Shown in pieces: positions 1 to 64,000 of a stretch of DNA of 64,000 nucleotides (positions are counted from its first letter, which is position 1; every line of letters begins with the position of its first letter). This DNA is from an uncultured Prevotellaceae bacterium. Its GTDB lineage: Bacteria; Bacteroidota; Bacteroidia; Bacteroidales; Muribaculaceae. The position numbers were made by a program, and so were the translations under genes. Where the stretch lies: assembly GCA_900322135.1 (NCBI GenBank), contig ONYP01000006.1:1-64000 (forward strand). The letters run 5' to 3'. The notes beneath the pieces are model-generated. The model was not told the origin of the DNA. It did not search any database and saw only the letters and a program-made list of their open reading frames with translations.

Positions 1-1
1 C

Positions 2-439
2 GGCTCGGCCATGGTGGCAAGCGGCATGATTGAGAGTATCACGACTGTCATCGTTCGCTGGGTGCGCACCCGTGTGGCCCTGGTATCGTCGACCGTCGGC
101 ACCGGCCTGTTCCTGAACCTGACGACCGGCGACCAGTTCATCAGCATCGTCTTGACGGCCGATATGTTCCGCAATGTGTATGACCGAGAGGGATATGAAG
201 GCCGATTGCTGAGCCGCACTACCGAGGACGCCGCCACAGTGACATCGGTACTCGTGCCGTGGAACACATGCGGCATGACCCAAGCCACCGTGCTGGGGGT
301 TTCCACGCTCACCTACCTGCCCTACTGTTTCTTTAACCTCATCAGTCCGTTGATGACCATCCTCGTTGCCGCCCTGGGCTGGAAGATTCCACGCCGCAAG
401 CCTGTCGAGGAAGAGTTAGCAATGAGAAGTGAGAAGTGA
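2..439 (+). CDS. nhaC: NhaC-family Na+/H+ antiporter, C-terminal part (cut by window edge)
   Basis: An inner-membrane antiporter exchanging protons for sodium; only the last ~146 residues are present, because the frame is open to the left edge. The stretch LSRTTEDAATVTSVLVPWN followed by CG, a YLPY motif and FFN is the typical end of NhaC-type carriers, where the conserved T/S and N line the ion path. Hydrophobic segments fit two or three C-terminal membrane helices. The tail PRRKPVEEELAMRSEK runs into a purine-rich simple repeat and may be a late extension. No partner gene is visible; the next gene converges from the other strand. The family assignment is fairly sure, the exact ion is not. 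Confidence 0.8.
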   Translation, partial: GSAMVASGMIESITTVIVRWVRTRVALVSSTVGTGLFLNLTTGDQFISIVLTADMFRNVYDREGYEGRLLSRTTEDAATVTSVLVPWNTCGMTQATVLGVSTLTYLPYCFFNLISPLMTILVAALGWKIPRRKPVEEELAMRSEK

Positions 440-463
440 GAAGTGAGGAGTGAGAAGTGAGGG
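419..463. repeat. Purine-rich 7-bp tandem repeat (AGAAGTG units)
   Basis: About five imperfect copies of agaagtg/aggagtg lie across the stop codon of the antiporter gene. Similar short homopurine or ttaaga-type repeats sit at other gene ends here (7062-7088, 7468-7498), so this looks like a general intergenic habit of the genome. Confidence 0.6.
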
Positions 464-505
464 CTATCGCGTGTGCGCGTTTCCTTGTAGAAAAAACCAC
501 AAATG

Positions 506-2983
506 CTATGGCATCTTCTCACTACGGAGCAGCCAGTAAGCGTTTTCCTTGAGTTTATTCATCAGTGCCGGCTCAAGGTCGGCATGCGTGTCAATCCATT
601 GTTTCACAAGGAATTTGGCCTCATCGCTATGATGGCCTGACAACAGACCCGTTAGCCAATAGCCCGGGAAGAAGATGTCGCCTGTGCGCTGGATTTCAGG
701 CAGGGCGTCTAGACCCATTGTGATATAGCGATTGCTGAACGGCTCTCGCGTGGGGTCGTTGAGCAACGCCAGCAGGTCCCGTGCCCAGGGCTCTACACGG
801 CGGTTCTCGGCCCGCAGCAGTTCGTTGAACAGTTGCTGCTGCACCTGTGTGTCGGGGTTACAGGCGCGAGAGATAAAGTCAAACTCACGCCGCTGGTCCT
901 CGTTGCTGAGGCGGCCGCGCTGCTCGTCAAGAATCTGCTGCCACTGCTGCGGGCGCATGATGGCGAGATGATAGGCCATGCGCATATAATCGCGGGGATT
1001 CAGGAAGGTGGCGCTTTGCTTTTCCCAGATTTCATTCATTTCATTCACGACTATGGGCGACACCGCCTTGACGGAGAGTTGTCGCAACAAGGTCTGGCGC
1101 ACTGATTGCAACGGGTGATGCTGCGACATACTGAACAGGCGTTGCTCGGTAGCAGCCCGCTCCTTGCGGTCAAGGCATGCCATCACGTCGCCGATGAAAC
1201 TGCATGTTGTCGAGGCAATCAGTTCGTTTTTCTCATGGTCAAGGAATTCGAGCAGCACCTTTGCCAGTTCCTTTGCCGTAATGTTGCCCAGATGAAGGTT
1301 CTCATAGAGGTTGAGCACAGCGGCATAGCGGGTCTGGTCATTGTCTGCCATCGTCTTCCAAGCCTCGCACATCCTTGCAATGCCTTTACGATCAAGTTTA
1401 AACTGGCCATAGCCCTCGGCGTTGCTGTTGACAAACAAGCCCTTGCCATAACTCAAGTCGAGCAAATAGTCGTAGTTGTTCATATAGATGGGATGCTGGC
1501 AAAACCTGCCGTTCTCATCAAGATAGCCGATGTCAAAGCCCTGTTTCCATACCAGATTGCGGCCGTAGGGGTCGTACTGTACCACACGGACAGCGTCAAG
1601 CATATGGACGCCCGAGGAGATGACCGGCATTCCCTTCTGCTTGACCCACACGTCGCTGAAGGATTGGGCGCTGTGCTCGGGGTTGAAACGGTCGAGTTCG
1701 ACTATGAGGTCATCCCACGAAGCATTGCTGTAGGCATAGCGGCTGAGGTAGGAGCGCAGACCCTCACGCAAGGCATCGGCACCCTTATCCTGTTCAAGTT
1801 TGCGCATCATGATGGGGGCCTTGTGGTAGATGATGTTGCCGTAGAGCAGGCCGGCCTTGTTCATGTTGTCCAGCGGCTGCTGGATGGGATGCGTGCCCTG
1901 GGTGCGGTCGGTCGAGAGTGCCAGCGGATAGTGGGACTTGACGAAGGCCAGATCGTGGTTGATGTCAGGGAAATTCTCCCTGGCGATTTTGTCGGCCATG
2001 AAGTTGGCATAGACCTCCTTGGTCCACACGTCATCAAACCAGCGCATGGTCACCAGGTCGCCAAACCACATGTGGGCCGTCTCGTGGGCGATGAGGTTGA
2101 GGCGTGACATCTCCTCGTCAGGCGTGGGTTCGGGACCGAGGAAGATGCGCTGGTCATTGAACTGGATGCAGCCTGGGTGCTCCATGCCGCCGAACTGGTA
2201 GCCCGGCAAGACGACAAAGCCATAGTGCTCGAAGGGGTACGGAATGCCCGTATATTCCTCCATCCATCGCAACGACAGGGCCACCTGGTCGAACACGATG
2301 GGCAGTTGTGCCACCTTGGCGGGGTCGGTTTCGCGATAGAGGGCAGTCAACTGGCGGCCGTCGCGTGTGGCGGTCTGCACGTTGAATTTTCCCGCCGTGA
2401 ACGAGAAGAGATAGGTGGGAATTGGCTTTCGGGTTTGGTTGCTGATGTTCACCCACCCCTCGGGAATGTCCAGTTTCAAGTCAAAAACTGCCTTCAGGTC
2501 GGGCTGGTCGAAGCACGGGAACACGCTGCGGGCATGGTCGGGCACAAACAGGGTGTACAGATAGTCCTCGCTGCGGTTCAACGCCTTGTCACCGCTGTAG
2601 CCGCTGATTAAGACCGAATTGCCACCCTGCACAAGATAGCGGGCCGGAATGACGATGTGCTCGTTGACTAAAACCGTGTTCACACGCGTGTCGTTGACAA
2701 TAACCTGCGGCGACAACTGGCTGGCATCACCCTGGAAGTCGATCTGCAGGTCTTCCTCACCTGTCCAGTCAAACATCAGTGTTTCCTCGAAATAGACAGG
2801 CTCTGACTTTTGGGACGGCACCTTGAACGACAGGTCATACCACACATCGCTGATGTGGGCCGAACGGTACTGGGCCAACGCCCACGACACACCGTCCTCG
2901 ACAGCAACGGCACGGGCGGTCATTGCAACCTGTGTCAACATAACCAGCAAGAATAATGTCGATATTTGAATCCAATTTTTCAT
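506..2983 (-). CDS. M1-family zinc aminopeptidase, exported
   Basis: A metallopeptidase that removes N-terminal residues from peptides, probably in the periplasm. The 825-residue product starts with a signal peptide (hydrophobic residues 7-20, cleavage near ARA-VAV). The M1 signature is complete: an exopeptidase motif GGMEHPG near residue 265, the zinc site HETAH at 300-304 and the third ligand E323 in WTKE. The length matches M1 enzymes with an N-terminal saddle domain and a C-terminal helical domain. The usual GAMEN motif reads GGMEH here, a known variation. It stands alone between two convergent or divergent neighbours. A near-consensus -7 box (TAACTTAG on the minus strand, 2988-2995) lies just before the ATG. 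Confidence 0.92.
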   Translation of the reverse strand: MKNWIQISTLFLLVMLTQVAMTARAVAVEDGVSWALAQYRSAHISDVWYDLSFKVPSQKSEPVYFEETLMFDWTGEEDLQIDFQGDASQLSPQVIVNDTRVNTVLVNEHIVIPARYLVQGGNSVLISGYSGDKALNRSEDYLYTLFVPDHARSVFPCFDQPDLKAVFDLKLDIPEGWVNISNQTRKPIPTYLFSFTAGKFNVQTATRDGRQLTALYRETDPAKVAQLPIVFDQVALSLRWMEEYTGIPYPFEHYGFVVLPGYQFGGMEHPGCIQFNDQRIFLGPEPTPDEEMSRLNLIAHETAHMWFGDLVTMRWFDDVWTKEVYANFMADKIARENFPDINHDLAFVKSHYPLALSTDRTQGTHPIQQPLDNMNKAGLLYGNIIYHKAPIMMRKLEQDKGADALREGLRSYLSRYAYSNASWDDLIVELDRFNPEHSAQSFSDVWVKQKGMPVISSGVHMLDAVRVVQYDPYGRNLVWKQGFDIGYLDENGRFCQHPIYMNNYDYLLDLSYGKGLFVNSNAEGYGQFKLDRKGIARMCEAWKTMADNDQTRYAAVLNLYENLHLGNITAKELAKVLLEFLDHEKNELIASTTCSFIGDVMACLDRKERAATEQRLFSMSQHHPLQSVRQTLLRQLSVKAVSPIVVNEMNEIWEKQSATFLNPRDYMRMAYHLAIMRPQQWQQILDEQRGRLSNEDQRREFDFISRACNPDTQVQQQLFNELLRAENRRVEPWARDLLALLNDPTREPFSNRYITMGLDALPEIQRTGDIFFPGYWLTGLLSGHHSDEAKFLVKQWIDTHADLEPALMNKLKENAYWLLRSEKMP

Positions 2984-2987
2984 GCCG

Positions 2988-2995
2988 CTAAGTTA
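2988..2995 (-). promoter_or_regulatory. Possible -7 box of the aminopeptidase gene
   Basis: Reads TAACTTAG on the minus strand, one base off the Bacteroidales TAnnTTTG consensus, only 4 nt before the ATG. If used, the mRNA would start within or after the start codon, so this is a weak call. Confidence 0.3.
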
Positions 2996-3125
2996 CACAT
3001 AATCACCGAGCCTGCAATGTCATTAAACAAAATTTGCCGCTGAGGTGCCCAAGCAAAAGAATCCCCAAGAGGATAGAAACACCTCTTGGGGATTACTATA
3101 ATCGATGATGAAAAAGCCAATGGGA

Positions 3126-4775
<1,650 letters not shown>

Positions 4776-4916
4776 TCATTTATATCAAACAACTTAAACA
4801 ACAAGCGACAACAGGAACAACAATATTATTTATAAATTATTATTGATGTTGTTTTAGTTGTGTTCATAGTTGATTTAGTTGTTTGATTAAAAATATAGTT
4901 GTTTGATAAATAATAA

Positions 4917-5189
4917 TTAATCGAGGACGATGGCCAGGATGTCGTTCTGGCGCATCATGAGCAACTTCTCGCCGTCGATTTCGATTTCGTTGCCGGCATA
5001 TTTGCCATAGAGCACGGTGTCACCGGGCTTGACGATCATTTCCTCGTCCTTGGTGCCGTTACCAGCGGCACGCACGATGCCCTTGAGAGGTTTTTCCTTA
5101 GCGCTGTCGGGGATGATGATACCGCCGACGACTTCTTCTGCCTTGGCCGGTTCGATGAGAACGCGGTCGTTCAATGGTTTAATAGTCAT
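4917..5189 (-). CDS. groS: Co-chaperonin GroES (10 kDa)
   Basis: Forms the seven-subunit lid of GroEL. The 90-residue protein carries the typical start MTIKPLNDRVLIEP, the GGIIIPDSAKEKP mobile loop and the GDTVLYGKYAG beta-barrel motif. It is first in the groS-groL operon. The AT-rich leader upstream (5190-5215) has no Shine-Dalgarno site, as usual in Bacteroidales. Confidence 0.98.
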   Translation of the reverse strand: MTIKPLNDRVLIEPAKAEEVVGGIIIPDSAKEKPLKGIVRAAGNGTKDEEMIVKPGDTVLYGKYAGNEIEIDGEKLLMMRQNDILAIVLD

Positions 5190-5546
5190 TTTTGTTTTAA
5201 TTGTTAATGTTGTTATGTTTGTTGTAAATAAGTTTCACGCTCAGCAAGACTGCAACGAGTATGCCAAGGGCCAAAATCAGCCACCAATGCGACAATTTGT
5301 CACCCCTCTGCCAAAACAAGCACTCGGGGCCTTGTTGACTTCAGGCAAGCACATGGCTCGTAGTCGAATGACAAAAAAGCACAAAAAATGTTACACAATT
5401 CTATAATGTATCTTAAAACAGGAAAAAATGAGTACTTTTGTCTCGATTTCAAACAACTTGAACAACCTTGCACAGCACAATCGCTGTTATTGTTGCCCCA
5501 TTGTTGTTTTGACATCAGTTGACTGATGAACCCAATAAACTGAAGA
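5190..5546. other. Divergent intergenic region between groS and the WG-repeat gene
   Basis: 357 bp without a convincing gene. It must hold the groS promoter (not identified with confidence) and a plus-strand -7 box TACTTTTG at 5433-5440 that would give the WG-repeat gene a ~100-nt leader. Short antisense frames here show no family resemblance. Confidence 0.5.
5433..5440 (+). promoter_or_regulatory. -7 box of the WG-repeat lipoprotein gene
   Basis: TACTTTTG fits the Bacteroidales TAnnTTTG consensus. Transcription would begin about 7 nt downstream, near 5447. No clear -33 TTTG was seen. Confidence 0.45.
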
Positions 5547-7064
5547 ATGAAGATTTTATCAAGAATCGCGCTTGTCGCCATTGCGGCACTGCTGATGACC
5601 GCTTGTGGCAGCAAAGAGACAACCTACCAGTACAAGACCCAATACCTGCCCGTGCAACTCGTGGGCAGCGAGAAATGGAGCATCCTCGATGTGAACAGTG
5701 GCGAGGTGATTGCCAAGGACGCCTTCACCAATGCTCCGTCGCCCATTGTAGCCGACATGTTCTATGTGATGAACGACGAGGGCAGTTACGACTACTATGA
5801 TGTGAGTGCCCCGACGAAGCCTGTGGCAGGCCACTATGGCAGCGTGACATCGTTCAGTGACGACGGTGTGGCCGTGTGCAGCAAGGTGGGCGGCCAGTTG
5901 TGTGTCATCGACCGCAAGGGCCAGGTGGTGAAGGAGCTGCCCAAGGAGGTGTCGCAATGCTCGATGTTTGCCCGCGGCATGGCTGCCATCCAGAACGACA
6001 ACGGCCAGTGGGGGTACATCGACACCAGCGGTGACACCATCGTGCCCGCCACCTACACCAGCGTAAATCTGTTTCTCTATAACGACTATGCCGTTGTCAT
6101 CAGCGAAAGCCAGCCCAACGACAGTGCACTGAACTTTACCGTTATCGACAAGGCCGGCAAGGTGATGTTCAATGCCAGCACCGACACCTACCAGCCCGTC
6201 CAGCCCTACTACATCAATGGTGTGCTGCCTGTAGTGAAAGGCGACACCCTGGTGTGCCTGAATCATGAGGGCAAGGAGGTCGACAATCCCATCGATGACC
6301 AGGAACAGGTGGAGAAAGGCGGTTATGACAGTTACTCGCGCACTCCCAGTGGCGACTACATCGTCTTGAAAAACAAAAAGACAGGTCTTGTGGACAAGGA
6401 CAACAAGACGCTCGTCCCCATCGAGCACGACAACCTGCTTGACATCAACGGCGACCGCCTGATTGCCGTGGATGGCGATACCTACCACATCATCGACCGC
6501 ACGGGCAAGCCCGTGGGCAATGTCAAGTTTGAGAACGCTCATGTGAGCGAGGACAACCCCTTTGCCGCCCGCGGCTATATCGACACCGACCTGGCAGCAG
6601 CAGCGATGATGATGCTGTTTGAGGAAAACGGTGCCTGCGGGGCAACTGCCTATACCACACTGATGGACATGAACAGCATGGTAAGCACCGATGCCCGCAT
6701 GTATGCCGGCAGCAACACGCTCATCATGCCGCAGGGGCCCTACATCATTCAGTATGTATTTGACCGCGATGTAGCCACCGCCAATGCCGACAGCACTGCC
6801 GCCAGTTTCAACTATGACGCAAAAGTAGACCGCGTCATCATCTCGATGAACCTGAACCACTGCCCCGCAACCACCGAGGAGGCCATCGTCAAGAAGATTG
6901 AAAACCGCCTGGGCACCAAGGGATTTGTGTTGGCTCGCGACGGCATCTTCTGCAGCGATTACTTGACGGCACTGACCATGGGTTACGACCAGGGTATCAT
7001 GAGCCTGATCTACTACATGCACTTCAACGAGTCGGTGCCCCAGGACAGGAAGAAGAGGAGTTGA
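5547..7064 (+). CDS. WG-repeat lipoprotein
   Basis: A 505-residue envelope protein of unknown detailed role. The N-terminus is a lipoprotein signal with lipobox LMTAC, so it should be anchored to a membrane by C20. The body contains WG-type repeats, for example GQWGYIDTSGDTIVPA and MAAIQND, with weaker copies such as KTGLVDKDNKTLVPIEHDN; such repeats fold as beta-propeller-like or solenoid structures and usually bind partners. The gene stands between groSL and the queuosine genes and shares direction with the latter; a ttaagag-type repeat lies behind it. Confidence 0.8.
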   Translation: MKILSRIALVAIAALLMTACGSKETTYQYKTQYLPVQLVGSEKWSILDVNSGEVIAKDAFTNAPSPIVADMFYVMNDEGSYDYYDVSAPTKPVAGHYGSVTSFSDDGVAVCSKVGGQLCVIDRKGQVVKELPKEVSQCSMFARGMAAIQNDNGQWGYIDTSGDTIVPATYTSVNLFLYNDYAVVISESQPNDSALNFTVIDKAGKVMFNASTDTYQPVQPYYINGVLPVVKGDTLVCLNHEGKEVDNPIDDQEQVEKGGYDSYSRTPSGDYIVLKNKKTGLVDKDNKTLVPIEHDNLLDINGDRLIAVDGDTYHIIDRTGKPVGNVKFENAHVSEDNPFAARGYIDTDLAAAAMMMLFEENGACGATAYTTLMDMNSMVSTDARMYAGSNTLIMPQGPYIIQYVFDRDVATANADSTAASFNYDAKVDRVIISMNLNHCPATTEEAIVKKIENRLGTKGFVLARDGIFCSDYLTALTMGYDQGIMSLIYYMHFNESVPQDRKKRS

Positions 7065-7088
7065 GAGTTAAGAGTTAAGAGATAGGAG
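7062..7088. repeat. Short ttaagag/gagttaa tandem repeat
   Basis: Three imperfect copies of gagttaa just after the WG-repeat stop codon. It resembles the other intergenic simple repeats of this chromosome. Confidence 0.45.
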
Positions 7089-7112
7089 GAACTAATAATA
7101 AAACTGAAAGCA

Positions 7113-7472
7113 ATGTATTATGTAAAGAAGACATTAGAGATATCGTCGGCCCACATGCTGTATCTGGACCACAACAGCAAGTGTGAGAACCTGCACGGCC
7201 ACAACTGGATTGTGAATGTGTACTGCAAGGCCAAGGAACTAGACGATAACGGCATGGTCACCGACTTCACCATCATCAAAGAGATGGTGCATGGCAAACT
7301 GGACCACCGCAACCTGAACGAGGTGCTGGGCTTCAACCCCACCGCCGAGAACATTGCCCACTGGATTGTGGACACCGTGCCCAACTGCTACCGTGCCGAT
7401 GTGCGCGAAAGTGCCAACAACCTGGCCATCTATGTCAAGGACGAAGACAATGATGTGGAAGTTAACGGTTAA
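7113..7472 (+). CDS. queD: 6-carboxytetrahydropterin synthase QueD
   Basis: Converts 7,8-dihydroneopterin triphosphate into 6-carboxy-tetrahydropterin, the second step of queuosine/7-deazaguanine synthesis. The 119 residues hold the zinc ligands H14, H28 and H30 (SSAH and LHGHNW), the catalytic C24 and the DHR motif (LDHRNLNE). Length and motif order are normal for QueD rather than eukaryotic PTPS. queE follows 79 bp downstream on the same strand, separated by a gttaaca repeat. Confidence 0.95.
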   Translation: MYYVKKTLEISSAHMLYLDHNSKCENLHGHNWIVNVYCKAKELDDNGMVTDFTIIKEMVHGKLDHRNLNEVLGFNPTAENIAHWIVDTVPNCYRADVRESANNLAIYVKDEDNDVEVNG

Positions 7473-7498
7473 GAGTTAACAGTTAACAGTTAACAGTT
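7468..7498. repeat. gttaaca tandem repeat between queD and queE
   Basis: Four near-exact heptamer copies (gttaaga, gttaaca, gttaaca, gttaaca). The stop codon of queD (7470-7472) lies inside the first copy. Copy number could vary by slippage without changing either protein much. Confidence 0.6.
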
Positions 7499-7551
7499 GG
7501 CATCCGCCTCCTTTACATCTAGCAAATAAGGACTAGGGACTAAAAACCGTA

Positions 7552-8142
7552 ATGTGGAAAGTCAATGAAATCTTCCACTCGCTGCAGGGCGAGGGCTTCA
7601 ACACGGGCACTGCCAGCGTGTTTATCAGGCTGAGCGGCTGCAACCTGCATTGCGCCTTCTGTGACACGCAGCACGAGGAGGGCACGATGATGTCGTTGCC
7701 CGACATCGTCGAACAGGTCATGCGCTACCCCAAGGCACCGCTCATCGTGCTCACGGGCGGCGAGCCGTCGCTGTGGATCAACGAGGATTTCGTGAGAGGG
7801 CTCAAGCAGATGACAGGTAAGCGCATCGCCATCGAGACCAACGGCACCCGTCCCCTGCCCGACAGCATCGATTGGGTGACCTTGTCGCCCAAGACGGGTC
7901 TCGGCAACAGTGGCGATGTCCCCGTTGTTCTCAAGCGTTGCGACGAGTTAAAGGTGGTGTATTTGGGTCAAGACTTGGCCCAATACGATGGCATCATGGC
8001 CACCCACCGCTACCTGCAGCCCTGTTGGGTAGCTGACCCCGACCAACGCCGACGCAACATGCACGCCACAGTCCAGGCCGTGCTCGACCATCCCGAGTGG
8101 CGCCTCTCGCTACAGACCCACCGCATCCTCAACATCAAGTAA
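7552..8142 (+). CDS. queE: 7-carboxy-7-deazaguanine synthase QueE (radical SAM)
   Basis: Radical S-adenosylmethionine enzyme that contracts the pterin ring of 6-carboxytetrahydropterin to 7-carboxy-7-deazaguanine. The 196-residue protein has the start FHSLQGEGFNTGTASVFIR, then the cluster motif CNLHCAFC with C30, C34 and C37 (the CxxxCxxC variant), and TGGEPSLW for SAM binding. Length is close to the short QueE group. It forms a pair with queD, while queC and queF lie 1.2 kb away on the other strand beyond fabD. Confidence 0.95.
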   Translation: MWKVNEIFHSLQGEGFNTGTASVFIRLSGCNLHCAFCDTQHEEGTMMSLPDIVEQVMRYPKAPLIVLTGGEPSLWINEDFVRGLKQMTGKRIAIETNGTRPLPDSIDWVTLSPKTGLGNSGDVPVVLKRCDELKVVYLGQDLAQYDGIMATHRYLQPCWVADPDQRRRNMHATVQAVLDHPEWRLSLQTHRILNIK

Positions 8143-8158
8143 TAGAACAGACTTACTG

Positions 8159-8216
8159 ATACCAACAAATCGGGGGCTTGAAGCAAAAACTTCAAGCCCC
8201 CGATTCATGATTGGTA
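8159..8216. terminator. Strong bidirectional terminator between queE and fabD
   Basis: A perfect 16-bp stem (8168-8183 with 8190-8205) around a 6-base loop caaaaa. The stem ends in aat/att, and outer arms ATACCAA and TTGGTAT (8159-8165 and 8210-8216) can extend it. It sits exactly between the convergent ends of queE and fabD and should serve both. Confidence 0.88.
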
Positions 8217-9095
8217 TTACTGACGACCAGAGAGGGTCACATCGCGGGATGTCTTGGCGATGAGGCCTTGCAGCACCTTGCCCGGGCCCAGTTCCTCGGC
8301 CTCGGTCATGCCGTCGGCTACCATGTTGGCAACGATATGGCTCCAACGCACAGGAGCGGTCAACTGCTGCAGCAGGTTGGCCTTGATTTCGGCGGGATCG
8401 GTGTGGGGCTTGGCATCCACATCCTGGTAGATGGGGCAAACTGGAGCCGAGAAGTCGGCAGCCTCGATAGCTTCGGCCAGTTCGGCACGGGCAGGCTCCA
8501 TCAGGGGCGAGTGGAAAGCGCCACCCACCTTGAGGGGCAGAGCACGGCGTGCGCCGGCCTCCTTGAATTTCTCGCAAGCAGCCTCGATGGCAGCAATCTC
8601 ACCCGAGATAACCACCTGACCGGGACAGTTGTAATTGGCGGGGACACAGATGCCGTCGATGGTGGCGCAGATTTCCTCCACCTTCTCGTCGGGCAAGCCG
8701 ATGATGGCTGCCATCGTCGAGGGAGCGGCCTCACAAGCCTTCTGCATGGCCAGGGCACGAGCCTCTACCAGTTTCAGACCCTGCTCAAAGGGCAGTGCGC
8801 CAGCGGCTACCAGAGCCGAGAACTCGCCCAGCGAGTGGCCAGCAACCATATCGGGTTTGAACTCGTCGCCCATGGTGAGTGCGAGGATTACAGAGTGCAG
8901 GAATACGGCGGGCTGGGTGACCTTGGTCTGCTTCAGGTCATCCTCGGTGCCTTCAAACATGAGGTCGGTGATGCGGAAGCCCAGCACCTCGTTAGCCTTC
9001 TCAAACAATTCTTTGGCCTGGGGATTGTTGTCATACAGGTCCTTGCCCATACCGACGAACTGTGCGCCCTGACCGGGGAATACGAATGCTTTCAT
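8217..9095 (-). CDS. fabD: Malonyl-CoA:ACP transacylase FabD
   Basis: Transfers malonyl groups from CoA to acyl carrier protein, supplying the extender unit for fatty-acid synthesis in the cytoplasm. The 292 residues show the opening FVFPGQGAQFVGMG, the nucleophile motif GHSLGE with S88, and the second catalytic His in GAFHSPLM. Length is normal. It is a single gene with its own promoter (-7 box at 9161-9168) and the shared terminator behind it. Confidence 0.97.
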   Translation of the reverse strand: MKAFVFPGQGAQFVGMGKDLYDNNPQAKELFEKANEVLGFRITDLMFEGTEDDLKQTKVTQPAVFLHSVILALTMGDEFKPDMVAGHSLGEFSALVAAGALPFEQGLKLVEARALAMQKACEAAPSTMAAIIGLPDEKVEEICATIDGICVPANYNCPGQVVISGEIAAIEAACEKFKEAGARRALPLKVGGAFHSPLMEPARAELAEAIEAADFSAPVCPIYQDVDAKPHTDPAEIKANLLQQLTAPVRWSHIVANMVADGMTEAEELGPGKVLQGLIAKTSRDVTLSGRQ

Positions 9096-9160
9096 TGTTT
9101 AATTGTCTTTTTATGATTGATAATAATATTAATTACGGAATTTTTTCTGCAAATCGGCTG

Positions 9161-9168
9161 CAAAGGTA
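9161..9168 (-). promoter_or_regulatory. -7 box of fabD
   Basis: Minus strand TACCTTTG matches TAnnTTTG. It predicts a transcript start near 9154 and a ~59-nt leader. The rest of 9096-9271 is AT-rich and holds no gene that I can see, only a short gataaaaga-type repeat. Confidence 0.55.
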
Positions 9169-9271
9169 GTACTTTTTTCAGATATGAGATAAAAGATAAG
9201 AGATAAAAGACACTTTTTTCATCGCAATTGAATGAAAAAGAATCAACTATCCCTTATTTATCAGCTATGAC

Positions 9272-9925
9272 CTATACAAGATATTCGGTGGGGTCGTCGA
9301 TGCCTGCCTCGCGCAGGGCCTGGCGGCGTTCGGTGCAGGTGCCGCAGGTGCCGCAGTGCTTCTCGCCGCCCTTGTAGCACGAGTAGGTCTCGCTGTAGTC
9401 GAGGCCCAGCGCTGCACCGCGGCGGGCAATCTCGGCCTTGCTCAAGTCGGTATAGGGGGCATAGACCTTGACACCCTCGTAGGTGCCGGTCATCATTGCG
9501 GTGCTCATGGCTTCGATAAAGGGGGAACGGCAGTCGGGGTAGATGCTGTGGTCACCGGCATGGTTGGCTATCATCACGCGCTTGAGGCCGTTGCTCTCGG
9601 CGATGCCGCAAGCGATGGCCAGCATGATGCCGTTGCGGAAAGGCACCACCGTGGATTTCATGTTCTCGTCGTTGTAGTTGCCGTCGGGGATGGCGTCGGC
9701 ACTCTCGAGCAGGGCGCTCTTGAAGTACTGGTGCATGAAGTCCAGGGGGATGATCAGGTGCTTGATGCCCAGGCGCTGGCAGTGCATGATGGCACAGCGG
9801 CGCTCACGGCCGTTCTGGGTACTGCCGTAGTCAAAGGTGATGGCCATGGCAATCTCGTCCTTGTACTCATAGAGCATGGTCGTCGAGTCCATGCCGCCCG
9901 ATGTGATAATTACCGCGTCTTTCAT
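9272..9925 (-). CDS. queC: 7-cyano-7-deazaguanine synthase QueC
   Basis: ATP-dependent enzyme that turns 7-carboxy-7-deazaguanine into preQ0. The 217-residue product begins MKDAVIITSGGMDSTT, which holds the PP-loop (SGGMDS, residues 9-14), and ends with the zinc-binding cysteine set in CYKGGEKHCGTCGTCTERR. The ATG at 9925 is chosen because it starts directly at the PP-loop strand and lies 1 bp after the queF stop; the open frame upstream runs through queF and has no family resemblance. It forms a queF-queC operon. Confidence 0.95.
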   Translation of the reverse strand: MKDAVIITSGGMDSTTMLYEYKDEIAMAITFDYGSTQNGRERRCAIMHCQRLGIKHLIIPLDFMHQYFKSALLESADAIPDGNYNDENMKSTVVPFRNGIMLAIACGIAESNGLKRVMIANHAGDHSIYPDCRSPFIEAMSTAMMTGTYEGVKVYAPYTDLSKAEIARRGAALGLDYSETYSCYKGGEKHCGTCGTCTERRQALREAGIDDPTEYLV

Positions 9926-9926
9926 G

Positions 9927-10397
9927 TCAATCGTTATGGAAATTGCTGATGAGGCGGGCGCGCACCATGTCCTGGTGGTCGCTGTCGCCATAGTTGGCAA
10001 AGGGCTTGATGCTGATGCCGCCACGGGGGTTGAACAGGCCGATGACCTCGAGATACTTGGGGTCCATCAGCCTGACCAGGTCCTTCATGATGATGTTCAC
10101 GCAGTCCTCATGGAAGTCGCCGTGGTTGCGGAAACTGAAGAGGTACAACTTCAAGCTCTTGCTCTCGACCATGCGCACACGGGGGATGTAGTTGATGATG
10201 ATGTGGCCAAAATCGGGCTGGCCGGTCTTGGGGCACAACGAGGTGAACTCGGGGCAGTCGAGCGTCACCACATATTCATTCTCGGGGTGCTTGTTCTCGA
10301 AGGTCTCGAGCACATCGGGGCGGTAGTCAAACTCATACTGAGTGCCCTGGTTGCCCAGCAGCGTCACGCCTTCTAATTCTTGTTCTGTTCTTGACAT
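9927..10397 (-). CDS. queF: NADPH-dependent 7-cyano-7-deazaguanine reductase QueF
   Basis: Reduces the nitrile of preQ0 to the amine preQ1. The 156 residues contain the catalytic cysteine in [14 protein letters not shown] (C55 and D62) and the QueF motif [20 protein letters not shown]. This is the short single-domain type. It is upstream of queC in the same operon. Together with queD and queE the window holds the route from dihydroneopterin triphosphate to preQ1; folE and tgt are not here. Confidence 0.96.
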
Positions 10398-10442
10398 AGC
10401 ATCAATTGTATTTTTTACTAAATAGTGTTCAATTTATTCTGG

Positions 10443-10502
10443 CTAGATGGTCTAGAGATTCTAGATAGTCTAGATCATCAAGAGATTCTAGAGATTCTAG
10501 AC
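10443..10502. repeat. Intergenic gattctaga repeat cluster
   Basis: About five overlapping copies of tctaga/gattctaga in 60 bp, partly palindromic because TCTAGA is its own complement. It lies between the divergent start region of queF and the end of the amidotransferase gene. It is not a CRISPR array: there are no spacers. Confidence 0.6.
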
Positions 10503-10517
10503 CAGATGGCAGTTGCC

Positions 10518-11225
10518 CTAGCCCAGCAGGTCGAGGGCATAACGGGCGGCGGCTACACCCAGCGGTTGCGGGCCGTCGAGGCTGAGCAGCCCAGCCTGAC
10601 GCACCGCCTCGTCCAGGTCATCGCTGCAGTTGGTCAACAGGTGGCGACTGTAGGCCATGGTGAACTCGGGATGCCCCTGGAAGGTAATGACCTGACGGCC
10701 TATCCTAAAGGACTCGTTCCGGCAGAAGTCGCTGGTGGCACACAGCACGGCATCGGGCGGCAACACCGTCACTTGGTCATGGTGGCTGTAGAGCAGCCGC
10801 ATCTCCCCGTCGGGGAAATATCGGCCCATGTGCTCATCAAGCACCCTTGAGGCACGCACGCCGGCACCGAAGCCGCCCTCATAGGCCCTGACCTCGCCTC
10901 CGAGGGCCCGTGCGATGACCTGATGACCGAAGCACACGCCCATCATCTTGGTCCCTAGCACATGGGCTCTCTCAATCCAGCGCAGCAGAGCCAGTATCCA
11001 AGGCTTATCGTCGTAGGCCGAGTCAAGGCTGCCAGGAATCAGATAGAGTTCATCGGCATTGACGCTCGGCGGCAGTTCGCCCTGCCAGGTCTGGTAGATG
11101 CGATAGTCCACCTCGGCTCCGACCTCGGCAAAGAGGTCGAAGAACAACGACTCGTAATTGGGAATAAACGCCGGCAGACGCCCAGGGAAGGTGTCACACA
11201 ACAAGATGTTGATGTGGCGTATCAT
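10518..11225 (-). CDS. Class I glutamine amidotransferase (GMP-synthase-like)
   Basis: A stand-alone glutaminase domain of 235 residues. The nucleophile elbow GVCFGHQVIARALGG is clear and a histidine motif YSHHDQV follows. Proteins like this are often annotated as GMP synthase-like or gamma-glutamyl peptidase and the real substrate is not known. The start overlaps the stop of the HD gene by 4 bp (ATGA), so the two are translated together and probably function in related metabolism. Confidence 0.8.
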   Translation of the reverse strand: MIRHINILLCDTFPGRLPAFIPNYESLFFDLFAEVGAEVDYRIYQTWQGELPPSVNADELYLIPGSLDSAYDDKPWILALLRWIERAHVLGTKMMGVCFGHQVIARALGGEVRAYEGGFGAGVRASRVLDEHMGRYFPDGEMRLLYSHHDQVTVLPPDAVLCATSDFCRNESFRIGRQVITFQGHPEFTMAYSRHLLTNCSDDLDEAVRQAGLLSLDGPQPLGVAAARYALDLLG

Positions 11226-11854
11226 AACTCGTCGATTTCCTCACCCGAGCGCTCCATGATGCTGGCAGCGAGGCCGTCGGCGGTCTGGATGATGGTCACC
11301 AGCGGATAGAGTTTGCGGGAAGCGTCATAGTTGCGCATATCCTCATAGCTGTTCTGGTTCACGCCCCATGCGCCCATGTGCCAACGGATAGCGAGCATCT
11401 CGTCGTCGCTGAGGGGCAAACCGCTGAGCAGTACCAGCGTGAGCGATTTCTCGCCGTGCCCCATCGGGAAGTTCTTGTAGGTAATCTTATAGCCCTCGGC
11501 GTCTTCCCAAATGCCCAGGGCATTCTTGCGCTTTCTCATCGAACGCTTGTAGATGTCGCACTTGCACACATCATGCAGCAGGCTGGTGATGATGATGCTG
11601 TCACGCTTCACCTCATGCTCGAGGCTGGGCTCCAGCGCCTTCATGGCTTCCCACACGGCAAGTGCCGCCTGACAGGTATTGAGCGAGTGGCGGGCAAGTC
11701 CGCCCTCGACATTGAGGTGGTGTCCTGCCGAAGCCGGGGCGGTGAAAAAGCCCCAGGATTCCAGGTCTTGTATCATGTCCTCGATGCCCTCACGCTCGGT
11801 TGAGCGCAACAGAGCGAGGATTTCTTCTTTGCAGTTTTTATCGATTTCTTTCAT
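11222..11854 (-). CDS. HD-domain phosphohydrolase
   Basis: A 210-residue protein of the HD superfamily: the first His in GLARHSLNTC, the paired HD in SLLHDVCKCD, and further His and Asp residues (RWHMGAWG, QTADGLA) complete the metal site. Such proteins hydrolyse phosphate esters of nucleotides; the substrate cannot be read from the sequence. It is coupled by a 4-bp overlap to the glutamine amidotransferase. A -7 box is seen 75 nt upstream. Confidence 0.82.
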   Translation of the reverse strand: MKEIDKNCKEEILALLRSTEREGIEDMIQDLESWGFFTAPASAGHHLNVEGGLARHSLNTCQAALAVWEAMKALEPSLEHEVKRDSIIITSLLHDVCKCDIYKRSMRKRKNALGIWEDAEGYKITYKNFPMGHGEKSLTLVLLSGLPLSDDEMLAIRWHMGAWGVNQNSYEDMRNYDASRKLYPLVTIIQTADGLAASIMERSGEEIDEL

Positions 11855-11928
11855 TATCGGGTCTTTATATTGCTCGTTACACTCGCAGTTTAGAGTTTAG
11901 AGAAGCATCCGCCAACCGTCACCGCAAG

Positions 11929-11936
11929 CAAAGATA
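11929..11936 (-). promoter_or_regulatory. -7 box of the HD hydrolase / amidotransferase operon
   Basis: Minus strand TATCTTTG, an exact TAnnTTTG match, in the gap between mlaF and the HD gene. The predicted start near 11922 gives a ~68-nt leader. Confidence 0.5.
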
Positions 11937-11954
11937 CCTGTTAACTGTTAACTC

Positions 11955-12749
11955 TTATCTTCTCGACGGTTTGTAGCCATGTTCGCGGCGATACTTGCGC
12001 ACATCGCGGAACAGGTCGGTGGCATAGACGAAGTTATTCAGGTCCTCGTTGTCCACATCGTAAATCTCGTCCTTGTTACCAATCCACCCCACATGGCCCT
12101 TGTTGATGAACACGATGTTCTCGCCGATGCCCATCACCGAGTTCATGTCGTGGGTGTTGATGATGGTGGTGATGCCGAACTCATGTGTGATGTCGCTCAG
12201 CAGCTCGTCGATGACAATCGATGTCTTGGGGTCCAAGCCCGAGTTGGGCTCGTCACAAAACAGGTACTTGGGGTTCAAGGCGATGGCACGGGCGATGGCG
12301 CAGCGCTTCTGCATACCGCCCGACAGTTCGCTGGGATACTTGTTCTCGCTGCCGGTGAGATTCACACGGTCGATACAGAACTGGGCGCGGTCGCGCATCT
12401 CGCTGCCACTCATGCCGCTGAACATCACCAGCGGGAAGATGACATTGCCCATCACGGTCTCGCTGTCGAACAGTGCCGAACCCTGGAACAGCATACCGAT
12501 TTCCTTGCGCAACCCCTTGCGCTGCTTGCGGTCCATCTTGGTGATGTCGCGGCCGTCGTACAGGATTTCGCCCTCGTCGGGGTCAAACAGGCCGACGATG
12601 TTCTTAATCAACACCGTCTTGCCCGAACCCGACTGGCCGATAATCAGGTTGGTCTTGCCATCATAGAGTTTGCAACTCACATCAAACAACACCTGGCGCG
12701 TGCCGCCATCCTCCTTAAATGACTTGGATATGTGCTTGACTTCAATCAT
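11955..12749 (-). CDS. mlaF: Lipid-transport ABC ATPase MlaF
   Basis: ATPase of the Mla system, which moves phospholipids between outer and inner membrane to keep the outer leaflet asymmetric. The 264 residues hold Walker A GQSGSGKT (38-45), the signature LSGGMQKR (142-149), Walker B YLFCDEP (162-168) and the H-loop NTHDMNS. The LSGGM form is typical of the MlaF/Mkl group. It follows the permease gene by 39 bp on the same strand. The substrate-binding MlaD gene is not in the window. Confidence 0.93.
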   Translation of the reverse strand: MIEVKHISKSFKEDGGTRQVLFDVSCKLYDGKTNLIIGQSGSGKTVLIKNIVGLFDPDEGEILYDGRDITKMDRKQRKGLRKEIGMLFQGSALFDSETVMGNVIFPLVMFSGMSGSEMRDRAQFCIDRVNLTGSENKYPSELSGGMQKRCAIARAIALNPKYLFCDEPNSGLDPKTSIVIDELLSDITHEFGITTIINTHDMNSVMGIGENIVFINKGHVGWIGNKDEIYDVDNEDLNNFVYATDLFRDVRKYRREHGYKPSRR

Positions 12750-12788
12750 TTCTGTTTAGTTTTTTAGTCCCTAGTTCTTGGTTTCGGG

Positions 12789-13535
12789 TTACAGCAACAA
12801 GAGGGTCAGGATAACATCGGCCACCAGAATCATGATGTTGCTCACCACAACGGTGTCGGTACTGGCCTTGCCCACCTCGACCGAACCGCCCTGCACCGTG
12901 TAGCCGTAGTAGCAGGCGATGGTCGACATCAGGAAGGCAAACACCAGTGACTTAATCAGTGCAAACCACACATACCACTCGATAAACAATGACTGGATAC
13001 CGAACAGGTAGGTATCGGGTTCGACGATGCCCGTGACGATACAGATAAGCCAGCCGCCGAACAGGCTGGTCGCCATGCAGATGATGACCAGGAACGGCAG
13101 AATGGTAATCAGGGCAAGTATCTTGGGCAGGGCCAGGAAGTTGGCGCTGTTGATACCCATGATGTCGAGAGCGTCAATCTGCTCGGTGGCACGCATGGTA
13201 CCGATTTCACTAGCGATGTTCGACCCGATTTTGCCCGACAGAATCAGGCACAGGATGGTCGAGGAGAACTCCAGCAGAATAATCTCGCGCGTTGTCAGTC
13301 CCACCGTGTAACGCGGCAGCAACGGGTTGGATATATTGAGCTTGATCAGGATTGTACATAGCGAACCGATGAACAGCGACACGATGATAATCAGTGGTAT
13401 CGAGTCAATGCCCAACTTGGCGATTTCGTCGGTGTATCGCTTGAAGAAGACTTTCCACTTGTCGGGAATGGCAGTGACCCGCCACATGAACATGCAGTAG
13501 TCTCCAAACTTATCCAGCATTCTTGTCAATAGCAT
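12789..13535 (-). CDS. mlaE: Lipid-transport ABC permease MlaE
   Basis: Membrane component of the Mla phospholipid transporter. The 248 residues have five or so hydrophobic helices and the family motif in EFSSTILCLILSGKIGSNIASEIGTMR, where the conserved E-I-G-TM-R-x-x-EQIDAL contacts the ATPase. It is upstream of mlaF. A TATCTTTG -7 box at 13562-13569 predicts a short ~20-nt leader. Confidence 0.93.
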   Translation of the reverse strand: MLLTRMLDKFGDYCMFMWRVTAIPDKWKVFFKRYTDEIAKLGIDSIPLIIIVSLFIGSLCTILIKLNISNPLLPRYTVGLTTREIILLEFSSTILCLILSGKIGSNIASEIGTMRATEQIDALDIMGINSANFLALPKILALITILPFLVIICMATSLFGGWLICIVTGIVEPDTYLFGIQSLFIEWYVWFALIKSLVFAFLMSTIACYYGYTVQGGSVEVGKASTDTVVVSNIMILVADVILTLLLL

Positions 13536-13561
13536 ATCTCTCTACTTATATTATTAGCCTG

Positions 13562-13569
13562 CAAAGATA
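13562..13569 (-). promoter_or_regulatory. -7 box of the mlaE-mlaF operon
   Basis: Minus strand TATCTTTG, an exact TAnnTTTG match, 27-34 bp before the mlaE ATG. It predicts a start near 13555. Confidence 0.6.
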
Positions 13570-13617
13570 GGTATTTTTTGGGTTATGTCCCCTTATTGTC
13601 GGGTAAAAACGAGCGTT

Positions 13618-14187
13618 TTACAACAATGCGCTCTCGTCGATGAGGTTGTTCAGCATCGCATACACCGTCAAGCCGGCAACACTCTTGATGCCGGTCTTGC
13701 CAGTAATATTCTTGCGGTGGCTGATAACTGTGTGAACACTCACATTGAGTGCATCGGCAATCTCCTTGTTGGTCTTGCCCCTGGCCAGTTCGACCAGGAC
13801 GGCGGTCTCACGCTTGGTGAGATCGTAGCTGCTCTTGGCATTATTGGTCTCACCAGGCATTGCCTGGGCCAGTGTCTCGATAACCGCAGCACGGCTGTCA
13901 CGGATATCCACCACAGCATCATATCCCTTGAGCGCATCACGATGCACATACTGGTAGACCAGTGCGACCACAGCCATCGGCTCATGAAGACGAAGGGTGG
14001 CGGGATCGGCAACCATGGTGGGATTAATGAGAAGAATTTCAGGCCGTGACGAGAGCAAGCGCTCCGTCAGGGCGCCGGTGTCGGCTATCGGCTCCAGCAC
14101 CTTGAAGCGAATCTGTCCCTCCAGGATTGATTTCAATCCCTCGACAATCACCTCTGAGGGCTCCACAATCAACACACGCTGTTTCAT
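13618..14187 (-). CDS. LuxR-type DNA-binding regulator with degenerate receiver domain
   Basis: A 189-residue protein with a receiver-like N-terminus (about 1-115) and a LuxR/FixJ helix-turn-helix (about 125-180: LTKRETAVLVELARGKTNKE and the recognition helix VSVHTVISHRKNI). The position that should be the phosphorylated aspartate reads N55 in ILLINPT, so control by phosphorylation is unlikely. It overlaps the stop of the hemerythrin gene by 4 bp (ATGA), so the two proteins are made together; a link between oxygen, iron or nitric-oxide sensing and transcription is inferred. Confidence 0.85.
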   Translation of the reverse strand: MKQRVLIVEPSEVIVEGLKSILEGQIRFKVLEPIADTGALTERLLSSRPEILLINPTMVADPATLRLHEPMAVVALVYQYVHRDALKGYDAVVDIRDSRAAVIETLAQAMPGETNNAKSSYDLTKRETAVLVELARGKTNKEIADALNVSVHTVISHRKNITGKTGIKSVAGLTVYAMLNNLIDESALL

Positions 14188-14885
14188 TTCTTAGTGGCGT
14201 TTTCGAGATGTTTTACCAACGGCACCATGATTTTCTCCTCGATGAAGGTGTGCTTCTTGAGGTCCTCCCTGAGGCGAAGGATATCATACACTACATCAAG
14301 AACATTATCGTCATCGACCTGCGGCGGCAAGTACTTGAAGACGATGTTCAGCAGGTCATCGAGCTTGCCCTCGATGTCACTGTGGTTGCGCAGGAACTCA
14401 CTGATGCTGTAGGTCGTGTCACGCTCACCCGCCATCAGTGCACTGATGTGCGGAAACACTTGCTGTTCCTCATGAGCGAAATGAGCCTCGACCTCTTGCT
14501 TGTAATCTTTAAAAAAGCTGATAAACACCTGTCCGATGCGTCCGCCCAGCTCCTGGGCTATGGCATCAAGATGTCGCTCGATGTGTGACAAGCGCTTGTC
14601 GACATAGTACCTGTGAGATTTCTCCAGGTAAGGCACAAGCCCAGTCATATCGGTACCTAGGATGGTAGGCGACGCGGGGACATAATTCTTAAATGTGTGG
14701 ACATTGCAGATGAGCAGGAAGAAGCCTGTATCAACGCCGCTGCTCTCGCACACATCGCCTATTGAGCGGTTGCCAAAGCCCAGCGAGATGCCCAACCGTG
14801 TGAGCAAGGCCAACAATGAGGGATGGGCGGTTATCAAGTCGCTCAGGCGAGCCTCACTCGAGAATAATCGTGATTTCATCATCAT
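14184..14885 (-). CDS. Hemerythrin-domain protein (RIC/ScdA-like)
   Basis: A 233-residue protein. The first 60 residues resemble the ScdA/RIC N-terminal region (LITAHPSLLALLTRLGISLGFG). The rest is a four-helix hemerythrin-like domain with His/Glu ligands in SHRYYVDKRLSHIERHL, EAHFAHEEQQVFPH, LRNHSDIE and KKHTFIEEKIMVPL. Relatives hold a di-iron centre and help repair iron-sulfur clusters damaged by nitric oxide or peroxide. The conserved DIC-type cysteine motif of classic RIC proteins appears here only as GDVCESSG. Co-translated with the LuxR-type regulator. Confidence 0.85.
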   Translation of the reverse strand: MMMKSRLFSSEARLSDLITAHPSLLALLTRLGISLGFGNRSIGDVCESSGVDTGFFLLICNVHTFKNYVPASPTILGTDMTGLVPYLEKSHRYYVDKRLSHIERHLDAIAQELGGRIGQVFISFFKDYKQEVEAHFAHEEQQVFPHISALMAGERDTTYSISEFLRNHSDIEGKLDDLLNIVFKYLPPQVDDDNVLDVVYDILRLREDLKKHTFIEEKIMVPLVKHLENATKK

Positions 14886-14906
14886 GTGGGATTAATGTTT
14901 AGTGTT

Positions 14907-16694
14907 TTATTTTGGCGCAGCCACTTTAGAAACCTGCCCAGCAGGATTGAATCTCAAAGCCCTGTCAAAGATGAGCAGACGGCTGATGTCCCAAGCCTGT
15001 CGCTGCCCTGGCGTGAGCGATGTGCTGTCGCCGATGACCGTCATGTTGCGCGGCTGGAAAGCGCCCGACACCGGATAACGCAGTATGCTGTAGCCCAGTC
15101 CCTTCCAGGGATAGGCATTGGCACCCATCACATCGAGCAGTGTGGGATAGACATCTACCTGTCCGATGACATCCTCATATCGCAATGTGGTGTCAACGCC
15201 GGCTATAATCATCGGGATACCCCAATCATCAGGGACAAACTCATAATCGGAACGCCCGACGATGCGGTTGTAATAAATCTGGGTGTGGTCGCTCACGATG
15301 GCGACGACCGTGTTGCGGTCCAGCCCCAAGCGCTGCAGGTCGCCAATGAAGGCCCCGATGCAGCTGTCGGTCACATTCACGCAGTTGAGGTAGTTGCGGG
15401 CCTCGGCAGTGAGCGTGTCGCTGCGGGTAATCCACGAGGGGCGCAACTTGCCGTCATTATAGGGGGCATGCATCGTCATCGTCACCATTTCCATGAAAAA
15501 AGGCTGACGCATCTGTGGCAGCAATCCGGCGGCAAAATCGGTGAGTGCAGCGTCGTCGACATTGTCATGACTGCTTAAAGCCCCGGTCAGGGCGTCCCTG
15601 GTATAAAGCGTGTCAAAACCATAGGTGCGGGCTGTCACCGTCTGGTTCCAGTTCACACCAGGCGTGCAGATGATTTCGCGGCAGTCATAACCGTCGAGCG
15701 CAGCAGCCAGCGAGGGATACGGGCCATCACCATGGTGAACAGCCACTACACCGTCGCGCAGCGGCAACAGGCCGGTATTGTACATGAAATGGGCATCGCT
15801 GGAATGGCCATGGCTGGTCTGGAACAGAACATGAGGAGCATAGATGACGCTATCGCCAGCAACCAGGCCGTTGAGCACCGGTGTCACCTCACGCCCGTCG
15901 ATTTCCATACCGATGGGCCATGTGTGAAGCGATTCCACAATGATAAGCACCAGGTTGCGTCCCTTGACTCCGTAAGGATTATCGCTATAGTTGCGGCACT
16001 TATCGGCAAGGAAGCGATCAATCATCGCCCGGTCTTCGTCGGTCACCTCTTGACGGTTGAAAGTCGCATCATAGAAGGAGAACGCGGCATAAGGCAACAG
16101 GCCGTTTTGGGCAAAATACTCACGGTTGCTGAAGTTGTGCAGGAAGCGCTTGGCATAGTTCTGGCCTGGAACGACATAGCCAGCCACAGCAGCGACTGCA
16201 GCGACAGCCAGGGTCAGCAGCAGCGGCTTGAGGCGGGCATCATGGCCATCGCGGCCAGTACGGCCCAACACGCAGACGAGCACGAGCAGCAGGGGCGGCA
16301 CAACAATCAGCAAATCCTGCCAGCGCAACAGGGCTATCGAGCTACCCATCAGCGTGCGGTTGACATTCTCGGTAAGCGTAAGACTCTGCCACGGCATCAA
16401 GTCATCGTAGGCACGGCAATAACACACCTGTATCAGGCACCACAGGGTCAATAACGCCAGTGGTATCCACACCAGCCAACGCCAGCGCCGACGCAACAGC
16501 CAGTAAGGCGAGAGCAGCAACAGGGCATTGGCAAGCGACACCGCCACGGCACGCCACTGGTGGAACATCTGCCCCACTCCACCCAGATGGGTATCAAGGG
16601 CGACGACAAAGCACTGCCATGCCACCACAGCCACACACAGCACAAAGAATAATGTGCCATAACGCCGTCCGGTATGTCTTGATGTCCTTTCCAC
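14907..16694 (-). CDS. Sulfatase-superfamily membrane phosphotransferase (LTA-synthase-like)
   Basis: A 595-residue inner-membrane enzyme. About five N-terminal helices (residues 15-185) precede an alkaline-phosphatase-fold catalytic domain on the periplasmic side. Visible elements are LVLIIVESLHTWP (metal Glu), SHGHSSDAHFMYNTG (nucleophile region), the ITRSD/NCVNVTDSCIGAF stretch and VAIVSDHTQ (metal Asp-His). Members transfer phosphoglycerol or phosphoethanolamine to glycans or lipids; which substrate applies is unknown. It is last in a tight run of five minus-strand genes. Confidence 0.85.
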   Translation of the reverse strand: MERTSRHTGRRYGTLFFVLCVAVVAWQCFVVALDTHLGGVGQMFHQWRAVAVSLANALLLLSPYWLLRRRWRWLVWIPLALLTLWCLIQVCYCRAYDDLMPWQSLTLTENVNRTLMGSSIALLRWQDLLIVVPPLLLVLVCVLGRTGRDGHDARLKPLLLTLAVAAVAAVAGYVVPGQNYAKRFLHNFSNREYFAQNGLLPYAAFSFYDATFNRQEVTDEDRAMIDRFLADKCRNYSDNPYGVKGRNLVLIIVESLHTWPIGMEIDGREVTPVLNGLVAGDSVIYAPHVLFQTSHGHSSDAHFMYNTGLLPLRDGVVAVHHGDGPYPSLAAALDGYDCREIICTPGVNWNQTVTARTYGFDTLYTRDALTGALSSHDNVDDAALTDFAAGLLPQMRQPFFMEMVTMTMHAPYNDGKLRPSWITRSDTLTAEARNYLNCVNVTDSCIGAFIGDLQRLGLDRNTVVAIVSDHTQIYYNRIVGRSDYEFVPDDWGIPMIIAGVDTTLRYEDVIGQVDVYPTLLDVMGANAYPWKGLGYSILRYPVSGAFQPRNMTVIGDSTSLTPGQRQAWDISRLLIFDRALRFNPAGQVSKVAAPK

Positions 16695-16716
16695 GCTTTC
16701 AGATTACTGCAAACCG

Positions 16717-17145
16717 TTATACTCTCTTGATGATGTGGGAAACAACACCCCACACCTGAAAGTTACTGTCCTCACTGACACGAATTTCGGGGAATGAGGC
16801 ATTGGCAGGAGTGAGAAAGATACCGTCATCACGCACCGCCAAACGCTTGACCGTGAAGTCGCCGTCCACAAAGCAGACTGCTATATTGCCGTCCTGCGGA
16901 GTGAGTGAACGGTCGATGATGAGCAGGTCTCCCTCATTGATGCCGGCATCGACCATCGAATTGCCTATCACGCGGGCACAAAAGGTCGCAGCCGGGTTGG
17001 TGACAAGCGCACGGTTCAAGTCAATGCTATCGGCATACTCACCCTGGGCCGGACTTGGAAAACCTGCCTGAATGCGTCCTTCAAAGAACTGCAGCCCTGA
17101 CGATTTTTCGTCGGTTTTCACTTCAGATATCTTGACTTCTTCCAT
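16717..17145 (-). CDS. umuD: UmuD/LexA-like S24 self-cleaving protein
   Basis: A 142-residue protein with an A26-G27 cleavage site (RIQAGFPSPA), catalytic S63 in GNSMVDAGI and K100 in DFTVKRL: the complete S24 peptidase set. Size and arrangement are those of UmuD, whose cleaved form works with polymerase V in error-prone repair, rather than LexA, because there is no DNA-binding domain. No umuC gene is next to it; instead it lies 7 bp behind a metallo-hydrolase gene and 22 bp before the sulfatase gene. Confidence 0.88.
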   Translation of the reverse strand: MEEVKISEVKTDEKSSGLQFFEGRIQAGFPSPAQGEYADSIDLNRALVTNPAATFCARVIGNSMVDAGINEGDLLIIDRSLTPQDGNIAVCFVDGDFTVKRLAVRDDGIFLTPANASFPEIRVSEDSNFQVWGVVSHIIKRV

Positions 17146-17152
17146 ATGTCAG

Positions 17153-17923
17153 TTACACTTTAACGATTTGACCGTCATGGGCGAGTTCTACACCCTGGGG
17201 CAACAATTTGTGAGAATCGGCATGCAGCCCCATGCGGTCGCTCATGTGAATCAGATAGGCGTGACCCGGGGCGATGCGGTCAACAACCTGCAATGTCTCC
17301 TCGAGGCACATGTGTGAGATGTGCTGTCCCTGTCTCAACGAGTTGATGACCAGCAAGGGCACCCCCTTGAGACGCTCAATGACCGCGTCGTCGATGGTTT
17401 TGGCATCGGTGATATAAGCCAGTGGGCCAATGCGGTAACCATAAATGGGCAACTTGTAGTGCATGACGGGAATGGGCTCCACGCGGACGCCCTCGACCAG
17501 GAACGGTTGATCATCGACGATGTGCTCCTCGAAATGAGGCACACCGGGATAAGGATTCTCGGCAAAGCAGTACGGAATGCGCTGATGCAGGTCACGCATC
17601 ACATCGGCACGGGCATACAGCGGCATGGGACGCTCAAAGCAATAGGCGCGCAGGTCGTCGAGCCCCGCCACATGGTCAAAGTGGATGTGGGTCAACAGCA
17701 CCGCATCGATGTTATCATCACTAGCCCGCAACATCTGTGTGCGGAAATCGGGACCGCAATCAATCAGGATTCTCACGCCCTGATAGCGCACAATGGCCGA
17801 GGTGCGCAACCGCTTGTCGCGCGGGTCGGCACTCATGCACACGGGACAATGGCAGCGCAGCATGGGCACACCTGTCGAGGTTCCCGTTCCCAAAAATTCT
17901 ATTTCCAGCGATGTGGGTTCCAT
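17153..17923 (-). CDS. Metallo-beta-lactamase-fold hydrolase (PhnP-like)
   Basis: A 256-residue cytoplasmic hydrolase. The opening LEIEFLGTGTSTGVP, the Cys pair RCHCPVC, the metal motif THIHFDH (H79, H81, D83, H84) and later His residues (MHYKLP, SHMCLEE) match the PhnP group, which hydrolyses cyclic ribose phosphates or similar phosphodiesters. Its start overlaps the stop of the upstream lipoprotein gene by one base and it probably belongs to the same transcript. Confidence 0.87.
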   Translation of the reverse strand: MEPTSLEIEFLGTGTSTGVPMLRCHCPVCMSADPRDKRLRTSAIVRYQGVRILIDCGPDFRTQMLRASDDNIDAVLLTHIHFDHVAGLDDLRAYCFERPMPLYARADVMRDLHQRIPYCFAENPYPGVPHFEEHIVDDQPFLVEGVRVEPIPVMHYKLPIYGYRIGPLAYITDAKTIDDAVIERLKGVPLLVINSLRQGQHISHMCLEETLQVVDRIAPGHAYLIHMSDRMGLHADSHKLLPQGVELAHDGQIVKV

Positions 17924-18894
17924 TATCTTCTGAATTGGCTAAGCAGGCCATCAACAAAATACAGATAAGACCCGCCATCATAATACCAGTATTCTCGCAT
18001 GCCGCCCTGGTCAGGATTCTGGTTGATGCGCTTGGGAACCCCCAGCGCCAACTGGCATTCCACCTTGGTCATCCCTTCCACTACCTGACCGCGGGTGATG
18101 CGTTCCCAATTCTCATCGGTGACCGTGGGATAAGCCAGATGGGGGTCACTGGCGACAAACAACGCGTCAAAGTCGCGTCCGTGCATCGTCGAGGAGTTAT
18201 CACTCATCCACACCATCGCCTTTTCCCCGGCATCGCATGTGGTGAACAACACGCGCAACGGCAATACCGCATTGCCAGGCAAGACGCTGTCGATGTGCAC
18301 CTTGATATAATGGCGTCCGTCAACCATTTGTTCAGTTTGGCGGTTATACCAGATAGGCGTGCTGATATAGAACTCCTGCCCCACAATCTGTCGCGCCACA
18401 TGGTCCACCATGTCCAGATCAATCAGCATCGGAAAAGAGAAACCCTGGCGCCTAGCCTCGACCTCTTTTCCGGCATTGTAGGCATACTTTTCACCAGACT
18501 CGCTATCTTCCAGAAAGAGCGTCAACCGGCGGTTATTATAATCACCAATAAGTATGCCATCCGCTCCATGACTCTGGTACAAGAGAATATGCCCCGCGAG
18601 ATGCAGAGTGTCCTTGTCATAGCTGGTACTAGTACGCAACATCTGATTAATCTGGTCATCAGCAACCCAGAAGCGTTTGCCGGGTTTCCATGCATGCAGG
18701 GAGTCCACATAGGGGTCGAGGGTTACCGTCGTCTGCCGGCTGTCGACCTGTTCTATCACACGGCGCACATCCTTGTCGGTGACCCGGTCGGTCACTTCAA
18801 TGCCCGTGCCGCATGCCATCAGCAGGACACACAAGCCAACAGCCATCACGATGTGACGGCTACTGCATCCGGCCCGATCAATCCATTGTGACAT
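17923..18894 (-). CDS. Lipoprotein with BamE/SmpA-like C-terminus
   Basis: About 323 residues, unknown function. The N-terminus has a lipoprotein signal with lipobox LLMACG. The last ~55 residues read like the SmpA/BamE fold: a G-M-T-K-V-E-C start (VEGMTKVECQLALGVP) followed by REYWYYDGGSYLYF and VDGLLSQF. The middle is not recognised. The ATG at 18894 is preferred over a GTG at 18906, because the latter overlaps the preceding stop codon. It lies between another small lipoprotein and the MBL-fold gene, suggesting an envelope-related operon. Confidence 0.75.
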   Translation of the reverse strand: MSQWIDRAGCSSRHIVMAVGLCVLLMACGTGIEVTDRVTDKDVRRVIEQVDSRQTTVTLDPYVDSLHAWKPGKRFWVADDQINQMLRTSTSYDKDTLHLAGHILLYQSHGADGILIGDYNNRRLTLFLEDSESGEKYAYNAGKEVEARRQGFSFPMLIDLDMVDHVARQIVGQEFYISTPIWYNRQTEQMVDGRHYIKVHIDSVLPGNAVLPLRVLFTTCDAGEKAMVWMSDNSSTMHGRDFDALFVASDPHLAYPTVTDENWERITRGQVVEGMTKVECQLALGVPKRINQNPDQGGMREYWYYDGGSYLYFVDGLLSQFRR

Positions 18895-18902
18895 GACTGA
18901 TG

Positions 18903-19325
18903 TCACTTGGCGGTTGCGCTGTCAGCTTTTTCCTTTTTTATAGCAGCATCAATAGAGCCGGTAACTGCATTGATGTCACCGCCACCGTTCAAGGCATTAT
19001 CGATTAACGGCTGAACGGCTTCGTCCTTGGTAGCGCCATTCTCCATCATCGAGATAGTGATGATGGGGGCACTCATATTGCGGGCCTGGGTCAATGCCTC
19101 ACGGAATGCTTGGACATCCTCATTGCTAGCTGATGAGACAATCTCATTCTCAATGGCATTGATGCTGTCGTTGAGTGCTATCACTGCAGCCGTGTCATTC
19201 TTCTGACACAGTTCCTCCAGCTGCTTTGCCAATTGCTCGCCTTGGGCCTTGTAGTCTGTTTTATTTTGACAACCTGTCAATGATAACGACAATGCAATTG
19301 CCACAATGAACATTAACTTCTTCAT
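18903..19325 (-). CDS. Small hypothetical lipoprotein
   Basis: 140 residues, starting MKKLMFIVAIALSLSLTGCQNK, a clear lipoprotein signal with lipobox LTGC. The mature part is charged and mostly helical with a coiled-coil-like stretch (GEQLAKQLEELCQKNDTAAV). It has no recognised domain. The ATG at 19325 is chosen because the signal peptide begins there; upstream sequence in frame is AT-rich and not gene-like. First gene of the run that leads to the sulfatase. Confidence 0.75.
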   Translation of the reverse strand: MKKLMFIVAIALSLSLTGCQNKTDYKAQGEQLAKQLEELCQKNDTAAVIALNDSINAIENEIVSSASNEDVQAFREALTQARNMSAPIITISMMENGATKDEAVQPLIDNALNGGGDINAVTGSIDAAIKKEKADSATAK

Positions 19326-19377
19326 AATGTTAGAAAGATTATAATAAATGATGAAAATATTAAAATTTATGATTCCG

Positions 19378-19632
19378 TCACATAGCAGCCAGCGCCTCAC
19401 GCAATGCTCTCGCAAACTGGTCGGGACACGATGTGTTCTTGTAGCCACAACGGATGTTCTGCAACTTGTCGGCCACCTCGCTGGCCTTCATGCCGCGCAC
19501 GAGCGCCGCGATGCCCTGCAGGTTGCCGTGGCATCCGCCATAAAACTGCACATCGCGGATAATGCCCTCATCATCGATTTCAAAATCGACCTGAGATGAA
19601 CAGGTACCTGTATTGGTATGTGTAAACTTCAT
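19378..19632 (-). CDS. TSCPD-domain protein
   Basis: 84 residues ending with the diagnostic motif NTSCPDQFARAL, plus the conserved YGGCHGNLQGI. The stand-alone TSCPD domain also occurs at the end of class II ribonucleotide reductases; its function alone is unknown, though the cysteines suggest metal or thiol chemistry. It overlaps the start region of nothing else but shares 4 bp (ATGA) with the end of the Crp/Fnr gene, so the two are co-translated. Confidence 0.88.
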   Translation of the reverse strand: MKFTHTNTGTCSSQVDFEIDDEGIIRDVQFYGGCHGNLQGIAALVRGMKASEVADKLQNIRCGYKNTSCPDQFARALREALAAM

Positions 19633-20309
19633 TTCTTGCTTAAAAGGTTCAGTAGTTGATAATTGTCAATAATGCGCAGCGTGTTGCTTTCAAACTCGAT
19701 TATGCCCTCGTCGGCCAACCTGCCGAGTGTAGCCATGAGCGTCGTGCGCTGTGTTCCCAAGAGTGTGCACAGGTCCTTTTGCTTGAACTTCATCACCATG
19801 TCGGTAGCGCCTGTTATCATTAATGCGTCAATCAGCATGGCGAGCCGCTCGGCAAGGGAGCCGTCCTTGACTGTCAAAGCCGAGGATATGCTGCACTGAC
19901 TGCCCGATGACAGATAATTCAGGATATTGAACAGGAAGACCTTGTCGCTGGAAACCATCTTGACATAGTCACTCTTGCGCAACTGCAGGATGCCACAGGA
20001 GCCTTGTGCTACAGCCGTGTAGGGATAGGTGGTTTCTCGGCCGAAAAGGTATTCAGCAGCCATCACATGTGGTGTTGACAGCGTCTGGAAGAATGACACG
20101 CGCAACCATGAACATGGCATTTCCAGTCTCGCCTGTCCCGACACAATAAACTTGATGTGGGTGCATGTGTCGCCAGCGGCAAAAATCTGCTCACCGTTGC
20201 GGAACTTGAGAAAATGGAAAGGCAGTTTCTCGACCAGCGTAGTGATTTTTTCGGTGCTCACTCCCTGGAAGAGGGGTAACTGCATCATTTGTTGATACAT
20301 GCTGTTCAT
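19629..20309 (-). CDS. Crp/Fnr-family transcription regulator
   Basis: 226 residues: a cyclic-nucleotide-binding-type beta-roll (about 15-130, with FRNGEQIFAAGDTCTHIKFI) and a C-terminal winged helix (about 150-225; KDLCTLLGTQRTTLMATLGR is the recognition region). There are no N-terminal cysteines for an Fnr-type cluster, and the key cAMP-binding motif is not obvious, so the ligand is unknown. Next to hisS upstream and co-translated with the TSCPD protein downstream. Confidence 0.88.
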   Translation of the reverse strand: MNSMYQQMMQLPLFQGVSTEKITTLVEKLPFHFLKFRNGEQIFAAGDTCTHIKFIVSGQARLEMPCSWLRVSFFQTLSTPHVMAAEYLFGRETTYPYTAVAQGSCGILQLRKSDYVKMVSSDKVFLFNILNYLSSGSQCSISSALTVKDGSLAERLAMLIDALMITGATDMVMKFKQKDLCTLLGTQRTTLMATLGRLADEGIIEFESNTLRIIDNYQLLNLLSKK

Positions 20310-20325
20310 GATACGCTCGGCTGGT

Positions 20326-21690
20326 TTACTTGTGCAACAGTGCTATCACCTGGTCGACGGTCAGCGTCTGCTGCTCGCCAGTAGACATTTTCTTCAGAGC
20401 AATGGTGCCATTCTGTACCTCATCGGCTCCAACGATGGCCACATACGGTATCTGCCGGTCGTTGGCATAGTTCATCTGCTTCTTCATCTTGGAGCTGTCG
20501 GGATACAACTCGGCACTGATGCCGGCACGGCGCATTTCCATAATGTGGCGCAACGACATGGCGGCCTCCTGCTCGCCAAAGTTGACAAACATCACCTGGG
20601 CAGTTGCCATGGTGTCGGCAGGATACAAGTCGAGTGCATTCAACACATCATAGATGCGATCGGCACCGAAGCTGATGCCCACACCCGACAGCCCCGGCAT
20701 GCCGAATACGCCGGTCAGGTTATCATAACGCCCGCCACCCGTAATGCTGCCGATGGCAACATCGAGTGCCTTAACCTCAAGGATTGTGCCCGTATAATAG
20801 TTCAGACCGCGTGCCAACGAAACATCAAGTTCAACACGGGCGCGTGTTCCCAATCGCGCGACATGGTCGAGCACATAGCGCATCTCCTCAATACCCTTCA
20901 TGCCCGTCTCGCTGCCGGCAAGCATTGCCGACAAGCTGGCAAGGCGCTGCTCGTTGCTGCCATCCAAGGCAAGCAAGGGCTGCAGCGTGGCTATCGCCTC
21001 GTCGCTGAGGCCTTTTTCCTTGAGCTCGGCATTGACATTGTCGATGCCTATCTTGTCCAGCTTATCGATGGCTACGGTGATATCAACAATTTTGTCGGCG
21101 GCACCGATAATCTCGGCGATACCGCTCAGGATCTTGCGGTTGTTCAATTTGATGGCCACATTGATGTTGAAGCGGTTGAACACCTCGTCAATCATCGTCA
21201 CCAGTTCCACCTCGTTCCACAACGAGTCGCTTCCCACGATATCGGCATCACACTGGTAGAACTCACGGTAACGCCCCTTCTGGGGACGGTCGGCACGCCA
21301 CACGGGCTGCACCTGATAGCGCTTGAAGGGCATCTGCAAGTCGTTGCGGTGCTGTACCACAAAACGGGCGAAGGGCACTGTCAGGTCATAACGCAGGCCC
21401 TTCTCGCTGATTTTGGTAGTCAGGTGCAGTGAGTCATGGGCCGCCAACAGGTCGTCGGGGGCATCCTTGAGGTAGTCGCCGCTGTTCAGAATCTTGAACA
21501 GCAGTTTGTCGCCTTCCTCACCATACTTTCCCATCAGTGTAGACAGGTTCTCGACTGCAGGAGTCTCAATCTGCTGGAAACCGTAGAGTTGAAACACCTC
21601 CTTGATAGTATTGAATATGTAGTTGCGGCGCGCCATCTCGATGGGCGAGAAGTCGCGTGTTCCTTTAGGAATGGATGGTTTTTGTGCCAT
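20326..21690 (-). CDS. hisS: Histidyl-tRNA synthetase
   Basis: Class II aminoacyl-tRNA synthetase charging tRNA-His. The 454 residues show class II motif 1 region (KGTRDFSP), motif 2 with [10 protein letters not shown], the histidine-specific [15 protein letters not shown] and motif 3 in GGGRYDNL with GISFGADRI. The C-terminal anticodon-binding domain ends near [10 protein letters not shown]. Length and order are normal. It is not followed by an operon partner other than the Crp/Fnr gene 17 bp away. Confidence 0.97.
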
Positions 21691-21746
21691 TATTATCTGT
21701 TTCTCTTAAAATGGATCTGGTATTACAATATGATTAATTCGTTTCT

Positions 21747-22421
21747 TTATCGACGCCTGAGGAATACGGCGGCATAGTACAATAATGTAGCAAGTGAGCC
21801 CACGGCTGCCACCACATAGGTATAGGCAGCGGCATGCAGGGCATCCTTGGCTTGAGCCAACTGCTCACCGCTGGCGATTCCCGACCCCTCGAGCCACTTG
21901 ATGGCACGGCGGCTGGCATCTACCTCGACAGGCAATGTCACGAAGCTGAAGAGTACCGTCACAGCGAACATTGCCAGGGCGACATACAGAGGTATGGGCG
22001 TTACCTGAACGATCAAGATACCCGCGAGCAGGAGCCACTGCACCGTGTTGGAAGCAAACTGGACGATGGGGACCATCTTGGTGCGCAGTTGCAGCATGCT
22101 GTAGCCCACCTTGTGCTGGATGGCATGGCCACACTCATGGGCAGCCACTGCCGCGGCAGCAATGCTGTTGGTGCCATAGACCGGCTCACTCAGGTTTACC
22201 GTTCTGTTAGCCGGGTTGAAGTGGTCGGTCAACTGACCTTTCACGCTGGTCACCTGCACATCGCCGCAACCATTCTGCTGCAACATCGTGGCAGCGACAT
22301 CACGACCGGCCATAGCCACGCCCAGGGGCACTTTACTATACTTGTCGAATTTTGATTTGAGGGAGTTCTGAACCACCATGCTCAGGATGAAGATACCTCC
22401 CATAATAATGTAAATCCACAT
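21747..22421 (-). CDS. Neutral zinc metallopeptidase, YugP family
   Basis: 224-residue membrane protein with helices at about 2-18, 110-150 and at the C-terminus. The zinc motif AAHECGHAIQH (H95, E96, H99) between helices is the family signature. Its role is not known; relatives are membrane proteases. It is the last chromosomal gene before the prophage and has its own TAACTTTG -7 box at 22510-22517. The gene is intact, so prophage insertion near its 5' end has not broken it. Confidence 0.88.
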   Translation of the reverse strand: MWIYIIMGGIFILSMVVQNSLKSKFDKYSKVPLGVAMAGRDVAATMLQQNGCGDVQVTSVKGQLTDHFNPANRTVNLSEPVYGTNSIAAAAVAAHECGHAIQHKVGYSMLQLRTKMVPIVQFASNTVQWLLLAGILIVQVTPIPLYVALAMFAVTVLFSFVTLPVEVDASRRAIKWLEGSGIASGEQLAQAKDALHAAAYTYVVAAVGSLATLLYYAAVFLRRR

Positions 22422-22509
22422 AATCTTATTTTTTTAGTCGTTTATCTTCAATTATTTAGCGTTTGGCACGGAATTTGTATTAAGACAAGCCGGACACCAA
22501 TCTTGACCG

Positions 22510-22517
22510 CAAAGTTA
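22510..22517 (-). promoter_or_regulatory. -7 box of the YugP-like gene
   Basis: Minus strand TAACTTTG, exact match to TAnnTTTG, with a TTTTG 14 bp further upstream (closer than the usual 19-22 bp). Predicts an ~82-nt leader. If correct, the prophage end lies to the right of here. Confidence 0.5.
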
Positions 22518-22683
22518 AAGTTTTTTGTCCGCAAAACTGGCCTTTAGGCCAACAAAAGTGCTAAAAAATAAAAATTTCTCCAGGCCGAACCCTAAAAGTA
22601 CCTGTTTTTCAGCACAATTACCGAACCTTTAGGCCTTTAAGCGGTAATTTTTTACGGAACACTTCCGTTTTTGGGCGTGATAT

Positions 22684-22737
22684 AATTGTCGAAAAATTGT
22701 CGGAAACAGCGATTTTGTTTCCTAAAAATTGTCGAAA
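22684..22737 (+). repeat. Three aattgtcg(a/g)aa direct repeats before the integrase gene
   Basis: Copies at 22684-22694, 22695-22705 and 22727-22737. Spacings of 11 and 32 bp place them on the same face of the helix, as expected for protein-binding sites such as integrase arm sites or operators. Confidence 0.5.
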
Positions 22738-22762
22738 ATTATGTTTCACTCAACATTATAAA

Positions 22763-22774
22763 AAGTCAAACATT
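22763..22774 (+). repeat. AAGTCAAACATT motif, copy 1 (integrase leader)
   Basis: The 12-base phage motif directly abuts the ATG of the integrase. See the finding on six copies. Confidence 0.6.
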
Positions 22775-23953
22775 ATGCCTACACTATCATTGACGGTACT
22801 CCCCGCCAAAGCACTCAAAGGGGGGAAAAACAAGGTGCGCATCGCAGTCGCACACAACTCACAGACAAGATACATCGTCACCGATGTGGTTATCGACTCG
22901 CCCAGGGAATGGAAAAACGGGCAGATCGTCAAGCGCGATGATGCTGCCTACCTCAACACGAAGCTCAGGACGAAGCTCAACGAGGTGCAGCACGCCATCG
23001 ATGAGGTGCCCTACCCCGAGTGCCTGTCATGCGCTGAACTCATAGAGGCATCCGCCAGGGCGCACGCAGCCGTGTCGCACACGCTGCGCTCGGCATTCGA
23101 GGAAATGATGTCGGTGAGCACCGCAAAGCAGTCCTCCATCGACTTGTACCGCTCCAACTTCCGCTCCATATCTCGCTTCCTGTCGCCCGACATGCCCGTG
23201 TCGCAGTTCACGCCGCTGGTCGCACGAAAGTATATCAAGCAGCGCAACGACCTCGCCCATGCGACGATCCAGGAACATGTCACGCTGCTGTCACGCATCA
23301 TGAAGCACTGTCAACAGAACGGATACACCGACTTCCGATTCAATCCAGTAACCGGGTGCCTCAAGTACTCCCCATCGGTGCGGCAGTCATGGCTCACCCC
23401 CGACCAGGTGAGGACGGTAAGGGACTTCCCCTTCCGCTACAAGAGATCCCTGAAGTTCCGTGACCTGTTCATGCTATCCTACTACCTCGGCGGCATGAAC
23501 ATCGTGGACATGATTAAGATTGATTTCCGTGGCTCGCACCTCAAGTACAAGCGCACCAAGACGGAACGGGCGCAGAAGGTCAACCCGTTCGTCGAGTTCG
23601 ATATTCCTGATGAGGCCCGCCCAATCATCGAAAAGTACATCCAGCCCGACGGCAAGCTGAAGATATTCGGCAAAGTCGGCTACAAGAGCTGGTTCATGAG
23701 CGCGATGGGCATGGTCGCACGCGACGAGGTGGGACTGCCGCAGATGACATACTACTCTGCCCGCAAATCGTTCGCCCAGCACGCCTTCCAACTGGGCATC
23801 AGCGAGAGCGTCATCGACTACATCCTGGGGCACTCGCTCAACTCGGGCAGGGCATCGACAATCTACGCCTACATCAAGGTGACCCCAGCAATGGCCACAG
23901 CAGCAATACGGAAAGTTGCCGACTTTATAGCGACAAATGAGAATTTTGATTAA
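22775..23953 (+). CDS. int: Prophage tyrosine integrase
   Basis: 392-residue site-specific recombinase that inserts and excises the prophage. An N-terminal arm-binding domain (about 1-80, with TDVVIDSPREWKNG), a SAM-like core-binding domain (about 95-200) and the catalytic domain (about 210-385) are visible. Catalytic motifs are SAR in YYSARKSF (R330), GHS (H353) and a tyrosine in TIYAYIK (Y364 or Y366). The first catalytic arginine is replaced: YYLGGMN has glycine (G239) where most integrases have R, a feature shared with the IntDOT group of Bacteroides elements. The ATG at 22775 is preferred because family members begin with such a short start. The gene points into the prophage. Confidence 0.9.
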   Translation: MPTLSLTVLPAKALKGGKNKVRIAVAHNSQTRYIVTDVVIDSPREWKNGQIVKRDDAAYLNTKLRTKLNEVQHAIDEVPYPECLSCAELIEASARAHAAVSHTLRSAFEEMMSVSTAKQSSIDLYRSNFRSISRFLSPDMPVSQFTPLVARKYIKQRNDLAHATIQEHVTLLSRIMKHCQQNGYTDFRFNPVTGCLKYSPSVRQSWLTPDQVRTVRDFPFRYKRSLKFRDLFMLSYYLGGMNIVDMIKIDFRGSHLKYKRTKTERAQKVNPFVEFDIPDEARPIIEKYIQPDGKLKIFGKVGYKSWFMSAMGMVARDEVGLPQMTYYSARKSFAQHAFQLGISESVIDYILGHSLNSGRASTIYAYIKVTPAMATAAIRKVADFIATNENFD

Positions 23954-23984
23954 CTTTGCGGTGCATTTTTTCCGTGTAGGATTA

Positions 23985-23996
23985 AATGTTTGACTT
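23985..23996 (-). repeat. AAGTCAAACATT motif, copy 2
   Basis: Minus-oriented copy behind the integrase. A 13-codon frame follows it on the minus strand, which may be a decayed leader. Confidence 0.5.
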
Positions 23997-23998
23997 TT

Positions 23999-24030
23999 GT
24001 GGCGGTCGGCTCGTGAGAGTATGCCGCCAC
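23999..24030 (+). terminator. Hairpin after the integrase gene
   Basis: 7-bp GC-rich stem gtggcgg/ccgccac around an 18-base loop, followed by tattctt. Probably the integrase terminator. The loop carries TCGTGAGA, complementary to the loop region of the next hairpin. Confidence 0.5.
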
Positions 24031-24119
24031 TATTCTTAACATATAACCGAACTTTTGGACAAGTTTTCTGTATTATATAATGTAACGCTTATAGTGCTGT
24101 TGGAAATGCGTTGCAGAAG

Positions 24120-24151
24120 AAAGGTGGCTGGTCTCACGACTGGCCACCTTT
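24120..24151. terminator. Long hairpin before the lysis cassette end
   Basis: A 14-bp stem (9 perfect outer pairs aaaggtggc/gccaccttt plus 5 inner pairs with two G-T) with a 4-base loop tcac. On the minus strand it is followed by cttctgc, so it may end the lysis operon transcript. Confidence 0.55.
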
Positions 24152-24215
24152 GGAACTTAAAACTAAACCCCTCCTTTCAATTAGAGAATAGTTAATATGA
24201 AACAACTGTTTAACA

Positions 24216-24560
24216 CTAAAAAATCTTCAACTTTAATTTCGCTCCCGCAAAAGGCTCGAAGTTGTTGGTCACCTCGTTCTTCTTGACACCTCCTTCTATG
24301 CCCAGCTGCAGACGCTTGTCGTTATTGATCGTCAGCTCGCCACTGGCATAGGGCATCCAGAACTGGGATGTGGTTCCGTAATCAACACCGGCATTGACAG
24401 ACAACGACCATTTATTGGGAGGCTTCATTCTCGTTATCGTCTCGGTAATCAGCTGCGTTTCATTATAGACGAAGATGCTGTCCAGGGAAGGCTCGAACCC
24501 GCTGACATACGCATCATAGTTCTTCCCGCCGTAGTGCTTGCTCGTGATGGGCACCTGCAC
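24216..24560 (-). CDS. Lysis-associated protein, C-terminal fragment (frameshifted)
   Basis: 114 residues in frame from a GTG; the frame is open further upstream to within the insertion. Text such as VPITSKHYGGKNYDAYVSGF, PSLDSIFVYNE and the glycine-rich beta-strand end looks like the outer half of membrane-anchored proteins that sit beside the lysozyme in Bacteroidales prophages. The missing start is the preceding frame 24563-24838: removing a 23-bp insertion between two 9-bp repeats would join them into a 199-residue protein. Whether this half is made at all is uncertain. Confidence 0.6.
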   Translation of the reverse strand: MQVPITSKHYGGKNYDAYVSGFEPSLDSIFVYNETQLITETITRMKPPNKWSLSVNAGVDYGTTSQFWMPYASGELTINNDKRLQLGIEGGVKKNEVTNNFEPFAGAKLKLKIF

Positions 24561-24562
24561 CG

Positions 24563-24838
24563 CTACGCGTGCATAATTTCGACGAAATTCTGCGCATAAT
24601 TTTCGGAATAAACTGTGTCATGCACCGCCCTGGGAAGCCATCGCGTCACCCACTTGATGCGTGCGCTGTCCTTCGGGGCGGGATGATAGTCGGGAACCGT
24701 GTCGTGAAGCGTTACGGTGTCGCGTGAGACACTTTCGTCCAGGGGACGGTCGTACATACCCTTGCCGACGAAAAAGCCGCACAGGAGGCACAGCAGAGCC
24801 ACAGCGGCCAAGATAATGAGATGCTTCTTGCTTACCAT
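24563..24838 (-). CDS. Lysis-associated membrane protein, N-terminal fragment (frameshifted)
   Basis: 91 residues: one membrane helix near the start (LIILAAVALLCLLCGFFVGK) and a soluble part with VTLHDTVPDYHPAPKDSARI and VHDTVYSENYA. It then leaves the expected frame and stops soon after (EIMHA). The pattern of an inner-membrane anchor plus a periplasmic arm suggests a spanin-like role, which is inference from position beside the lysozyme gene. The ATG at 24838 is chosen since the helix starts there. It overlaps the upstream small membrane protein gene by 7 bp. Confidence 0.65.
   Translation of the reverse strand: MVSKKHLIILAAVALLCLLCGFFVGKGMYDRPLDESVSRDTVTLHDTVPDYHPAPKDSARIKWVTRWLPRAVHDTVYSENYAQNFVEIMHA
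24571..24602. repeat. 9-bp direct repeats flanking a 14-bp insert in the lysis gene
   Basis: gcataattt occurs at 24571-24579 and 24594-24602, 23 bp apart. Deletion of one repeat plus the spacer restores a single reading frame. Confidence 0.8.
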
Positions 24839-24936
24839 ATCAATGACAATAATAAAACAACAAAGGCGAGCATGGCAAACCCGCAACCGACGCGGACAAC
24901 CAGCTCACCAAACGAACTTCTGTCAAACTCGCTCAT
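24832..24936 (-). CDS. Tiny single-helix membrane protein (lysis cassette)
   Basis: 34 residues, MSEFDRSSFGELVVRVGCGF followed by a hydrophobic helix (AMLAFVVLLLSLIW) that forms the C-terminus. It lies 3 bp after the lysozyme stop and overlaps the next gene start. Size, helix and place suggest a holin-type or spanin-partner protein, but there is no sequence family that I recognise. Confidence 0.6.
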   Translation of the reverse strand: MSEFDRSSFGELVVRVGCGFAMLAFVVLLLSLIW

Positions 24937-24939
24937 ACA

Positions 24940-25482
24940 TCAGGTCAGTTCTTGACCTCCGTTGCAGGTCAGTTTACCATATGTAACGGCGTTGAGCCTG
25001 CGCAACCACCCTTTCAGGAACACTGAGTTCTTGCCGGTGGCGATGCCCTGCAGGAAATTCTTGCGCTGCTTCCACAGGGCAGAGAACAATGCCTGTTGGT
25101 CCAATCCGTTGAGCTTAGCCAAGGTCTTTGGACCGACAATGCCGTCATCCTTCAGACCGTACAGGCGCTGCACACGCTTGATGTATGCCGGGCCGCTCAC
25201 CCACACGCAGTCGGCGAGCAGATAGGCCACCCACTGGCTCCTGTACTCGTCACACTTGATGCGATCCCAGGTGTGCCACCTCAGCACGGAGTTCCACTCC
25301 TTGGCGGTGATGTTGCGCAGATCGCTGAGCGTGGGTTTAGCAAGACCTTTGGCGGCGCGGTACTTGCAGAAGGTCGTGTAGGTCACGCCCTTCATCGTGG
25401 CGCCTCCGCTGTCATTGGGATGGTTAGACCATCCGCCCTCATAGGAACGGCAGAAAATGCCGTACTTCTCAATTCTCTCCAT
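24940..25482 (-). CDS. Phage endolysin, GH108 N-acetylmuramidase
   Basis: 180-residue cell-wall hydrolase. The start shows the GH108 catalytic region: E15 in YEGGWSNHPNDSGGATMKGV, then a helix-rich domain and a C-terminal peptidoglycan-binding-like part with VGPKTLAKLNG. It cuts the glycan backbone of peptidoglycan at the end of infection. No signal peptide is present, so export must depend on a holin. It overlaps the upstream membrane-protein gene by 14 bp. Confidence 0.9.
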   Translation of the reverse strand: MERIEKYGIFCRSYEGGWSNHPNDSGGATMKGVTYTTFCKYRAAKGLAKPTLSDLRNITAKEWNSVLRWHTWDRIKCDEYRSQWVAYLLADCVWVSGPAYIKRVQRLYGLKDDGIVGPKTLAKLNGLDQQALFSALWKQRKNFLQGIATGKNSVFLKGWLRRLNAVTYGKLTCNGGQELT

Positions 25483-25786
25483 CGTCTATAGGTTTATCGG
25501 TGATGTCGTCTATTACTTCGTCTTCGACGCGGTGCGGTCGGTGATGGTGCCGCTCATACTCACTGAAACGCTCGTCCACCTCATGCTTGGCAGCACTCCT
25601 GGCATAGTTGGCTATACCCAACGCACCGCCGGCATAGATGAAGCATTGTCCGAGCACCCACAGCACCGAGTCATGGATTTCGCCAACCGGTTCAATGAAG
25701 AATGCGATGCTGGTCAGCACTACACCGAAAACGAGCATTGCCACGGCGCTGTACACCGTGATGTTCTCTTTCCTGTCCCGTGTCAT
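25469..25786 (-). CDS. Two-helix membrane protein, holin candidate
   Basis: 105 residues: helices at about 10-32 (VYSAVAMLVFGVVLTSIAFF) and 38-58 (SVLWVLGQCFIYAGGALGIA), then a charged C-terminal tail rich in D, E, H and R. This shape is that of class II holins. It lies directly upstream of the endolysin and overlaps it. The ATG at 25786 is preferred since the longer open frame has no hydrophobic or family pattern. Confidence 0.7.
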   Translation of the reverse strand: MTRDRKENITVYSAVAMLVFGVVLTSIAFFIEPVGEIHDSVLWVLGQCFIYAGGALGIANYARSAAKHEVDERFSEYERHHHRPHRVEDEVIDDITDKPIDDGEN

Positions 25787-25790
25787 GGCC

Positions 25791-26054
25791 TTATCCCTTC
25801 CCGAAATGCAGCAGGATGATGAACACGGCGACAACTGCCACGCCAACGGCTGAGGCTGCGAAATCGTGCCAGTCCCAGTTGTTGCCAGGCGTATTGTCGT
25901 CGCACATCTCCTTGATACCCGCAGCGAGCAGACCGCTTGTGATGGCGGGCCACAGGCCACTGAACAAGTTCGTGCTCTCGAGATAGGCGGGAAGGCCAAC
26001 GATGATGGCCACCATGGCGCCAGCGCAGAAATGTTTGATATAATCCTTCTTCAT
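25791..26054 (-). CDS. Small membrane protein, first gene of the lysis operon
   Basis: 87 residues with three hydrophobic stretches (AGAMVAIIVGLPAYL, GLWPAITSGLLAAGI, VGVAVVAVFIILLHF). Motifs KEMCDDNTPGNNWDWHDF in the loop are common in small Bacteroidales phage membrane proteins, function unknown. It could be a second holin or an antiholin. A TAACTTTG -7 box at 26084-26091 predicts a ~24-nt leader. Confidence 0.7.
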   Translation of the reverse strand: MKKDYIKHFCAGAMVAIIVGLPAYLESTNLFSGLWPAITSGLLAAGIKEMCDDNTPGNNWDWHDFAASAVGVAVVAVFIILLHFGKG

Positions 26055-26083
26055 AATCGTAATGGTGTTGGTTTCACAATTCA

Positions 26084-26091
26084 CAAAGTTA
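26084..26091 (-). promoter_or_regulatory. -7 box of the lysis operon
   Basis: Minus strand TAACTTTG, exact consensus, about 30 bp before the ATG at 26054. It gives the lysis genes their own promoter, independent of fibre transcription, which matters because the inverting segment lies upstream. Confidence 0.6.
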
Positions 26092-26151
26092 TGAACGATG
26101 TATACCGTGCCGACGAAAGCGGAAAATCTTGGAAGCCATAAAATGAACAAT

Positions 26152-26167
26152 AACCGTCTTAACGGTT
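26152..26167. promoter_or_regulatory. Small palindrome between the divergent lysis and recombinase promoters
   Basis: AACCGT-CTTA-ACGGTT, a 6-bp perfect inverted repeat. Placed between two divergent promoters, it could be an operator; there is no further support. Confidence 0.3.
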
Positions 26168-26218
26168 GTAGGATAGCAGAATAACGAATTGTTAAAAACG
26201 ACTCTCGTTGAACTTCGT

Positions 26219-26226
26219 TATCTTTG
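26219..26226 (+). promoter_or_regulatory. -7 box of the fibre recombinase gene; predicts a leaderless mRNA
   Basis: TATCTTTG, exact TAnnTTTG, exactly 7 nt before the ATG at 26234. In Bacteroidota the first base of the RNA is about 7 nt after this box, so the mRNA should start at the start codon. Confidence 0.6.
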
Positions 26227-26233
26227 TCGAAAA

Positions 26234-27094
26234 ATGGCTTACATCAACGAAATCGCGGTCACATACCGCTTACACCTCGCACGATTACCGAAACGGAGCA
26301 CCCGAACCGACTACTCCAAACGCCTCTCCATGCTTGAGCAGTGGTGCTCCATGCACGGCATCACCCGTGTGGAGGAAATTGATTTCCTTCAGTTCCTGGA
26401 CTGGGTATTCTATGACAGGGGCGTTTCGCCGAGGACTCGGAACAATTACCGCACCTGGTGCCGCTCGTTCTGCTCGTGGCTGAGGCTCTCACCAAACCCG
26501 ATGGACGACATCAAACCGATGAAGGAACCGGCAAAGATTAGGCAGCCGTTATCAGCCACCATGCTCAGGAGCATTAAAGAGTACCTGGTGCTCCATGACA
26601 AACACTTCCTTCTGGCCGTGATGATGGAATACTACTGCTTCATCCGCCCTGAGGAACTGAGACATCTGCAGGTGGGTGACATCGATGTGAAGCGACATGC
26701 CATCCATGTGCGTGCCTCGATCAGCAAGAACGGCAAGGCCGAGATGGTCGGACTTAACAATGGGATTGTGTCGCTGATGAGAGAACTTGGCATACTCAGG
26801 GCTCCCAAGGACTGGTATTTGTTTTCCAATCGGTTGCACCCTGGGAAGGTCAGGCTCGACAGCCGAGCCTTCCGTGACCGCTGGGCGCGGTTGCGAAAGC
26901 GATTGGGCATTCCCAGTGAATACCAGTTCTACAGCCTCAAGGACTCAGGCATCCGTGACCTGGCCAATAGTGCCGGAATCGTGATAGCGAGAGACCAGGC
27001 CCGCCACAGCAGCATAGCAGTAACCAACAAATACCTGCAAGGCCGTGACCGTCCAGTGCACACTGAAACGGTTCGATTCAAGGGCGCGTTATAG
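26234..27094 (+). CDS. Tyrosine recombinase next to the fibre switch (putative DNA invertase)
   Basis: 286-residue recombinase. An N-terminal SAM-like core-binding domain (about 5-90) precedes the catalytic domain with R138 in FIRPEELRHL, a K236 in YSLKDSG where many family members have R, H258 in ARHSSIAVT and the nucleophile Y267 in NKYLQG. It lacks an arm-binding domain, as expected for a Xer/invertase-type enzyme rather than a phage integrase. The ATG at 26234 is chosen because of the -7 box just before it. The TAG at 27092-27094 ends one base before the 20-bp repeat 27096-27115. This context strongly suggests that it inverts the fibre segment. Confidence 0.88.
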   Translation: MAYINEIAVTYRLHLARLPKRSTRTDYSKRLSMLEQWCSMHGITRVEEIDFLQFLDWVFYDRGVSPRTRNNYRTWCRSFCSWLRLSPNPMDDIKPMKEPAKIRQPLSATMLRSIKEYLVLHDKHFLLAVMMEYYCFIRPEELRHLQVGDIDVKRHAIHVRASISKNGKAEMVGLNNGIVSLMRELGILRAPKDWYLFSNRLHPGKVRLDSRAFRDRWARLRKRLGIPSEYQFYSLKDSGIRDLANSAGIVIARDQARHSSIAVTNKYLQGRDRPVHTETVRFKGAL

Positions 27095-27095
27095 C

Positions 27096-27115
27096 GTGGA
27101 GAGGGCGACGCTCTC
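27096..27115 (+). repeat. Fibre inversion site L (20-bp inverted repeat)
   Basis: gtggagagggcgacgctctc, identical to the complement of 31925-31944. The core has GAGAG/CTCTC arms around a 7-base centre, a layout seen at tyrosine-recombinase crossover sites. Weaker similarity continues to the right for about 24 bp. Confidence 0.85.
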
Positions 27116-27124
27116 TCCGCAGAA

Positions 27125-29248
27125 ATGGGCAAGCAGCTGGGCGACTCTGCCAAGGTGGGTATGTACTTCGGTGCTCCCAGCGGGGAAACACCCGATACGC
27201 CCGCAGAACCCGCAGATGTAGACCTTACCTTTGATGATGGTGATATCGTTAGTGGCGTGCGAATTGTATCTTCTTGGGGTGGTGTTTCACAGGTCTCAAC
27301 AAATACACAAAGAGCCACAGTGAACAAGGTCTACTATTGCGGTGAGGGAGATGCGCCGAGCGGCACAGAAAAATTCGACCTATCGAGGCTCAAGTCATTC
27401 ACTTCACCAAGTGGATTCAACGCCTCACCGACATTCGCGGCATCATTAGAGCAAAATGCTGCTGCAGTATACCCTACTGGATGGCAAAGTGGAACATACA
27501 CATTTACCGATGCGAACCGCACCGCAGCCGAGGGAAAACCTTACATGGTTTGGAACTTTACCAAAGGAAGCGGTAGTGATACCATTGGTAGCAGCGACAT
27601 TGCGGCACTCGTAGCAGGTTTCAAAATCACTCTTGAGGGGGAAGAGGTTGAACCCGTGCAACCTGCATTTGTCCAGCACAAGGCTGTGTCGGTGGTTGAC
27701 GAGAACGGCGACGAGGTGCTCGCCATGAGTTCCCCTGCCGCAACCGAGGGCGGTGAGACCGAGGTCTACAGCAAGGATGCCGTCGATGCCTTGCTTGGCT
27801 CATTCGCGCCCGAAAGCGAGGACATCAACTACCGTCTGCCTAAGGCCGGCGTAGAGGCTGACGATGTGGAGGAGTTGATGCTTTCTTCGTCAGAAATCGT
27901 CAGTGGTGTGCGTGTCCCCGCTAATGGCGGCATCGGTAATATTTCGAGCAACACCCAAAGGGCGACCGTTAGCAAGATTTTCTACATCGGCTCTGGTGAA
28001 ACGCCAGCCAATATGCGTCGGTTCGACATCTCCAACTGGAAAAAAATCTCTTTCCCTGCCGGATACTACGGCGGTTGCACTGTTGCCAAAACTCTTTCGC
28101 AGACTTACAACACATCTGACTACAATGTGTTCATCAACTGGACCACTGGAGATGTCGATATCACATCGACGATTCTTGCCGCCATCGATGGCTACGACTA
28201 CATGGTAGTCAACTTCGCAAAAGGTAGCAGCCAGAACCAAACCATCGACAGCACCGATATCGCGACCATCGCAGCTGGCTTCAAGATGCGTAGTGAGATT
28301 GCCGCTTCCGATCCTGCCGATGCTGCCATAAACATTGTGGATGAAGAGGGCGAACCTGTCAAGCGGATTTACAATGGCGGCGACCGCGACACTGTTGAAA
28401 TCTACTCAAAGGCTGCTGTCGACGGGCTTCTTTCCAATGTAACTCCCAATCCGTTCGATTCAAGCAAGGCGAGAAGAAATCTTCGTGTGGCGCATTGGAA
28501 TGTTGGGCATTTCTATCTTGGTCGTAATATGGCCGATGGCAATTTTATTTTCCGCACCGATGGGGAGAATTTGCAAAAGGCGTTCACCAACAAGGTGCGG
28601 CAGATTGGCGCAGATGTGTTCATGATGTGCGAGTGGTACACTTGCACACAGTCTGAGGCCATATTCGGCGATTTCCCGTATAGTGACACATCCGTCGATT
28701 CGGGCGACAATAGGGAATACGCCTTTAAGTCCAATTTCAAACTAAATTCGGTCGAAATAGTCAACTTCGGGCTGCAGAGCCCTCACGACGATGAAACCTT
28801 CAAGGTTGCCGAGATTTCAATGGGCAATAGGACGATTGCCTTGATAGAATGTCACCTGTACTATGGCGGCAATTATAGTGCAGACAAAACATATAGGGCT
28901 GCTGAAATTCAGGCAATTCTCGACTATGTGTCCACACAAGGGTATGACAGGGTCATCATTGCGGGCGATTTCAACAACGGGAAACCCAATGACACGCTCG
29001 ACGAAGGCCCGCATGAGTTAGACGCGTTCAAGAATGCTGGCTACCAAATGTTCAATTTCGACCTTTACGAAAGGGTCAACACATATCCTGCAACCGGATT
29101 GACCGACTCTAACTACACAAGCGGCAAGCCTTCGATCGCCATTGACAACATCCTGTGCAAGGGTTGCAGTATCGTTGCTGCAAATGTTGTGGACGACGGA
29201 AGACTGACCGACCACTGCTGCGTAGTGTGTGACATTGTGTTGGACTAA
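27125..29248 (+). CDS. Silent alternative tail-fibre C-terminus (B) with EEP phosphatase domain
   Basis: Read from the ATG at 27125 it has 707 residues, but coding continues upstream in frame through the repeat (codons for GEGDALSAE from 27098) to the recombinase stop, so the ATG is not a natural start. Two related ~130-residue modules (EIVSGVRV...NTQRATVSKIFY near 40-150 and 255-400) with fibre-type linkers (VYSKDAVDALLGS, IYSKAAVDGLLSN) precede an endonuclease/exonuclease/phosphatase domain from about residue 450: HWNVGHF, ECHLYYGG, AGDFNNG (D615, N617), AIDNIL and LTDHC. It should be made only after inversion, giving a fibre of about 1103 residues. Confidence 0.82.
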   Translation: MGKQLGDSAKVGMYFGAPSGETPDTPAEPADVDLTFDDGDIVSGVRIVSSWGGVSQVSTNTQRATVNKVYYCGEGDAPSGTEKFDLSRLKSFTSPSGFNASPTFAASLEQNAAAVYPTGWQSGTYTFTDANRTAAEGKPYMVWNFTKGSGSDTIGSSDIAALVAGFKITLEGEEVEPVQPAFVQHKAVSVVDENGDEVLAMSSPAATEGGETEVYSKDAVDALLGSFAPESEDINYRLPKAGVEADDVEELMLSSSEIVSGVRVPANGGIGNISSNTQRATVSKIFYIGSGETPANMRRFDISNWKKISFPAGYYGGCTVAKTLSQTYNTSDYNVFINWTTGDVDITSTILAAIDGYDYMVVNFAKGSSQNQTIDSTDIATIAAGFKMRSEIAASDPADAAINIVDEEGEPVKRIYNGGDRDTVEIYSKAAVDGLLSNVTPNPFDSSKARRNLRVAHWNVGHFYLGRNMADGNFIFRTDGENLQKAFTNKVRQIGADVFMMCEWYTCTQSEAIFGDFPYSDTSVDSGDNREYAFKSNFKLNSVEIVNFGLQSPHDDETFKVAEISMGNRTIALIECHLYYGGNYSADKTYRAAEIQAILDYVSTQGYDRVIIAGDFNNGKPNDTLDEGPHELDAFKNAGYQMFNFDLYERVNTYPATGLTDSNYTSGKPSIAIDNILCKGCSIVAANVVDDGRLTDHCCVVCDIVLD

Positions 29249-30594
29249 GTCTCTCTCACAAACGGGAAAGTGATAGTGTCTCTAACCCTGCCGTTAGCCG
29301 TGTTCTGTGCGCCAATGCGGTCAATAGTAATCTCCCGATTGGCGAAGTCCAATGTCACTTCGTTGATACGGTAGGTGTAGGTGTTCGACGGCCTCGGCCA
29401 AGGACTGTCAGCGCCGCCAAGGTCGTCCTGTGTGGAGTATGCGGCAGACGAACTCGCTGCTGTGATATCGAGCATCAGCTGTCCGCTCCAGTCCTCGCCA
29501 TTCTCTACATCTTCTGAATTGCTCTCGTCAGGCAGATAGTAATGAACATCCGTATGAAGATGTCCACACAGGTAGCACAAGAAAGTCGCAGGCCGCTTAG
29601 TCGAGAAGTCCTCGTCAATCGCCACATCGGCAGTGCCAGCATAGCCGTTGGAGTTGTAGTTGTTGTATTCATACTCCATGTGTTCTTGGTGCTGCCATGC
29701 CCTAACGATGCGAGGAATCAGCGACAACTGCGGTTCGTCTGCTACCGTAGAGTCAACATCGAAGCGGTTGCACATCCACGATATGTGTTGGCTGACGAAC
29801 AGTTTTTCAGGTTCAGGTGTTGAACTTGGACGCATGGCGACGATTTCGTCATCCGCTTTCGTGCGGCTCTGCACAGGCGGCTCGTGCATCATGATGATGA
29901 CGAAGTCGTTGCTGGATAACTCTTTCAACCTTGCGCATAGCCAGTCTATCTGAGACTGTGAGTACATCGTGCGGTAGTTGCCGTCGTAGCGAACCTTTGA
30001 AATCTCATACTGGTCAAGGCTGATGATGCGCAGTTTGCTGCGGCGGCTCAAGACGATGTCCTTGTAGAAGTATGCCGATGAGCCTACGGTGTCACCCCAC
30101 ACGATGCTTTCATCAGTGACATAGGTCTTAATAAAACTGAGGATGGATGCTTGACCGCCGTAGTCGTAGGTGTCGTGGTTTCCAGGGCAGATGAGCAGTT
30201 TATCGCCGTAACCTGCAAGGTAGTTCTTGAACTCGTTGCTTACGCCTTGGCGAACCATGTCTCCCGTGAGGGCAACGAACTCGATATCCTCATCCTCATT
30301 GAGCATCGTGTCCACTTGAGCCAGCGCATCGGTGTAGTTGTGCGGGTCGCTGATGTGCAGGAACTTCACGACCGCATCGAGGTCTTCATCCTCCATGCCA
30401 TCGAGACCGTCAAGCACGGCTGCACACCATTCGCTGCAGCTCTGCGTTTCGTCGAGCAGGTCATCGCCGAAAACATCGTTGAGCGTGGCACTCGCCGAGC
30501 CGCCCGACTCGTTGGATAACTCCTCCGAGCCGAGAGCCTCGTTGATGTAATCGACAACATCCTCGCCGTAATATGTGTTATCGAGGTCTGCCAT
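29245..30594 (-). CDS. Calcineurin-like metallophosphoesterase, tail-associated
   Basis: 449 residues. After ~75 acidic residues of unknown type comes a metallophosphoesterase domain: HISDPH (D83, H85), TGDM (111-112), CPGNHD (138-141), IMMHEPP and, near residue 335, the final metal motif CGHLHTD. It would cleave phosphate esters, possibly in a surface polymer or a lipid. It starts 1 bp after the fibre stop and so is co-transcribed with fibre A; it converges by 4 bp with end B. It lies inside the inverting segment, so it should be off in the B state. Confidence 0.87.
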   Translation of the reverse strand: MADLDNTYYGEDVVDYINEALGSEELSNESGGSASATLNDVFGDDLLDETQSCSEWCAAVLDGLDGMEDEDLDAVVKFLHISDPHNYTDALAQVDTMLNEDEDIEFVALTGDMVRQGVSNEFKNYLAGYGDKLLICPGNHDTYDYGGQASILSFIKTYVTDESIVWGDTVGSSAYFYKDIVLSRRSKLRIISLDQYEISKVRYDGNYRTMYSQSQIDWLCARLKELSSNDFVIIMMHEPPVQSRTKADDEIVAMRPSSTPEPEKLFVSQHISWMCNRFDVDSTVADEPQLSLIPRIVRAWQHQEHMEYEYNNYNSNGYAGTADVAIDEDFSTKRPATFLCYLCGHLHTDVHYYLPDESNSEDVENGEDWSGQLMLDITAASSSAAYSTQDDLGGADSPWPRPSNTYTYRINEVTLDFANREITIDRIGAQNTANGRVRDTITFPFVRET

Positions 30595-30595
30595 A

Positions 30596-33103
30596 TCAGC
30601 TTGCCGTTATCGTAACAACCAAATCACCAGTCACTGATGCGATTTCAATCCTCTTGTTGGTTTTCCATTCAGCCTGTGAAATGTCCACGCCGTCCATCGT
30701 CACGGTTACCGACTGCAATGTCTTGCCCGAATCGACGCTGAAACCGCAATAGAAATTATCACCGTCGAACACTTTCGGCTTGGCACTCTCTTGCGAGAAT
30801 GTGACACCTGTAAGGTTGTATGTGATGTTGTGAGCAGGCAAGGTGTCTAAGATGCTGATGTTGTTCACATCGAACAGGGCAGTGCCGCCTGCGGTAATGC
30901 CGCACCCGCTTTCAAGAGAACTTGAACTTGCTAACTTAAACCCTGCTCTTGCATAAGCGGGGAGATTGCCCGAACCAATATGACCAATAAGAGTGCTGCG
31001 GGCGGACGAGTTCAATGTGCGGCTCGTTCCGTTACTCGGACCATAGTATAATGCCATGTTCTTATCAGTATTCCACCCGAATATCAGTTGCTTGTTCTTG
31101 TTATAGAACAAGATGACATTAGTCGAGCCGTTAGATATGATTGGGTCGCCGAATTTATGCGTCCAAACTATATCAGCATCAAGATTTCCCAACCTGATGA
31201 GTTCGGAACAACATACATCATTTTGCGAGACGGGAGAACCAGCCAAGTTGAGGCTGTATCCGCTGTAAAACTTCATCACCTTCGTCGCCTTCGCCGTGAT
31301 GACAAGCACACTCGGCATATTAGCCACGGTGATGGTGTTCCCGCTCGTCGTGTAGGTCACATCGTTGTCGCTGCCGTCTTTAACACTCTCTATGGTGAAG
31401 CCGTCGAAGTAATCGTCTTCGATGGCAATAGTGCCGACGAATGTTCCGCCCACAGCAGCAGCCGCGCCCGTCATCGACAAAGCATCAGCATCGTTGGAGC
31501 AGACGAACGACGGGGTAACCAGCGCAGCAGCAGTGCCAGTAATAGTCAACGACATCGTTGTGTCAACCTTGACACTGACGGTGAATGTGCCGTTGCCGTT
31601 GTCTACCACCGTTGCACCCGTAGCCGCAGCCGTAGCAATGCCGTAGCCTGTCTCGCCCTCGACGAGCAGGTTTACGGTAGTGCCTTGGTCAACCTGTATC
31701 GAACCACTCACCACATTGCCGTTGTACTTGACCACACCATGCGTGATGCTGTTCGTGACGGTGAGAACCACCTTGGGGATACTCCAGTCAATCGGCGTGG
31801 GTTCTGCATCCTCTTGGTCTTGCGCAGTCCAAAATGCGATGTTGCCCAACTTGGCATAAAGCCTCTCCAAACTCGCCTGCACCACATCGATGTTTGCTTT
31901 CAGTTTCATTCCCATTGCTGCGCTGAGAGCGTCGCCCTCTCCACCGTCAATGAGGTTGTTGACGATTTCAAAGGTGTCGCCGTCAACGACGGAGTTGCCC
32001 TTCGGGCCCTGAGCCTTCACGCCAGTGTCGGTCTCACCGACATACCAGTTGCCGTTCTGCCCTACCGTGATGTTTGACAACAGCGTTTGCAAGGCAGTAT
32101 AGATACCGCCCGACTTCACGGGATTGTTACTTCCAGAGGTCGGGGCATTGTCGAATGTCAGCGTGCTCTGCTTGCCAGCAATCTTTTCGTCAAGCACCTT
32201 GCCCTGCTTAGCCGACAGGGCCTTCGTGCCGTCAGTCGAGTTGAGGTTGTCGACCACATCGACCGATGACCCGCCCTGGATCTCGAGATTGACAACTCCA
32301 TTGGTGGGAGTCTGCGTCTCGCCGTTGTTGACCTTGATGCCGGAGACCTTGGCGGCAAGGGCAGCGACGAGGCCGCTGATGTCGCTCTGGCCAATGGTGA
32401 TGTTCTGCGACAAGGCCTTGCCGTTGACGGTACGGGTGATGGGCACATAGTTCGAGGCGTCGAAATTGACAGGCACGGAAACGACCTCGTCACCCTGCTC
32501 GGTATCGAAAGTGAACACAAGGTAGCCGTTCTCGTACTTCACATCCTTGACGATGGAGCCGCCACCGCCACCTCCGGGATTGACAATCAGCCGCCATGCG
32601 GTCTGCGACCCTGTCCACTCATACATCTTGCCCGTGCGCTTGTTCACATACAGCACACCCTGCGAGACAACATAATGGTCCCAACCTGTCGCCTTCTTCT
32701 CATGAAGCTGATAGCCAGTTGAGTCAAGGCCGTCATATACGATGTCACCAGTCTGCGGCGTGTAGTCGTCATCGCCGTCATAGTACTCGCCCATAGAGGA
32801 CAGCAGCACGATGGGTGACTGCCGCCAATACAGCTTGTCCAGCTCTGTACCGGGCAGGTTGGCTGCGTTACCCTTCAGGGACGCCATCAGGTTGATGATG
32901 TTGGTCATGGCGTTATTGAAAGTCGCCGTCTTCAGGTACCCGTAGAGAAGTGTCGCATATGACACCTTACGGCCTCCGTCAAGCTCAAGGTAATCGCTGT
33001 CAGACATCTGGGCGACCGCCGTGAGCTGCTCAATGGTCTTGCTGTTCGTTGCGAGCGCTTGAAGCACCGCAGCGACAATTTCTTGAAGTTCCTCGTTCGT
33101 CAT
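30596..33103 (-). CDS. Tail fibre, expressed form A
   Basis: 835 residues. The N-terminal part (1-387) stays constant and includes a small coat region, a glycine hinge (NPGGGGGGSIV), and two copies of the neck motif ALSAxxG (TKALSAKQGKVLDEK and GDALSAAMGMKLK). The 20-bp site lies at the second copy. The variable part A (388-835) has Ig-like beta repeats (VTVTNSITHG..., TFTVSVKVDT, MSLTITG), and a C-terminal beta-rich head ending VTGDLVVTITAS. Such fibres bind the host surface. It is behind the baseplate genes by 2 bp. Confidence 0.85.
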   Translation of the reverse strand: MTNEELQEIVAAVLQALATNSKTIEQLTAVAQMSDSDYLELDGGRKVSYATLLYGYLKTATFNNAMTNIINLMASLKGNAANLPGTELDKLYWRQSPIVLLSSMGEYYDGDDDYTPQTGDIVYDGLDSTGYQLHEKKATGWDHYVVSQGVLYVNKRTGKMYEWTGSQTAWRLIVNPGGGGGGSIVKDVKYENGYLVFTFDTEQGDEVVSVPVNFDASNYVPITRTVNGKALSQNITIGQSDISGLVAALAAKVSGIKVNNGETQTPTNGVVNLEIQGGSSVDVVDNLNSTDGTKALSAKQGKVLDEKIAGKQSTLTFDNAPTSGSNNPVKSGGIYTALQTLLSNITVGQNGNWYVGETDTGVKAQGPKGNSVVDGDTFEIVNNLIDGGEGDALSAAMGMKLKANIDVVQASLERLYAKLGNIAFWTAQDQEDAEPTPIDWSIPKVVLTVTNSITHGVVKYNGNVVSGSIQVDQGTTVNLLVEGETGYGIATAAATGATVVDNGNGTFTVSVKVDTTMSLTITGTAAALVTPSFVCSNDADALSMTGAAAAVGGTFVGTIAIEDDYFDGFTIESVKDGSDNDVTYTTSGNTITVANMPSVLVITAKATKVMKFYSGYSLNLAGSPVSQNDVCCSELIRLGNLDADIVWTHKFGDPIISNGSTNVILFYNKNKQLIFGWNTDKNMALYYGPSNGTSRTLNSSARSTLIGHIGSGNLPAYARAGFKLASSSSLESGCGITAGGTALFDVNNISILDTLPAHNITYNLTGVTFSQESAKPKVFDGDNFYCGFSVDSGKTLQSVTVTMDGVDISQAEWKTNKRIEIASVTGDLVVTITAS
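31925..31944 (-). repeat. Fibre inversion site R (20-bp inverted repeat)
   Basis: Complement of site L, inside the fibre gene at codons 387-393, where it encodes GEGDALS. The reading frame is the same as at site L, so crossover keeps the frame in either orientation. Confidence 0.85.
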
Positions 33104-33105
33104 AT

Positions 33106-33954
33106 TTAATCGATTTTGCGGTTGATATGTTCATTATTGTCGACATAGTCCCTGTAATATGTGCTGCCGAGCCGGCGCAGCGCAAGCTGGTTCAGCGCAG
33201 CGATTTCTGGATCGAGAACCGTGGCCGGGCGCAAGGTCTGCGTGAACACGAAACTGTCAAGCCCGTCAACAAGGATGGCCAGCGACGGGGTCTCGCTGTC
33301 GCTGCGCACATAACGGTGTCCATCGATGTACACATAGGAACAGGTCAGCAGACGATTCAGGTGCTCACCGTACCATACAGGCACACCCTCGGGACCTCCC
33401 ATCGTGAAGGCTTTCGTCACATAGTCCATGGCGAACAGCTCCACCACATCTTCATGCTGCGTGACGAACTGCTCGTTGCTCACGCCGAACTGCCAGCCGC
33501 TGTCCTTGAAGCCGCCAGGAACGCGCCAGTCGAAGAAGTAAGGCATGAAGTCGATAACCGACACCACATCGTCACGCTGGCGGTTGTCCTTGAAGCGGTA
33601 CTGGATGAGCGTGGTGCGGGCAAGCAGCTGCGCGTCATCGGTGATGATGAACTCATCGCTGTCGATGCCGCCGACATTAAGGATGTAATGACCGGGTGAC
33701 AGGCCCTGCAGCGTAAGGAAGAAGCATTTCTTCCCAGAATTCATGTCCCACTCGTTCCAGGCTATCGGGCAGATGACAGTGCCGTTGTGCGGATTCTTGA
33801 GTTCCGCATCCTCAAGCGTGTCGCTGGCATCAGCGAACACTTGGACCATGATATGGTCGGAGGATGCGAACATCTGCACATAACGGCTCGGCAGACCGTC
33901 ACTGACGATGCCGTCATCGAAATGCAATGGAACAAACGGACTAATCTTTATCAT
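33106..33954 (-). CDS. Baseplate / distal tail protein
   Basis: 282 residues, unknown fold, placed between the large baseplate protein and the fibre. The start MIKISPFVPLHFDDG and repeated beta-type text (GHYILNVGGIDSDEFIITDD) resemble structural tail-tip proteins of Bacteroidales siphophages. It overlaps the upstream gene by 4 bp (ATGA). The role is inferred from position: probably an adaptor between tail tip and fibre. Confidence 0.6.
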   Translation of the reverse strand: MIKISPFVPLHFDDGIVSDGLPSRYVQMFASSDHIMVQVFADASDTLEDAELKNPHNGTVICPIAWNEWDMNSGKKCFFLTLQGLSPGHYILNVGGIDSDEFIITDDAQLLARTTLIQYRFKDNRQRDDVVSVIDFMPYFFDWRVPGGFKDSGWQFGVSNEQFVTQHEDVVELFAMDYVTKAFTMGGPEGVPVWYGEHLNRLLTCSYVYIDGHRYVRSDSETPSLAILVDGLDSFVFTQTLRPATVLDPEIAALNQLALRRLGSTYYRDYVDNNEHINRKID

Positions 33955-36047
33955 AGTGCTATTATTTCTTTTACGATGAGTGTGTAATCGAACCCGTTCT
34001 CTCGACCGAAGCGAGCCTTTACCTCGCCGATGAAGCCCGTGTAGCGGTAACCCTGGTAGTCCAGCTGCACCAGTCCGTCGAGGACGGCGGGCTCATTCAT
34101 GTCGTCGGTGGTGAACTCCAGTTCACCGGCACTGAACAATGCCGTGCCAGCGGCGATGTCGATGTCCTCCAGCCCGTTGTTGCCGTCACTCGATGTCATG
34201 CTGAGCGTCACGGCCTTGCCGTTGCCCATGGCGGCGATGAGTCCCGCATTGTTGGCGATGCACACCGCAGGGGCATAAGCATCGTTCTTGGACGCTTCAT
34301 ACTTGATCGTGCCGCTGTCCATCTCGGCGCACAGGAAGAAAACATCCTCATCACTCTTGTCGTCCTTCGTCTCGTTCTCCTTCTCGCCCTTGCGGATGGT
34401 GAACTCGATGCCGTAGGAGTCGGCACGATACCTGCTGATGAGCGACAATTTCCTGTCGGTGGCACTGTATCCCGTGGAGTAGTAGTTGGTAAAGTTCGTC
34501 TCCAGGCGTCCGTTGATCTCGCCGTACTCCTTCTTGGAATATCCGGCGCTGACCTCGGAATAGATGATGCCGTCATTGACGCTATACTTCACATCGCGGA
34601 AACGCTCTATCTCCTTGACGGACGATGTGTCGAACACATCGGAGCGGTGCACGAACTGCACCTCGTTTCCTACAATGCGGTAGGTATAACCGAACACAGC
34701 CTCCATCCATTCGGCGAACTGCTGGAATGTGGTGAACACCTTCGGCGCGGGAATGTTGCGCAACACCTCGGCTGGCGAGATATATGTCTTTGCCAGCAGC
34801 CCGGCATCGTCATCAGCGATGGTCGCTGTTGAACCAGGAGAGATGCTGTCCACGATGCGTTGCAGCAGCTCTGTTGGATTGATGCAACCCAAAATGAGCG
34901 TCGACTCGGCAGGGTCGGTCCATGTCATCGTCAGCGTGCCGCTTGTTATCAGCATGGAGTTGTCGAGCTGCAGCATCGGGTACTCGTTGGTGCCGAGGGC
35001 GTTCATCGTGGAATACGCCGACACAAGGATGTACTTGTTGTAGTTTGCCGGTGCGCCCTTCGACACCCATGTCGTGCCGTTGTACTCGTAGACGGTGTTG
35101 CCCGTCCAGTACGACGCATTGGGATAGGCATTGCTGCCAACGATGCCGAAGTAGCCTGGGTACAGGCCGATGATGTCGGTGCGAGCGGCGGCAGCAGCCT
35201 TCAGCGCATCCAGCGTCGCATAGTTGGCATGGGTACTCTTGCCAATCCACTTGTTGCGGACACTGCCATAGCGAAACTCCTTCGTGATGTCATTGTCGCA
35301 CAGGTTCGACCACAGCTGGTAATGAGGGTTGGAGTCGTCAACCCAATAGCCCAGCTGAAGCGTCGCCACGGCGTTGTTCCTGACCGCTGCAAGGTTGTAG
35401 TTCACATAACCCTCAAAGGCTATGCGGATGAGCGGTGACGGAGCGGTCTTAATCGAGGCAAAGAAGCGGTTGATGCTCGTGCCGTCATAGCCGGTGCTCT
35501 CGTTGGCGGGCTCAATATATGCGGTAGAGATGACGATTGAGTTTGCGTCATCCATTCGGACATCGACATCTCCCGCAGAATTGGATGCCTTCGGCAGCTT
35601 GTACTTCTGCGAGTTGGCGAAGGCCATGCGGCCCATCTCCACATTGGTGAGGCTGAACTCACTCACGGGGAACTGGTACTTCTGGCTCTTCTTTGACTTG
35701 AGCAGCGCAGCCAGCGTGTTGTCGATGGCGTTGATGGTCAGTTTGCCCTGCTCGTTCTCAAGGCTTGAGAAGTCCAGGGGAGCCTCGAACTGCTTCTCCC
35801 ACTCATGGGTGTTGGTGATGGTGTGCACAGCGACACTCGCAGTTGCGTTGAAGCCGTTGGCGAGATAGTGCTCCCACAGCAGGTCGCGGATGATGCCCAC
35901 AAAGACGAACTGCGTGGAGTACGAACGCATCACACCCGAGTAGTCCGTGCGCTTCAACGAGAACGAAATCTCGTCCCAGTTCGCAAGGCACTCATCTGGA
36001 ACGGCGTATACGGATGAGCCTATCGTTATGGTGTACTTCGTGAGCAT
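33951..36047 (-). CDS. Large baseplate / tail-tip protein
   Basis: 698 residues. The N-terminal ~110 residues (SLKRTDYSGVMRSYSTQFVFVG) resemble a dit-like or hub region, and the C-terminal third (HRSDVFDTSSVKEIERFRDV, SAGYSKKEYGE) looks like the tail-spike hub region of siphophage tail-tip proteins. It probably builds the tail-tip ring after the tape measure. The promoter at 36055-36062 lies exactly 7 nt before its ATG, so the mRNA may have no leader. Confidence 0.65.
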   Translation of the reverse strand: MLTKYTITIGSSVYAVPDECLANWDEISFSLKRTDYSGVMRSYSTQFVFVGIIRDLLWEHYLANGFNATASVAVHTITNTHEWEKQFEAPLDFSSLENEQGKLTINAIDNTLAALLKSKKSQKYQFPVSEFSLTNVEMGRMAFANSQKYKLPKASNSAGDVDVRMDDANSIVISTAYIEPANESTGYDGTSINRFFASIKTAPSPLIRIAFEGYVNYNLAAVRNNAVATLQLGYWVDDSNPHYQLWSNLCDNDITKEFRYGSVRNKWIGKSTHANYATLDALKAAAAARTDIIGLYPGYFGIVGSNAYPNASYWTGNTVYEYNGTTWVSKGAPANYNKYILVSAYSTMNALGTNEYPMLQLDNSMLITSGTLTMTWTDPAESTLILGCINPTELLQRIVDSISPGSTATIADDDAGLLAKTYISPAEVLRNIPAPKVFTTFQQFAEWMEAVFGYTYRIVGNEVQFVHRSDVFDTSSVKEIERFRDVKYSVNDGIIYSEVSAGYSKKEYGEINGRLETNFTNYYSTGYSATDRKLSLISRYRADSYGIEFTIRKGEKENETKDDKSDEDVFFLCAEMDSGTIKYEASKNDAYAPAVCIANNAGLIAAMGNGKAVTLSMTSSDGNNGLEDIDIAAGTALFSAGELEFTTDDMNEPAVLDGLVQLDYQGYRYTGFIGEVKARFGRENGFDYTLIVKEIIAL

Positions 36048-36054
36048 ATATCGG

Positions 36055-36089
36055 CAAAGTTACCCACGAAAAAAGCCGATTCCCCAAAA
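36055..36089 (-). promoter_or_regulatory. Late promoter 1 (baseplate), leaderless; twin of the portal promoter
   Basis: Minus strand TTTTG, 22 bp, then TAACTTTG ending 7 nt before the ATG at 36047. The 40-bp region is an ungapped match to the promoter of the portal gene. Bases 36048-36160 hold no gene. Confidence 0.7.
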
Positions 36090-36160
36090 GCCCGAATTCT
36101 TGAGCCTTAGGAAATCAGCTATAAATCGGTTAACTCGCTATCTATTAGCGGTTAAAAGCA

Positions 36161-36442
36161 TCATTTCACCATGTCACTCGCACAGAGCAGCGCATTGCCC
36201 GCAATGTAGTCCTCAGGGAAGATGGCACCCAGGGCTTTCGCCATGACGGTAGCCTTCACATTCTTGGGCAGACAACCCTTGCCTTCCTCGTTCACCACCA
36301 TGATCGTGTTCTCAGTGAGGGTGACAATCTCAATCTTGCCTTCAACCAGTCCCTGGAGTTCATCAAGGGAGTAATTGTTGAGGTTGGCCGGGGCCACCCC
36401 GATGGCAGCCCCAGTCACGGTCAGTAAGATACCTGCTTTCAT
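36161..36442 (-). CDS. Hypothetical phage protein
   Basis: 93 residues with a hydrophobic start (MKAGILLTVTGAAIGVAPAN) and a mainly acidic remainder (GLVEGKIEIVTLTENTIMVVN). No family recognised. It shares 4 bp with the gene before it (ATGA) and belongs to the two-gene unit behind the 36783 leader. Confidence 0.6.
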   Translation of the reverse strand: MKAGILLTVTGAAIGVAPANLNNYSLDELQGLVEGKIEIVTLTENTIMVVNEEGKGCLPKNVKATVMAKALGAIFPEDYIAGNALLCASDMVK

Positions 36443-36768
36443 ACGGCGATGGCGATGAAGTTCTCAACTCGGAAGGAACGGAAGGCCTGCTTCTTGGTGT
36501 CCCAATAGCACATGGTGCCGTAGCTCGGAGCCTTGGCAGAGCGGCGGGCGGTTACACCGGCAGGGATGTCGCACAGGGTGCCGTAGGCGACGCGGGCAGA
36601 GCCGTCAACTTTCTCATAGAAGAACTTCACGACTCCCTTGCGCATCATCTTGGCAAGGCGGTAGAGCGTCCAGGCTTTCTTGAGAGCGGTGCTCCAGTTG
36701 ACGGTTGTGGACTCAAAGATGTGGTGAGCATAGCTCATAACTCGGGTGCGGAAACTTGTCTTGTTCAT
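36439..36768 (-). CDS. Hypothetical phage protein (DUF2693-like)
   Basis: 109 basic residues: KTSFRTRVMSYAHHIFESTT, a helical middle, then VKFFYEKVDGSARVAYGTLC and RSFRVENFIAIAV. The second half resembles the small Bacteroidales phage family annotated as DUF2693 (moderate certainty). Function unknown. It is the first gene behind a promoter with the AAGTCAAACATT leader. Confidence 0.6.
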   Translation of the reverse strand: MNKTSFRTRVMSYAHHIFESTTVNWSTALKKAWTLYRLAKMMRKGVVKFFYEKVDGSARVAYGTLCDIPAGVTARRSAKAPSYGTMCYWDTKKQAFRSFRVENFIAIAV

Positions 36769-36782
36769 AGTTGTAAGAATTA

Positions 36783-36833
36783 AATGTTTGACTTATAAGT
36801 AATTAACTCGTTTCTTATAGTATTGCAAATATA
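36783..36833 (-). promoter_or_regulatory. Promoter and AAGTCAAACATT leader of the 36768 gene
   Basis: Minus strand: -7 box TATATTTG (36826-36833), then GCAATACTATAAG, then the leader with ATAAGTCAAACATTTAATT (motif 36783-36794), then 14 nt to the ATG. The same layout appears before the 50359 gene. Confidence 0.6.
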
Positions 36834-36892
36834 ATACCAATAAACGGATGACAGGCAACAAAATGCGCCCTTTTTTATCCCACCAACTCTTT

Positions 36893-37378
36893 TTAACTCA
36901 AGGCTTTATGAATCATCGCACGGGCATCGTGGATGCGCCTCTTCACCGTTCCCAATGGTATGCCACGGCGCTCGGCAATCTCGGCCAGCGAGTAGCCCTG
37001 GGCGAACTCCAGCAGGGTGTCCACCGCAACCGATGCTGTGCACATACGCTGCACAGCAGACAGCACCTCGCCGTTCTCGGTAACCACATCTGGTGATGCC
37101 CCTCCCTCGCAGTCCTCATCGCCCATGCGCACTGTGTTCAGGTTCTCCAGCCTGCACCCAGCATTGATCCAAAGGTTCCTCATGATGGCCCGACACCATG
37201 AGAGCAACGGACGGCTGGGGTCGTAGCATTCCCGGTGCTCCAACGCCCTCGTCACGGCTTCAGCGGCGAGGTCGTGGGCTCCATCATCGTGGCAGTAGTA
37301 CTTCGCAAGCCTCTTGAGCTCGAAGTATACCGACACGATGTCCCGCTCAAAGCACACGGCTCGCTTCCAACATGTCAC
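36893..37378 (-). CDS. Phage sigma-70-like (ECF-type) factor
   Basis: 161 residues. Region 2 is near RDIVSVYFELKRLAKYYCHDDGAHDLAAEAVTRALE and RPLLSWCRAIMRNLWI (about 12-75), and region 4 near LLEFAQGYSLAEIAERRGIP with GTVKRRIHDARAMI (about 115-158). An insert with acidic text separates them. It could direct host RNA polymerase to phage promoters. The start is GTG at 37378 (inside the upstream small gene); a shorter start at a later GTG is also possible. It lies in the late region, not among the early genes, so it may act after early transcription. Confidence 0.8.
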   Translation of the reverse strand: MTCWKRAVCFERDIVSVYFELKRLAKYYCHDDGAHDLAAEAVTRALEHRECYDPSRPLLSWCRAIMRNLWINAGCRLENLNTVRMGDEDCEGGASPDVVTENGEVLSAVQRMCTASVAVDTLLEFAQGYSLAEIAERRGIPLGTVKRRIHDARAMIHKALS

Positions 37379-37499
37379 GGGCAGCAGTCTTCATGTCGGC
37401 AATCAGTTGGTCCAGTCGTTCATACCTCATCGCCCGCACTTCATCCTGGAGGGAGCGGACTTCTTTCCTCAGTTTTCGTATTTCTTTGGTCGTATTCAT
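37347..37499 (-). CDS. Small coiled-coil phage protein
   Basis: 50 residues: MNTTKEIRKLRKEVRSLQDE followed by VRAMRYERLDQLIADMKTAA. A long charged helix with heptad leucine and valine spacing, so probably a coiled coil. It overlaps the sigma gene by 32 bp and may regulate its translation or activity. Function unknown. Confidence 0.6.
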   Translation of the reverse strand: MNTTKEIRKLRKEVRSLQDEVRAMRYERLDQLIADMKTAARDMLEASRVL

Positions 37500-37540
37500 A
37501 GTTCTTGTGTTTTATAATGGTCTGTGCTGTTGGGATGGTG

Positions 37541-37548
37541 CAAAATTA
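37541..37548 (-). promoter_or_regulatory. -7 box of the small-protein / sigma-factor operon
   Basis: Minus strand TAATTTTG, exact TAnnTTTG, 42 bp before the ATG at 37499. Confidence 0.5.
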
Positions 37549-37830
37549 GGGAAGACAAGTGCCAAAAATCGGCACAACAAACCCAATATACTTTAATTTT
37601 CACGGAATTTTCGCGGAAATCCTCGTTATTTGCCACTTTATTTGCCCTTAAAAAGTGGTTGAAAATGAGTGATTTAAGGCTTGTTTTGTCGTAATTTTCA
37701 CGGAGTTTTGCCGTTTTTCTGCCACTTTACGAGAACTAAGGCAACATTTGTGGGGAAAATATTCCCAAAAACGGCAACAAAGGGGTGCAGAATATTCCAC
37801 ACCCCTCTGTACGCAATATACTATGGCAAA
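37549..37830. other. Intergenic region between tail genes and the sigma operon
   Basis: About 280 AT-rich bases with no gene. It contains two copies of AATTTTCACGGA (37595-37606, 37693-37704) and a terminator for the upstream tail genes (37781-37806). Confidence 0.5.
37781..37806 (-). terminator. Terminator of the head-tail operon
   Basis: 7-bp stem aggggtg/cacccct with a 12-base loop; the minus-strand RNA continues tttgttgccgttttt. It lies 25 bp after the 37831 stop. Confidence 0.65.
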
Positions 37831-38430
37831 TTACATGAACAATCCGGCCATGGGCGGCATCTTGGCCATCGCCTTGTTACGCTCGACAGCCTGATGCACC
37901 AGGTTGGCATAGACGCAGGCATTGATGTGCATCTCGACGGGAACCTTGAGGCTGCTCATCACGCTGGCGATTTCGGCATACCAGGAATGGCGCACATCGT
38001 CAACGCCGTTCTGCTTGGCGGCACGCTTGGCATTGTATTCCGCCATGCGCTGACGCTCATATTCCACCTCGCCGATGACAGACTGGCAACGGGCAAGGAT
38101 GGCATCCTCAGTTTTCAGGTGCTCCTCTCCGATTCCCATCGCGACGAGGATTTCCCGTGCATCGTCTGCCTTCCCGGACTGGCACAACGCCATGGCGATG
38201 CGGGCACAACGCTCCTTGATCGTCAGCTTCGTGGACTTTTCCTTGTCAGAAAGGTCCATCCTTGCCTGAACTGGGGACGCGATGGACTTGTACTCTGCGA
38301 GGATGTGCGAGGCAGCCTTCATCGACTCCTCCATGGTGGGGTTCTCTCCTTGCTCGATGAGCACAGAAGTGTCGCCGCAAGACAATTCGATGAGCTCCTT
38401 CAGCATCAGCTGGTCAAGACGCTGTTTCAC
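37831..38430 (-). CDS. Hypothetical phage protein after the tape measure
   Basis: 199 residues, mainly helical (MKQRLDQLMLKELIELSCG, QSVIGEVEYERQRMAEYNAK). No family recognised. It overlaps the tape-measure stop by 4 bp and so is part of the tail operon; possibly a tail-assembly helper. Confidence 0.6.
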   Translation of the reverse strand: MKQRLDQLMLKELIELSCGDTSVLIEQGENPTMEESMKAASHILAEYKSIASPVQARMDLSDKEKSTKLTIKERCARIAMALCQSGKADDAREILVAMGIGEEHLKTEDAILARCQSVIGEVEYERQRMAEYNAKRAAKQNGVDDVRHSWYAEIASVMSSLKVPVEMHINACVYANLVHQAVERNKAMAKMPPMAGLFM

Positions 38431-41400
38431 AACCTGCGGGAGAGATAAGCGTTGAACGACTGGTTCTTCAGCTCACGCGTCACGCTGCGCTCAAGCCTCG
38501 TCAACAGCTTGCCCATCGCCTTGGTGTTCGCAGCGACGCGGCCCTCAAGAGCCGTGTAGTCGTTGATGATGACGGGCTGGCCGCTGGACTTGTCGCGGGT
38601 GATAGCCATCGGCAGTGAGGCTCCCAGGCGCTCAATATCCTCGGGAGTGGCTGACGGGAACACCTCTGCGCCCTTGGGAAGGTTGACAAGCGTCGGCGTG
38701 TCGGGTGTGAGCCACACATTGTGGCCGGATATCACCAACTCTGCCTGGCCGCCGTCACCGACTACTGCGAGACCGCCAGGGTGAGGCTTGCCCTTGGTAC
38801 CTTCCTTGTACGCCTTGATGGGCTGCGCCAGTGCTGTCGCAGTCTGCAAGGCTCCCATGGCGGCAACGAACGCTGCACCGGGGATGCCTGCAGGCCAGCC
38901 AAGCTGGGCAAAGGTTGTCATGATACCCAGTGCGGTGGATATGGCAATCTGCGCCACCTTGTTCGCCTTGTCCATCACGGCCTGCTTGTACTGGAGCTGG
39001 GCCTTCTTCTTCTCCAGTTCCTCGGTGCGCTTGGCGGTAGCGGCTTCGGCTTCACGCTTACGGAGCTCAGCCTCTTCCTTAGTAATGACACCGTGCTCCT
39101 CAAGTTCGTCAATCTGCGCCATCTGAGCGTCATGATGCTCTTGCTCGGCATCCATCTGTTCCTCGATTTTCTCGATCTGGCTGTCGTACATGGCGGTGAA
39201 CAGGTCAGACACATTGCCGATGGTCTCGGCGGCTTTCTGGGCCCACTTCTGCATGGTCTCGATGCGCTTGTCGCGGCCTTCCTGTTCGTCCTGCAATGTG
39301 CGGTCGAGCTGTTTCTCCTCGGCATCGCCGACGGCTTCCGCAAGGTCCATCTTCGCCTGAGCAAGTTCCTTGGCGATGCGCTCACGCTCCTCGTCGGTAA
39401 GGTCTTCAATGGCAAGAGCCTTCTCAAGACCATTGACGGTAGCGTTCGCCACATCGATGGCGTTCTGCTCGGTGAGTTCAGCAGACTCCTTAGCATAACG
39501 CTTGCGGATTTCCTGGATCTTCTTCTCGTTGCCCTCTGCCTGGCGCAGTTCCTCAAGGTAGAGCTCACGCAGGATATTCGCTTTCTCGGCATTGGAGGCT
39601 ACGATGGAGGCTATCTCCATCTCGTTCTGCTCTTCCACGAGGGCAAGCAGGTCTGATCGCATGGCGGCAATGGTGGCGTTCATCTCTTCGGTGTTCTTCA
39701 GCTGCTGCTGCTGATATTCGTTCGCCATTGCGGTGAGGGCAGTGTATTTCGCCTGCTCAAGTTCGGTGGTGTCCTTCTTGTACTTCTTCGCCTCGGCAAT
39801 GGCTTTGTCGTACTTCTCCTGCTCGGCGGCAATGGCCTTGTCGCGCTCGTACTCTATCTGCCCATCTAACGATTCGTAGAGTTTACGCACATCCTCGACC
39901 TGCTGCGTGAAGGCTTCCATCGAAGTGGTGGTTACGATGGTGGAGATTGCGATGGCACGCTGCGTAGCGGACTTCTCCCACTCTTCAAGCATCTCGCTGG
40001 CCTCGCTGATGAGTTTCTTCATCTGCTCCTCGGCATTCTCGGCACCGTTGTCGTTCTTCGTGGTAGACCCTCTGCCGGTGCGGCGGGTGGGCCTGCTGCC
40101 CGATGATGGATTGGTGGTAGAGCCTCCGTTGAACTTTATCAATTTGTCGAGGACCCCACGCTGTTTAATAATAAGTTCCCTGAGCCTCTCGTATCTGTTC
40201 AAATATTCCTCAGCGATCTTGAATTGTCCGTCAACCTGCGCCTCGGCATAGTGTTGGAGCAGCACCTGGGCCTCGGCTTCCCACTTTATTACATCAATAT
40301 AGAATCCGCTGATGTCCGTCAACGCCTTTTTCCATTGGGCCAGGCTTTGATAATAACCCAACGACTCGCCATATTTGGAGTTCAGCTCATCGACAAGCTG
40401 CTTCTCTTCCTTGAGCGAACCGTTGAAGTTCTCGACCACCCGACGATAGTATTCCATCTCACCGGCAGTCTCATAGGCGGACTTGCCGCTGCTCGCGATG
40501 TCGTCAGTCAACAACTCAAGACGCTCTACTGTCTCCTCGGCTTCCTTGTTGAACTGCTTGATACCCTCATACAGGGCGACAATCAGGGCAATCACTGCGC
40601 CGATTCCCAGTGCGGCAAGGGCGACTTCCAAAGCAGATGCCGCTGTGGTGGCGCCAGTAAGTGCCACCGTCTCCACACCCAACGCGGCAGTGTGCGCTCC
40701 TGATGCCACGGTGGCACCTTCGGTGCCTGTTGCCACGGCTCCCTCTGCAACGGCGGTCTCCGTAGCGGCTACGGTCTCAGCCTGCAAGGCGGTAGCCTCT
40801 GCTGTCGTCGCGGTAGTCACAGCGGCTTTCTCAATGCCCAGCAGCTTTAGGATGGCATGGTAGGCACGATAAGCACCTGTGCCGTTGGTGGTCAGCTCGG
40901 TTGAAATCTTCTGGATGCCGTTCATCAGCGACATGATGCCCATCAGCTTCTGGGTGACCCTGGCGGCATCCTCGCTCTCCATGCCGAAGGCACTCATCGC
41001 ACCCTCCAACGCCTGCCAGCCGCCGACTGCGGTCTGAATGACACTGACGCTCTGCGTGAGCATCTGCGTATCGTTGGCATAGTCATTGATGGTGTTCTTG
41101 GCATCATTCATGGCATCCTTGAGGACACCGGCACGCTCTGCGACCTGCAGGAACGCCTCGCTCGTCGGGTCTACGCCGTTGGCAAGCATCTGCGCCATCT
41201 GCATGGTGAGTTCCTTCAGCTCTGAACGCAGCGACTTCCCTGCGATGGCATAGTTGCCCACATTGCGCTGGAACTCGCCCATGTCGGCGGCCATGTCCTT
41301 GAGGTGGGCATCAAGCTTCTGAATCTCTTTCTCAAGCAGCTTGCCTTCGGCTCCTCGCTTCTGCTCATCATTGAGCTGTTTCTGTGCCATCTTCAGACGC

Positions 41401-41996
41401 TCCAGCTGCAGCGACATCTGCTGATAGGAACCCTGCGCGGACTGCATCATCTTGGTCTCGTTGTTGAGGATCTTCTGCAGCTCCGCCTTGGCGGTCTTGA
41501 GCTCCAGTTCCCTGCGGGTGTATTCCTCGGCGGAAACGGCAGAGTTCTTGTAAGCATCCTTCAGGTTCTTCAGTTCCTTGTTGTACTTCGCCAACATAGC
41601 AACATTCTGCTCATGGGAGCCAAGCTGGTTCTTGGCGATTTCAAGGGCCTGCTGGTCCATCTGGTACGCCTCACGCTGCGCCTTGTTCAGCTTCTCCTGC
41701 TCAGCGAGCTGGCGGGAGATGGTGTTGGTGGTGTTGGCGATAACCTGCTGCTGTTGCTGCTGGATGCTCGTCAGCTGCTGTGTGGTCTGCGCAGCGTTCT
41801 TCATCTGCGTGTTGTACACCTGGGTTATCTTGTCGAGGTCACCCTGCACCTCCACTGGGATTTTCAGGCCCTTGGCGAGCTCCTTCCCCACTTCGGTGTA
41901 CTTGTCCAGCGTGTCCTGCATCGCCTGGTCGAGGGCGGCCAGCTGGTCAAGCGCTTCTTGGGCGACAAGGTCGGTAATCAGTGTTTCGTTTGCCAT
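38427..41996 (-). CDS. Tail tape-measure protein
   Basis: 1189 residues. Long coiled coils at both ends (about 30-260 and 680-1000, with repeated stretches such as AEQEKYDKAIAEAKKYKK), hydrophobic alanine-rich helices in the middle (about 385-460), and a C-terminal globular region with GPAGIPGAAF-like helices. This is the pattern of tape measures, which set tail length. Predicted tail length from ~1.5 A per residue would be near 180 nm, an estimate only. Between the tail-tube genes and the baseplate, as expected. Confidence 0.9.
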   Translation of the reverse strand: MANETLITDLVAQEALDQLAALDQAMQDTLDKYTEVGKELAKGLKIPVEVQGDLDKITQVYNTQMKNAAQTTQQLTSIQQQQQQVIANTTNTISRQLAEQEKLNKAQREAYQMDQQALEIAKNQLGSHEQNVAMLAKYNKELKNLKDAYKNSAVSAEEYTRRELELKTAKAELQKILNNETKMMQSAQGSYQQMSLQLERLKMAQKQLNDEQKRGAEGKLLEKEIQKLDAHLKDMAADMGEFQRNVGNYAIAGKSLRSELKELTMQMAQMLANGVDPTSEAFLQVAERAGVLKDAMNDAKNTINDYANDTQMLTQSVSVIQTAVGGWQALEGAMSAFGMESEDAARVTQKLMGIMSLMNGIQKISTELTTNGTGAYRAYHAILKLLGIEKAAVTTATTAEATALQAETVAATETAVAEGAVATGTEGATVASGAHTAALGVETVALTGATTAASALEVALAALGIGAVIALIVALYEGIKQFNKEAEETVERLELLTDDIASSGKSAYETAGEMEYYRRVVENFNGSLKEEKQLVDELNSKYGESLGYYQSLAQWKKALTDISGFYIDVIKWEAEAQVLLQHYAEAQVDGQFKIAEEYLNRYERLRELIIKQRGVLDKLIKFNGGSTTNPSSGSRPTRRTGRGSTTKNDNGAENAEEQMKKLISEASEMLEEWEKSATQRAIAISTIVTTTSMEAFTQQVEDVRKLYESLDGQIEYERDKAIAAEQEKYDKAIAEAKKYKKDTTELEQAKYTALTAMANEYQQQQLKNTEEMNATIAAMRSDLLALVEEQNEMEIASIVASNAEKANILRELYLEELRQAEGNEKKIQEIRKRYAKESAELTEQNAIDVANATVNGLEKALAIEDLTDEERERIAKELAQAKMDLAEAVGDAEEKQLDRTLQDEQEGRDKRIETMQKWAQKAAETIGNVSDLFTAMYDSQIEKIEEQMDAEQEHHDAQMAQIDELEEHGVITKEEAELRKREAEAATAKRTEELEKKKAQLQYKQAVMDKANKVAQIAISTALGIMTTFAQLGWPAGIPGAAFVAAMGALQTATALAQPIKAYKEGTKGKPHPGGLAVVGDGGQAELVISGHNVWLTPDTPTLVNLPKGAEVFPSATPEDIERLGASLPMAITRDKSSGQPVIINDYTALEGRVAANTKAMGKLLTRLERSVTRELKNQSFNAYLSRRL

Positions 41997-41997
41997 A

Positions 41998-42186
41998 TCA
42001 GTATTGCGTTATGATTTCGTAAAATTCGCCGTTATACTCGTTCCCCTCGCTGACGAAGCCGAAACGGCCGTCATCAGTGCGGTAGATAACCTGCGGGCAG
42101 TCCAGCAAGACCGCCGCCTTCTTGGCAAGGTCACGCTGCTTGGCGTAGTCCCTCTGCCATTTCTCCTGTTGACACCGGCAGCTCAT
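41998..42186 (-). CDS. Small tail protein
   Basis: 62 residues starting MSCRCQQEKWQRDYAKQRDL and ending GEFYEIITQY. Its start overlaps the stop of the previous gene by 4 bp and it ends 1 bp before the tape measure. A longer frame upstream overlaps the 42728 gene entirely and is less likely. Function unknown. Confidence 0.6.
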   Translation of the reverse strand: MSCRCQQEKWQRDYAKQRDLAKKAAVLLDCPQVIYRTDDGRFGFVSEGNEYNGEFYEIITQY

Positions 42187-42728
42187 ATAGTCTCCAACCA
42201 GTTGCGCAGCCAGGGCCACAGGAAATTCTCGTTGAAATGCGCTACGGCGGGGTCGCTCAATCCGAAAATCTGCGAGCCGTACTTGCGCTCCACGGCGGGG
42301 CCTTCGTCCCATCCGAAAGTGAATATCTCCACGCCCCGTGATGTCCCCCTGGCGCTGATGGAGCCGTGGAATGTGCCCACGATGAACAGGTTCGGGGTGT
42401 CGATGCCTCGCGGCGGCAGGTTCAGCCTCGCACTCGGCTCGGGTGGCGTGATGCGGTCCTTCCATGCGATGTACCGCTCGGGGTGCATGAAACACGGCAC
42501 CCAATGGTCGTACTCCTCATCATAGAAGCCCGCGCGCTTCTCGAGGAACCACGGGTCACTGCTGTAACTCGGCTCCAACGGTGCTCCTCGCCCGTCAATA
42601 CCGCTGTACAGCTGCTCACGGACGGAAACCGCCATCTCACCGGCGTTCTCGTCCATGCAACGCAGCACCTCGTCCTGAATCCCGTCCTTGACGCGCTGCA
42701 CCCTGTCTCTCATCTCGGCGATTGTCAT
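42183..42728 (-). CDS. Tail protein (possible tail completion component)
   Basis: 181 residues, starting MTIAEMRDRVQRVKDGIQDE. It has no recognised motif but its place between the tube gene and the tape measure and its helical start plus beta-rich end (ISARGTSRGVEIFTFG) suggest a tail-terminator or assembly factor. The ATG at 42728 is preferred; the open frame above runs across the previous gene. Confidence 0.6.
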   Translation of the reverse strand: MTIAEMRDRVQRVKDGIQDEVLRCMDENAGEMAVSVREQLYSGIDGRGAPLEPSYSSDPWFLEKRAGFYDEEYDHWVPCFMHPERYIAWKDRITPPEPSARLNLPPRGIDTPNLFIVGTFHGSISARGTSRGVEIFTFGWDEGPAVERKYGSQIFGLSDPAVAHFNENFLWPWLRNWLETI

Positions 42729-42780
42729 ATCATGGAAAATAAAAGGGGCACCCCACATGTTGCGGAAATGCCCCGATTGA

Positions 42781-42972
42781 TTACTTCTTGCTCTTCTTGG
42801 CGGGCTTTGCTTCGGGTTTGCCGAACATCCGCTCATAGACATCCGCAAGCATCTTTTCGCGGGTCTGTTCGTCGCGGTCCTGCCAGAAGACTCCCTTGTG
42901 GTGCTCAATGAACTCCTCCTTGGTCATCTTCGAGCAGGCCTCCTCGACGAAGGCTACACCTTCGTAGAACAT
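42781..42972 (-). CDS. Small tail protein, possible assembly chaperone
   Basis: 63 residues, acidic-helical first half (EEACSKMTKEEFIEHHKGVF), lysine-rich tail (PEAKPAKKSKK). It sits 5 bp behind the tube gene where lambda-type phages encode gpG/gpGT. No slippery heptamer is seen, so a programmed frameshift product is not supported. Confidence 0.6.
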   Translation of the reverse strand: MFYEGVAFVEEACSKMTKEEFIEHHKGVFWQDRDEQTREKMLADVYERMFGKPEAKPAKKSKK

Positions 42973-42977
42973 GGCTG

Positions 42978-43832
42978 TCAGGCTTTGTAGGGCTCGATGC
43001 CATAGATGCCGTTGGTGCAGAGCACGGATGCCTTCTTCAACGCGGGAGTAGCGTTCTGCGTTACAGTCAGCTGCAGCACATTCTCGGTGGCATCATAGGT
43101 GGCGGCAGTGATGCCGTCCAGCACGCTCGTAGCGGAAGTTCCGCCCAGCAGAGCGCCGTACTTGGAAGTGGCGTCGCCCTTGCCGTAGAACTCGACGACC
43201 TTGTAGTTGCTGCCGGTGGTGCCCTGCTTCTCCAAGGTCACGGGCATCAGACCGTAAACGGCGGTCAGGGCCTCGTAGTCCAAAGGCACAACATCCAGGC
43301 GCATCATGTAGTCCTCGACATCCTGGTAAACGACATTCACAGCGAGCGAAGCCTTGTCGCTTGCACCCTCATGGTCGTTGCCGCTGGGGTAAATGGTCAC
43401 AGGGATACCGCAGAGCACATCGCCGCCCTCAGGGTCGGTGAGACCGTAGAGGTTGTTGCGGGCGTCAATGAGGTACATATCAAACACCTTGTTGGCGTTC
43501 TTCAGGATCTGCGCACGCAGATAGTGACGGTACGCGTCGAGGGTGAAGGTATCGGTGCGGGCACTCATGCCGTTGTAGGCATTGGGGCCGTAACCCACCT
43601 GGCTGATCTGTGCCTCGCCGCCGCTGGGCTCCCAGTTCACGATGGCGGGGAAGCCGTACGCACGCTCGGGAAGGTCGGCATGGCACATGGCACGCAGGTC
43701 GGAAAGCGAGTCGTAAGACAGCTTGGTGCCGTGCTCAACGAGGATCATCGCTTTGACCTTGTTGTAGTCGATTTCGCAAACGGACTGACCGCTGAAGAAC
43801 GAATCAGTCTTACAAGTTCTAAGTCTTGACAT
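42978..43832 (-). CDS. Major tail tube protein
   Basis: 284 residues, beta-rich with a C-terminal Ig-like text (TAATYDATENVLQLTVTQNA). Its length, position after the connectors and before the tape measure, and mixed beta content fit the tube subunit of a siphophage tail. No catalytic motifs. Overlaps the previous gene by 14 bp. Confidence 0.7.
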   Translation of the reverse strand: MSRLRTCKTDSFFSGQSVCEIDYNKVKAMILVEHGTKLSYDSLSDLRAMCHADLPERAYGFPAIVNWEPSGGEAQISQVGYGPNAYNGMSARTDTFTLDAYRHYLRAQILKNANKVFDMYLIDARNNLYGLTDPEGGDVLCGIPVTIYPSGNDHEGASDKASLAVNVVYQDVEDYMMRLDVVPLDYEALTAVYGLMPVTLEKQGTTGSNYKVVEFYGKGDATSKYGALLGGTSATSVLDGITAATYDATENVLQLTVTQNATPALKKASVLCTNGIYGIEPYKA

Positions 43833-44412
43833 ATTCTCTTACGCAGTTTTGATTGTTAACCTTAATTTCGAGGCTTCGCAGGTCGATAGCGTCTATCGGC
43901 TCGCTAACCTCCTGGCCGCTCGGGGTGATGGCCCCGTAACGCCCATAATCGAAGTTCTTGGACATCGTATGCGGGACATATTCAAGCCCCCCGTAGCCCC
44001 AGTCGAAGCGGCGGTCGTGCAGCAGCACTTCTATCAGCTTCTCGTAGATGGGCAACAGGACGCGCTTGAACGATGTCTCCATACGCTTCTCATTTGACCA
44101 CTCCTTCTTCGACGAACAGGCGATGATGAGGTTGATTTTCGTGCGGTACTGGTAGTCGCCCGAATCCACGGTCTGCACATTCGGGGTCTGCAACGCTATC
44201 AAGGGGAACTTGAGCGGCATATTGCTGCCCACGCCCTTGCTGCGAACATCGAGCATGTCCTTGATGTACTGTGCAGAGCCGAAAATGTAGTTGATGGGCA
44301 CACCAACAACAGTCTCGGTAGTGCCGTCCGACTTGGTTTTGATGATGCTAACGGAACGGCCTACAGCCTCCACCACACTTGCGAAAATATCCTCAATCTG
44401 GTCCATCGTCAA
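43819..44412 (-). CDS. Head-tail joining / tail completion protein
   Basis: 197 residues: helical start (MTMDQIEDIFASVVEAVGRS), then beta strands with ALQTPNVQTVDSGDYQYRTK and a basic region. Position between the connector and the tube suggests a neck or tail-terminator protein; this is inference. It overlaps the connector gene by 4 bp (ATGA). Confidence 0.65.
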   Translation of the reverse strand: MTMDQIEDIFASVVEAVGRSVSIIKTKSDGTTETVVGVPINYIFGSAQYIKDMLDVRSKGVGSNMPLKFPLIALQTPNVQTVDSGDYQYRTKINLIIACSSKKEWSNEKRMETSFKRVLLPIYEKLIEVLLHDRRFDWGYGGLEYVPHTMSKNFDYGRYGAITPSGQEVSEPIDAIDLRSLEIKVNNQNCVREYVKT

Positions 44413-44948
44413 ATGTTGAACTGGTTAATGGGAGTTACCATGCTGACATGATAGAACACCTCATAATCGCTCGTCTCGGCCCACTTGACGAACTTCCTGT
44501 TCAGCTCCACCATGTGGTTCCATACCGAAACCATACGCTGGCGCGGAGGCTGGTTGTCGTTGGCCGACTTGATCCGCATCAGGCCGGTGACGGTCATCGT
44601 CTGATTGCAGTCACCCACCATCTTGAAGTAGATGTAATGGGCAAACGGCTTGCGGAGCCTCTCGCACAGATCCTCAGCGTCATCGTCTGCGTAGGGTTCC
44701 ACCACATCGCCGTCATCCGCATTCGCCAAAGCCAGTTCGTAGGCCTCGACGGCGGCAAGGTGGTACTCCACCTGAGCGGCGACGGCTTCACCCACCATCT
44801 TGTCCAGGAACTCTTCCTGGTAGTGCTCGATGTAGCCGTTGATGGCCTCCTGGACAGCATAAGCGTTGTTGTCGAGGTCATCGGTGGCCTTCGCATTCTC
44901 GATGGCGAGAGGACCAGTGTAGAAATATGAGCAATCAATGAGGTTCAT
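44409..44948 (-). CDS. Head-tail connector protein
   Basis: 179 residues, almost all helix (AVQEAINGYIEHYQEEFLDK, AAQVEYHLAAVEAYELALAN). It looks like the gp6-type adaptor ring proteins that bind the portal, although no exact family can be named. Located right after the head genes. Acidic middle (DDGDVVEPYADDDAEDL). Confidence 0.65.
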   Translation of the reverse strand: MNLIDCSYFYTGPLAIENAKATDDLDNNAYAVQEAINGYIEHYQEEFLDKMVGEAVAAQVEYHLAAVEAYELALANADDGDVVEPYADDDAEDLCERLRKPFAHYIYFKMVGDCNQTMTVTGLMRIKSANDNQPPRQRMVSVWNHMVELNRKFVKWAETSDYEVFYHVSMVTPINQFNI

Positions 44949-44952
44949 TCTG

Positions 44953-45207
44953 TCACTTCTTCTTGGTTTTCGACTTCTTCTTGTCGGCGGGAACCACCTT
45001 CTTCGTGTCGGTCGGCTTCATATCCTTGGTGTCCGCTACTGGAGCGGCCTCGGTGTCTTCCTTCTCCTCCACTTCCTTGGTGTCGTCCACGGAATCCTCG
45101 GGAACCTCCTCATCGAGGGGGTACACCTTGAGCGTACCCCTCTTGATGCGGATTTGGTTCTCACGAAGCACATTGTCCAGGTCCTCGCCTTCGATAACAT
45201 ACTTCAT
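44953..45207 (-). CDS. Small head protein with charged tail
   Basis: 84 residues: short ordered start with VLRENQIRIKRGTLKVYPLD, then a disordered acidic and lysine-rich tail (DTKEVEEKEDTEAA, ADKKKSKTKKK). The start resembles the start of the next protein (see the finding on the shared LxEN-IR motif), so the two may bind the same capsid surface. Confidence 0.65.
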   Translation of the reverse strand: MKYVIEGEDLDNVLRENQIRIKRGTLKVYPLDEEVPEDSVDDTKEVEEKEDTEAAPVADTKDMKPTDTKKVVPADKKKSKTKKK

Positions 45208-45219
45208 AGCCTACTCGGG

Positions 45220-45585
45220 TTAGTTGGTAACGGTGAGGTTGCAAACATCCTTGTAGGTCACACCTCCAACGGTGATGGATGCGCTGATGACACATGATCC
45301 TGCGGCTACACCGGAGACCACGCCCTTGCTGGAAACAGTGGCCTTGGTCGTGTCGCTCGAAGCCCAGGTCACCACGCTGTCTTCGGGGAGGACGGCGGCT
45401 TTCAAGGTGACGGTCTTGGACGCTTTCACGGAGGCCTCAGGCGTTTCGATGACCACCATGGCGCTCACTCCACGCATCTCAACGATGGAGACATCTCCGA
45501 GGGCTTTCCTAATGTGATTCTCCTGAAGGAGCTTTCCCATTGACCGCCCAGAGATGGCGTAGATCTTATTAGCCTCAGGGTCCAT
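45220..45585 (-). CDS. Capsid decoration protein with Ig-like (BIG2) domain
   Basis: 121 residues. The N-terminal ~35 residues (GRSMGKLLQENHIRKALGDV) are followed by a bacterial Ig-like domain type 2: VTLKAAVLPEDSVVTWASSD, ATVSSKGVVSGVAAGSCVI. Ig-like domains on phage heads often bind surface sugars or mucus. It starts 2 bp after the capsid stop. Confidence 0.75.
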   Translation of the reverse strand: MDPEANKIYAISGRSMGKLLQENHIRKALGDVSIVEMRGVSAMVVIETPEASVKASKTVTLKAAVLPEDSVVTWASSDTTKATVSSKGVVSGVAAGSCVISASITVGGVTYKDVCNLTVTN

Positions 45586-45587
45586 AG

Positions 45588-47171
45588 TCAGTCAGCGGTG
45601 ATGGCGGTCTTCACACTGGCAAGGCTGCCATATGCGAAGGCCCAAGGCATGTAAACGGGGAAGATAACCTCTTCCTGAGCGATGACGGCGACATAGTTCT
45701 TCAACTTCGTGTCGACATCCTCGGCGAACTCGATGCTCAGCGAGGTGTAGTCAATCAGGTTGGCGGCGTTGATGAAGTCACCAACGAGGTACTTGCCAAC
45801 GGGAATGCTGTTCAGCTCGATGACGGGAACACCGCCGATGTACTTCACGCCGTTGTTGCCAACGACGAGACCCAGGTTGCGGCCAGTGGTGTCCTTCTCT
45901 GCCATGATGGCGTTCACGGTGATGGGGTTCAGCACGATGGCGTTGGGGCTGTACTGGGCATAGTTCATCACAGCGAAGATGGTGTTCACCACATCAGCGC
46001 TGTTGGGATAAGCGATGCTCTTGTAGGCACCGTGGTTGACGGTTGCAGTGGTGTTGGCCACGCTCAGGCTGCTGCTGTAGGCACAACCCTTCAGCAGGAA
46101 CTGACGGTCGTTCATCTTGATGACATCGAAGGTGGTGTTGGCGGCACTCACACCGGTGTTGGCCAGGGTGATCTTCATGCCTTCCATGATGTCGGGCTGG
46201 GCAGCCTTGAACTCGATGATGGTGTCGGCGCCACTGTTGTAGGAAGTGAACGACTCAACGGTACCAGCGGCGAGAGAAACAACGGCAGTGCCGATGATGG
46301 TCTCAACGGGGGTGCAGCCAGTCATGTTGGTCACACCAAGCAGGTTCTCACCGTTGCCGTCACCGAACAGCATGCCCCAGTCCTCAGCGAGGTAGATGCG
46401 GTCAGGCAGGGTGGCAAGCAGCCAAGAGCGCAGGAAGATGCGGCTCTTCAGCATGCGGCGGGACACCTTGAGGTGCGTACCGATGCGGGCGGTGTTGGCG
46501 GTAACCTCCTTCAGCGAGAATGCGCTCTCGGGGAGTTCGCCGTTCTCGGTGACATAACGGATGTTGCGGTCAACACTGGCAACCTGGCCGAAGGTGTAGG
46601 TGGGGTACTGGGGGTCACCCTGCAGCACATTCACCACATCACGCATGTGCAGCTTGGCGGGGTTCCACTTGCTGAAGTAGCGGTGGTCCTGCTGCGAAAT
46701 CAGGTTGTCGCCGGTGTAGTTGGCGGTGTCAAGGCCGTTAGCGGTGATGCTCACGATGTCCTTCAAAGAGAAGCCGTCGAAAGCGCCCGACTTACGGGTG
46801 CGGCCGTCGATGAAGTCCTGGAACTTCTCGCTGTCGAACATGGAGTTCAACTGCTCGTCGAACTTGCTGAGAACCTCCATGCCGTTGGGGCTCTTGTGGG
46901 CTTTCTCAATCACATCCATGCTCTTCTTGAGCATCTCACGCAACTGCTCGTTGTCCTTCACCAGCTGGTCGAACTTGTCAGCGTCGTAGCCCTTGAGCTG
47001 GCCGTTGATCTCGTCGAACTTGGTGTCAACATCTTTCTGGGTCAGCATACCTTCGGTGGCCTTGTTGACGATGTCAGCCATCGCACCGAGAATGCTCTCC
47101 ATGAACTTCTTCTGCTCGGGGTCCTGGATAGCGTCCAGGTTGTACCCGAAGTCTTCTTTCTTTACCTTCAT
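45588..47171 (-). CDS. Major capsid protein, HK97 fold
   Basis: 527 residues. An N-terminal helical delta domain (about 1-130, GAMADIVNKATEGMLTQKDV) probably acts as scaffold and is removed by the protease, followed by the HK97 shell domain: GDNLISQQDH, the E-loop and spine region VSRRMLKSRIFLRSWL, and P-domain text EDWGMLFGDGNGENLLGVTN. Length is normal for this group. It follows the protease gene, in the usual order portal-protease-capsid. Confidence 0.9.
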   Translation of the reverse strand: MKVKKEDFGYNLDAIQDPEQKKFMESILGAMADIVNKATEGMLTQKDVDTKFDEINGQLKGYDADKFDQLVKDNEQLREMLKKSMDVIEKAHKSPNGMEVLSKFDEQLNSMFDSEKFQDFIDGRTRKSGAFDGFSLKDIVSITANGLDTANYTGDNLISQQDHRYFSKWNPAKLHMRDVVNVLQGDPQYPTYTFGQVASVDRNIRYVTENGELPESAFSLKEVTANTARIGTHLKVSRRMLKSRIFLRSWLLATLPDRIYLAEDWGMLFGDGNGENLLGVTNMTGCTPVETIIGTAVVSLAAGTVESFTSYNSGADTIIEFKAAQPDIMEGMKITLANTGVSAANTTFDVIKMNDRQFLLKGCAYSSSLSVANTTATVNHGAYKSIAYPNSADVVNTIFAVMNYAQYSPNAIVLNPITVNAIMAEKDTTGRNLGLVVGNNGVKYIGGVPVIELNSIPVGKYLVGDFINAANLIDYTSLSIEFAEDVDTKLKNYVAVIAQEEVIFPVYMPWAFAYGSLASVKTAITAD

Positions 47172-47193
47172 GAGAATAAAAAAGATTAAATGG

Positions 47194-48249
47194 TTAGTGT
47201 TTCTCGATTACAGCATTGAGGCTACCGAAGAAAGTGCTGCCAGCGGCTTTCTCTCCCTTTTCGCCTTCGTCCTCGGCACGAGTGTCGCCTGACGGCTCGT
47301 CCTCGGACTTCTCGGTGGCGGGAGCGGTTTGCTCTTGCATGATTGTCGATTTGTATACTCGGGAATAGCAGTGCGGACAGAAGGCGAACTCGGCGAGGTC
47401 GGTGATGGATTTCTGCACCATATCCTCGTCAATCTTGCCGTCGCACTTGCTGAGAATGGGTTGGAGAATGGCAAGAACCTCAGCACGCACTTCGGGCTCA
47501 AGTTTCGCAATCTCCTCTGCGACGATGTCTTCACGCAACCACCCGAGGTACATATTGGCACAATCCAATACCTGCTGGGTGAAGGTGCGCTTCTCGGCAT
47601 CATCCCACACAAACTCCTGCCCGCAATGGGGACAGGTAACGATTACCGCGCCCTCAAGCGCCTTGTTAAGCATGTCAAGTCTCATCTCGTATTCCTTTAA
47701 GCGAGCATCCGAGTACCTCATCTTGAGGGCCTCACGGATAAACTCGATGTTTCTGTGAACATCACCCTCGTTGTCATTCTTGATGCCGATAAGGAATGTC
47801 TGCGGGTTGGAGCCCCAGTTGGTCAATGTGGAATACTCCCACATCTTCCACTCAAGCACCTTGCGCCTGTCCTTCTCATCACGCTTGATGGCCTGCACAC
47901 CGATGGAATGCTCAAGAGTGCGCCCTGCAGAGGCGAACAGCTTGTAGTCCTCCAAGGTGTCGCGCCCTATCTGCTTGGCGAGGTTCAGCTGGCCGGTCAT
48001 CACGAGGTTACCGTCCTTCTCCTCGCCCTCCAGGGGCACACCAAGCAGCTGCGTCACATCGTGGTTGAGGAACCACTTCATGCGAGCGATGTTCTCGCCC
48101 AGCGTCTTCGTGAACGAGCCCGGCATTGAGATGTCATTCTGGGAGTCAACAATCCCGATGCCGTTAACGGCAACCGTCACGATGCCTTTGGCCTCGTCCA
48201 AATCATTCGCCTTCGTCTTGTACAGAAGGCGCTGAAAATTCTCCTTCAT
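47194..48249 (-). CDS. Prohead protease (HK97/U35 type) with C-terminal zinc-ribbon-like extension
   Basis: 351 residues; the protease domain is about 1-175, with the catalytic His in KWFLNHDVTQLLGVP and Ser in TLEHSIGVQAI. It removes the capsid delta domain during maturation. The C-terminal half is unusual: CPHCGQEFVWDD (near 205) and CPHCYSRVYKS (near 300) form two CxxC knuckles around ~85 helical residues, suggesting a zinc-binding fold. Overlaps the portal gene by 47 bp. Confidence 0.87.
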   Translation of the reverse strand: MKENFQRLLYKTKANDLDEAKGIVTVAVNGIGIVDSQNDISMPGSFTKTLGENIARMKWFLNHDVTQLLGVPLEGEEKDGNLVMTGQLNLAKQIGRDTLEDYKLFASAGRTLEHSIGVQAIKRDEKDRRKVLEWKMWEYSTLTNWGSNPQTFLIGIKNDNEGDVHRNIEFIREALKMRYSDARLKEYEMRLDMLNKALEGAVIVTCPHCGQEFVWDDAEKRTFTQQVLDCANMYLGWLREDIVAEEIAKLEPEVRAEVLAILQPILSKCDGKIDEDMVQKSITDLAEFAFCPHCYSRVYKSTIMQEQTAPATEKSEDEPSGDTRAEDEGEKGEKAAGSTFFGSLNAVIEKH

Positions 48250-49633
48250 CTTGTTTGGGTGTTTGGTTAGTGAAATTCTTTACTCTCTTTATCTCGTCGG
48301 GGGTCATCTCGCTGATGAGCTTGTCATACAGCGGGTCTTCCACCCGTTCGTAGCCCTGTTGAGCCCGCCAGTCGTTGAGGGTAATCAACGCACTCTCGAA
48401 CTCAATCTTGCAGCGGTCGGTGATGGAGCGGTGAACATCCTGCTCCTCCTTCTTGCCCGCCTGCAGGCAGTCCACATCGCTGAAGTCGGCATCCAGGTAC
48501 AACCCGTCCTTGTCGAGGCCAAGGAAACGCGAGAACTCCTGGCAGAAACGCTGCACCATCGGGATGACTACCGACGAATACACAGCCTTCTCTGCAGCCG
48601 CCTGGTTCGCATAGGTGGACTGGTCCTTTCGCGGAATGAGCACACTCGGGATGCCGTAAAGACCGGCGATAATGATGGCGTCAGCCAGCGTCTCCTCGAA
48701 GGGCTCCAGCTCGGTGATGCTCAGGTTCGTGCGGATGAACTGCAGCTTCACATCACTGATTCCGTATGGGTATTGGCCTTCACCGACACCGTACATCTTG
48801 TCGGTCTCTTCCAGGATCTGCTTCTTCTCGTCCCTGGTCAGCGCCTTGCTGCCCATCTCGTCCTTCTGGTCGGAAACGAGCCAGCCGAGCGCACCACGCT
48901 TGACATAGATGACATTCCTCGCCTCGTATACGGCGATGAGGTTGCTGATGGCCTTGAGCGCGGCATAGAGCCTGCTCTTCGCCTTCAGCGGGTCACCGGT
49001 AATCCAACCAATCACATCATCCTTGTCATGGAAGACGCAATGCGGATCGATGGGCTTGCTGCGGTAGTAGCCGTCGATGTCGTGGCGGTAGCACTTCACG
49101 ACATCCTCGATGTCGGCGATGCCGTAGATGTCGTTGATGAAACGCTGATACTCGATTTGCACCAACGGCGCCTCAAGCGTCACATAGCGGTCACACCACT
49201 GATACAGCACCTCGGCTCCGGCAAAGGCGTCGCTCATCGCGGCCTTGATGTACGAATTGCCCGTGAGCAACTTGTAGGCAAAGTGCTTGAAGATGGTGCG
49301 GTACCAGGTCTCAAAGGCATTAGGCTGGACGAGGATGCGGTTCATCGCCTCGTTGTCCCACACCACGGTGTCGTCCTCAAAACGCTTCAGCAGGTACTTC
49401 GCACCGGCGCAGCGGGTGGCGATGTAGTTGATCGGCCACTGCACCTCGGGGACGGAGTTGTAGAGCGCAATGAAGTTCGCGTTCGCCACATACGGCGTCG
49501 CGGTAATCTTCCGTGCCATCACTTCAAGCCTGCGCTCAAGCTCGATGGCGGTCACCTGACTGGAGACGGTGGTAGCCTCCTCCACAGGAGTTGCGCTCTT
49601 CTTTCGTAGTCCTATGCTTTCGAGAAATCCCAT
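48203..49633 (-). CDS. Portal protein, HK97 family
   Basis: 476 residues forming the twelve-subunit DNA entry ring. The family text is plain: YNSVPEVQWPINYIATRCAG, WYRTIFKHFAYKLLTGNSYI, and LYGIPSVLIPRKDQSTYAN. The ATG at 49633 is preferred because family members begin with a short MGFLESIG-type start; the longer frame has no family resemblance. Its promoter (49656-49690) matches late promoter 1. Confidence 0.9.
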   Translation of the reverse strand: MGFLESIGLRKKSATPVEEATTVSSQVTAIELERRLEVMARKITATPYVANANFIALYNSVPEVQWPINYIATRCAGAKYLLKRFEDDTVVWDNEAMNRILVQPNAFETWYRTIFKHFAYKLLTGNSYIKAAMSDAFAGAEVLYQWCDRYVTLEAPLVQIEYQRFINDIYGIADIEDVVKCYRHDIDGYYRSKPIDPHCVFHDKDDVIGWITGDPLKAKSRLYAALKAISNLIAVYEARNVIYVKRGALGWLVSDQKDEMGSKALTRDEKKQILEETDKMYGVGEGQYPYGISDVKLQFIRTNLSITELEPFEETLADAIIIAGLYGIPSVLIPRKDQSTYANQAAAEKAVYSSVVIPMVQRFCQEFSRFLGLDKDGLYLDADFSDVDCLQAGKKEEQDVHRSITDRCKIEFESALITLNDWRAQQGYERVEDPLYDKLISEMTPDEIKRVKNFTNQTPKQDEGEFSAPSVQDEGE

Positions 49634-49655
49634 GTGCTTGCGATTGATACAAGCA

Positions 49656-49690
49656 CAAAAGTATTTACAAAAAAAGCACGATTCCCAAAA
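49656..49690 (-). promoter_or_regulatory. Late promoter 2 (portal); twin of the baseplate promoter
   Basis: Minus strand TTTTG (49686-49690), 22 bp, then TACTTTTG (49656-49663), giving a ~16-nt leader before the ATG at 49633. A gcttg/caagc pair may form a weak hairpin in the leader. Bases 49634-49792 hold no gene. Confidence 0.7.
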
Positions 49691-49792
49691 CCCCGAAATC
49701 TTGGAAACCCGCAAACGGCCCTGTGAACGAAAAATCACCGCTAACTCACTGATAGTTAACGGTGTTTCATTTTGTTGTGAAAAATGCTCTCG

Positions 49793-50359
49793 TTATGCGT
49801 TATTCAGCACCTTGCGGTTCTGCTCGGTGTTGGGGAATACCATGGCGTATGTTCTCGGGAACTTGAAGCGCTGAGAGCCTATGGGCTTGCAGATGTAACC
49901 CCCGCTCAGCGTGTCCTTGTAGAGGAACTCAACCTCCTCGTACTGGTAACGGCGCTTCTTGATGGCGGCGATTACGGTGTCACCGCTCTTGACAACAGTG
50001 CCGCTACTGAATGTCACCTCACGCTCCTTGAACTGCTCGAAGAAAGCATCGCAGTCGAAGAGTTTGCTCACATCGTCATCTCCATCATACATGGTCACCT
50101 CGTCGATGTCGGTGAGTTCACCAATCTCCATGTGCCACCCGTGTTCGGTTCCGAAAGCATGGTCAAAGGAGTCGTCAATGAGGTTGAGCTCATAGGTGGC
50201 CTTGAGGCAGATGTAGAAGCCCTGGAAGTCCTCGACCTCGATGTAGGTGGAGCACCGGGTCTCTTCGCAGTCCTCATAATCTGGGTCAAAATCGTAATCG
50301 CGGATAATCTCGTTGTACAGGTTCTTGTAGAACTCGGGTGATAAACTTGTAGGTTTCAT
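49793..50359 (-). CDS. Acidic hypothetical phage protein
   Basis: 188 residues, strongly acidic (DYDFDPDYEDCEETRC, DIDEVTMYDGDDDVSK), with a C-terminal beta-type part (FSSGTVVKSGDTVIAAIKK). No family recognised. Located between terminase and portal with its own promoter, it could be a regulator, a DNA-mimic protein or a packaging factor; nothing in the sequence decides this. Confidence 0.65.
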   Translation of the reverse strand: MKPTSLSPEFYKNLYNEIIRDYDFDPDYEDCEETRCSTYIEVEDFQGFYICLKATYELNLIDDSFDHAFGTEHGWHMEIGELTDIDEVTMYDGDDDVSKLFDCDAFFEQFKEREVTFSSGTVVKSGDTVIAAIKKRRYQYEEVEFLYKDTLSGGYICKPIGSQRFKFPRTYAMVFPNTEQNRKVLNNA

Positions 50360-50375
50360 AACTTGTAGGATTTTA

Positions 50376-50414
50376 AATGTTTGACTTCACTTATAGAATT
50401 GCAAAAATTGTACC
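50376..50414 (-). promoter_or_regulatory. Promoter and AAGTCAAACATT leader of the 50359 gene
   Basis: Minus strand GGTACAATTTTTGCAATTCTATAAG matches the 36768-gene promoter in 21 of 25 positions in spirit of layout; the motif is at 50376-50387, 16 nt before the ATG. The -7 box is weak (AATTTTTG). The 50360-50482 gap has no gene. Confidence 0.5.
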
Positions 50415-50482
50415 AGCAGACCCTATTTTGAGGGTATTTTTTCGCCTTAACCTGATTTAACTTGTAAGGTTAGCTTGTAAGG

Positions 50483-52498
50483 TTACATCCCATTGCGGAT
50501 GATGGCACGGGCAGCTCCCGACAATGCGGCACTGGCCACCGCAACCTCGGCGGGCGACTCATCGTTGTAGTCCAGCATGTCGTTGACGAAACGCCCGTAC
50601 TCATGCTCGTTCATCCGCTCGGGGTCGATATGGATGTGGGCACGCACCCAGTCGCTCGTCGCGGCTATCCTCGTCCGGTGGTCGCTGCCCATCTTCACCA
50701 CGGCGACATCGCCCAGGGCGGCTCGGAGCTCCCGCACCATGGGGAAGTATGCCTTCTGGCATTCCACCACATAGCGGTCGGCGGGCATCACTTTCACGGC
50801 GGACACTATCTCGTCGTTGCCCTTGACGGTGCGGCAGCACACATCTGTGAGGTGCCAGCGGTCGCCCACCTTGCCGATACGCACCAGGGAGAACACACCG
50901 CCGAAGTTCGGCAGCACATAGACCATCGTGGTGTCGTACTCGTACTCGGTAGAGGGATTGAAGAACTTGAACTCGCTCTCGTTGTAGAGGCTGCGCTTGC
51001 GTCCCATGGAGAACTCGGTGAACTGGGAACGCAGCAGGTCAACAACGGCATAGCGGAGACAGTCGGAGCAGTGGCCATGCGCCTCATACGACAGCTTGCT
51101 CACGGGATCCTTGACCTTCTGCTTCGCCATTGCCCCGTTCTCGTCCTTCTGCACGGCCTGGTAATCGTCAATGCTCGTGGCACAGGAATTATCAATCTTG
51201 ATAACTACACCAGGGACACGGCCGTCCCACACCGCATTGATGAACTCGCCCGACGCGGACACGCTCGGGTTCTTCTTGCCGATGCAGTCCACCACCTCAA
51301 AGCCTTCCTTCTCCAGCTCGTCAATGACCAGATCGAAGAACGAGCGGTTGTGCTCATCGATGGTGTTCGCAGCCTTGCCCGAGGCATCACCATGCAGATA
51401 CACCCTGTCGGTGTAGCCGATAGTCCTCAAGTATCCGGCAATCACCCTCGCTGCTTTCCTGGCACTGTTGTTCGGGGACTCAATCGGCAGCTCTGCGAAC
51501 TGCGTAACTTGCTGAACATCGTCGGGCTTATACACTTTTTGGAACATCGTCGCCGTGACATACGGCAGCACATTGGAGTCCATGCAGACATGGATGGGCA
51601 ACTCGGGGTTGTATGGGTGGTCACCGCATACCGTCCCACGGTTGAACGAGGCGAAGAACTCGGCGCCGGTGCGGATGTGTCCCCACTCGCCAAGGGCATA
51701 CACCTGGTAATAGTCGGGGTCGTTGATGCGGTCTCGCTCGAAGTTGGCGATAGCCTGGTAATCGTAGTAGCCGTACTTCCCATCAGGGCTGCCCACTACC
51801 CAGAAGTTGTTGAGGTAGGTGGACTGGATGACGATGGTGTCGGGCGCATGTTCCTCAAACTCCCCCGTCTTGGGGTTGAGGATTTGCTTTGCGCTGTTCA
51901 TCCGCACCGACTTCACGGCACTCAGTTCTGTCGGCAAGGTTTCGCCACCGATGGTGACTTCCATCGGGATGTCGTGCCATTCCTCAAGGTCAAACCAGCG
52001 TTTCTTTATCCAGTGCTCCTCGCTGATGGGGTTGAAAGCCGCAATGATCTGCTGCCCTTCCATACCACGCAGACGGAGGCGTATCTGCTTGAAGTCATTC
52101 TCATCGTACTCGCTCAACTCGTCCAGGAACACCCATCGGTAGTTGGAGATGCCCTTGATTTTCTCGGGATCGTCCAGACCGCTGAAGTCAATCCTCGCGC
52201 CGTTGTCGAACACGATGCTGTTCTGCTTGAAGCGGCAGCAGCTTGCCAAGCCTTCTATCTCGTTGATTGCCGACTTGAAGTCAGCATAGATGGTTTTCTC
52301 TATTGATGCGCCGACTTTGCGCATGACGAGGGTGTTCACCCTCAGCGCATGGGTTCTGATGGCGAGCACTTGAGCTGCGCTGTAAGACTTACTGCTTGAT
52401 GAGCCACCATACAGCACGATGTAGCGCACCCGCTTGTCTCGGGTGTACTGCACAAGCCACCAGCCGTTAGGCGACAACAGTTCCTCATCCCACTTCAT
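50483..52498 (-). CDS. terL: Terminase large subunit
   Basis: 671-residue DNA-packaging motor. ATPase: Walker A GGSSSSKS (31-38), Walker B WVFLDE (122-127), coupling motif AFNPIS (~155). Nuclease: acidic residues in CMDSNVLPY (~290) and the YVVECQKAYFPMVREL region. The RNase-H-like C-terminal domain cuts concatemers. Overlaps the small-subunit stop by 14 bp. Confidence 0.93.
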   Translation of the reverse strand: MKWDEELLSPNGWWLVQYTRDKRVRYIVLYGGSSSSKSYSAAQVLAIRTHALRVNTLVMRKVGASIEKTIYADFKSAINEIEGLASCCRFKQNSIVFDNGARIDFSGLDDPEKIKGISNYRWVFLDELSEYDENDFKQIRLRLRGMEGQQIIAAFNPISEEHWIKKRWFDLEEWHDIPMEVTIGGETLPTELSAVKSVRMNSAKQILNPKTGEFEEHAPDTIVIQSTYLNNFWVVGSPDGKYGYYDYQAIANFERDRINDPDYYQVYALGEWGHIRTGAEFFASFNRGTVCGDHPYNPELPIHVCMDSNVLPYVTATMFQKVYKPDDVQQVTQFAELPIESPNNSARKAARVIAGYLRTIGYTDRVYLHGDASGKAANTIDEHNRSFFDLVIDELEKEGFEVVDCIGKKNPSVSASGEFINAVWDGRVPGVVIKIDNSCATSIDDYQAVQKDENGAMAKQKVKDPVSKLSYEAHGHCSDCLRYAVVDLLRSQFTEFSMGRKRSLYNESEFKFFNPSTEYEYDTTMVYVLPNFGGVFSLVRIGKVGDRWHLTDVCCRTVKGNDEIVSAVKVMPADRYVVECQKAYFPMVRELRAALGDVAVVKMGSDHRTRIAATSDWVRAHIHIDPERMNEHEYGRFVNDMLDYNDESPAEVAVASAALSGAARAIIRNGM

Positions 52499-52907
52499 CC
52501 TTCTTGCGCCTGTAAACGGTGTCTTCCTCGTCTTGTGGGAGTTCGTGCCTTATTGTCTCGACATACTCACCGAGGAACTCGGCAAGCAGCTTGATTGAGT
52601 TCGGGTCTGCTTTCCCGATGCAACGGTTAAGGAAGCCGATGGCGATCATCAGCCGTGGTGTCACCTTCTCCGCCATCTCGGGAGGGTAGCCAAGGTTGAT
52701 GACTCGCTGCTTCACCTTATCGGGGTTGAGCTCCACATCAATGACCTGGGCGATGGTGCCGATGAGCGTCTTGTTCTCGGCTTGCACCTGGTTGGATGCC
52801 TCGGCGCCTTTTCGTGCAATCTCTCGTTGCGTTTCCGTTGTGTTGCGGGCAAACCGTCCCATGTTGTCACGGAACTGCTTGCTCTGCTTTGGGTTCTTGT
52901 TCGCCAT
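52485..52907 (-). CDS. terS: Terminase small subunit
   Basis: 140 residues. The basic N-terminus (KNPKQSKQFRDNMGRFARNT), a helical middle and an oligomerisation-type C-terminus (LLAEFLGEYVETIRHE) fit small terminases that recognise the packaging site. The ATG at 52907 is chosen; the longer frame crosses a terminator hairpin. Directly in front of the large subunit. Confidence 0.75.
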   Translation of the reverse strand: MANKNPKQSKQFRDNMGRFARNTTETQREIARKGAEASNQVQAENKTLIGTIAQVIDVELNPDKVKQRVINLGYPPEMAEKVTPRLMIAIGFLNRCIGKADPNSIKLLAEFLGEYVETIRHELPQDEEDTVYRRKKDEVG

Positions 52908-52910
52908 GTC

Positions 52911-52960
52911 GTTGAAAAATAAAGCCGCTGGCTCCGCGATGCGACGCAGACACCAGCGGC
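52911..52960 (-). terminator. Terminator or attenuator in front of the terminase genes
   Basis: 8-bp perfect stem gccgctgg/ccagcggc (52924-52931, 52953-52960) with a 21-base loop; the minus-strand RNA continues tttatttttc. It separates early genes from packaging genes, a fitting place for antitermination control. Confidence 0.75.
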
Positions 52961-52972
52961 AAGTCAAACATT
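52961..52972 (+). repeat. AAGTCAAACATT motif, copy 5
   Basis: Plus-oriented copy just in front of the terminator hairpin and 6 bp from the end of the epimerase gene. Confidence 0.5.
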
Positions 52973-52977
52973 CACTC

Positions 52978-53733
52978 TCACTTCGCGAAAGTCGAGGCAA
53001 GACCTTGCCTGATGTCGCGATAGTGCAAAGGTACGGAATAAATCCCCTCGTCCACCGATTGGGCGAAATTGTCGAGGGGTCGCAACCCGTCCGTATAGCT
53101 CAGGTTGAGGTCTCGGTACTTGGCGACCTCGTCGCAGAACTCACGCACAGTGTTGCTTTGGGGGTTGCGCACATTCACCAGTTGGCGGTTGCAGCCGTAG
53201 GCATAGAGCAGGGCCTCTGCTGCATCCCCGATGTAGGTGAAGTGGCGCACATTACGCCCGCCGTTGTAGATGGTGCACGGACCGTGGAGCAGGTTGTAAA
53301 GCAGAGTTCCTTGTCGTGGCTCCCGGCCATACACATTGTGCAGGCGCACCCCGGTCGCAGACGGGCAGTAGGCTTTCGCGAACTGCTCGTCGAAACGCTT
53401 GCTCATCCCGTACATCGAGGTGGTGTTGCACGCGTTGGCGGTGCTGCTGGACGCATAGACCAGCTTCACGCCGTGCCTGTGGCAGGCAGTGGCCACCGCC
53501 ATGAACGCGTGGATGTTCTCACGCTCGATGTCGTCGAGGCGGTCGTTGAACACGCTCGTCTCGGCGGCGAGATGAAACACCGCATCAATGTCGCCCTGGG
53601 CCAGCAGCGGCTCTATGCGGACGGCATCGCCTCCAGTCTTCGTGTCGATGCGGATGACATCGAAGAGGCCGTTAAGTCGGGTGCAGAGGAACTTCCCGAT
53701 GAAGCCCTCGCTCCCAGTGATGATCGCTTTCAA
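52978..53733 (-). CDS. NAD-dependent epimerase/dehydratase (sugar-nucleotide type)
   Basis: 251-residue extended short-chain dehydrogenase. NAD-binding GSEGFIGKFL (7-16), HLAAETSVF, active-site YGMSK (Tyr and Lys, near 130) and LHNVYGREPR. It probably changes a nucleotide sugar; the phage could use it for a glycan on DNA or virion or for altering the host surface. Behind the MgsA-C-like gene by 29 bp. Confidence 0.88.
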   Translation of the reverse strand: MKAIITGSEGFIGKFLCTRLNGLFDVIRIDTKTGGDAVRIEPLLAQGDIDAVFHLAAETSVFNDRLDDIERENIHAFMAVATACHRHGVKLVYASSSTANACNTTSMYGMSKRFDEQFAKAYCPSATGVRLHNVYGREPRQGTLLYNLLHGPCTIYNGGRNVRHFTYIGDAAEALLYAYGCNRQLVNVRNPQSNTVREFCDEVAKYRDLNLSYTDGLRPLDNFAQSVDEGIYSVPLHYRDIRQGLASTFAK

Positions 53734-53762
53734 TATTCATGATGTGCTGCCGGTCTAAGGGT

Positions 53763-54317
53763 TCAACTTTCCGCCAGGTCATCAAAAAGGCCCGGCACTC
53801 TCGGAACGAGGGATGCGTGCTCTTCCTGGAAGAATTGCTCCTTCGTCTTTCCCATCTTCTTCCCCTTGCGGGTATGCACATCGTAGGTGTACGGCGGCAC
53901 ATCAATCGGGTCACGGCGGGCATCGTCGAGTGCCTGCAGCACCATCGCGTCGTCGGGGGCGACCTTATCGACCACGAGGTTGTTCAGGTGGTCGGCGTCC
54001 CTTGACTTGTAGCACTCGCAGAGCAGGATGATCGCCTTGCCGATGAAGATGCGCCCCTTCGGCTCCTTGGCACCGGTGTTCACCAGGTCATAGCCCGTGT
54101 GCAGCGCGTCAATCTCGTGGGTGATGAGCCCCCAGCAGTCCTCGGCGCTGATGGTGTACAGCCGCTTCCAAAGGTAGTTCCCGTAGCCGCTTGCCCACAG
54201 CTCGACACCGAAGTAGGCGGCTACCCTCACATCATTGCGGCGGATGGACTTCTGCAAGGCGCTGGCCACCTCGAAGAAATCGTATCCGTTCTTAGTAAAC
54301 AGTTTGAAGTTTCCCAT
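53763..54317 (-). CDS. Stand-alone MgsA/RarA C-terminal-like protein
   Basis: 184 residues. The text FFEVASALQKSIRRNDVRVA and LWKRLYTISAEDCWGLITHE matches the C-terminal oligomerisation domain of MgsA/RarA replication-recovery ATPases, but there is no ATPase domain. Such separate copies occur in Bacteroidales phages. It may bind host RarA or replication forks (inference). Own promoter at 54342-54349. Confidence 0.7.
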   Translation of the reverse strand: MGNFKLFTKNGYDFFEVASALQKSIRRNDVRVAAYFGVELWASGYGNYLWKRLYTISAEDCWGLITHEIDALHTGYDLVNTGAKEPKGRIFIGKAIILLCECYKSRDADHLNNLVVDKVAPDDAMVLQALDDARRDPIDVPPYTYDVHTRKGKKMGKTKEQFFQEEHASLVPRVPGLFDDLAES

Positions 54318-54341
54318 GTCTCTCTTTTTTCGTTTGACGAT

Positions 54342-54349
54342 TAAAGTTA
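54342..54349 (-). promoter_or_regulatory. Early promoter -7 box (MgsA-C-like gene)
   Basis: Minus strand GACTAACTTTA, identical to the same stretch of the promoter at 60814-60821; the box itself is TAACTTTA, one base off consensus. Confidence 0.45.
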
Positions 54350-54427
54350 GTCAATTTTGTCGAGAAAAACACTGTTTTTCAACACCTTAACCTTTGATTA
54401 ACCTTTGTCAAGACTTTCCAATTCTTG

Positions 54428-55183
54428 TCAGAATGGAAAACTCGCACTGATATTGTACTGCACCATCGACTTCGTCTTGTCTCGGCCGTTGTTGCCCTGG
54501 CCCTTCAAGCGGATGGTCTCGCCGAAATATTTCCTCATCAGGAGGATGCTGCGGCGTTCCTCGTCCACATTGCGGATGGCCGACAGGCCTCCGGCGTTCA
54601 CGAAGGTGTCCTTCTGTTCGAAGTTGTAGCGCAGGTCGGTGAGGACTTTCCGCTCGGTGTACTTCATGTAGCACGAGATCCAGAAGTCCTCCTTCAGGCG
54701 CAGTTCCTCGTTCCACCAGGTGTTCTTGTTGTAGCGCACACCGTAGGAGCAGCCCGTCACCATCTTGTCGAGGCTGAGGTACTCGGTCTCGGGATACATG
54801 ACAGGACTCACTCGGGAGGTGAAGCCGAACAGGTGGACATCAAGCAGGCACGCCAGCTCGTACAGCTCGTTGATGATGCGGGTTATCTCGCCCTTGTCGT
54901 TGATGCGTGCCGTCTCTCCCTTCTCGGTGTAGAGCCGCTTGCACGCGTCCACATCGTCATCGAGCATGAACAGGTTGCGGAAATGCTTCGCCATCCAGTT
55001 CCGCTTCGGGATGAGGCCCACGATGTCATCCGGGTGGGTCACTATCTCGCAGTCGGGGTTGAACTCCCGATAGATGTCGCCCTGGGACTTCGCCACGCAG
55101 ATGATGGGATCGTTCACCAGGTACTTGGCAAACACCCTGTCGTGGCGCTTGTGCGAGGGTATCACGATGCGCAGCCCGCTCAT
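54428..55183 (-). CDS. GT-A-like glycosyltransferase
   Basis: 251 residues: IVIPSHKRHDRVF at the start, LFMLDDDVDACKRL (the DxD-type metal motif) and WWNEELRLKEDFWISCYMKY. These are features of the small GT-A enzymes found in phages, some of which add sugars to modified DNA bases (TAGT group); protein or virion glycosylation is equally possible. It overlaps the ParB-like gene by 4 bp (ATGA), so the two probably act together. Confidence 0.78.
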   Translation of the reverse strand: MSGLRIVIPSHKRHDRVFAKYLVNDPIICVAKSQGDIYREFNPDCEIVTHPDDIVGLIPKRNWMAKHFRNLFMLDDDVDACKRLYTEKGETARINDKGEITRIINELYELACLLDVHLFGFTSRVSPVMYPETEYLSLDKMVTGCSYGVRYNKNTWWNEELRLKEDFWISCYMKYTERKVLTDLRYNFEQKDTFVNAGGLSAIRNVDEERRSILLMRKYFGETIRLKGQGNNGRDKTKSMVQYNISASFPF

Positions 55184-55854
55184 GATGCCGCACCTCCTTT
55201 CACCAGCGCATCGATGGCCTTGCGGACATCCTGGATGCTGATGACATTGCTCTTGCCCACCTTGCCGGTCTTGTAGGACCGCATGTGCTGCATGTCGAGC
55301 ACCTCCCGCAGCCAGTTGCTGTCAACAAGGTTAGAGGATTGGATGATGAACAATTCGTGCTTCTCGTCGTACTTCGGTAACAAGGGGTACACGGCGGAGT
55401 CGTTGTTCATCGCCTCAAACCTCTCACGGAACTCGTCCTTCTTCTTCGGCTGCTCGAACTCCATGCCCCAGTCGGCGAGTTCGGACTGGAAGTCCTTCCA
55501 CTCGTTGGCGATGGCGTCCTTGTCGTCCTCACCGTAGTGGAGATTGTCCTTCATCGCGTACTCACGCAACTTCTTCACCGGCGTGTCGGCAGGGAGCACC
55601 TTGCAACTGATTTTCTTCCAGCCGAGTTCCTTGCAGGCGCGGACCTTCTGGTTTCCGCACACGACCACATAACGCTGCGGCATGTACTCTACCAGGATGA
55701 TCTCACGCAGTTCCAACATCTCGGGCGTCTCCTCAATGCTCTTCTTGGTGAGCTCGTATCTTTCCTTGCGGATGATACGCGGGTTCTTCGGTAAGCCCGG
55801 GATCTGGCCCTTGTTCAGTTCGATAAGGGCCACATCAATCTCTTCAATCTTCAT
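55180..55854 (-). CDS. ParB/Srx-fold protein
   Basis: 224 residues. The ParB-type nucleotide-binding start (GLPKNPRII, VVCGNQKVRACKELGW) spans about 15-110; the remainder is charged with a C-terminal DNA-binding-like piece (ISIQDVRKAIDALVKGG). There is no ParA partner. ParB/Srx proteins in phages serve in segregation, nuclease or DNA-modification roles. Coupled by 4 bp to the glycosyltransferase. Confidence 0.8.
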   Translation of the reverse strand: MKIEEIDVALIELNKGQIPGLPKNPRIIRKERYELTKKSIEETPEMLELREIILVEYMPQRYVVVCGNQKVRACKELGWKKISCKVLPADTPVKKLREYAMKDNLHYGEDDKDAIANEWKDFQSELADWGMEFEQPKKKDEFRERFEAMNNDSAVYPLLPKYDEKHELFIIQSSNLVDSNWLREVLDMQHMRSYKTGKVGKSNVISIQDVRKAIDALVKGGAAS

Positions 55855-55913
55855 TGTTCTCGTAAATCAAAAATTAAACTTATGGGTTTATCAAAATTTT
55901 CACGGAACAACAT

Positions 55914-56264
55914 TCAATCCTGGTGCGTCAACCTCCAAGCGATGCGGTCCTTGATGACCTGCTCGACGTTTTTGCACCCTTGCTGCCTCAAGGCGAGGCA
56001 GGCGTTAATGATGATGTCGGCTGCCAGTTCCTCACGCTCGCTGAACTCGTGCTCGTAGGTGGGACAGGCATCGTCGCGGTGCTGTTCCTCCACGAAGTCG
56101 CGGGTCAGGTGCAGCGGTGGCCGGGAATGGTGGCAGGCGTCAAACCGCCTCCATGCCCTGCTGACCTGTATCGACATCGCCCTGGGCGACGTGGTCGGTG
56201 TCACCTCGTCGCGGGCCATCATCTCATTGAGCAGTTCTTTGGTCAACTTGTTGAGTGTAATCAT
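55914..56264 (-). CDS. Hypothetical phage protein
   Basis: 116 residues, helical: LNKLTKELLNEMMARDEVTP and ELAADIIINACLALRQQGCK. No family recognised. A copy of AATTTTCACGGA (55895-55906) lies just behind it. Confidence 0.6.
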   Translation of the reverse strand: MITLNKLTKELLNEMMARDEVTPTTSPRAMSIQVSRAWRRFDACHHSRPPLHLTRDFVEEQHRDDACPTYEHEFSEREELAADIIINACLALRQQGCKNVEQVIKDRIAWRLTHQD

Positions 56265-56339
56265 TGTGGCGGATTTAATGTTGTTGAATGCGGATTGTGC
56301 CCGTTAGGGCGGTTGATGGTTGTCATAATGGTGGTAGTG

Positions 56340-56522
56340 TTAAGTGACGAGGCTCTGCAGCGCCTCGGTTATCTCGGGCACGAGCTCCACGGGGATGGCG
56401 ACGCGGTGGCGTTTCCCCTTGTTGCTGTGCCGGGTCAGCATGACATAGTCGGGGTCTCCCCCGTGCAGATCGAGCGAGAAGTTCCTCACCCAGACCTGGT
56501 TCTTTACGGTCGGGTCGTTCAT
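56340..56522 (-). CDS. Hypothetical phage protein
   Basis: 60 residues with VWVRNFSLDLHGGDPDYVML and VAIPVELVPEITEALQ. Looks like a small complete alpha/beta domain. Function unknown. Confidence 0.55.
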   Translation of the reverse strand: MNDPTVKNQVWVRNFSLDLHGGDPDYVMLTRHSNKGKRHRVAIPVELVPEITEALQSLVT

Positions 56523-56548
56523 AGTGTGCTGTTGGATTTGTTGGCGGT

Positions 56549-57010
56549 TTACTCTTCGGGAAGAGGCGCGGGCGATATGGTCACGTTGTCAAGGGAGGTG
56601 AACACGTCAATGATTTTGGTCTCCTTGAGCGTGTCAATCTGCCAGTCGAATGTGGCGTTCCGCTGATAGGCCACGGCTTTCGCTTTAGCGTCATCGAAGT
56701 CCTCGGCATTGATGAGGATGGTCTCAAGGTGCTTCTTCGACATCGTGCCGTTGGTCTCGTTGAATTGCATGAACGTGTACTTAACCGAGTAGTACAGGTC
56801 ATGTTGTCCACGGATGAAGTTGGTGTAAGGCGCGATCTTCTCGGCGGTCACCTCGAAAGAGCCTTTGATTTGCGGGCGCATCATATCGGTGATTTTAGCC
56901 TCTGCCTCGGTGAACGAAAGCGCATCCAGGGCGTAGGTTTCGGTAACGGCCTTGAGAGCGCCGTTATCCTGCATCTTGTCATACTTGACTTTTACTTCAA
57001 AAAATCTCAT
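56549..57010 (-). CDS. DUF4494-like phage protein
   Basis: 153 residues. The start MRFFEVKVKYDKMQDNGALK with AVTETYALDALSFTEAEAKI is the conserved opening of DUF4494, widespread in Bacteroidales phages. Function unknown. Overlaps the alpha-CTD-like gene by 4 bp. Confidence 0.78.
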   Translation of the reverse strand: MRFFEVKVKYDKMQDNGALKAVTETYALDALSFTEAEAKITDMMRPQIKGSFEVTAEKIAPYTNFIRGQHDLYYSVKYTFMQFNETNGTMSKKHLETILINAEDFDDAKAKAVAYQRNATFDWQIDTLKETKIIDVFTSLDNVTISPAPLPEE

Positions 57011-57267
57011 TGTGATTGTGAATGTTTAAGCGATAAATCCATTGTTTTGAGCAGACGCTCGATGGCGTCCACGTTATCTGAGCCGAGGAAGCGGATGTCC
57101 AGCAGGTCGGCACGGCTGCGTGAGGTCAAGTCCCGCAGGGTGGTGATGCCCTGCCCCTTCAAGATGCGAAGCACATTAGGGGCAAGGCCAAGTTCGGAGA
57201 GCCTGGCACGGAGCAGTTGTTCCATGTGCAGCTCGTTAGCGTTCAGCAGTTCGATGATGGGGAGCAT
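57007..57267 (-). CDS. RNA polymerase alpha-CTD-like protein
   Basis: 86 residues: a helical start, then ELGLAPNVLRILKGQGITTL-RDL, DLLDIRFLGSDNVDAIERLL and MDLSL. This follows the helix-hairpin-helix pattern of the alpha-subunit C-terminal domain (RxxNxLK...I.T..DL...LL....G....I...L). It could redirect host polymerase or contact UP elements. It lacks the N-terminal assembly domain. Confidence 0.7.
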   Translation of the reverse strand: MLPIIELLNANELHMEQLLRARLSELGLAPNVLRILKGQGITTLRDLTSRSRADLLDIRFLGSDNVDAIERLLKTMDLSLKHSQSQ

Positions 57268-57569
57268 AGCGGTTTCAACTTGATGATGAATACCTTCTTA
57301 CCGGGAGGCGCACCCCATTCAGGCTTGCCGTAACCAATTCTCATGCTTTCTATCTCACGCAGCATGGTGCGATTGGTGTAGCCGTAGTGGAAACGGACAT
57401 GGGTAAAGGGCCTGAAATTGTAATGCGGGCCTCCATAGTTATTGATACCAACCTTCTGGCCAAGCCTTACCACCCAGTAGTCCTTAAACTCACGATATTC
57501 TTCGGTCTTGATACCGCTTTCTATCATTTCGTACCACTTTCTCTTGAGTGGCAAGTCAAGGATCATCAT
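57243..57569 (-). CDS. ASCH-domain protein
   Basis: 108 residues beginning MMILDLPLKRKWYEMIESGI-KTEEYRE, the ASCH hallmark (K..W...I..G.KT.E.R), with a C-terminal KKVFIIKL strand. ASCH domains bind RNA or modified nucleosides and some hydrolyse N4-acetylcytidine. Overlaps genes on both sides. Confidence 0.8.
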   Translation of the reverse strand: MMILDLPLKRKWYEMIESGIKTEEYREFKDYWVVRLGQKVGINNYGGPHYNFRPFTHVRFHYGYTNRTMLREIESMRIGYGKPEWGAPPGKKVFIIKLKPLCSPSSNC

Positions 57570-57892
57570 CGCTCGTCCTCCTCTCTTACGGGTTCAGGCA
57601 TGAGCATCCAGTGAAGCGGGTAGGCTGGGACACTGCCGCCAGAGGGCAGGTACCTGTACCAATGTCCTTTGCCGCCGTACCACCCAGTGCAGACGGTCTT
57701 CTTGGGTTTGTTCCTGTCCTGGACTTCAAGCAATACGGTCTCGCCGACTTTCGGCTGCGTCTCGTTGGGGTCTTCCCACTGCTTGTTCTCTCCTCGCAGG
57801 ATGGCCTTCGCAATAACGGTCTGCATGTTCATCCTGCCCTCGTCAAATTCGGTGATGAGGTAATCAATGAATGGTCTGTCGTCTCTATCCAT
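57566..57892 (-). CDS. Hypothetical phage protein (DUF551-like)
   Basis: 108 residues; the second part has VGETVLLEVQDRNKPKKTVC and GHWYRYLPSGGSVPAYPLHW, similar to DUF551-type small proteins. Function unknown. Confidence 0.55.
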   Translation of the reverse strand: MDRDDRPFIDYLITEFDEGRMNMQTVIAKAILRGENKQWEDPNETQPKVGETVLLEVQDRNKPKKTVCTGWYGGKGHWYRYLPSGGSVPAYPLHWMLMPEPVREEDER

Positions 57893-57904
57893 TTCGGTTT
57901 TAAG

Positions 57905-58387
57905 TTATGATACCTCGCCGCGAGGGAACCCGTGGCATCCCTCACGGGCGAAGTCGGTCTCTAAATTCTCTATGCCCGCAAAGCAAGGCCAGTTGGGACA
58001 CTTTTCGCACAACCGCTCTGCCTTGACAGGCTCTTTCGTAGGTACAGGACTTTCGGTGAAGTCCTGTTTTGTGAACTTGCAGCCCTTCGGCGGGCCACTT
58101 TTACGCTTCTCCTCGCCACCGCGTCGCCTCCTGTTGGAGTCCCTGCTGAACTCTCGCACCTTTTCCCTGTTCGCTGCCCGGTACTTTCGCTGATACTCGA
58201 GCATGTACGCCTTGCGGTGCGCCTTCTTCTCCTCGGGAGAGAGTTTCGGGCGCTTCGGCTTCGGCTCTGGGCGAAGGCAGGAGTGGCCAAGGGCGTAACA
58301 CTCACGGCAGGACTTGTAGCGCACATGTCCGTACTTGAGCGGGAACGCCTCAATCGGCAGATCCCTGTGGCAATAGCAGCACTTCAT
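57905..58387 (-). CDS. Zinc-knuckle phage protein
   Basis: 160 basic residues. N-terminal zinc site MKCCYCHRDLPIEAF with SCRECYALGH, lysine/arginine-rich middle, C-terminal CEKCPNWPCFAG with GCHGFP. Two metal sites around a basic helix suggest nucleic-acid binding. No family can be named. Confidence 0.65.
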   Translation of the reverse strand: MKCCYCHRDLPIEAFPLKYGHVRYKSCRECYALGHSCLRPEPKPKRPKLSPEEKKAHRKAYMLEYQRKYRAANREKVREFSRDSNRRRRGGEEKRKSGPPKGCKFTKQDFTESPVPTKEPVKAERLCEKCPNWPCFAGIENLETDFAREGCHGFPRGEVS

Positions 58388-58388
58388 G

Positions 58389-58673
58389 TCAGTTCAAGTG
58401 GATTGGGTTAGGGTTATCTTCATCGTAAACCATCATCGCCATACGGATGATGTCACGCAGCTCGGAGTTCTTCTCCATCGCGGTGCTGATGATGTTGGCA
58501 AGGAGGATGGCAGAGCCACCGTCGGGCATGACGGAAGTCCCGCCGATGCGGAAGTTGGTGTTCTCGCCATCCTGCTCGGTCTCGCCGATGATGATTAGCG
58601 CGTACTGGTCTTCGTAGAGGACTTCTATGGTTTGGCACAGCTGCTCCCGCAGACCTTCCATTTCCTCATCCAT
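58389..58673 (-). CDS. Hypothetical phage protein
   Basis: 94 acidic residues (EEMEGLREQLCQTIEVLYED). No family recognised. Confidence 0.6.
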   Translation of the reverse strand: MDEEMEGLREQLCQTIEVLYEDQYALIIIGETEQDGENTNFRIGGTSVMPDGGSAILLANIISTAMEKNSELRDIIRMAMMVYDEDNPNPIHLN

Positions 58674-58676
58674 CGG

Positions 58677-59021
58677 CTACAGCTTGTCAAATTCAAAGAT
58701 TTCCTTGCCGTAGATCTTCGCAGCCCGGTATTCCAGGTTGCACCCCTTCGACTGGAGCCAGCCGTGGTCGAGCATGATGGCGTCGCAGGTCATCACCAAT
58801 GCGATGCAGTCGCCCATGGCTTTGTGTTCGGCAGGCATGCTGCCGTTGGGGTGGATGTCGAACGTGCTCGTGAACTCGTAGCCATCGAAGGCTGGTTCAT
58901 CGCTGAGCACCTGCTTGAGGGTTTCGATGCGGTGCCTTGCCTTTGCAACTTTACCATCAAAGCCACAGTTGCTCTTCAGGCCGTTAATCGGCGTCGCTAT
59001 GTACATCCGTTTTGTTCTCAT
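58677..59021 (-). CDS. DUF4406-like (nucleoside deoxyribosyltransferase fold)
   Basis: 114 residues: RMYIATPINGLKSN at the start, GDCIALVMTCDAIMLDHGWL and GCNLEYRAAKIYGKEIF. This is the pattern of DUF4406, a small relative of nucleoside 2-deoxyribosyltransferases. It may act on nucleotides; activity not shown. Confidence 0.78.
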   Translation of the reverse strand: MRTKRMYIATPINGLKSNCGFDGKVAKARHRIETLKQVLSDEPAFDGYEFTSTFDIHPNGSMPAEHKAMGDCIALVMTCDAIMLDHGWLQSKGCNLEYRAAKIYGKEIFEFDKL

Positions 59022-59026
59022 TTTTT

Positions 59027-59245
59027 CTACTCTTCAAGTGGAATCCATTTTAATTCAGTCTCTTTTCCGAAAGCAAAGTCATCACCTTCGGCATCATCCC
59101 AGCACTGGTAGTATTCATTCCAGCACAGGACTTCATAGAACCCGTCACGAAAAACAAGACATGCCAGTGATTCGTCCTTCGGGCACTTCGGCATTTGCGC
59201 TGGTGTGTGCCTCCATAAACCTTCAAGTTCTTTATTTGGTTTCAT
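59027..59245 (-). CDS. DUF551-like phage protein
   Basis: 72 residues: LWRHTPAQMPKCPKDES, VFRDGFYEVLCWNEYYQCWDD and LKWIPLEE fit DUF551. Function unknown. Confidence 0.65.
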   Translation of the reverse strand: MKPNKELEGLWRHTPAQMPKCPKDESLACLVFRDGFYEVLCWNEYYQCWDDAEGDDFAFGKETELKWIPLEE

Positions 59246-59248
59246 TGT

Positions 59249-59449
59249 TCACCTCCTTTCTTTACGCCTTACTTCCTCGATGACATAGTTTGACCACCAA
59301 ATGGCAGCACAAACTCCAAATACCCATCCAAAGGAATAAGAGGCATCAAACCAATGCGATACGCCCCAAGCGATAATCCTGCCGACAATATACATCCCGA
59401 CATAGATTAGAATAAGTAATTTTGTTGTTGGTTTGCGTTCCTTTTTCAT
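59249..59449 (-). CDS. Small membrane protein
   Basis: 66 residues with helices LILIYVGMYIVGRIIAWGV and GWVFGVCAAIWWSNYVI, basic ends. Function unknown. Confidence 0.6.
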   Translation of the reverse strand: MKKERKPTTKLLILIYVGMYIVGRIIAWGVSHWFDASYSFGWVFGVCAAIWWSNYVIEEVRRKERR

Positions 59450-59451
59450 TG

Positions 59452-59739
59452 CTATCTCTTTTTACGTCTTTTACCTTTGTATCTCAATCCCATGCCATAC
59501 TCTTTTGGAGTGATTACGGGAATTAGGACCGGTGTTTCAATCACAGGAACAGGACAGTGCAAGTGGAACAAGTGAACATTTTCTATTTGCTGATAGTAGC
59601 GTTCAATAGTGAACCATTCCACAAACCGTTTATCAAGGCCGAGGCGTTCCCTCACTTCATTGAGCTCATTAAGGCCATAGACAATTAAGTTGTTTATCTC
59701 GCCTGTTACCTCCTTGATGACCACTTTCCAATCGCTCAT
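59452..59739 (-). CDS. Hypothetical phage protein
   Basis: 95 residues, starting MSDWKVVIKEVTGEINNLIV, basic tail RYKGKRRKKR. Shares 4 bp with the previous gene. Function unknown. Confidence 0.6.
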   Translation of the reverse strand: MSDWKVVIKEVTGEINNLIVYGLNELNEVRERLGLDKRFVEWFTIERYYQQIENVHLFHLHCPVPVIETPVLIPVITPKEYGMGLRYKGKRRKKR

Positions 59740-59930
59740 GTGGCACCTCCTTCCTCGGCTATGTCCTGGTTGTTGACCTCGATGATGGTCTTTCGCACTC
59801 TTTTCAGCAAGTTCCTGGTGGTGTAATACTGGTGGTGCTTGAAACCGATAGCCCAAGTGTGCTTGTCAAGCAGCCCCTCAATGAGAAGCAGCTCGCTAAT
59901 GTCGGTGATTACTAACGATGGCTTCCCCAT
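59736..59930 (-). CDS. Hypothetical phage protein
   Basis: 64 residues (SELLLIEGLLDKHTWAIGFK). Overlaps both neighbours. Function unknown. Confidence 0.55.
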   Translation of the reverse strand: MGKPSLVITDISELLLIEGLLDKHTWAIGFKHHQYYTTRNLLKRVRKTIIEVNNQDIAEEGGAT

Positions 59931-60169
59931 TCCTCACCTCCTTTCGCGTTGGAGCAAGCCCTCTCTGGCTCGAACTTGAGCATCACCTCGGTTATCTTGG
60001 TGAAGTCGGTGTTGGTTTCGACATAGATTTCCTGGTGCACGACCTCACTGATGCGGTGCAGGTCGGTGTTAAAGCCTTCATCGTCGCACTCAAGCTCATC
60101 GGGGAGGATGAACACTTCTGCGTTCTTTGGAAATCGGCTGAGCCTCTTTCGTAATTCATCTACTGTCAT
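59912..60169 (-). CDS. Hypothetical phage protein
   Basis: 85 residues: MTVDELRKRLSRFPKNAEVF and ILPDELECDDEG, resembling short Bacteroidales phage proteins of unknown role. Shares 4 bp with the next gene upstream. Confidence 0.6.
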   Translation of the reverse strand: MTVDELRKRLSRFPKNAEVFILPDELECDDEGFNTDLHRISEVVHQEIYVETNTDFTKITEVMLKFEPERACSNAKGGEEWGSHR

Positions 60170-60426
60170 TCCTCACCTCCTTCCTCCTCAATAAGCAGGT
60201 CACTGTTGGTCTTCACGAAATCCCGGCTGTCAGTCCTTCCTTTGAGGGTGTACTGGTGAGCCTTCTCAAGTTGGCCTAAATCCACCAGGGCAACAATAGG
60301 GTGGCTACCTTTGGCGTTCCAGCTCACAATTCTTGCAGGACGGCCATCACGGGTGACGATGCGAGCACGCATTATGCCAAGCTCAATCAGTTTTGCATCG
60401 TGGCTGTTGAATTCCTTCATAATCAT
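60166..60426 (-). CDS. Hypothetical phage protein
   Basis: 86 residues (ELGIMRARIVTRDGRPARIV, PIVALVDLGQLEKAHQYTLK). Beta-rich. Function unknown. MKEF two codons in is an alternative start. Confidence 0.6.
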   Translation of the reverse strand: MIMKEFNSHDAKLIELGIMRARIVTRDGRPARIVSWNAKGSHPIVALVDLGQLEKAHQYTLKGRTDSRDFVKTNSDLLIEEEGGEE

Positions 60427-60438
60427 AGTCTCGTAGTG

Positions 60439-60771
60439 TTAGGGTTTGACAACCTTGGCGAAGGTGCTGCCGCCGCCACCGTAAACCTGTATCCTGTAAC
60501 CGGGATTGTACACCATCACGCAGTTGGTCTCGGCATCCATGTCCATCAAGAGACGGTCAGTGCCATGTTCCCAGTTGAGGATGTCGCCCGTGGTGATGAC
60601 GTTCCTGGGGACGTTGCACCCGTTCTCGCACACACAGCCGATGAAGGCCATGACGCGGAAAGGCGTGTCCTTAAACACTTGCTCGGTTGGCACGATGAGC
60701 ACCGAGGCCCACTTTTTAAGTTCACTGGATTGGTTTGCCCTGGGCAGGGCAAGCAGTTCTTTGGTTGTCAT
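60439..60771 (-). CDS. Hypothetical phage protein
   Basis: 110 residues (VLIVPTEQVFKDTPFRVMAF, CVCENGCNVPRN). First gene behind a promoter with the AAGTCAAACATT leader. Function unknown. Confidence 0.6.
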   Translation of the reverse strand: MTTKELLALPRANQSSELKKWASVLIVPTEQVFKDTPFRVMAFIGCVCENGCNVPRNVITTGDILNWEHGTDRLLMDMDAETNCVMVYNPGYRIQVYGGGGSTFAKVVKP

Positions 60772-60786
60772 TTCCGTAAAAAATTA

Positions 60787-60821
60787 AATGTTTGACTTAT
60801 AAATTAACTACCGTAAAGTTA
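60787..60821 (-). promoter_or_regulatory. Early promoter with AAGTCAAACATT leader
   Basis: Minus strand TAACTTTA (60814-60821), then AGTTAATTTATAAGTCAAAC with the motif at 60787-60798, 15 nt before the ATG at 60771. A TTG lies 22 bp before the box. Confidence 0.5.
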
Positions 60822-60886
60822 GTCATTTTCGGCGGATAACGGGCAACGAAACCCGCCGAAAATGTACCCCACCAACGCTTTTTAAC

Positions 60887-61054
60887 TCATATTGGCGGAG
60901 GTGGGGTGAGTTCCTTCTCATGCACCCATGTACCGTCCACCCGGTACACTGGCCACTTGTTGATGTTGATGCCCCGTTTCTCGATCGTCACGGTTCGGCC
61001 ATTGAACAGGACCGGCTGGCCGACTTCGTAGCGATGGCTATTCGTCGGCTTCAT
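60887..61054 (-). CDS. Small hypothetical phage protein
   Basis: 55 residues: MKPTNSHRYEVGQPVLFNGR, TVTIEKRGININKW, ends in PPPPI. Compact SH3-like beta text. Function unknown. Confidence 0.55.
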   Translation of the reverse strand: MKPTNSHRYEVGQPVLFNGRTVTIEKRGININKWPVYRVDGTWVHEKELTPPPPI

Positions 61055-61238
61055 GCGCCACAAGTTTTATGCAGGCGGGGTAAGCGGTGTCGAAGCCGTC
61101 GAACTGCTCAGGCACATACCCCACCTCGAAGTCATACAATACCCCGTTGCCACCCATAATGAGCACGTCGGGGTCATTCTCCATCTCGTTCTGCTCACGA
61201 AGCGAGCAAGCGAGCCGTACCAGTTCTGATAGCCTCAT
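61038..61238 (-). CDS. Hypothetical phage protein
   Basis: 66 residues: MRLSELVRLACSLREQNEME and VLYDFEVGYVPEQFDGFD. Overlaps both neighbours slightly. Function unknown. Confidence 0.55.
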   Translation of the reverse strand: MRLSELVRLACSLREQNEMENDPDVLIMGGNGVLYDFEVGYVPEQFDGFDTAYPACIKLVAHEADE

Positions 61239-61482
61239 GCACTTGTGATCTTATTCTGCTGAAACTTGTCAATAGACTCTCATGTTTCGGGTCAACCATG
61301 TACAGGATGAAATACTGCTTATACCCGTCATCGGTTGGCGACATCTCCTCGATGCGCTCAATGGTCACTTCATTGATGTGGGCAAAACTCTCCATGAAAC
61401 GAGGTCTCTCACCCCACCGCTTCTCGCAATATTTTTCCAGGGCTTTCTCACCCTTGATGACCGCATAGATGTAACCTGCCAT
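61195..61482 (-). CDS. Hypothetical phage protein
   Basis: 95 residues from ATG 61482 (MAGYIYAVIKGEKALEKYCE), 2 bp after the previous stop; a start at 61500 would overlap it. Function unknown. Confidence 0.55.
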   Translation of the reverse strand: MAGYIYAVIKGEKALEKYCEKRWGERPRFMESFAHINEVTIERIEEMSPTDDGYKQYFILYMVDPKHESLLTSFSRIRSQVHEAIRTGTARLLAS

Positions 61483-61484
61483 GA

Positions 61485-61661
61485 CTATGCTATCAACCAC
61501 ATCACAAGTTCATACGCTCCGTAGCACAGTCCCATGGTCAGGACGCATACCAGGATGGCACACAAGACCACAAGAAAGAAGAACACCACGGCACGGGCTT
61601 CCCTCTCGATGTCGGGCGTCGGGTCGCCCTCACTCAGCATTCTCAGTTCGTCCTTCGTCAT
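61485..61661 (-). CDS. Small membrane protein
   Basis: 58 residues: acidic start (TKDELRMLSEGDPTPDIERE) and one long helix (VVFFFLVVLCAILVCVLTMG). ATG 61661 preferred. Confidence 0.55.
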   Translation of the reverse strand: MTKDELRMLSEGDPTPDIEREARAVVFFFLVVLCAILVCVLTMGLCYGAYELVMWLIA

Positions 61662-62013
61662 CGTCACTCTTGAATTGATGGGTTTGTAGTTCTTTGATAA
61701 TCGCATCGGAAAGGCAACGGGCCTTCGAGGCTATCTGCTTGTCGGTTGCCTTGAGTTTGCCGAGCACAACGCTGCGACGCTCCTGGAGCGCAATCTTCCA
61801 TGCCAGTTCAAAGCGTCGCTGCTCCCAGTCCGGGGCTGTGCTCGTGGGGGTGAAACGTACTGGAACGGGGGTTGTGATGGGCTCCAGTTTCTTGGGCTTC
61901 TCTGCCTCGGGCTCTGGCCTCAACGGGACTGCGGAGCCCTGGAACAATGCGCCCGTGCCGCCATAGTACGGCGAGGCGTAATTCTTTCGTCTGAAAAAGT
62001 CTAATAAACTCAT
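61630..62013 (-). CDS. Hypothetical phage protein
   Basis: 127 residues, basic/proline-rich (KLEPITTPVPVRFTPTSTAP) with a helical end (ERRSVVLGKLKATDKQIASK). ATG 62013 (MSLLDFFRRKNY). Function unknown. Confidence 0.55.
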   Translation of the reverse strand: MSLLDFFRRKNYASPYYGGTGALFQGSAVPLRPEPEAEKPKKLEPITTPVPVRFTPTSTAPDWEQRRFELAWKIALQERRSVVLGKLKATDKQIASKARCLSDAIIKELQTHQFKSDDDEGRTENAE

Positions 62014-62020
62014 GTCGGTT

Positions 62021-62701
62021 CTATTTTGTTCGTTTGATAAGTTTTCCTTCGGGCTCAAGGCCCCACTTGATGCGGATGCGGTCACGGCGGATGCTCGCAC
62101 GGCGGCCGTCATGCACCTTCCTCATGATTTCTTCTCTCTTCTCGGGAGAGAGCGCGGCCCTTGTCTCCCTGGCATGGTCGGCACGGCTGACCAAGTACAG
62201 GTTGTCGAGGGCGCAGTTCTGCCGGTTGCCGTCACGGAACTTCACGCAGTGGTCGGGCGGAATGGGCCCGTGGGCCTGTTCCCACACCCAGCGGTGCTTC
62301 TGCCTGCGCCCGTGCTCGGTGATGATCCACACATAGCCGTCGGCATAGACCTTCTCGTGGCCTATAGGTCGGTATGTCGGGCTGGTGGTGCGTTTCTCGC
62401 CAGGCTTGAACTGGCCCTTGGCCATGCGCTGCTGCGCTTCATCAGAAGCCCAGAACCTGCGCTCACGTCCCTTGTTGAACGGAGCCTGGCCTTTGCGGAA
62501 CCAGCCCTTCCTGAACTGCTGGGCTGCGAACTCGGGAGTTTTGGTGACTCCCAGTTTCAGCGCACGGAGTTGGACGGCCCGTGGCGAGCGGTGCAGCCAC
62601 TGGGCGAGGTCGGCATTGGAGCGCTCGGGATATTCCTTGCGCAGGTAGTCATCCTCCCATGCGGTCCATCGCTTGTATATGGTAGATTTCCTCTTTCCCA
62701 T
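62021..62701 (-). CDS. HNH endonuclease with Myb/SANT-like start
   Basis: 226 residues. N-terminal DNA-binding (about 10-50, WTAWEDDYLRKEYPERSNAD) similar to Myb/SANT; then HNH_3: GYVWIITEHGRRQKHRWVWE, PPDHCVKFRDGNRQNCALDN. Typical of phage homing-type or GVE2-like nucleases. May help packaging or spread as a mobile gene. Confidence 0.88.
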   Translation of the reverse strand: MGKRKSTIYKRWTAWEDDYLRKEYPERSNADLAQWLHRSPRAVQLRALKLGVTKTPEFAAQQFRKGWFRKGQAPFNKGRERRFWASDEAQQRMAKGQFKPGEKRTTSPTYRPIGHEKVYADGYVWIITEHGRRQKHRWVWEQAHGPIPPDHCVKFRDGNRQNCALDNLYLVSRADHARETRAALSPEKREEIMRKVHDGRRASIRRDRIRIKWGLEPEGKLIKRTK

Positions 62702-62702
62702 G

Positions 62703-62825
62703 TCACAGATACCATGCTTTCTTGCGGTTCTCCCTATAGGCTTTCAACTCCTTGCGGAGCTGCTTCTCTCTCGCGCTCTCGGCCTCGGCGATCTGCGAGG
62801 CGGTGGGAATGTCCACTTGCTCCAT
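62703..62825 (-). CDS. Small helical phage protein
   Basis: 40 residues: MEQVDIPTASQIAEAESARE then a basic helix. It overlaps the previous stop codon by one base (TAATG) and ends 1 bp before the HNH gene, so it is clearly part of the operon. Confidence 0.6.
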   Translation of the reverse strand: MEQVDIPTASQIAEAESAREKQLRKELKAYRENRKKAWYL

Positions 62826-63322
62826 TACACAGGCTCGTTTTCGTCAGCCTCGGGCTGAGGTTGTTCCTTCTTGTTGAGGTGGGCACCAGTCCTGTCCTCT
62901 ACGACACCCGCATCACGGATGATGTGGGTTATCAGGCTGCGGGAGCATCCAAGGCTCTCGCTTATCGCCTTCGGACCTTCACCGGCTTTGTAGCGGCGGA
63001 TGATGTCGGCCTTCTGCTCATCGGTGAAGATTGACGGGCGTTTTCGCAATGATTTCGGCTTTTCGGAAATTTTGGAACGATTTTCGTTAATTTCGGAACG
63101 ATTTTCGTTAATTTCGGAACGATTTTTGGAAATTTTGGAACAATTTCCAGGCGTAGTGGCACGACTGAGAAAGTCGGCGATGATGGCCTTGACCTCGTCG
63201 CCAGTCTCGACCATCATATTGGCGGCGGTGATGTGCACCTTGCCGTCCCGGTGGCGCAGAGTGATGAACTGACCGTCGGCCATGTCATACCGCGCCACCA
63301 TTTCACTTATCGTAGGTGTCAT
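62825..63322 (-). CDS. Helix-turn-helix protein with heptad tandem repeats
   Basis: 165 residues: N-terminal beta-rich domain (about 1-60, MTPTISEMVARYDMADGQF), four heptads (N-R-S-E-I-N-E type, about 60-87), then a helix-turn-helix (TDEQKADIIRRYKAGEGPKA, SLGCSRSLITHIIRDAG), and an acidic tail. Possibly a regulator or DNA-binding packaging/replication factor. Confidence 0.75.
   Translation of the reverse strand: MTPTISEMVARYDMADGQFITLRHRDGKVHITAANMMVETGDEVKAIIADFLSRATTPGNCSKISKNRSEINENRSEINENRSKISEKPKSLRKRPSIFTDEQKADIIRRYKAGEGPKAISESLGCSRSLITHIIRDAGVVEDRTGAHLNKKEQPQPEADENEPV
63062..63145 (-). repeat. Four 21-bp tandem repeats inside the HTH gene
   Basis: Each unit encodes a heptad (NCSKISK, NRSEINE, NRSEINE, NRSKISE); the two central units are identical in DNA. 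Copy number changes would stay in frame. Confidence 0.85.
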
Positions 63323-63336
63323 AGTGCTGTTGAGTG

Positions 63337-63696
63337 TTAGAACTTGATTTGTCGTTGTCGTTGTAGGGCCCGTATAATGGCCTGTGTTGCGTCAACCCTG
63401 CCTTGTAGGGATACTATGCACTCGTCAATCTCGGTGGCCGTGGTGGCCACGAAATAACCTTGTGCATTGGAGACAAGACCGGGGATGATGTCGCTTGTGC
63501 GGATGTGGTTGATGATCTTTCGGAGCCGAGGCCCGTCCAGCTTGTAGCCACATTCCCGCATCTTCCTCACAATCTCTGAACCCGAGATGACGCTCGCTGC
63601 GCCGACCTTCGTCCGCAGACCACGAATGATGAGGGGGAGCAGCGTCCCCCTCTCATACTCATTCAGTGGTGCGGTTTGCTTGAAACCCTGTATCAT
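63337..63696 (-). CDS. Hypothetical phage protein, winged-helix-like
   Basis: 119 residues: AASVISGSEIVRKMRECGYK and GPRLRKIINHIRTSDIIPGL read like a winged helix; a helical end (RVDATQAIIRALQRQRQ) follows. Similar to small phage replication/regulation proteins. Confidence 0.6.
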   Translation of the reverse strand: MIQGFKQTAPLNEYERGTLLPLIIRGLRTKVGAASVISGSEIVRKMRECGYKLDGPRLRKIINHIRTSDIIPGLVSNAQGYFVATTATEIDECIVSLQGRVDATQAIIRALQRQRQIKF

Positions 63697-64000
63697 CAGA
63701 AGTCGAGTTTCTTGCCCTCGGCATTGTAGCCCAGAGCGGTGAGTTTTGACTCTACATCTTGGATACGTTTCTCGAACTTGTGCATCGCTTTGGCTTTCGC
63801 CTCAACCGCTTTGTCATAGTCCCATTGCTCGGCGACCTTTTCAACAGTAACCCTGCCGACACCTTCATAGTCGTTGTGCCCCATGAGGTAGCTCTGGATG
63901 AAAAGGCGCAGGGTCTTGAACAGGTATCCGTCACCGTCTTTCCTTAATCCGTCAAGCGCAAGTTTGGCCGACTTCTTCGCATCGTCAGCGCCAAGCTCAT
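63696..64000 (-). CDS. Phage protein, 5' end outside the window
   Basis: At least 101 residues: the frame is open to the right edge (ADDAKKSAKLALDGLRKDGD) and continues through SYLMGHNDYEGVGRVTVEK to KKLDF. The internal ATG at 63884 is therefore probably not the start. Function unknown. Confidence 0.6.
   Translation of the reverse strand, partial: ELGADDAKKSAKLALDGLRKDGDGYLFKTLRLFIQSYLMGHNDYEGVGRVTVEKVAEQWDYDKAVEAKAKAMHKFEKRIQDVESKLTALGYNAEGKKLDF

What the first reader, a model, noticed from the sequence alone, without database searches (positions are those of the whole stretch)
27096..31944. A 4.85-kb invertible segment that swaps the whole C-terminal half of the tail fibre
Seen: the 20-mer gtggagagggcgacgctctc at 27096-27115 recurs exactly as its complement at 31925-31944, inside the fibre gene. 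Both copies are read in the same frame (GEGDALS). The plus-strand frame starting at the first copy has no start of its own, since it begins directly behind a stop codon, and encodes fibre-type sequence. Known: phages Mu and P1 and shufflons switch fibres by inversion with serine invertases (Mu, P1) or Rci. Inferred: here a tyrosine recombinase swaps 448 residues (form A) for 716 (form B), making receptors switch.
Basis: partly seen in the sequence, partly recalled or inferred. Interest (0 to 1): 0.95.

Follow-up and report, generated by a model that had tools for sequence, protein, structure and literature searches.

The report
Flip switch for phage tail-fibre enzymes
A virus dormant in a Prevotella-like bacterium carries, beside a recombinase gene, a 4.85-kb DNA segment bounded by inverted copies of one 20-base site; flipping it is predicted to replace the whole outer half of the virus's tail fibre together with an enzyme-like part, and assemblies of related viruses likely record such flips.

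Summary
Observation confirmed; interpretation largely right. The exact 20-bp inverted pair lies in the fibre gene and one base behind the stop codon of a tyrosine recombinase. The segment holds two tail-to-tail alternatives: tail A (448 aa) plus a metallophosphoesterase gene on the fibre side, and tail B (716 aa, open, no proper start), ending in an Exo_endo_phos-like stretch. In the recombinase's short clade the same coding site (E-x-x-A-L-S/T-A-E-M/Q-G) follows the stop codon in 8 of 10 rows, a ninth being cut by its contig end; the 5 with a contiguous segment all have the inverted pair, while 0 of 92 scored longer relatives do. The 8-nt spacer is constant within a locus and variable between loci. 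Two same-genus MAGs give assembly evidence for both orientations: G140 contigs stop at the repeat's last base on both sides; RUG412 puts cassette Y on opposite sides in two sister prophages (pairing inferred). The two sides usually differ in enzyme family, though several matches are weak. No switched protein of this very phage is on record in two searches, and no reads were available. Tyrosine-invertase fibre switching is known (Rin of bifidophages), so this is a new variant of a known kind.

The parts
26234..27094 (+). tyrosine recombinase, predicted invertase (286 aa from ATG 26234; 301 aa from TTG 26189)
   Evidence: PF00589 1.6e-15; catalytic positions invariant in 8 of 8 aligned clade members (roles recalled)
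27096..27115 (+). site 1: exact 20-bp inverted repeat, one base behind the recombinase stop; weaker similarity to 27139
27098..29248 (+). tail B: silent 716-codon fibre C-terminus, Exo_endo_phos-like end
   Evidence: (PF03372 7.4e-4, below cut-off)
29245..30594 (-). metallophosphoesterase-like gene (449 aa) behind tail A, inside the segment
   Evidence: PF00149 2.2e-12
30596..31942 (-). tail A: fibre C-terminus in the present orientation (448 aa)
31925..31944 (-). site 2: exact 20-bp inverted repeat inside the fibre gene
31943..33103 (-). constant fibre N-terminus (387 aa); the whole fibre gene is 30596-33103
   Evidence: Phage_fiber_rpt PF22337 3e-15
33106..36047 (-). two tail-region genes upstream of the fibre (33106-33954, 33951-36047)
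   Evidence: phrog_26568, phrog_22157 and phrog_15220 (virion structural protein)
22697..23953 (+). second tyrosine recombinase, probable prophage integrase (context, not part of the switch)
   Evidence: phrog_1 integrase 3.9e-25

Best explanation
This is a prophage tail-fibre switch in which a dedicated tyrosine recombinase (26234-27094) most likely inverts the 4.85-kb segment between two identical 20-bp sites, so that the 387-residue constant fibre N-terminus would be joined either to tail A (448 aa, with a metallophosphoesterase-like gene behind it) or to tail B (716 aa, ending in a stretch predicted to be a phosphodiesterase-type enzyme). Shown: the sites, their shared frame, the open silent tail, the recombinase with its expected catalytic positions, and the conservation of the layout in relatives. 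Inferred: the crossover lies in the 8-nt spacer between short dyad arms (GAG...CTC); this recombinase acts on these sites; the fibre-side cassette is expressed at the end of the late operon while the other is silent; a population would hold both forms, differing in what the fibre binds and cleaves on the host surface.
For: Exact in-frame inverted pair, 0 of 100 shuffles. Recombinase PF00589 with R138, K165, K236, R241, H258, Y267 invariant in 8 of 8 aligned clade members (roles recalled). Survey of 103 distinct recombinases: the coding site follows the stop codon in 8 of 10 clade rows (a ninth, L083, is cut by its contig end inside the site; the tenth, L181, is a truncated recombinase without site) and in 0 of 93 others; paired arms scoring 25-35 in 5 of 10 clade rows, these being all whose contig holds both ends; best of 92 scored others 15.5. 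Spacer identical in 7 of 8 within-locus pairs, one mismatch in the eighth, against 4 of 128 between-locus pairs identical (RUG412's two pairs were chosen partly by site). G140: rec-side contig ends and fibre-side contig begins at the same last base of the repeat. RUG412: exact 99-bp shared contig ends and the cassette contents place Y on opposite sides in two sister prophages. DNA similarity between related loci stops at the site. Homologous fibre N-termini run on into other tails right behind the same junction, and tail-A-like and tail-B-like ends occur on other N-termini.
Against: No reads were available, so no inversion is shown in this prophage. Two protein searches with capped candidate lists returned no full-length switched protein of this phage; tail B is on record as a separate 567-aa frame, given as on 8 contigs. 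No match in phage records by DNA and none to tail A or B in IMG/VR. In RUG412 the pairing of contigs rests on the 20-base site (1 and 0 mismatches, against 4 and 3 the other way); by the longer arm score C70 fits C65 and C29 equally (27.0 each), the piece joining the halves of Y is missing from the assembly, the X tails are 38% alike and their second genes unrelated, and X1 is 61% like Y's first 222 residues on C65. L024 and L025 have alike recombinases but unlike cassettes, so neither shows the other's flipped form. The Exo_endo_phos match is below Pfam's cut-off and no structure model was obtained.
Confidence: 0.9

Rival explanations
1. The site is a cassette-exchange or recombination hotspot: tails are replaced by exchange with other phages at a conserved fibre motif, and the inverted layout is only a stored second tail that rarely or never flips.
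For: Cassettes differ entirely between loci with 91% alike recombinase DNA (L024, L025); X1 and X2 of RUG412 differ; no switched protein of this phage on record.
Against: Exchange alone does not predict spacers identical within each locus, a dedicated recombinase always beside the site, tail-to-tail open cassettes, or both flanking contigs of G140 ending at the same repeat base.
Confidence: 0.06
2. A locked relic: the switch worked in the ancestor, but the recombinase here is no longer active or no longer expressed, leaving form A fixed.
For: Tail B appears only as a separate frame on the contigs returned. A related prophage (L054/L184, RUG548) has a truncated recombinase, no site and a single fibre, so locking does occur.
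Against: Here the recombinase and the 716-codon silent frame are intact and the two 20-bp sites are identical, which a long-dead switch would be expected to lose.
Confidence: 0.03
3. Chance or artefact: an unrelated inverted repeat, or an assembly error.
For: The genome is a fragmented, 82.6% complete assembly.
Against: 0 of 100 shuffles; independent loci of other genomes and viral contigs have the same layout with other sequences.
Confidence: 0.01

Closest known systems
Rin shufflon of bifidophages (Mavrich et al. 2018, PMC6109161; abstract and passages seen)
   Same: Prophage-encoded armless tyrosine recombinase beside a receptor-binding/fibre gene; constant N-terminus and exchangeable C-termini; site inside the gene; inversions seen by comparing prophages.
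   Different: Other host phylum; 11-bp sites (TTCCCTAACCC) and several short (95-100 aa) C-termini; here a dyad-like site in an E-x-x-A-L-S/T-A-E-M/Q-G coding motif, usually two long cassettes (hundreds of residues) with enzyme-like domains. No sequence comparison of the two recombinases was made here.
Gin of Mu and Cin of P1 (as described in passages of PMC6109161; otherwise recalled)
   Same: Two-state fibre switch by inversion with the invertase gene beside the segment.
   Different: Serine recombinases; here a tyrosine recombinase.
2-kb inversion in a putative tail-fibre gene of Bacteroides uniformis C3 phages (Hedzet et al. 2022, PMC9727126; passages seen)
   Same: Inversion within a fibre gene of a Bacteroidales phage.
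   Different: The text does not contain the word recombinase, and spot tests there showed no change of host; not compared by sequence here.
Rci shufflon of plasmid R64 (recalled, no call)
   Same: Tyrosine recombinase swapping C-termini of an adhesin.
   Different: Pilus adhesin on a plasmid; several cassettes. L026 with three sites is the nearest to it here.

Membership tests
Tyrosine recombinase (PF00589) | Profile match and R-K-H/K-R-H/W-Y catalytic set | tested here: met
   57.7 bits against a cut-off of 27.1; positions invariant in 8 of 8 (roles recalled)
DNA-inversion fibre switch | Inverted recombination sites bounding alternative C-termini, in frame with a constant N-terminus | tested here: met
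DNA-inversion fibre switch | Both orientations observed | tested here: inconclusive
   Not seen for this phage; assembly signatures in G140 and RUG412, pairing in RUG412 inferred
DNA-inversion fibre switch | Recombinase acts on these sites | not testable with these tools
   Inferred from adjacency and co-conservation
Serine-invertase switches (Gin, Cin, Min) | Serine recombinase beside the segment | tested here: not met
   Adjacent gene is PF00589
Rin shufflon | 11-bp rix sequence and multiple short C-terminal cassettes | tested here: not met
   Sites are longer and unlike rix by reading; two cassettes here
Canonical phage integrase | N-terminal arm-binding domain, attachment sites | tested here: inconclusive
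   The clade is about 100 residues shorter than its relatives and no arm domain was matched; attachment sites not tested

The most novel reading that the evidence does not exclude
A phase-variable enzyme toolkit with open cassette capture: because the crossover site is written in the codons of a recurrent fibre motif (E-x-x-A-L-S/T-A-E-M/Q-G), the recombinase would not only flip two resident tails but also exchange tails between co-resident phages, much as integrons exchange cassettes, so that one phage lineage cycles through esterases, peptidases, glycosidases and phosphoesterases at its fibres.
Probability: 0.3. Interest if true: 0.8.

Novelty: new variant of a known kind. Interest (0 to 1): 0.64.

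Why it matters
It would be a tyrosine-recombinase fibre switch of Bacteroidales (Prevotella-type) phages with a named invertase clade, site and cassette set, in communities whose host surfaces themselves phase-vary. Unlike the Mu, P1 and Rin switches as described, its two states usually carry different enzyme-like families, so the phage could change what it cuts as well as what it binds. It also makes testable whether the modularity of phage tails is driven by a dedicated site-specific recombinase acting inside a coding motif.

Tried and rejected
Chance repeat: rejected. Serine invertase: rejected, the neighbour is a tyrosine recombinase. Diversity-generating retroelement: not searched for; the difference is a block swap, not point variation. 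Site elsewhere in the own genome: one further place with 3 mismatches; the reversed control pattern also gave one, so I treat it as chance. DNA search of phage records with the region: no match. Recombinase against phage records by protein: 40 records, all under 60% identity, best 39%, annotated integrase; against plasmids: 2 records, 26% and 25%. Tail A and tail B in IMG/VR: nothing; tail B in 101 genomes of the genus: own genome only. Same-side pairing of the RUG412 contigs (C70 with C29, C66 with C65): fits the 20-base sites worse (4 and 3 mismatches) and would need extra cassettes, but is not strictly excluded. Same cassettes in opposite orientation in L024 and L025: sought, not found. Solved structures: nothing for tail B or the phosphoesterase. 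L026's middle site was not anchored by the script and is left out of the spacer count.

Full report
What is there. Host-type genes such as a histidyl-tRNA synthetase lie at the left. The prophage has an integrase-type gene 22697-23953, an endolysin-type gene, and minus-strand terminase, portal, protease, capsid and tape-measure-like genes. The fibre gene 30596-33103 (-) and the gene behind it lie at the downstream end of that series; that it is one operon is inferred.

The observation. The 20-mer pair is exact, unique in the window and absent from 100 shuffles; it extends to 44 nt at 84%. In both copies it reads GEGDALS in the frame of a fibre. The silent + frame is open for 716 codons and starts one codon behind the recombinase's stop codon. 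The two halves of the segment meet tail to tail: tail B ends at 29248 and the last gene of the other half at 29245.

What lies between. Side A: the last 448 residues of the fibre plus a separate 449-aa gene matching Metallophos (PF00149, 2.2e-12). Side B: 716 residues ending in an Exo_endo_phos-like stretch (PF03372, 7.4e-4, below Pfam's cut-off). In tail B and six relatives aligned, W467, N468, H586, D624, N626, D705 and H706 of that stretch are invariant (7 of 7 sequences; their catalytic role is recalled). Relatives P0007, P0008, P0009 and P0021 carry PF03372 in the database's own annotation.

The recombinase. It is a tyrosine recombinase. Eight clade members aligned share all six expected catalytic positions, with K236 where many relatives have H (roles recalled). 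The only solved structure found by profile at 1e-4 is XerA (4.8e-5). The clade is short: stop-to-stop frames of 293-330 aa in the 8 rows that are neither truncated nor cut, against 383-559 aa in 92 of 94 other relatives. In a quick tree of 56 rows the ten clade rows form one side of a branch, SH-aLRT 98; that tree warns of very long branches (L181, L130), so it is indicative only. A longer relative, 39% identical, is annotated integrase near the end of Porphyromonas gingivalis prophage records. I infer that the switch enzyme is an armless offshoot of phage integrases.

The layout is conserved. Of 103 distinct recombinases, ten are in the clade (69% identity or more). Eight of the ten have the coding site at, or within about ten bases of, the stop codon; L083 is cut by its contig end inside the site (it still reads ..GEGSALT); L181 is a truncated recombinase without site. 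The five whose contig holds both ends have the inverted arm inside the fibre gene, with scores 26.5, 35, 25, 35 and 32; four contigs end inside the segment. Of 93 others, 92 could be scored: the best score is 15.5 and none has the motif. In L024, L025, L027, L065 and L066 the recombinase's TGA stop lies inside the site as written. L026 has a third site at the head of a further 801-aa frame and looks like a three-site shufflon.

The site. Between GAG and CTC lie 8 variable bases. Within a locus they are identical in 7 of 8 pairs and differ by one base in the eighth (L026). Between loci 4 of 128 pairs are identical, all of them this window against one RUG412 prophage. Leaving out the two RUG412 pairs, which were chosen partly by site, 5 of 6 are identical. 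Like spacers are what strand exchange by tyrosine recombinases needs (established knowledge).

Signs of both orientations. G140: contig C66 ends at the last base of the 22-bp repeat behind the recombinase, and contig C30 starts with the reverse complement of the same 22-mer, in a fibre-type frame reading ...VNDLKTGGEGSALT. One orientation alone should assemble through so short a repeat; a mixture stops exactly there (inference). The segment's own contig was not found in that bin. RUG412: contigs C70 and C29 share exactly 99 bases at their ends and then about 86%; C66 and C65 share exactly 99 and then about 90%, which looks like shared nodes of an assembly graph. C70 (recombinase) and C29 (fibre) both end in the 3' part of a GDSL-type gene; C66 (recombinase) and C65 (fibre) both end in the 5' part of one tail type, 59% alike. 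I take these as the two ends of one cassette, Y; the middle piece is missing from the assembly. Paired by the 20-base site (C70 with C65, 1 mismatch; C66 with C29, none; crosswise 4 and 3), Y is on the fibre side in one prophage and on the recombinase side in the other. Against an ideal picture: by the longer arm score C70 fits C65 and C29 equally (27.0 each); the partner cassettes X1 and X2 are 38% alike with unrelated second genes; and X1 is 61% like the first 222 residues of the tail on C65. So cassette replacement or conversion has happened too. The shared GDSL 3' part changes mostly at third codon positions (12, 5 and 56 changes).

Silent tails are used elsewhere. Among the 110 proteins returned (capped candidate lists), 19 match the constant N-terminus to residue 380 or beyond. 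Thirteen of these, P0012 included (this phage's form A, one residue different), continue with an LSA-type junction like that of the window; 6 do not. Of the 19, 3 continue with a tail-A-like end and 1 with a weakly tail-B-like end (31%, P0025). Seven proteins have tail-B-like ends, among them P0007 (934 aa, 56%), a different N-terminus joined at GGEGDALSAEMGK. P0021 joins a constant part 58% alike to an end 27% alike to the enzyme end of tail B.

Different enzymes on the two sides. Pfam scans covered the cassettes of seven sets, counting RUG412's two prophages as one: this window Metallophos (separate gene) and Exo_endo_phos-like; L066 GH16 and GDSL; L027 peptidase M14 and GDSL; L024 GDSL (separate frame) and BNR-like; RUG412 esterase-like or peptidase S11 (separate frames) and GDSL; L025 GDSL on both; L026 LRR_5 on both. 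So five of seven differ, but both sides pass Pfam's cut-off only in L066, L027 and RUG412 (S11 and GDSL); the BNR (7.5e-5), esterase (8.1e-4) and PF03372 matches are below it.

How common. At E <= 1e-100, 4 of 101 genomes of the genus carry the clade, own genome included; of 397 genomes drawn from the family the same 4 do at E <= 1e-95. IMG/VR adds L024-L027. Tail-region relatives L185, L186, L188 and L189 showed no match to this recombinase in the flank held.

Against. No switched protein of this very phage was returned: tail B appears as a separate 567-aa frame given as on 8 contigs. That speaks against frequent switching in the populations sampled, or reflects assemblers keeping one majority form; without reads I cannot tell.

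Known or new. Mavrich et al. 2018 (PMC6109161; [quoted passage not shown] Hedzet et al. 2022 (PMC9727126; passages seen) report a 2-kb inversion in a putative tail-fibre gene of B. uniformis phages, with the same hosts in spot tests. B. fragilis phage ATCC 51477-B1 (PMC2535602; passages seen) has a rearranged and polymorphic tail gene. In the listings of ten library searches, and in passages of five more papers, I saw no description of this clade or of an enzyme-swapping fibre inversion; the library lacks most subscription papers, and Milman et al. 2023 is not held. The kind is therefore known and this is a new variant of it.

Noticed in passing
window 22686, 22729, 26224: TTGTCGAAAA occurs three times on the + strand, beside the start of the integrase-type gene and just before the switch recombinase's ATG, and nowhere else on either strand; both recombinases may share a promoter or operator element.
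   Followed up: partly
L026 684-8765: Third copy of the site in direct orientation to the fibre copy, at the head of an 801-aa frame: a likely three-site shufflon.
   Followed up: partly
L054 / L184 (RUG548, G040:C29): Related prophage with truncated recombinase, no site and one fibre: looks like a locked derivative.
   Followed up: partly
L024, L025, L027, L065, L066: The recombinase's TGA stop codon is part of its own recombination site.
   Followed up: no
window 52978-53733 and 54428-55183: Genes matching nucleotide-sugar epimerase and beta-glucosyl-HMC-alpha-glucosyltransferase families in the prophage; possibly DNA or surface sugar modification.
   Followed up: no
L185, L186 (10855-16965): Tail-region relatives with 1800-aa frames behind the fibre position and no match to the switch recombinase in the flank held.
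   Followed up: no
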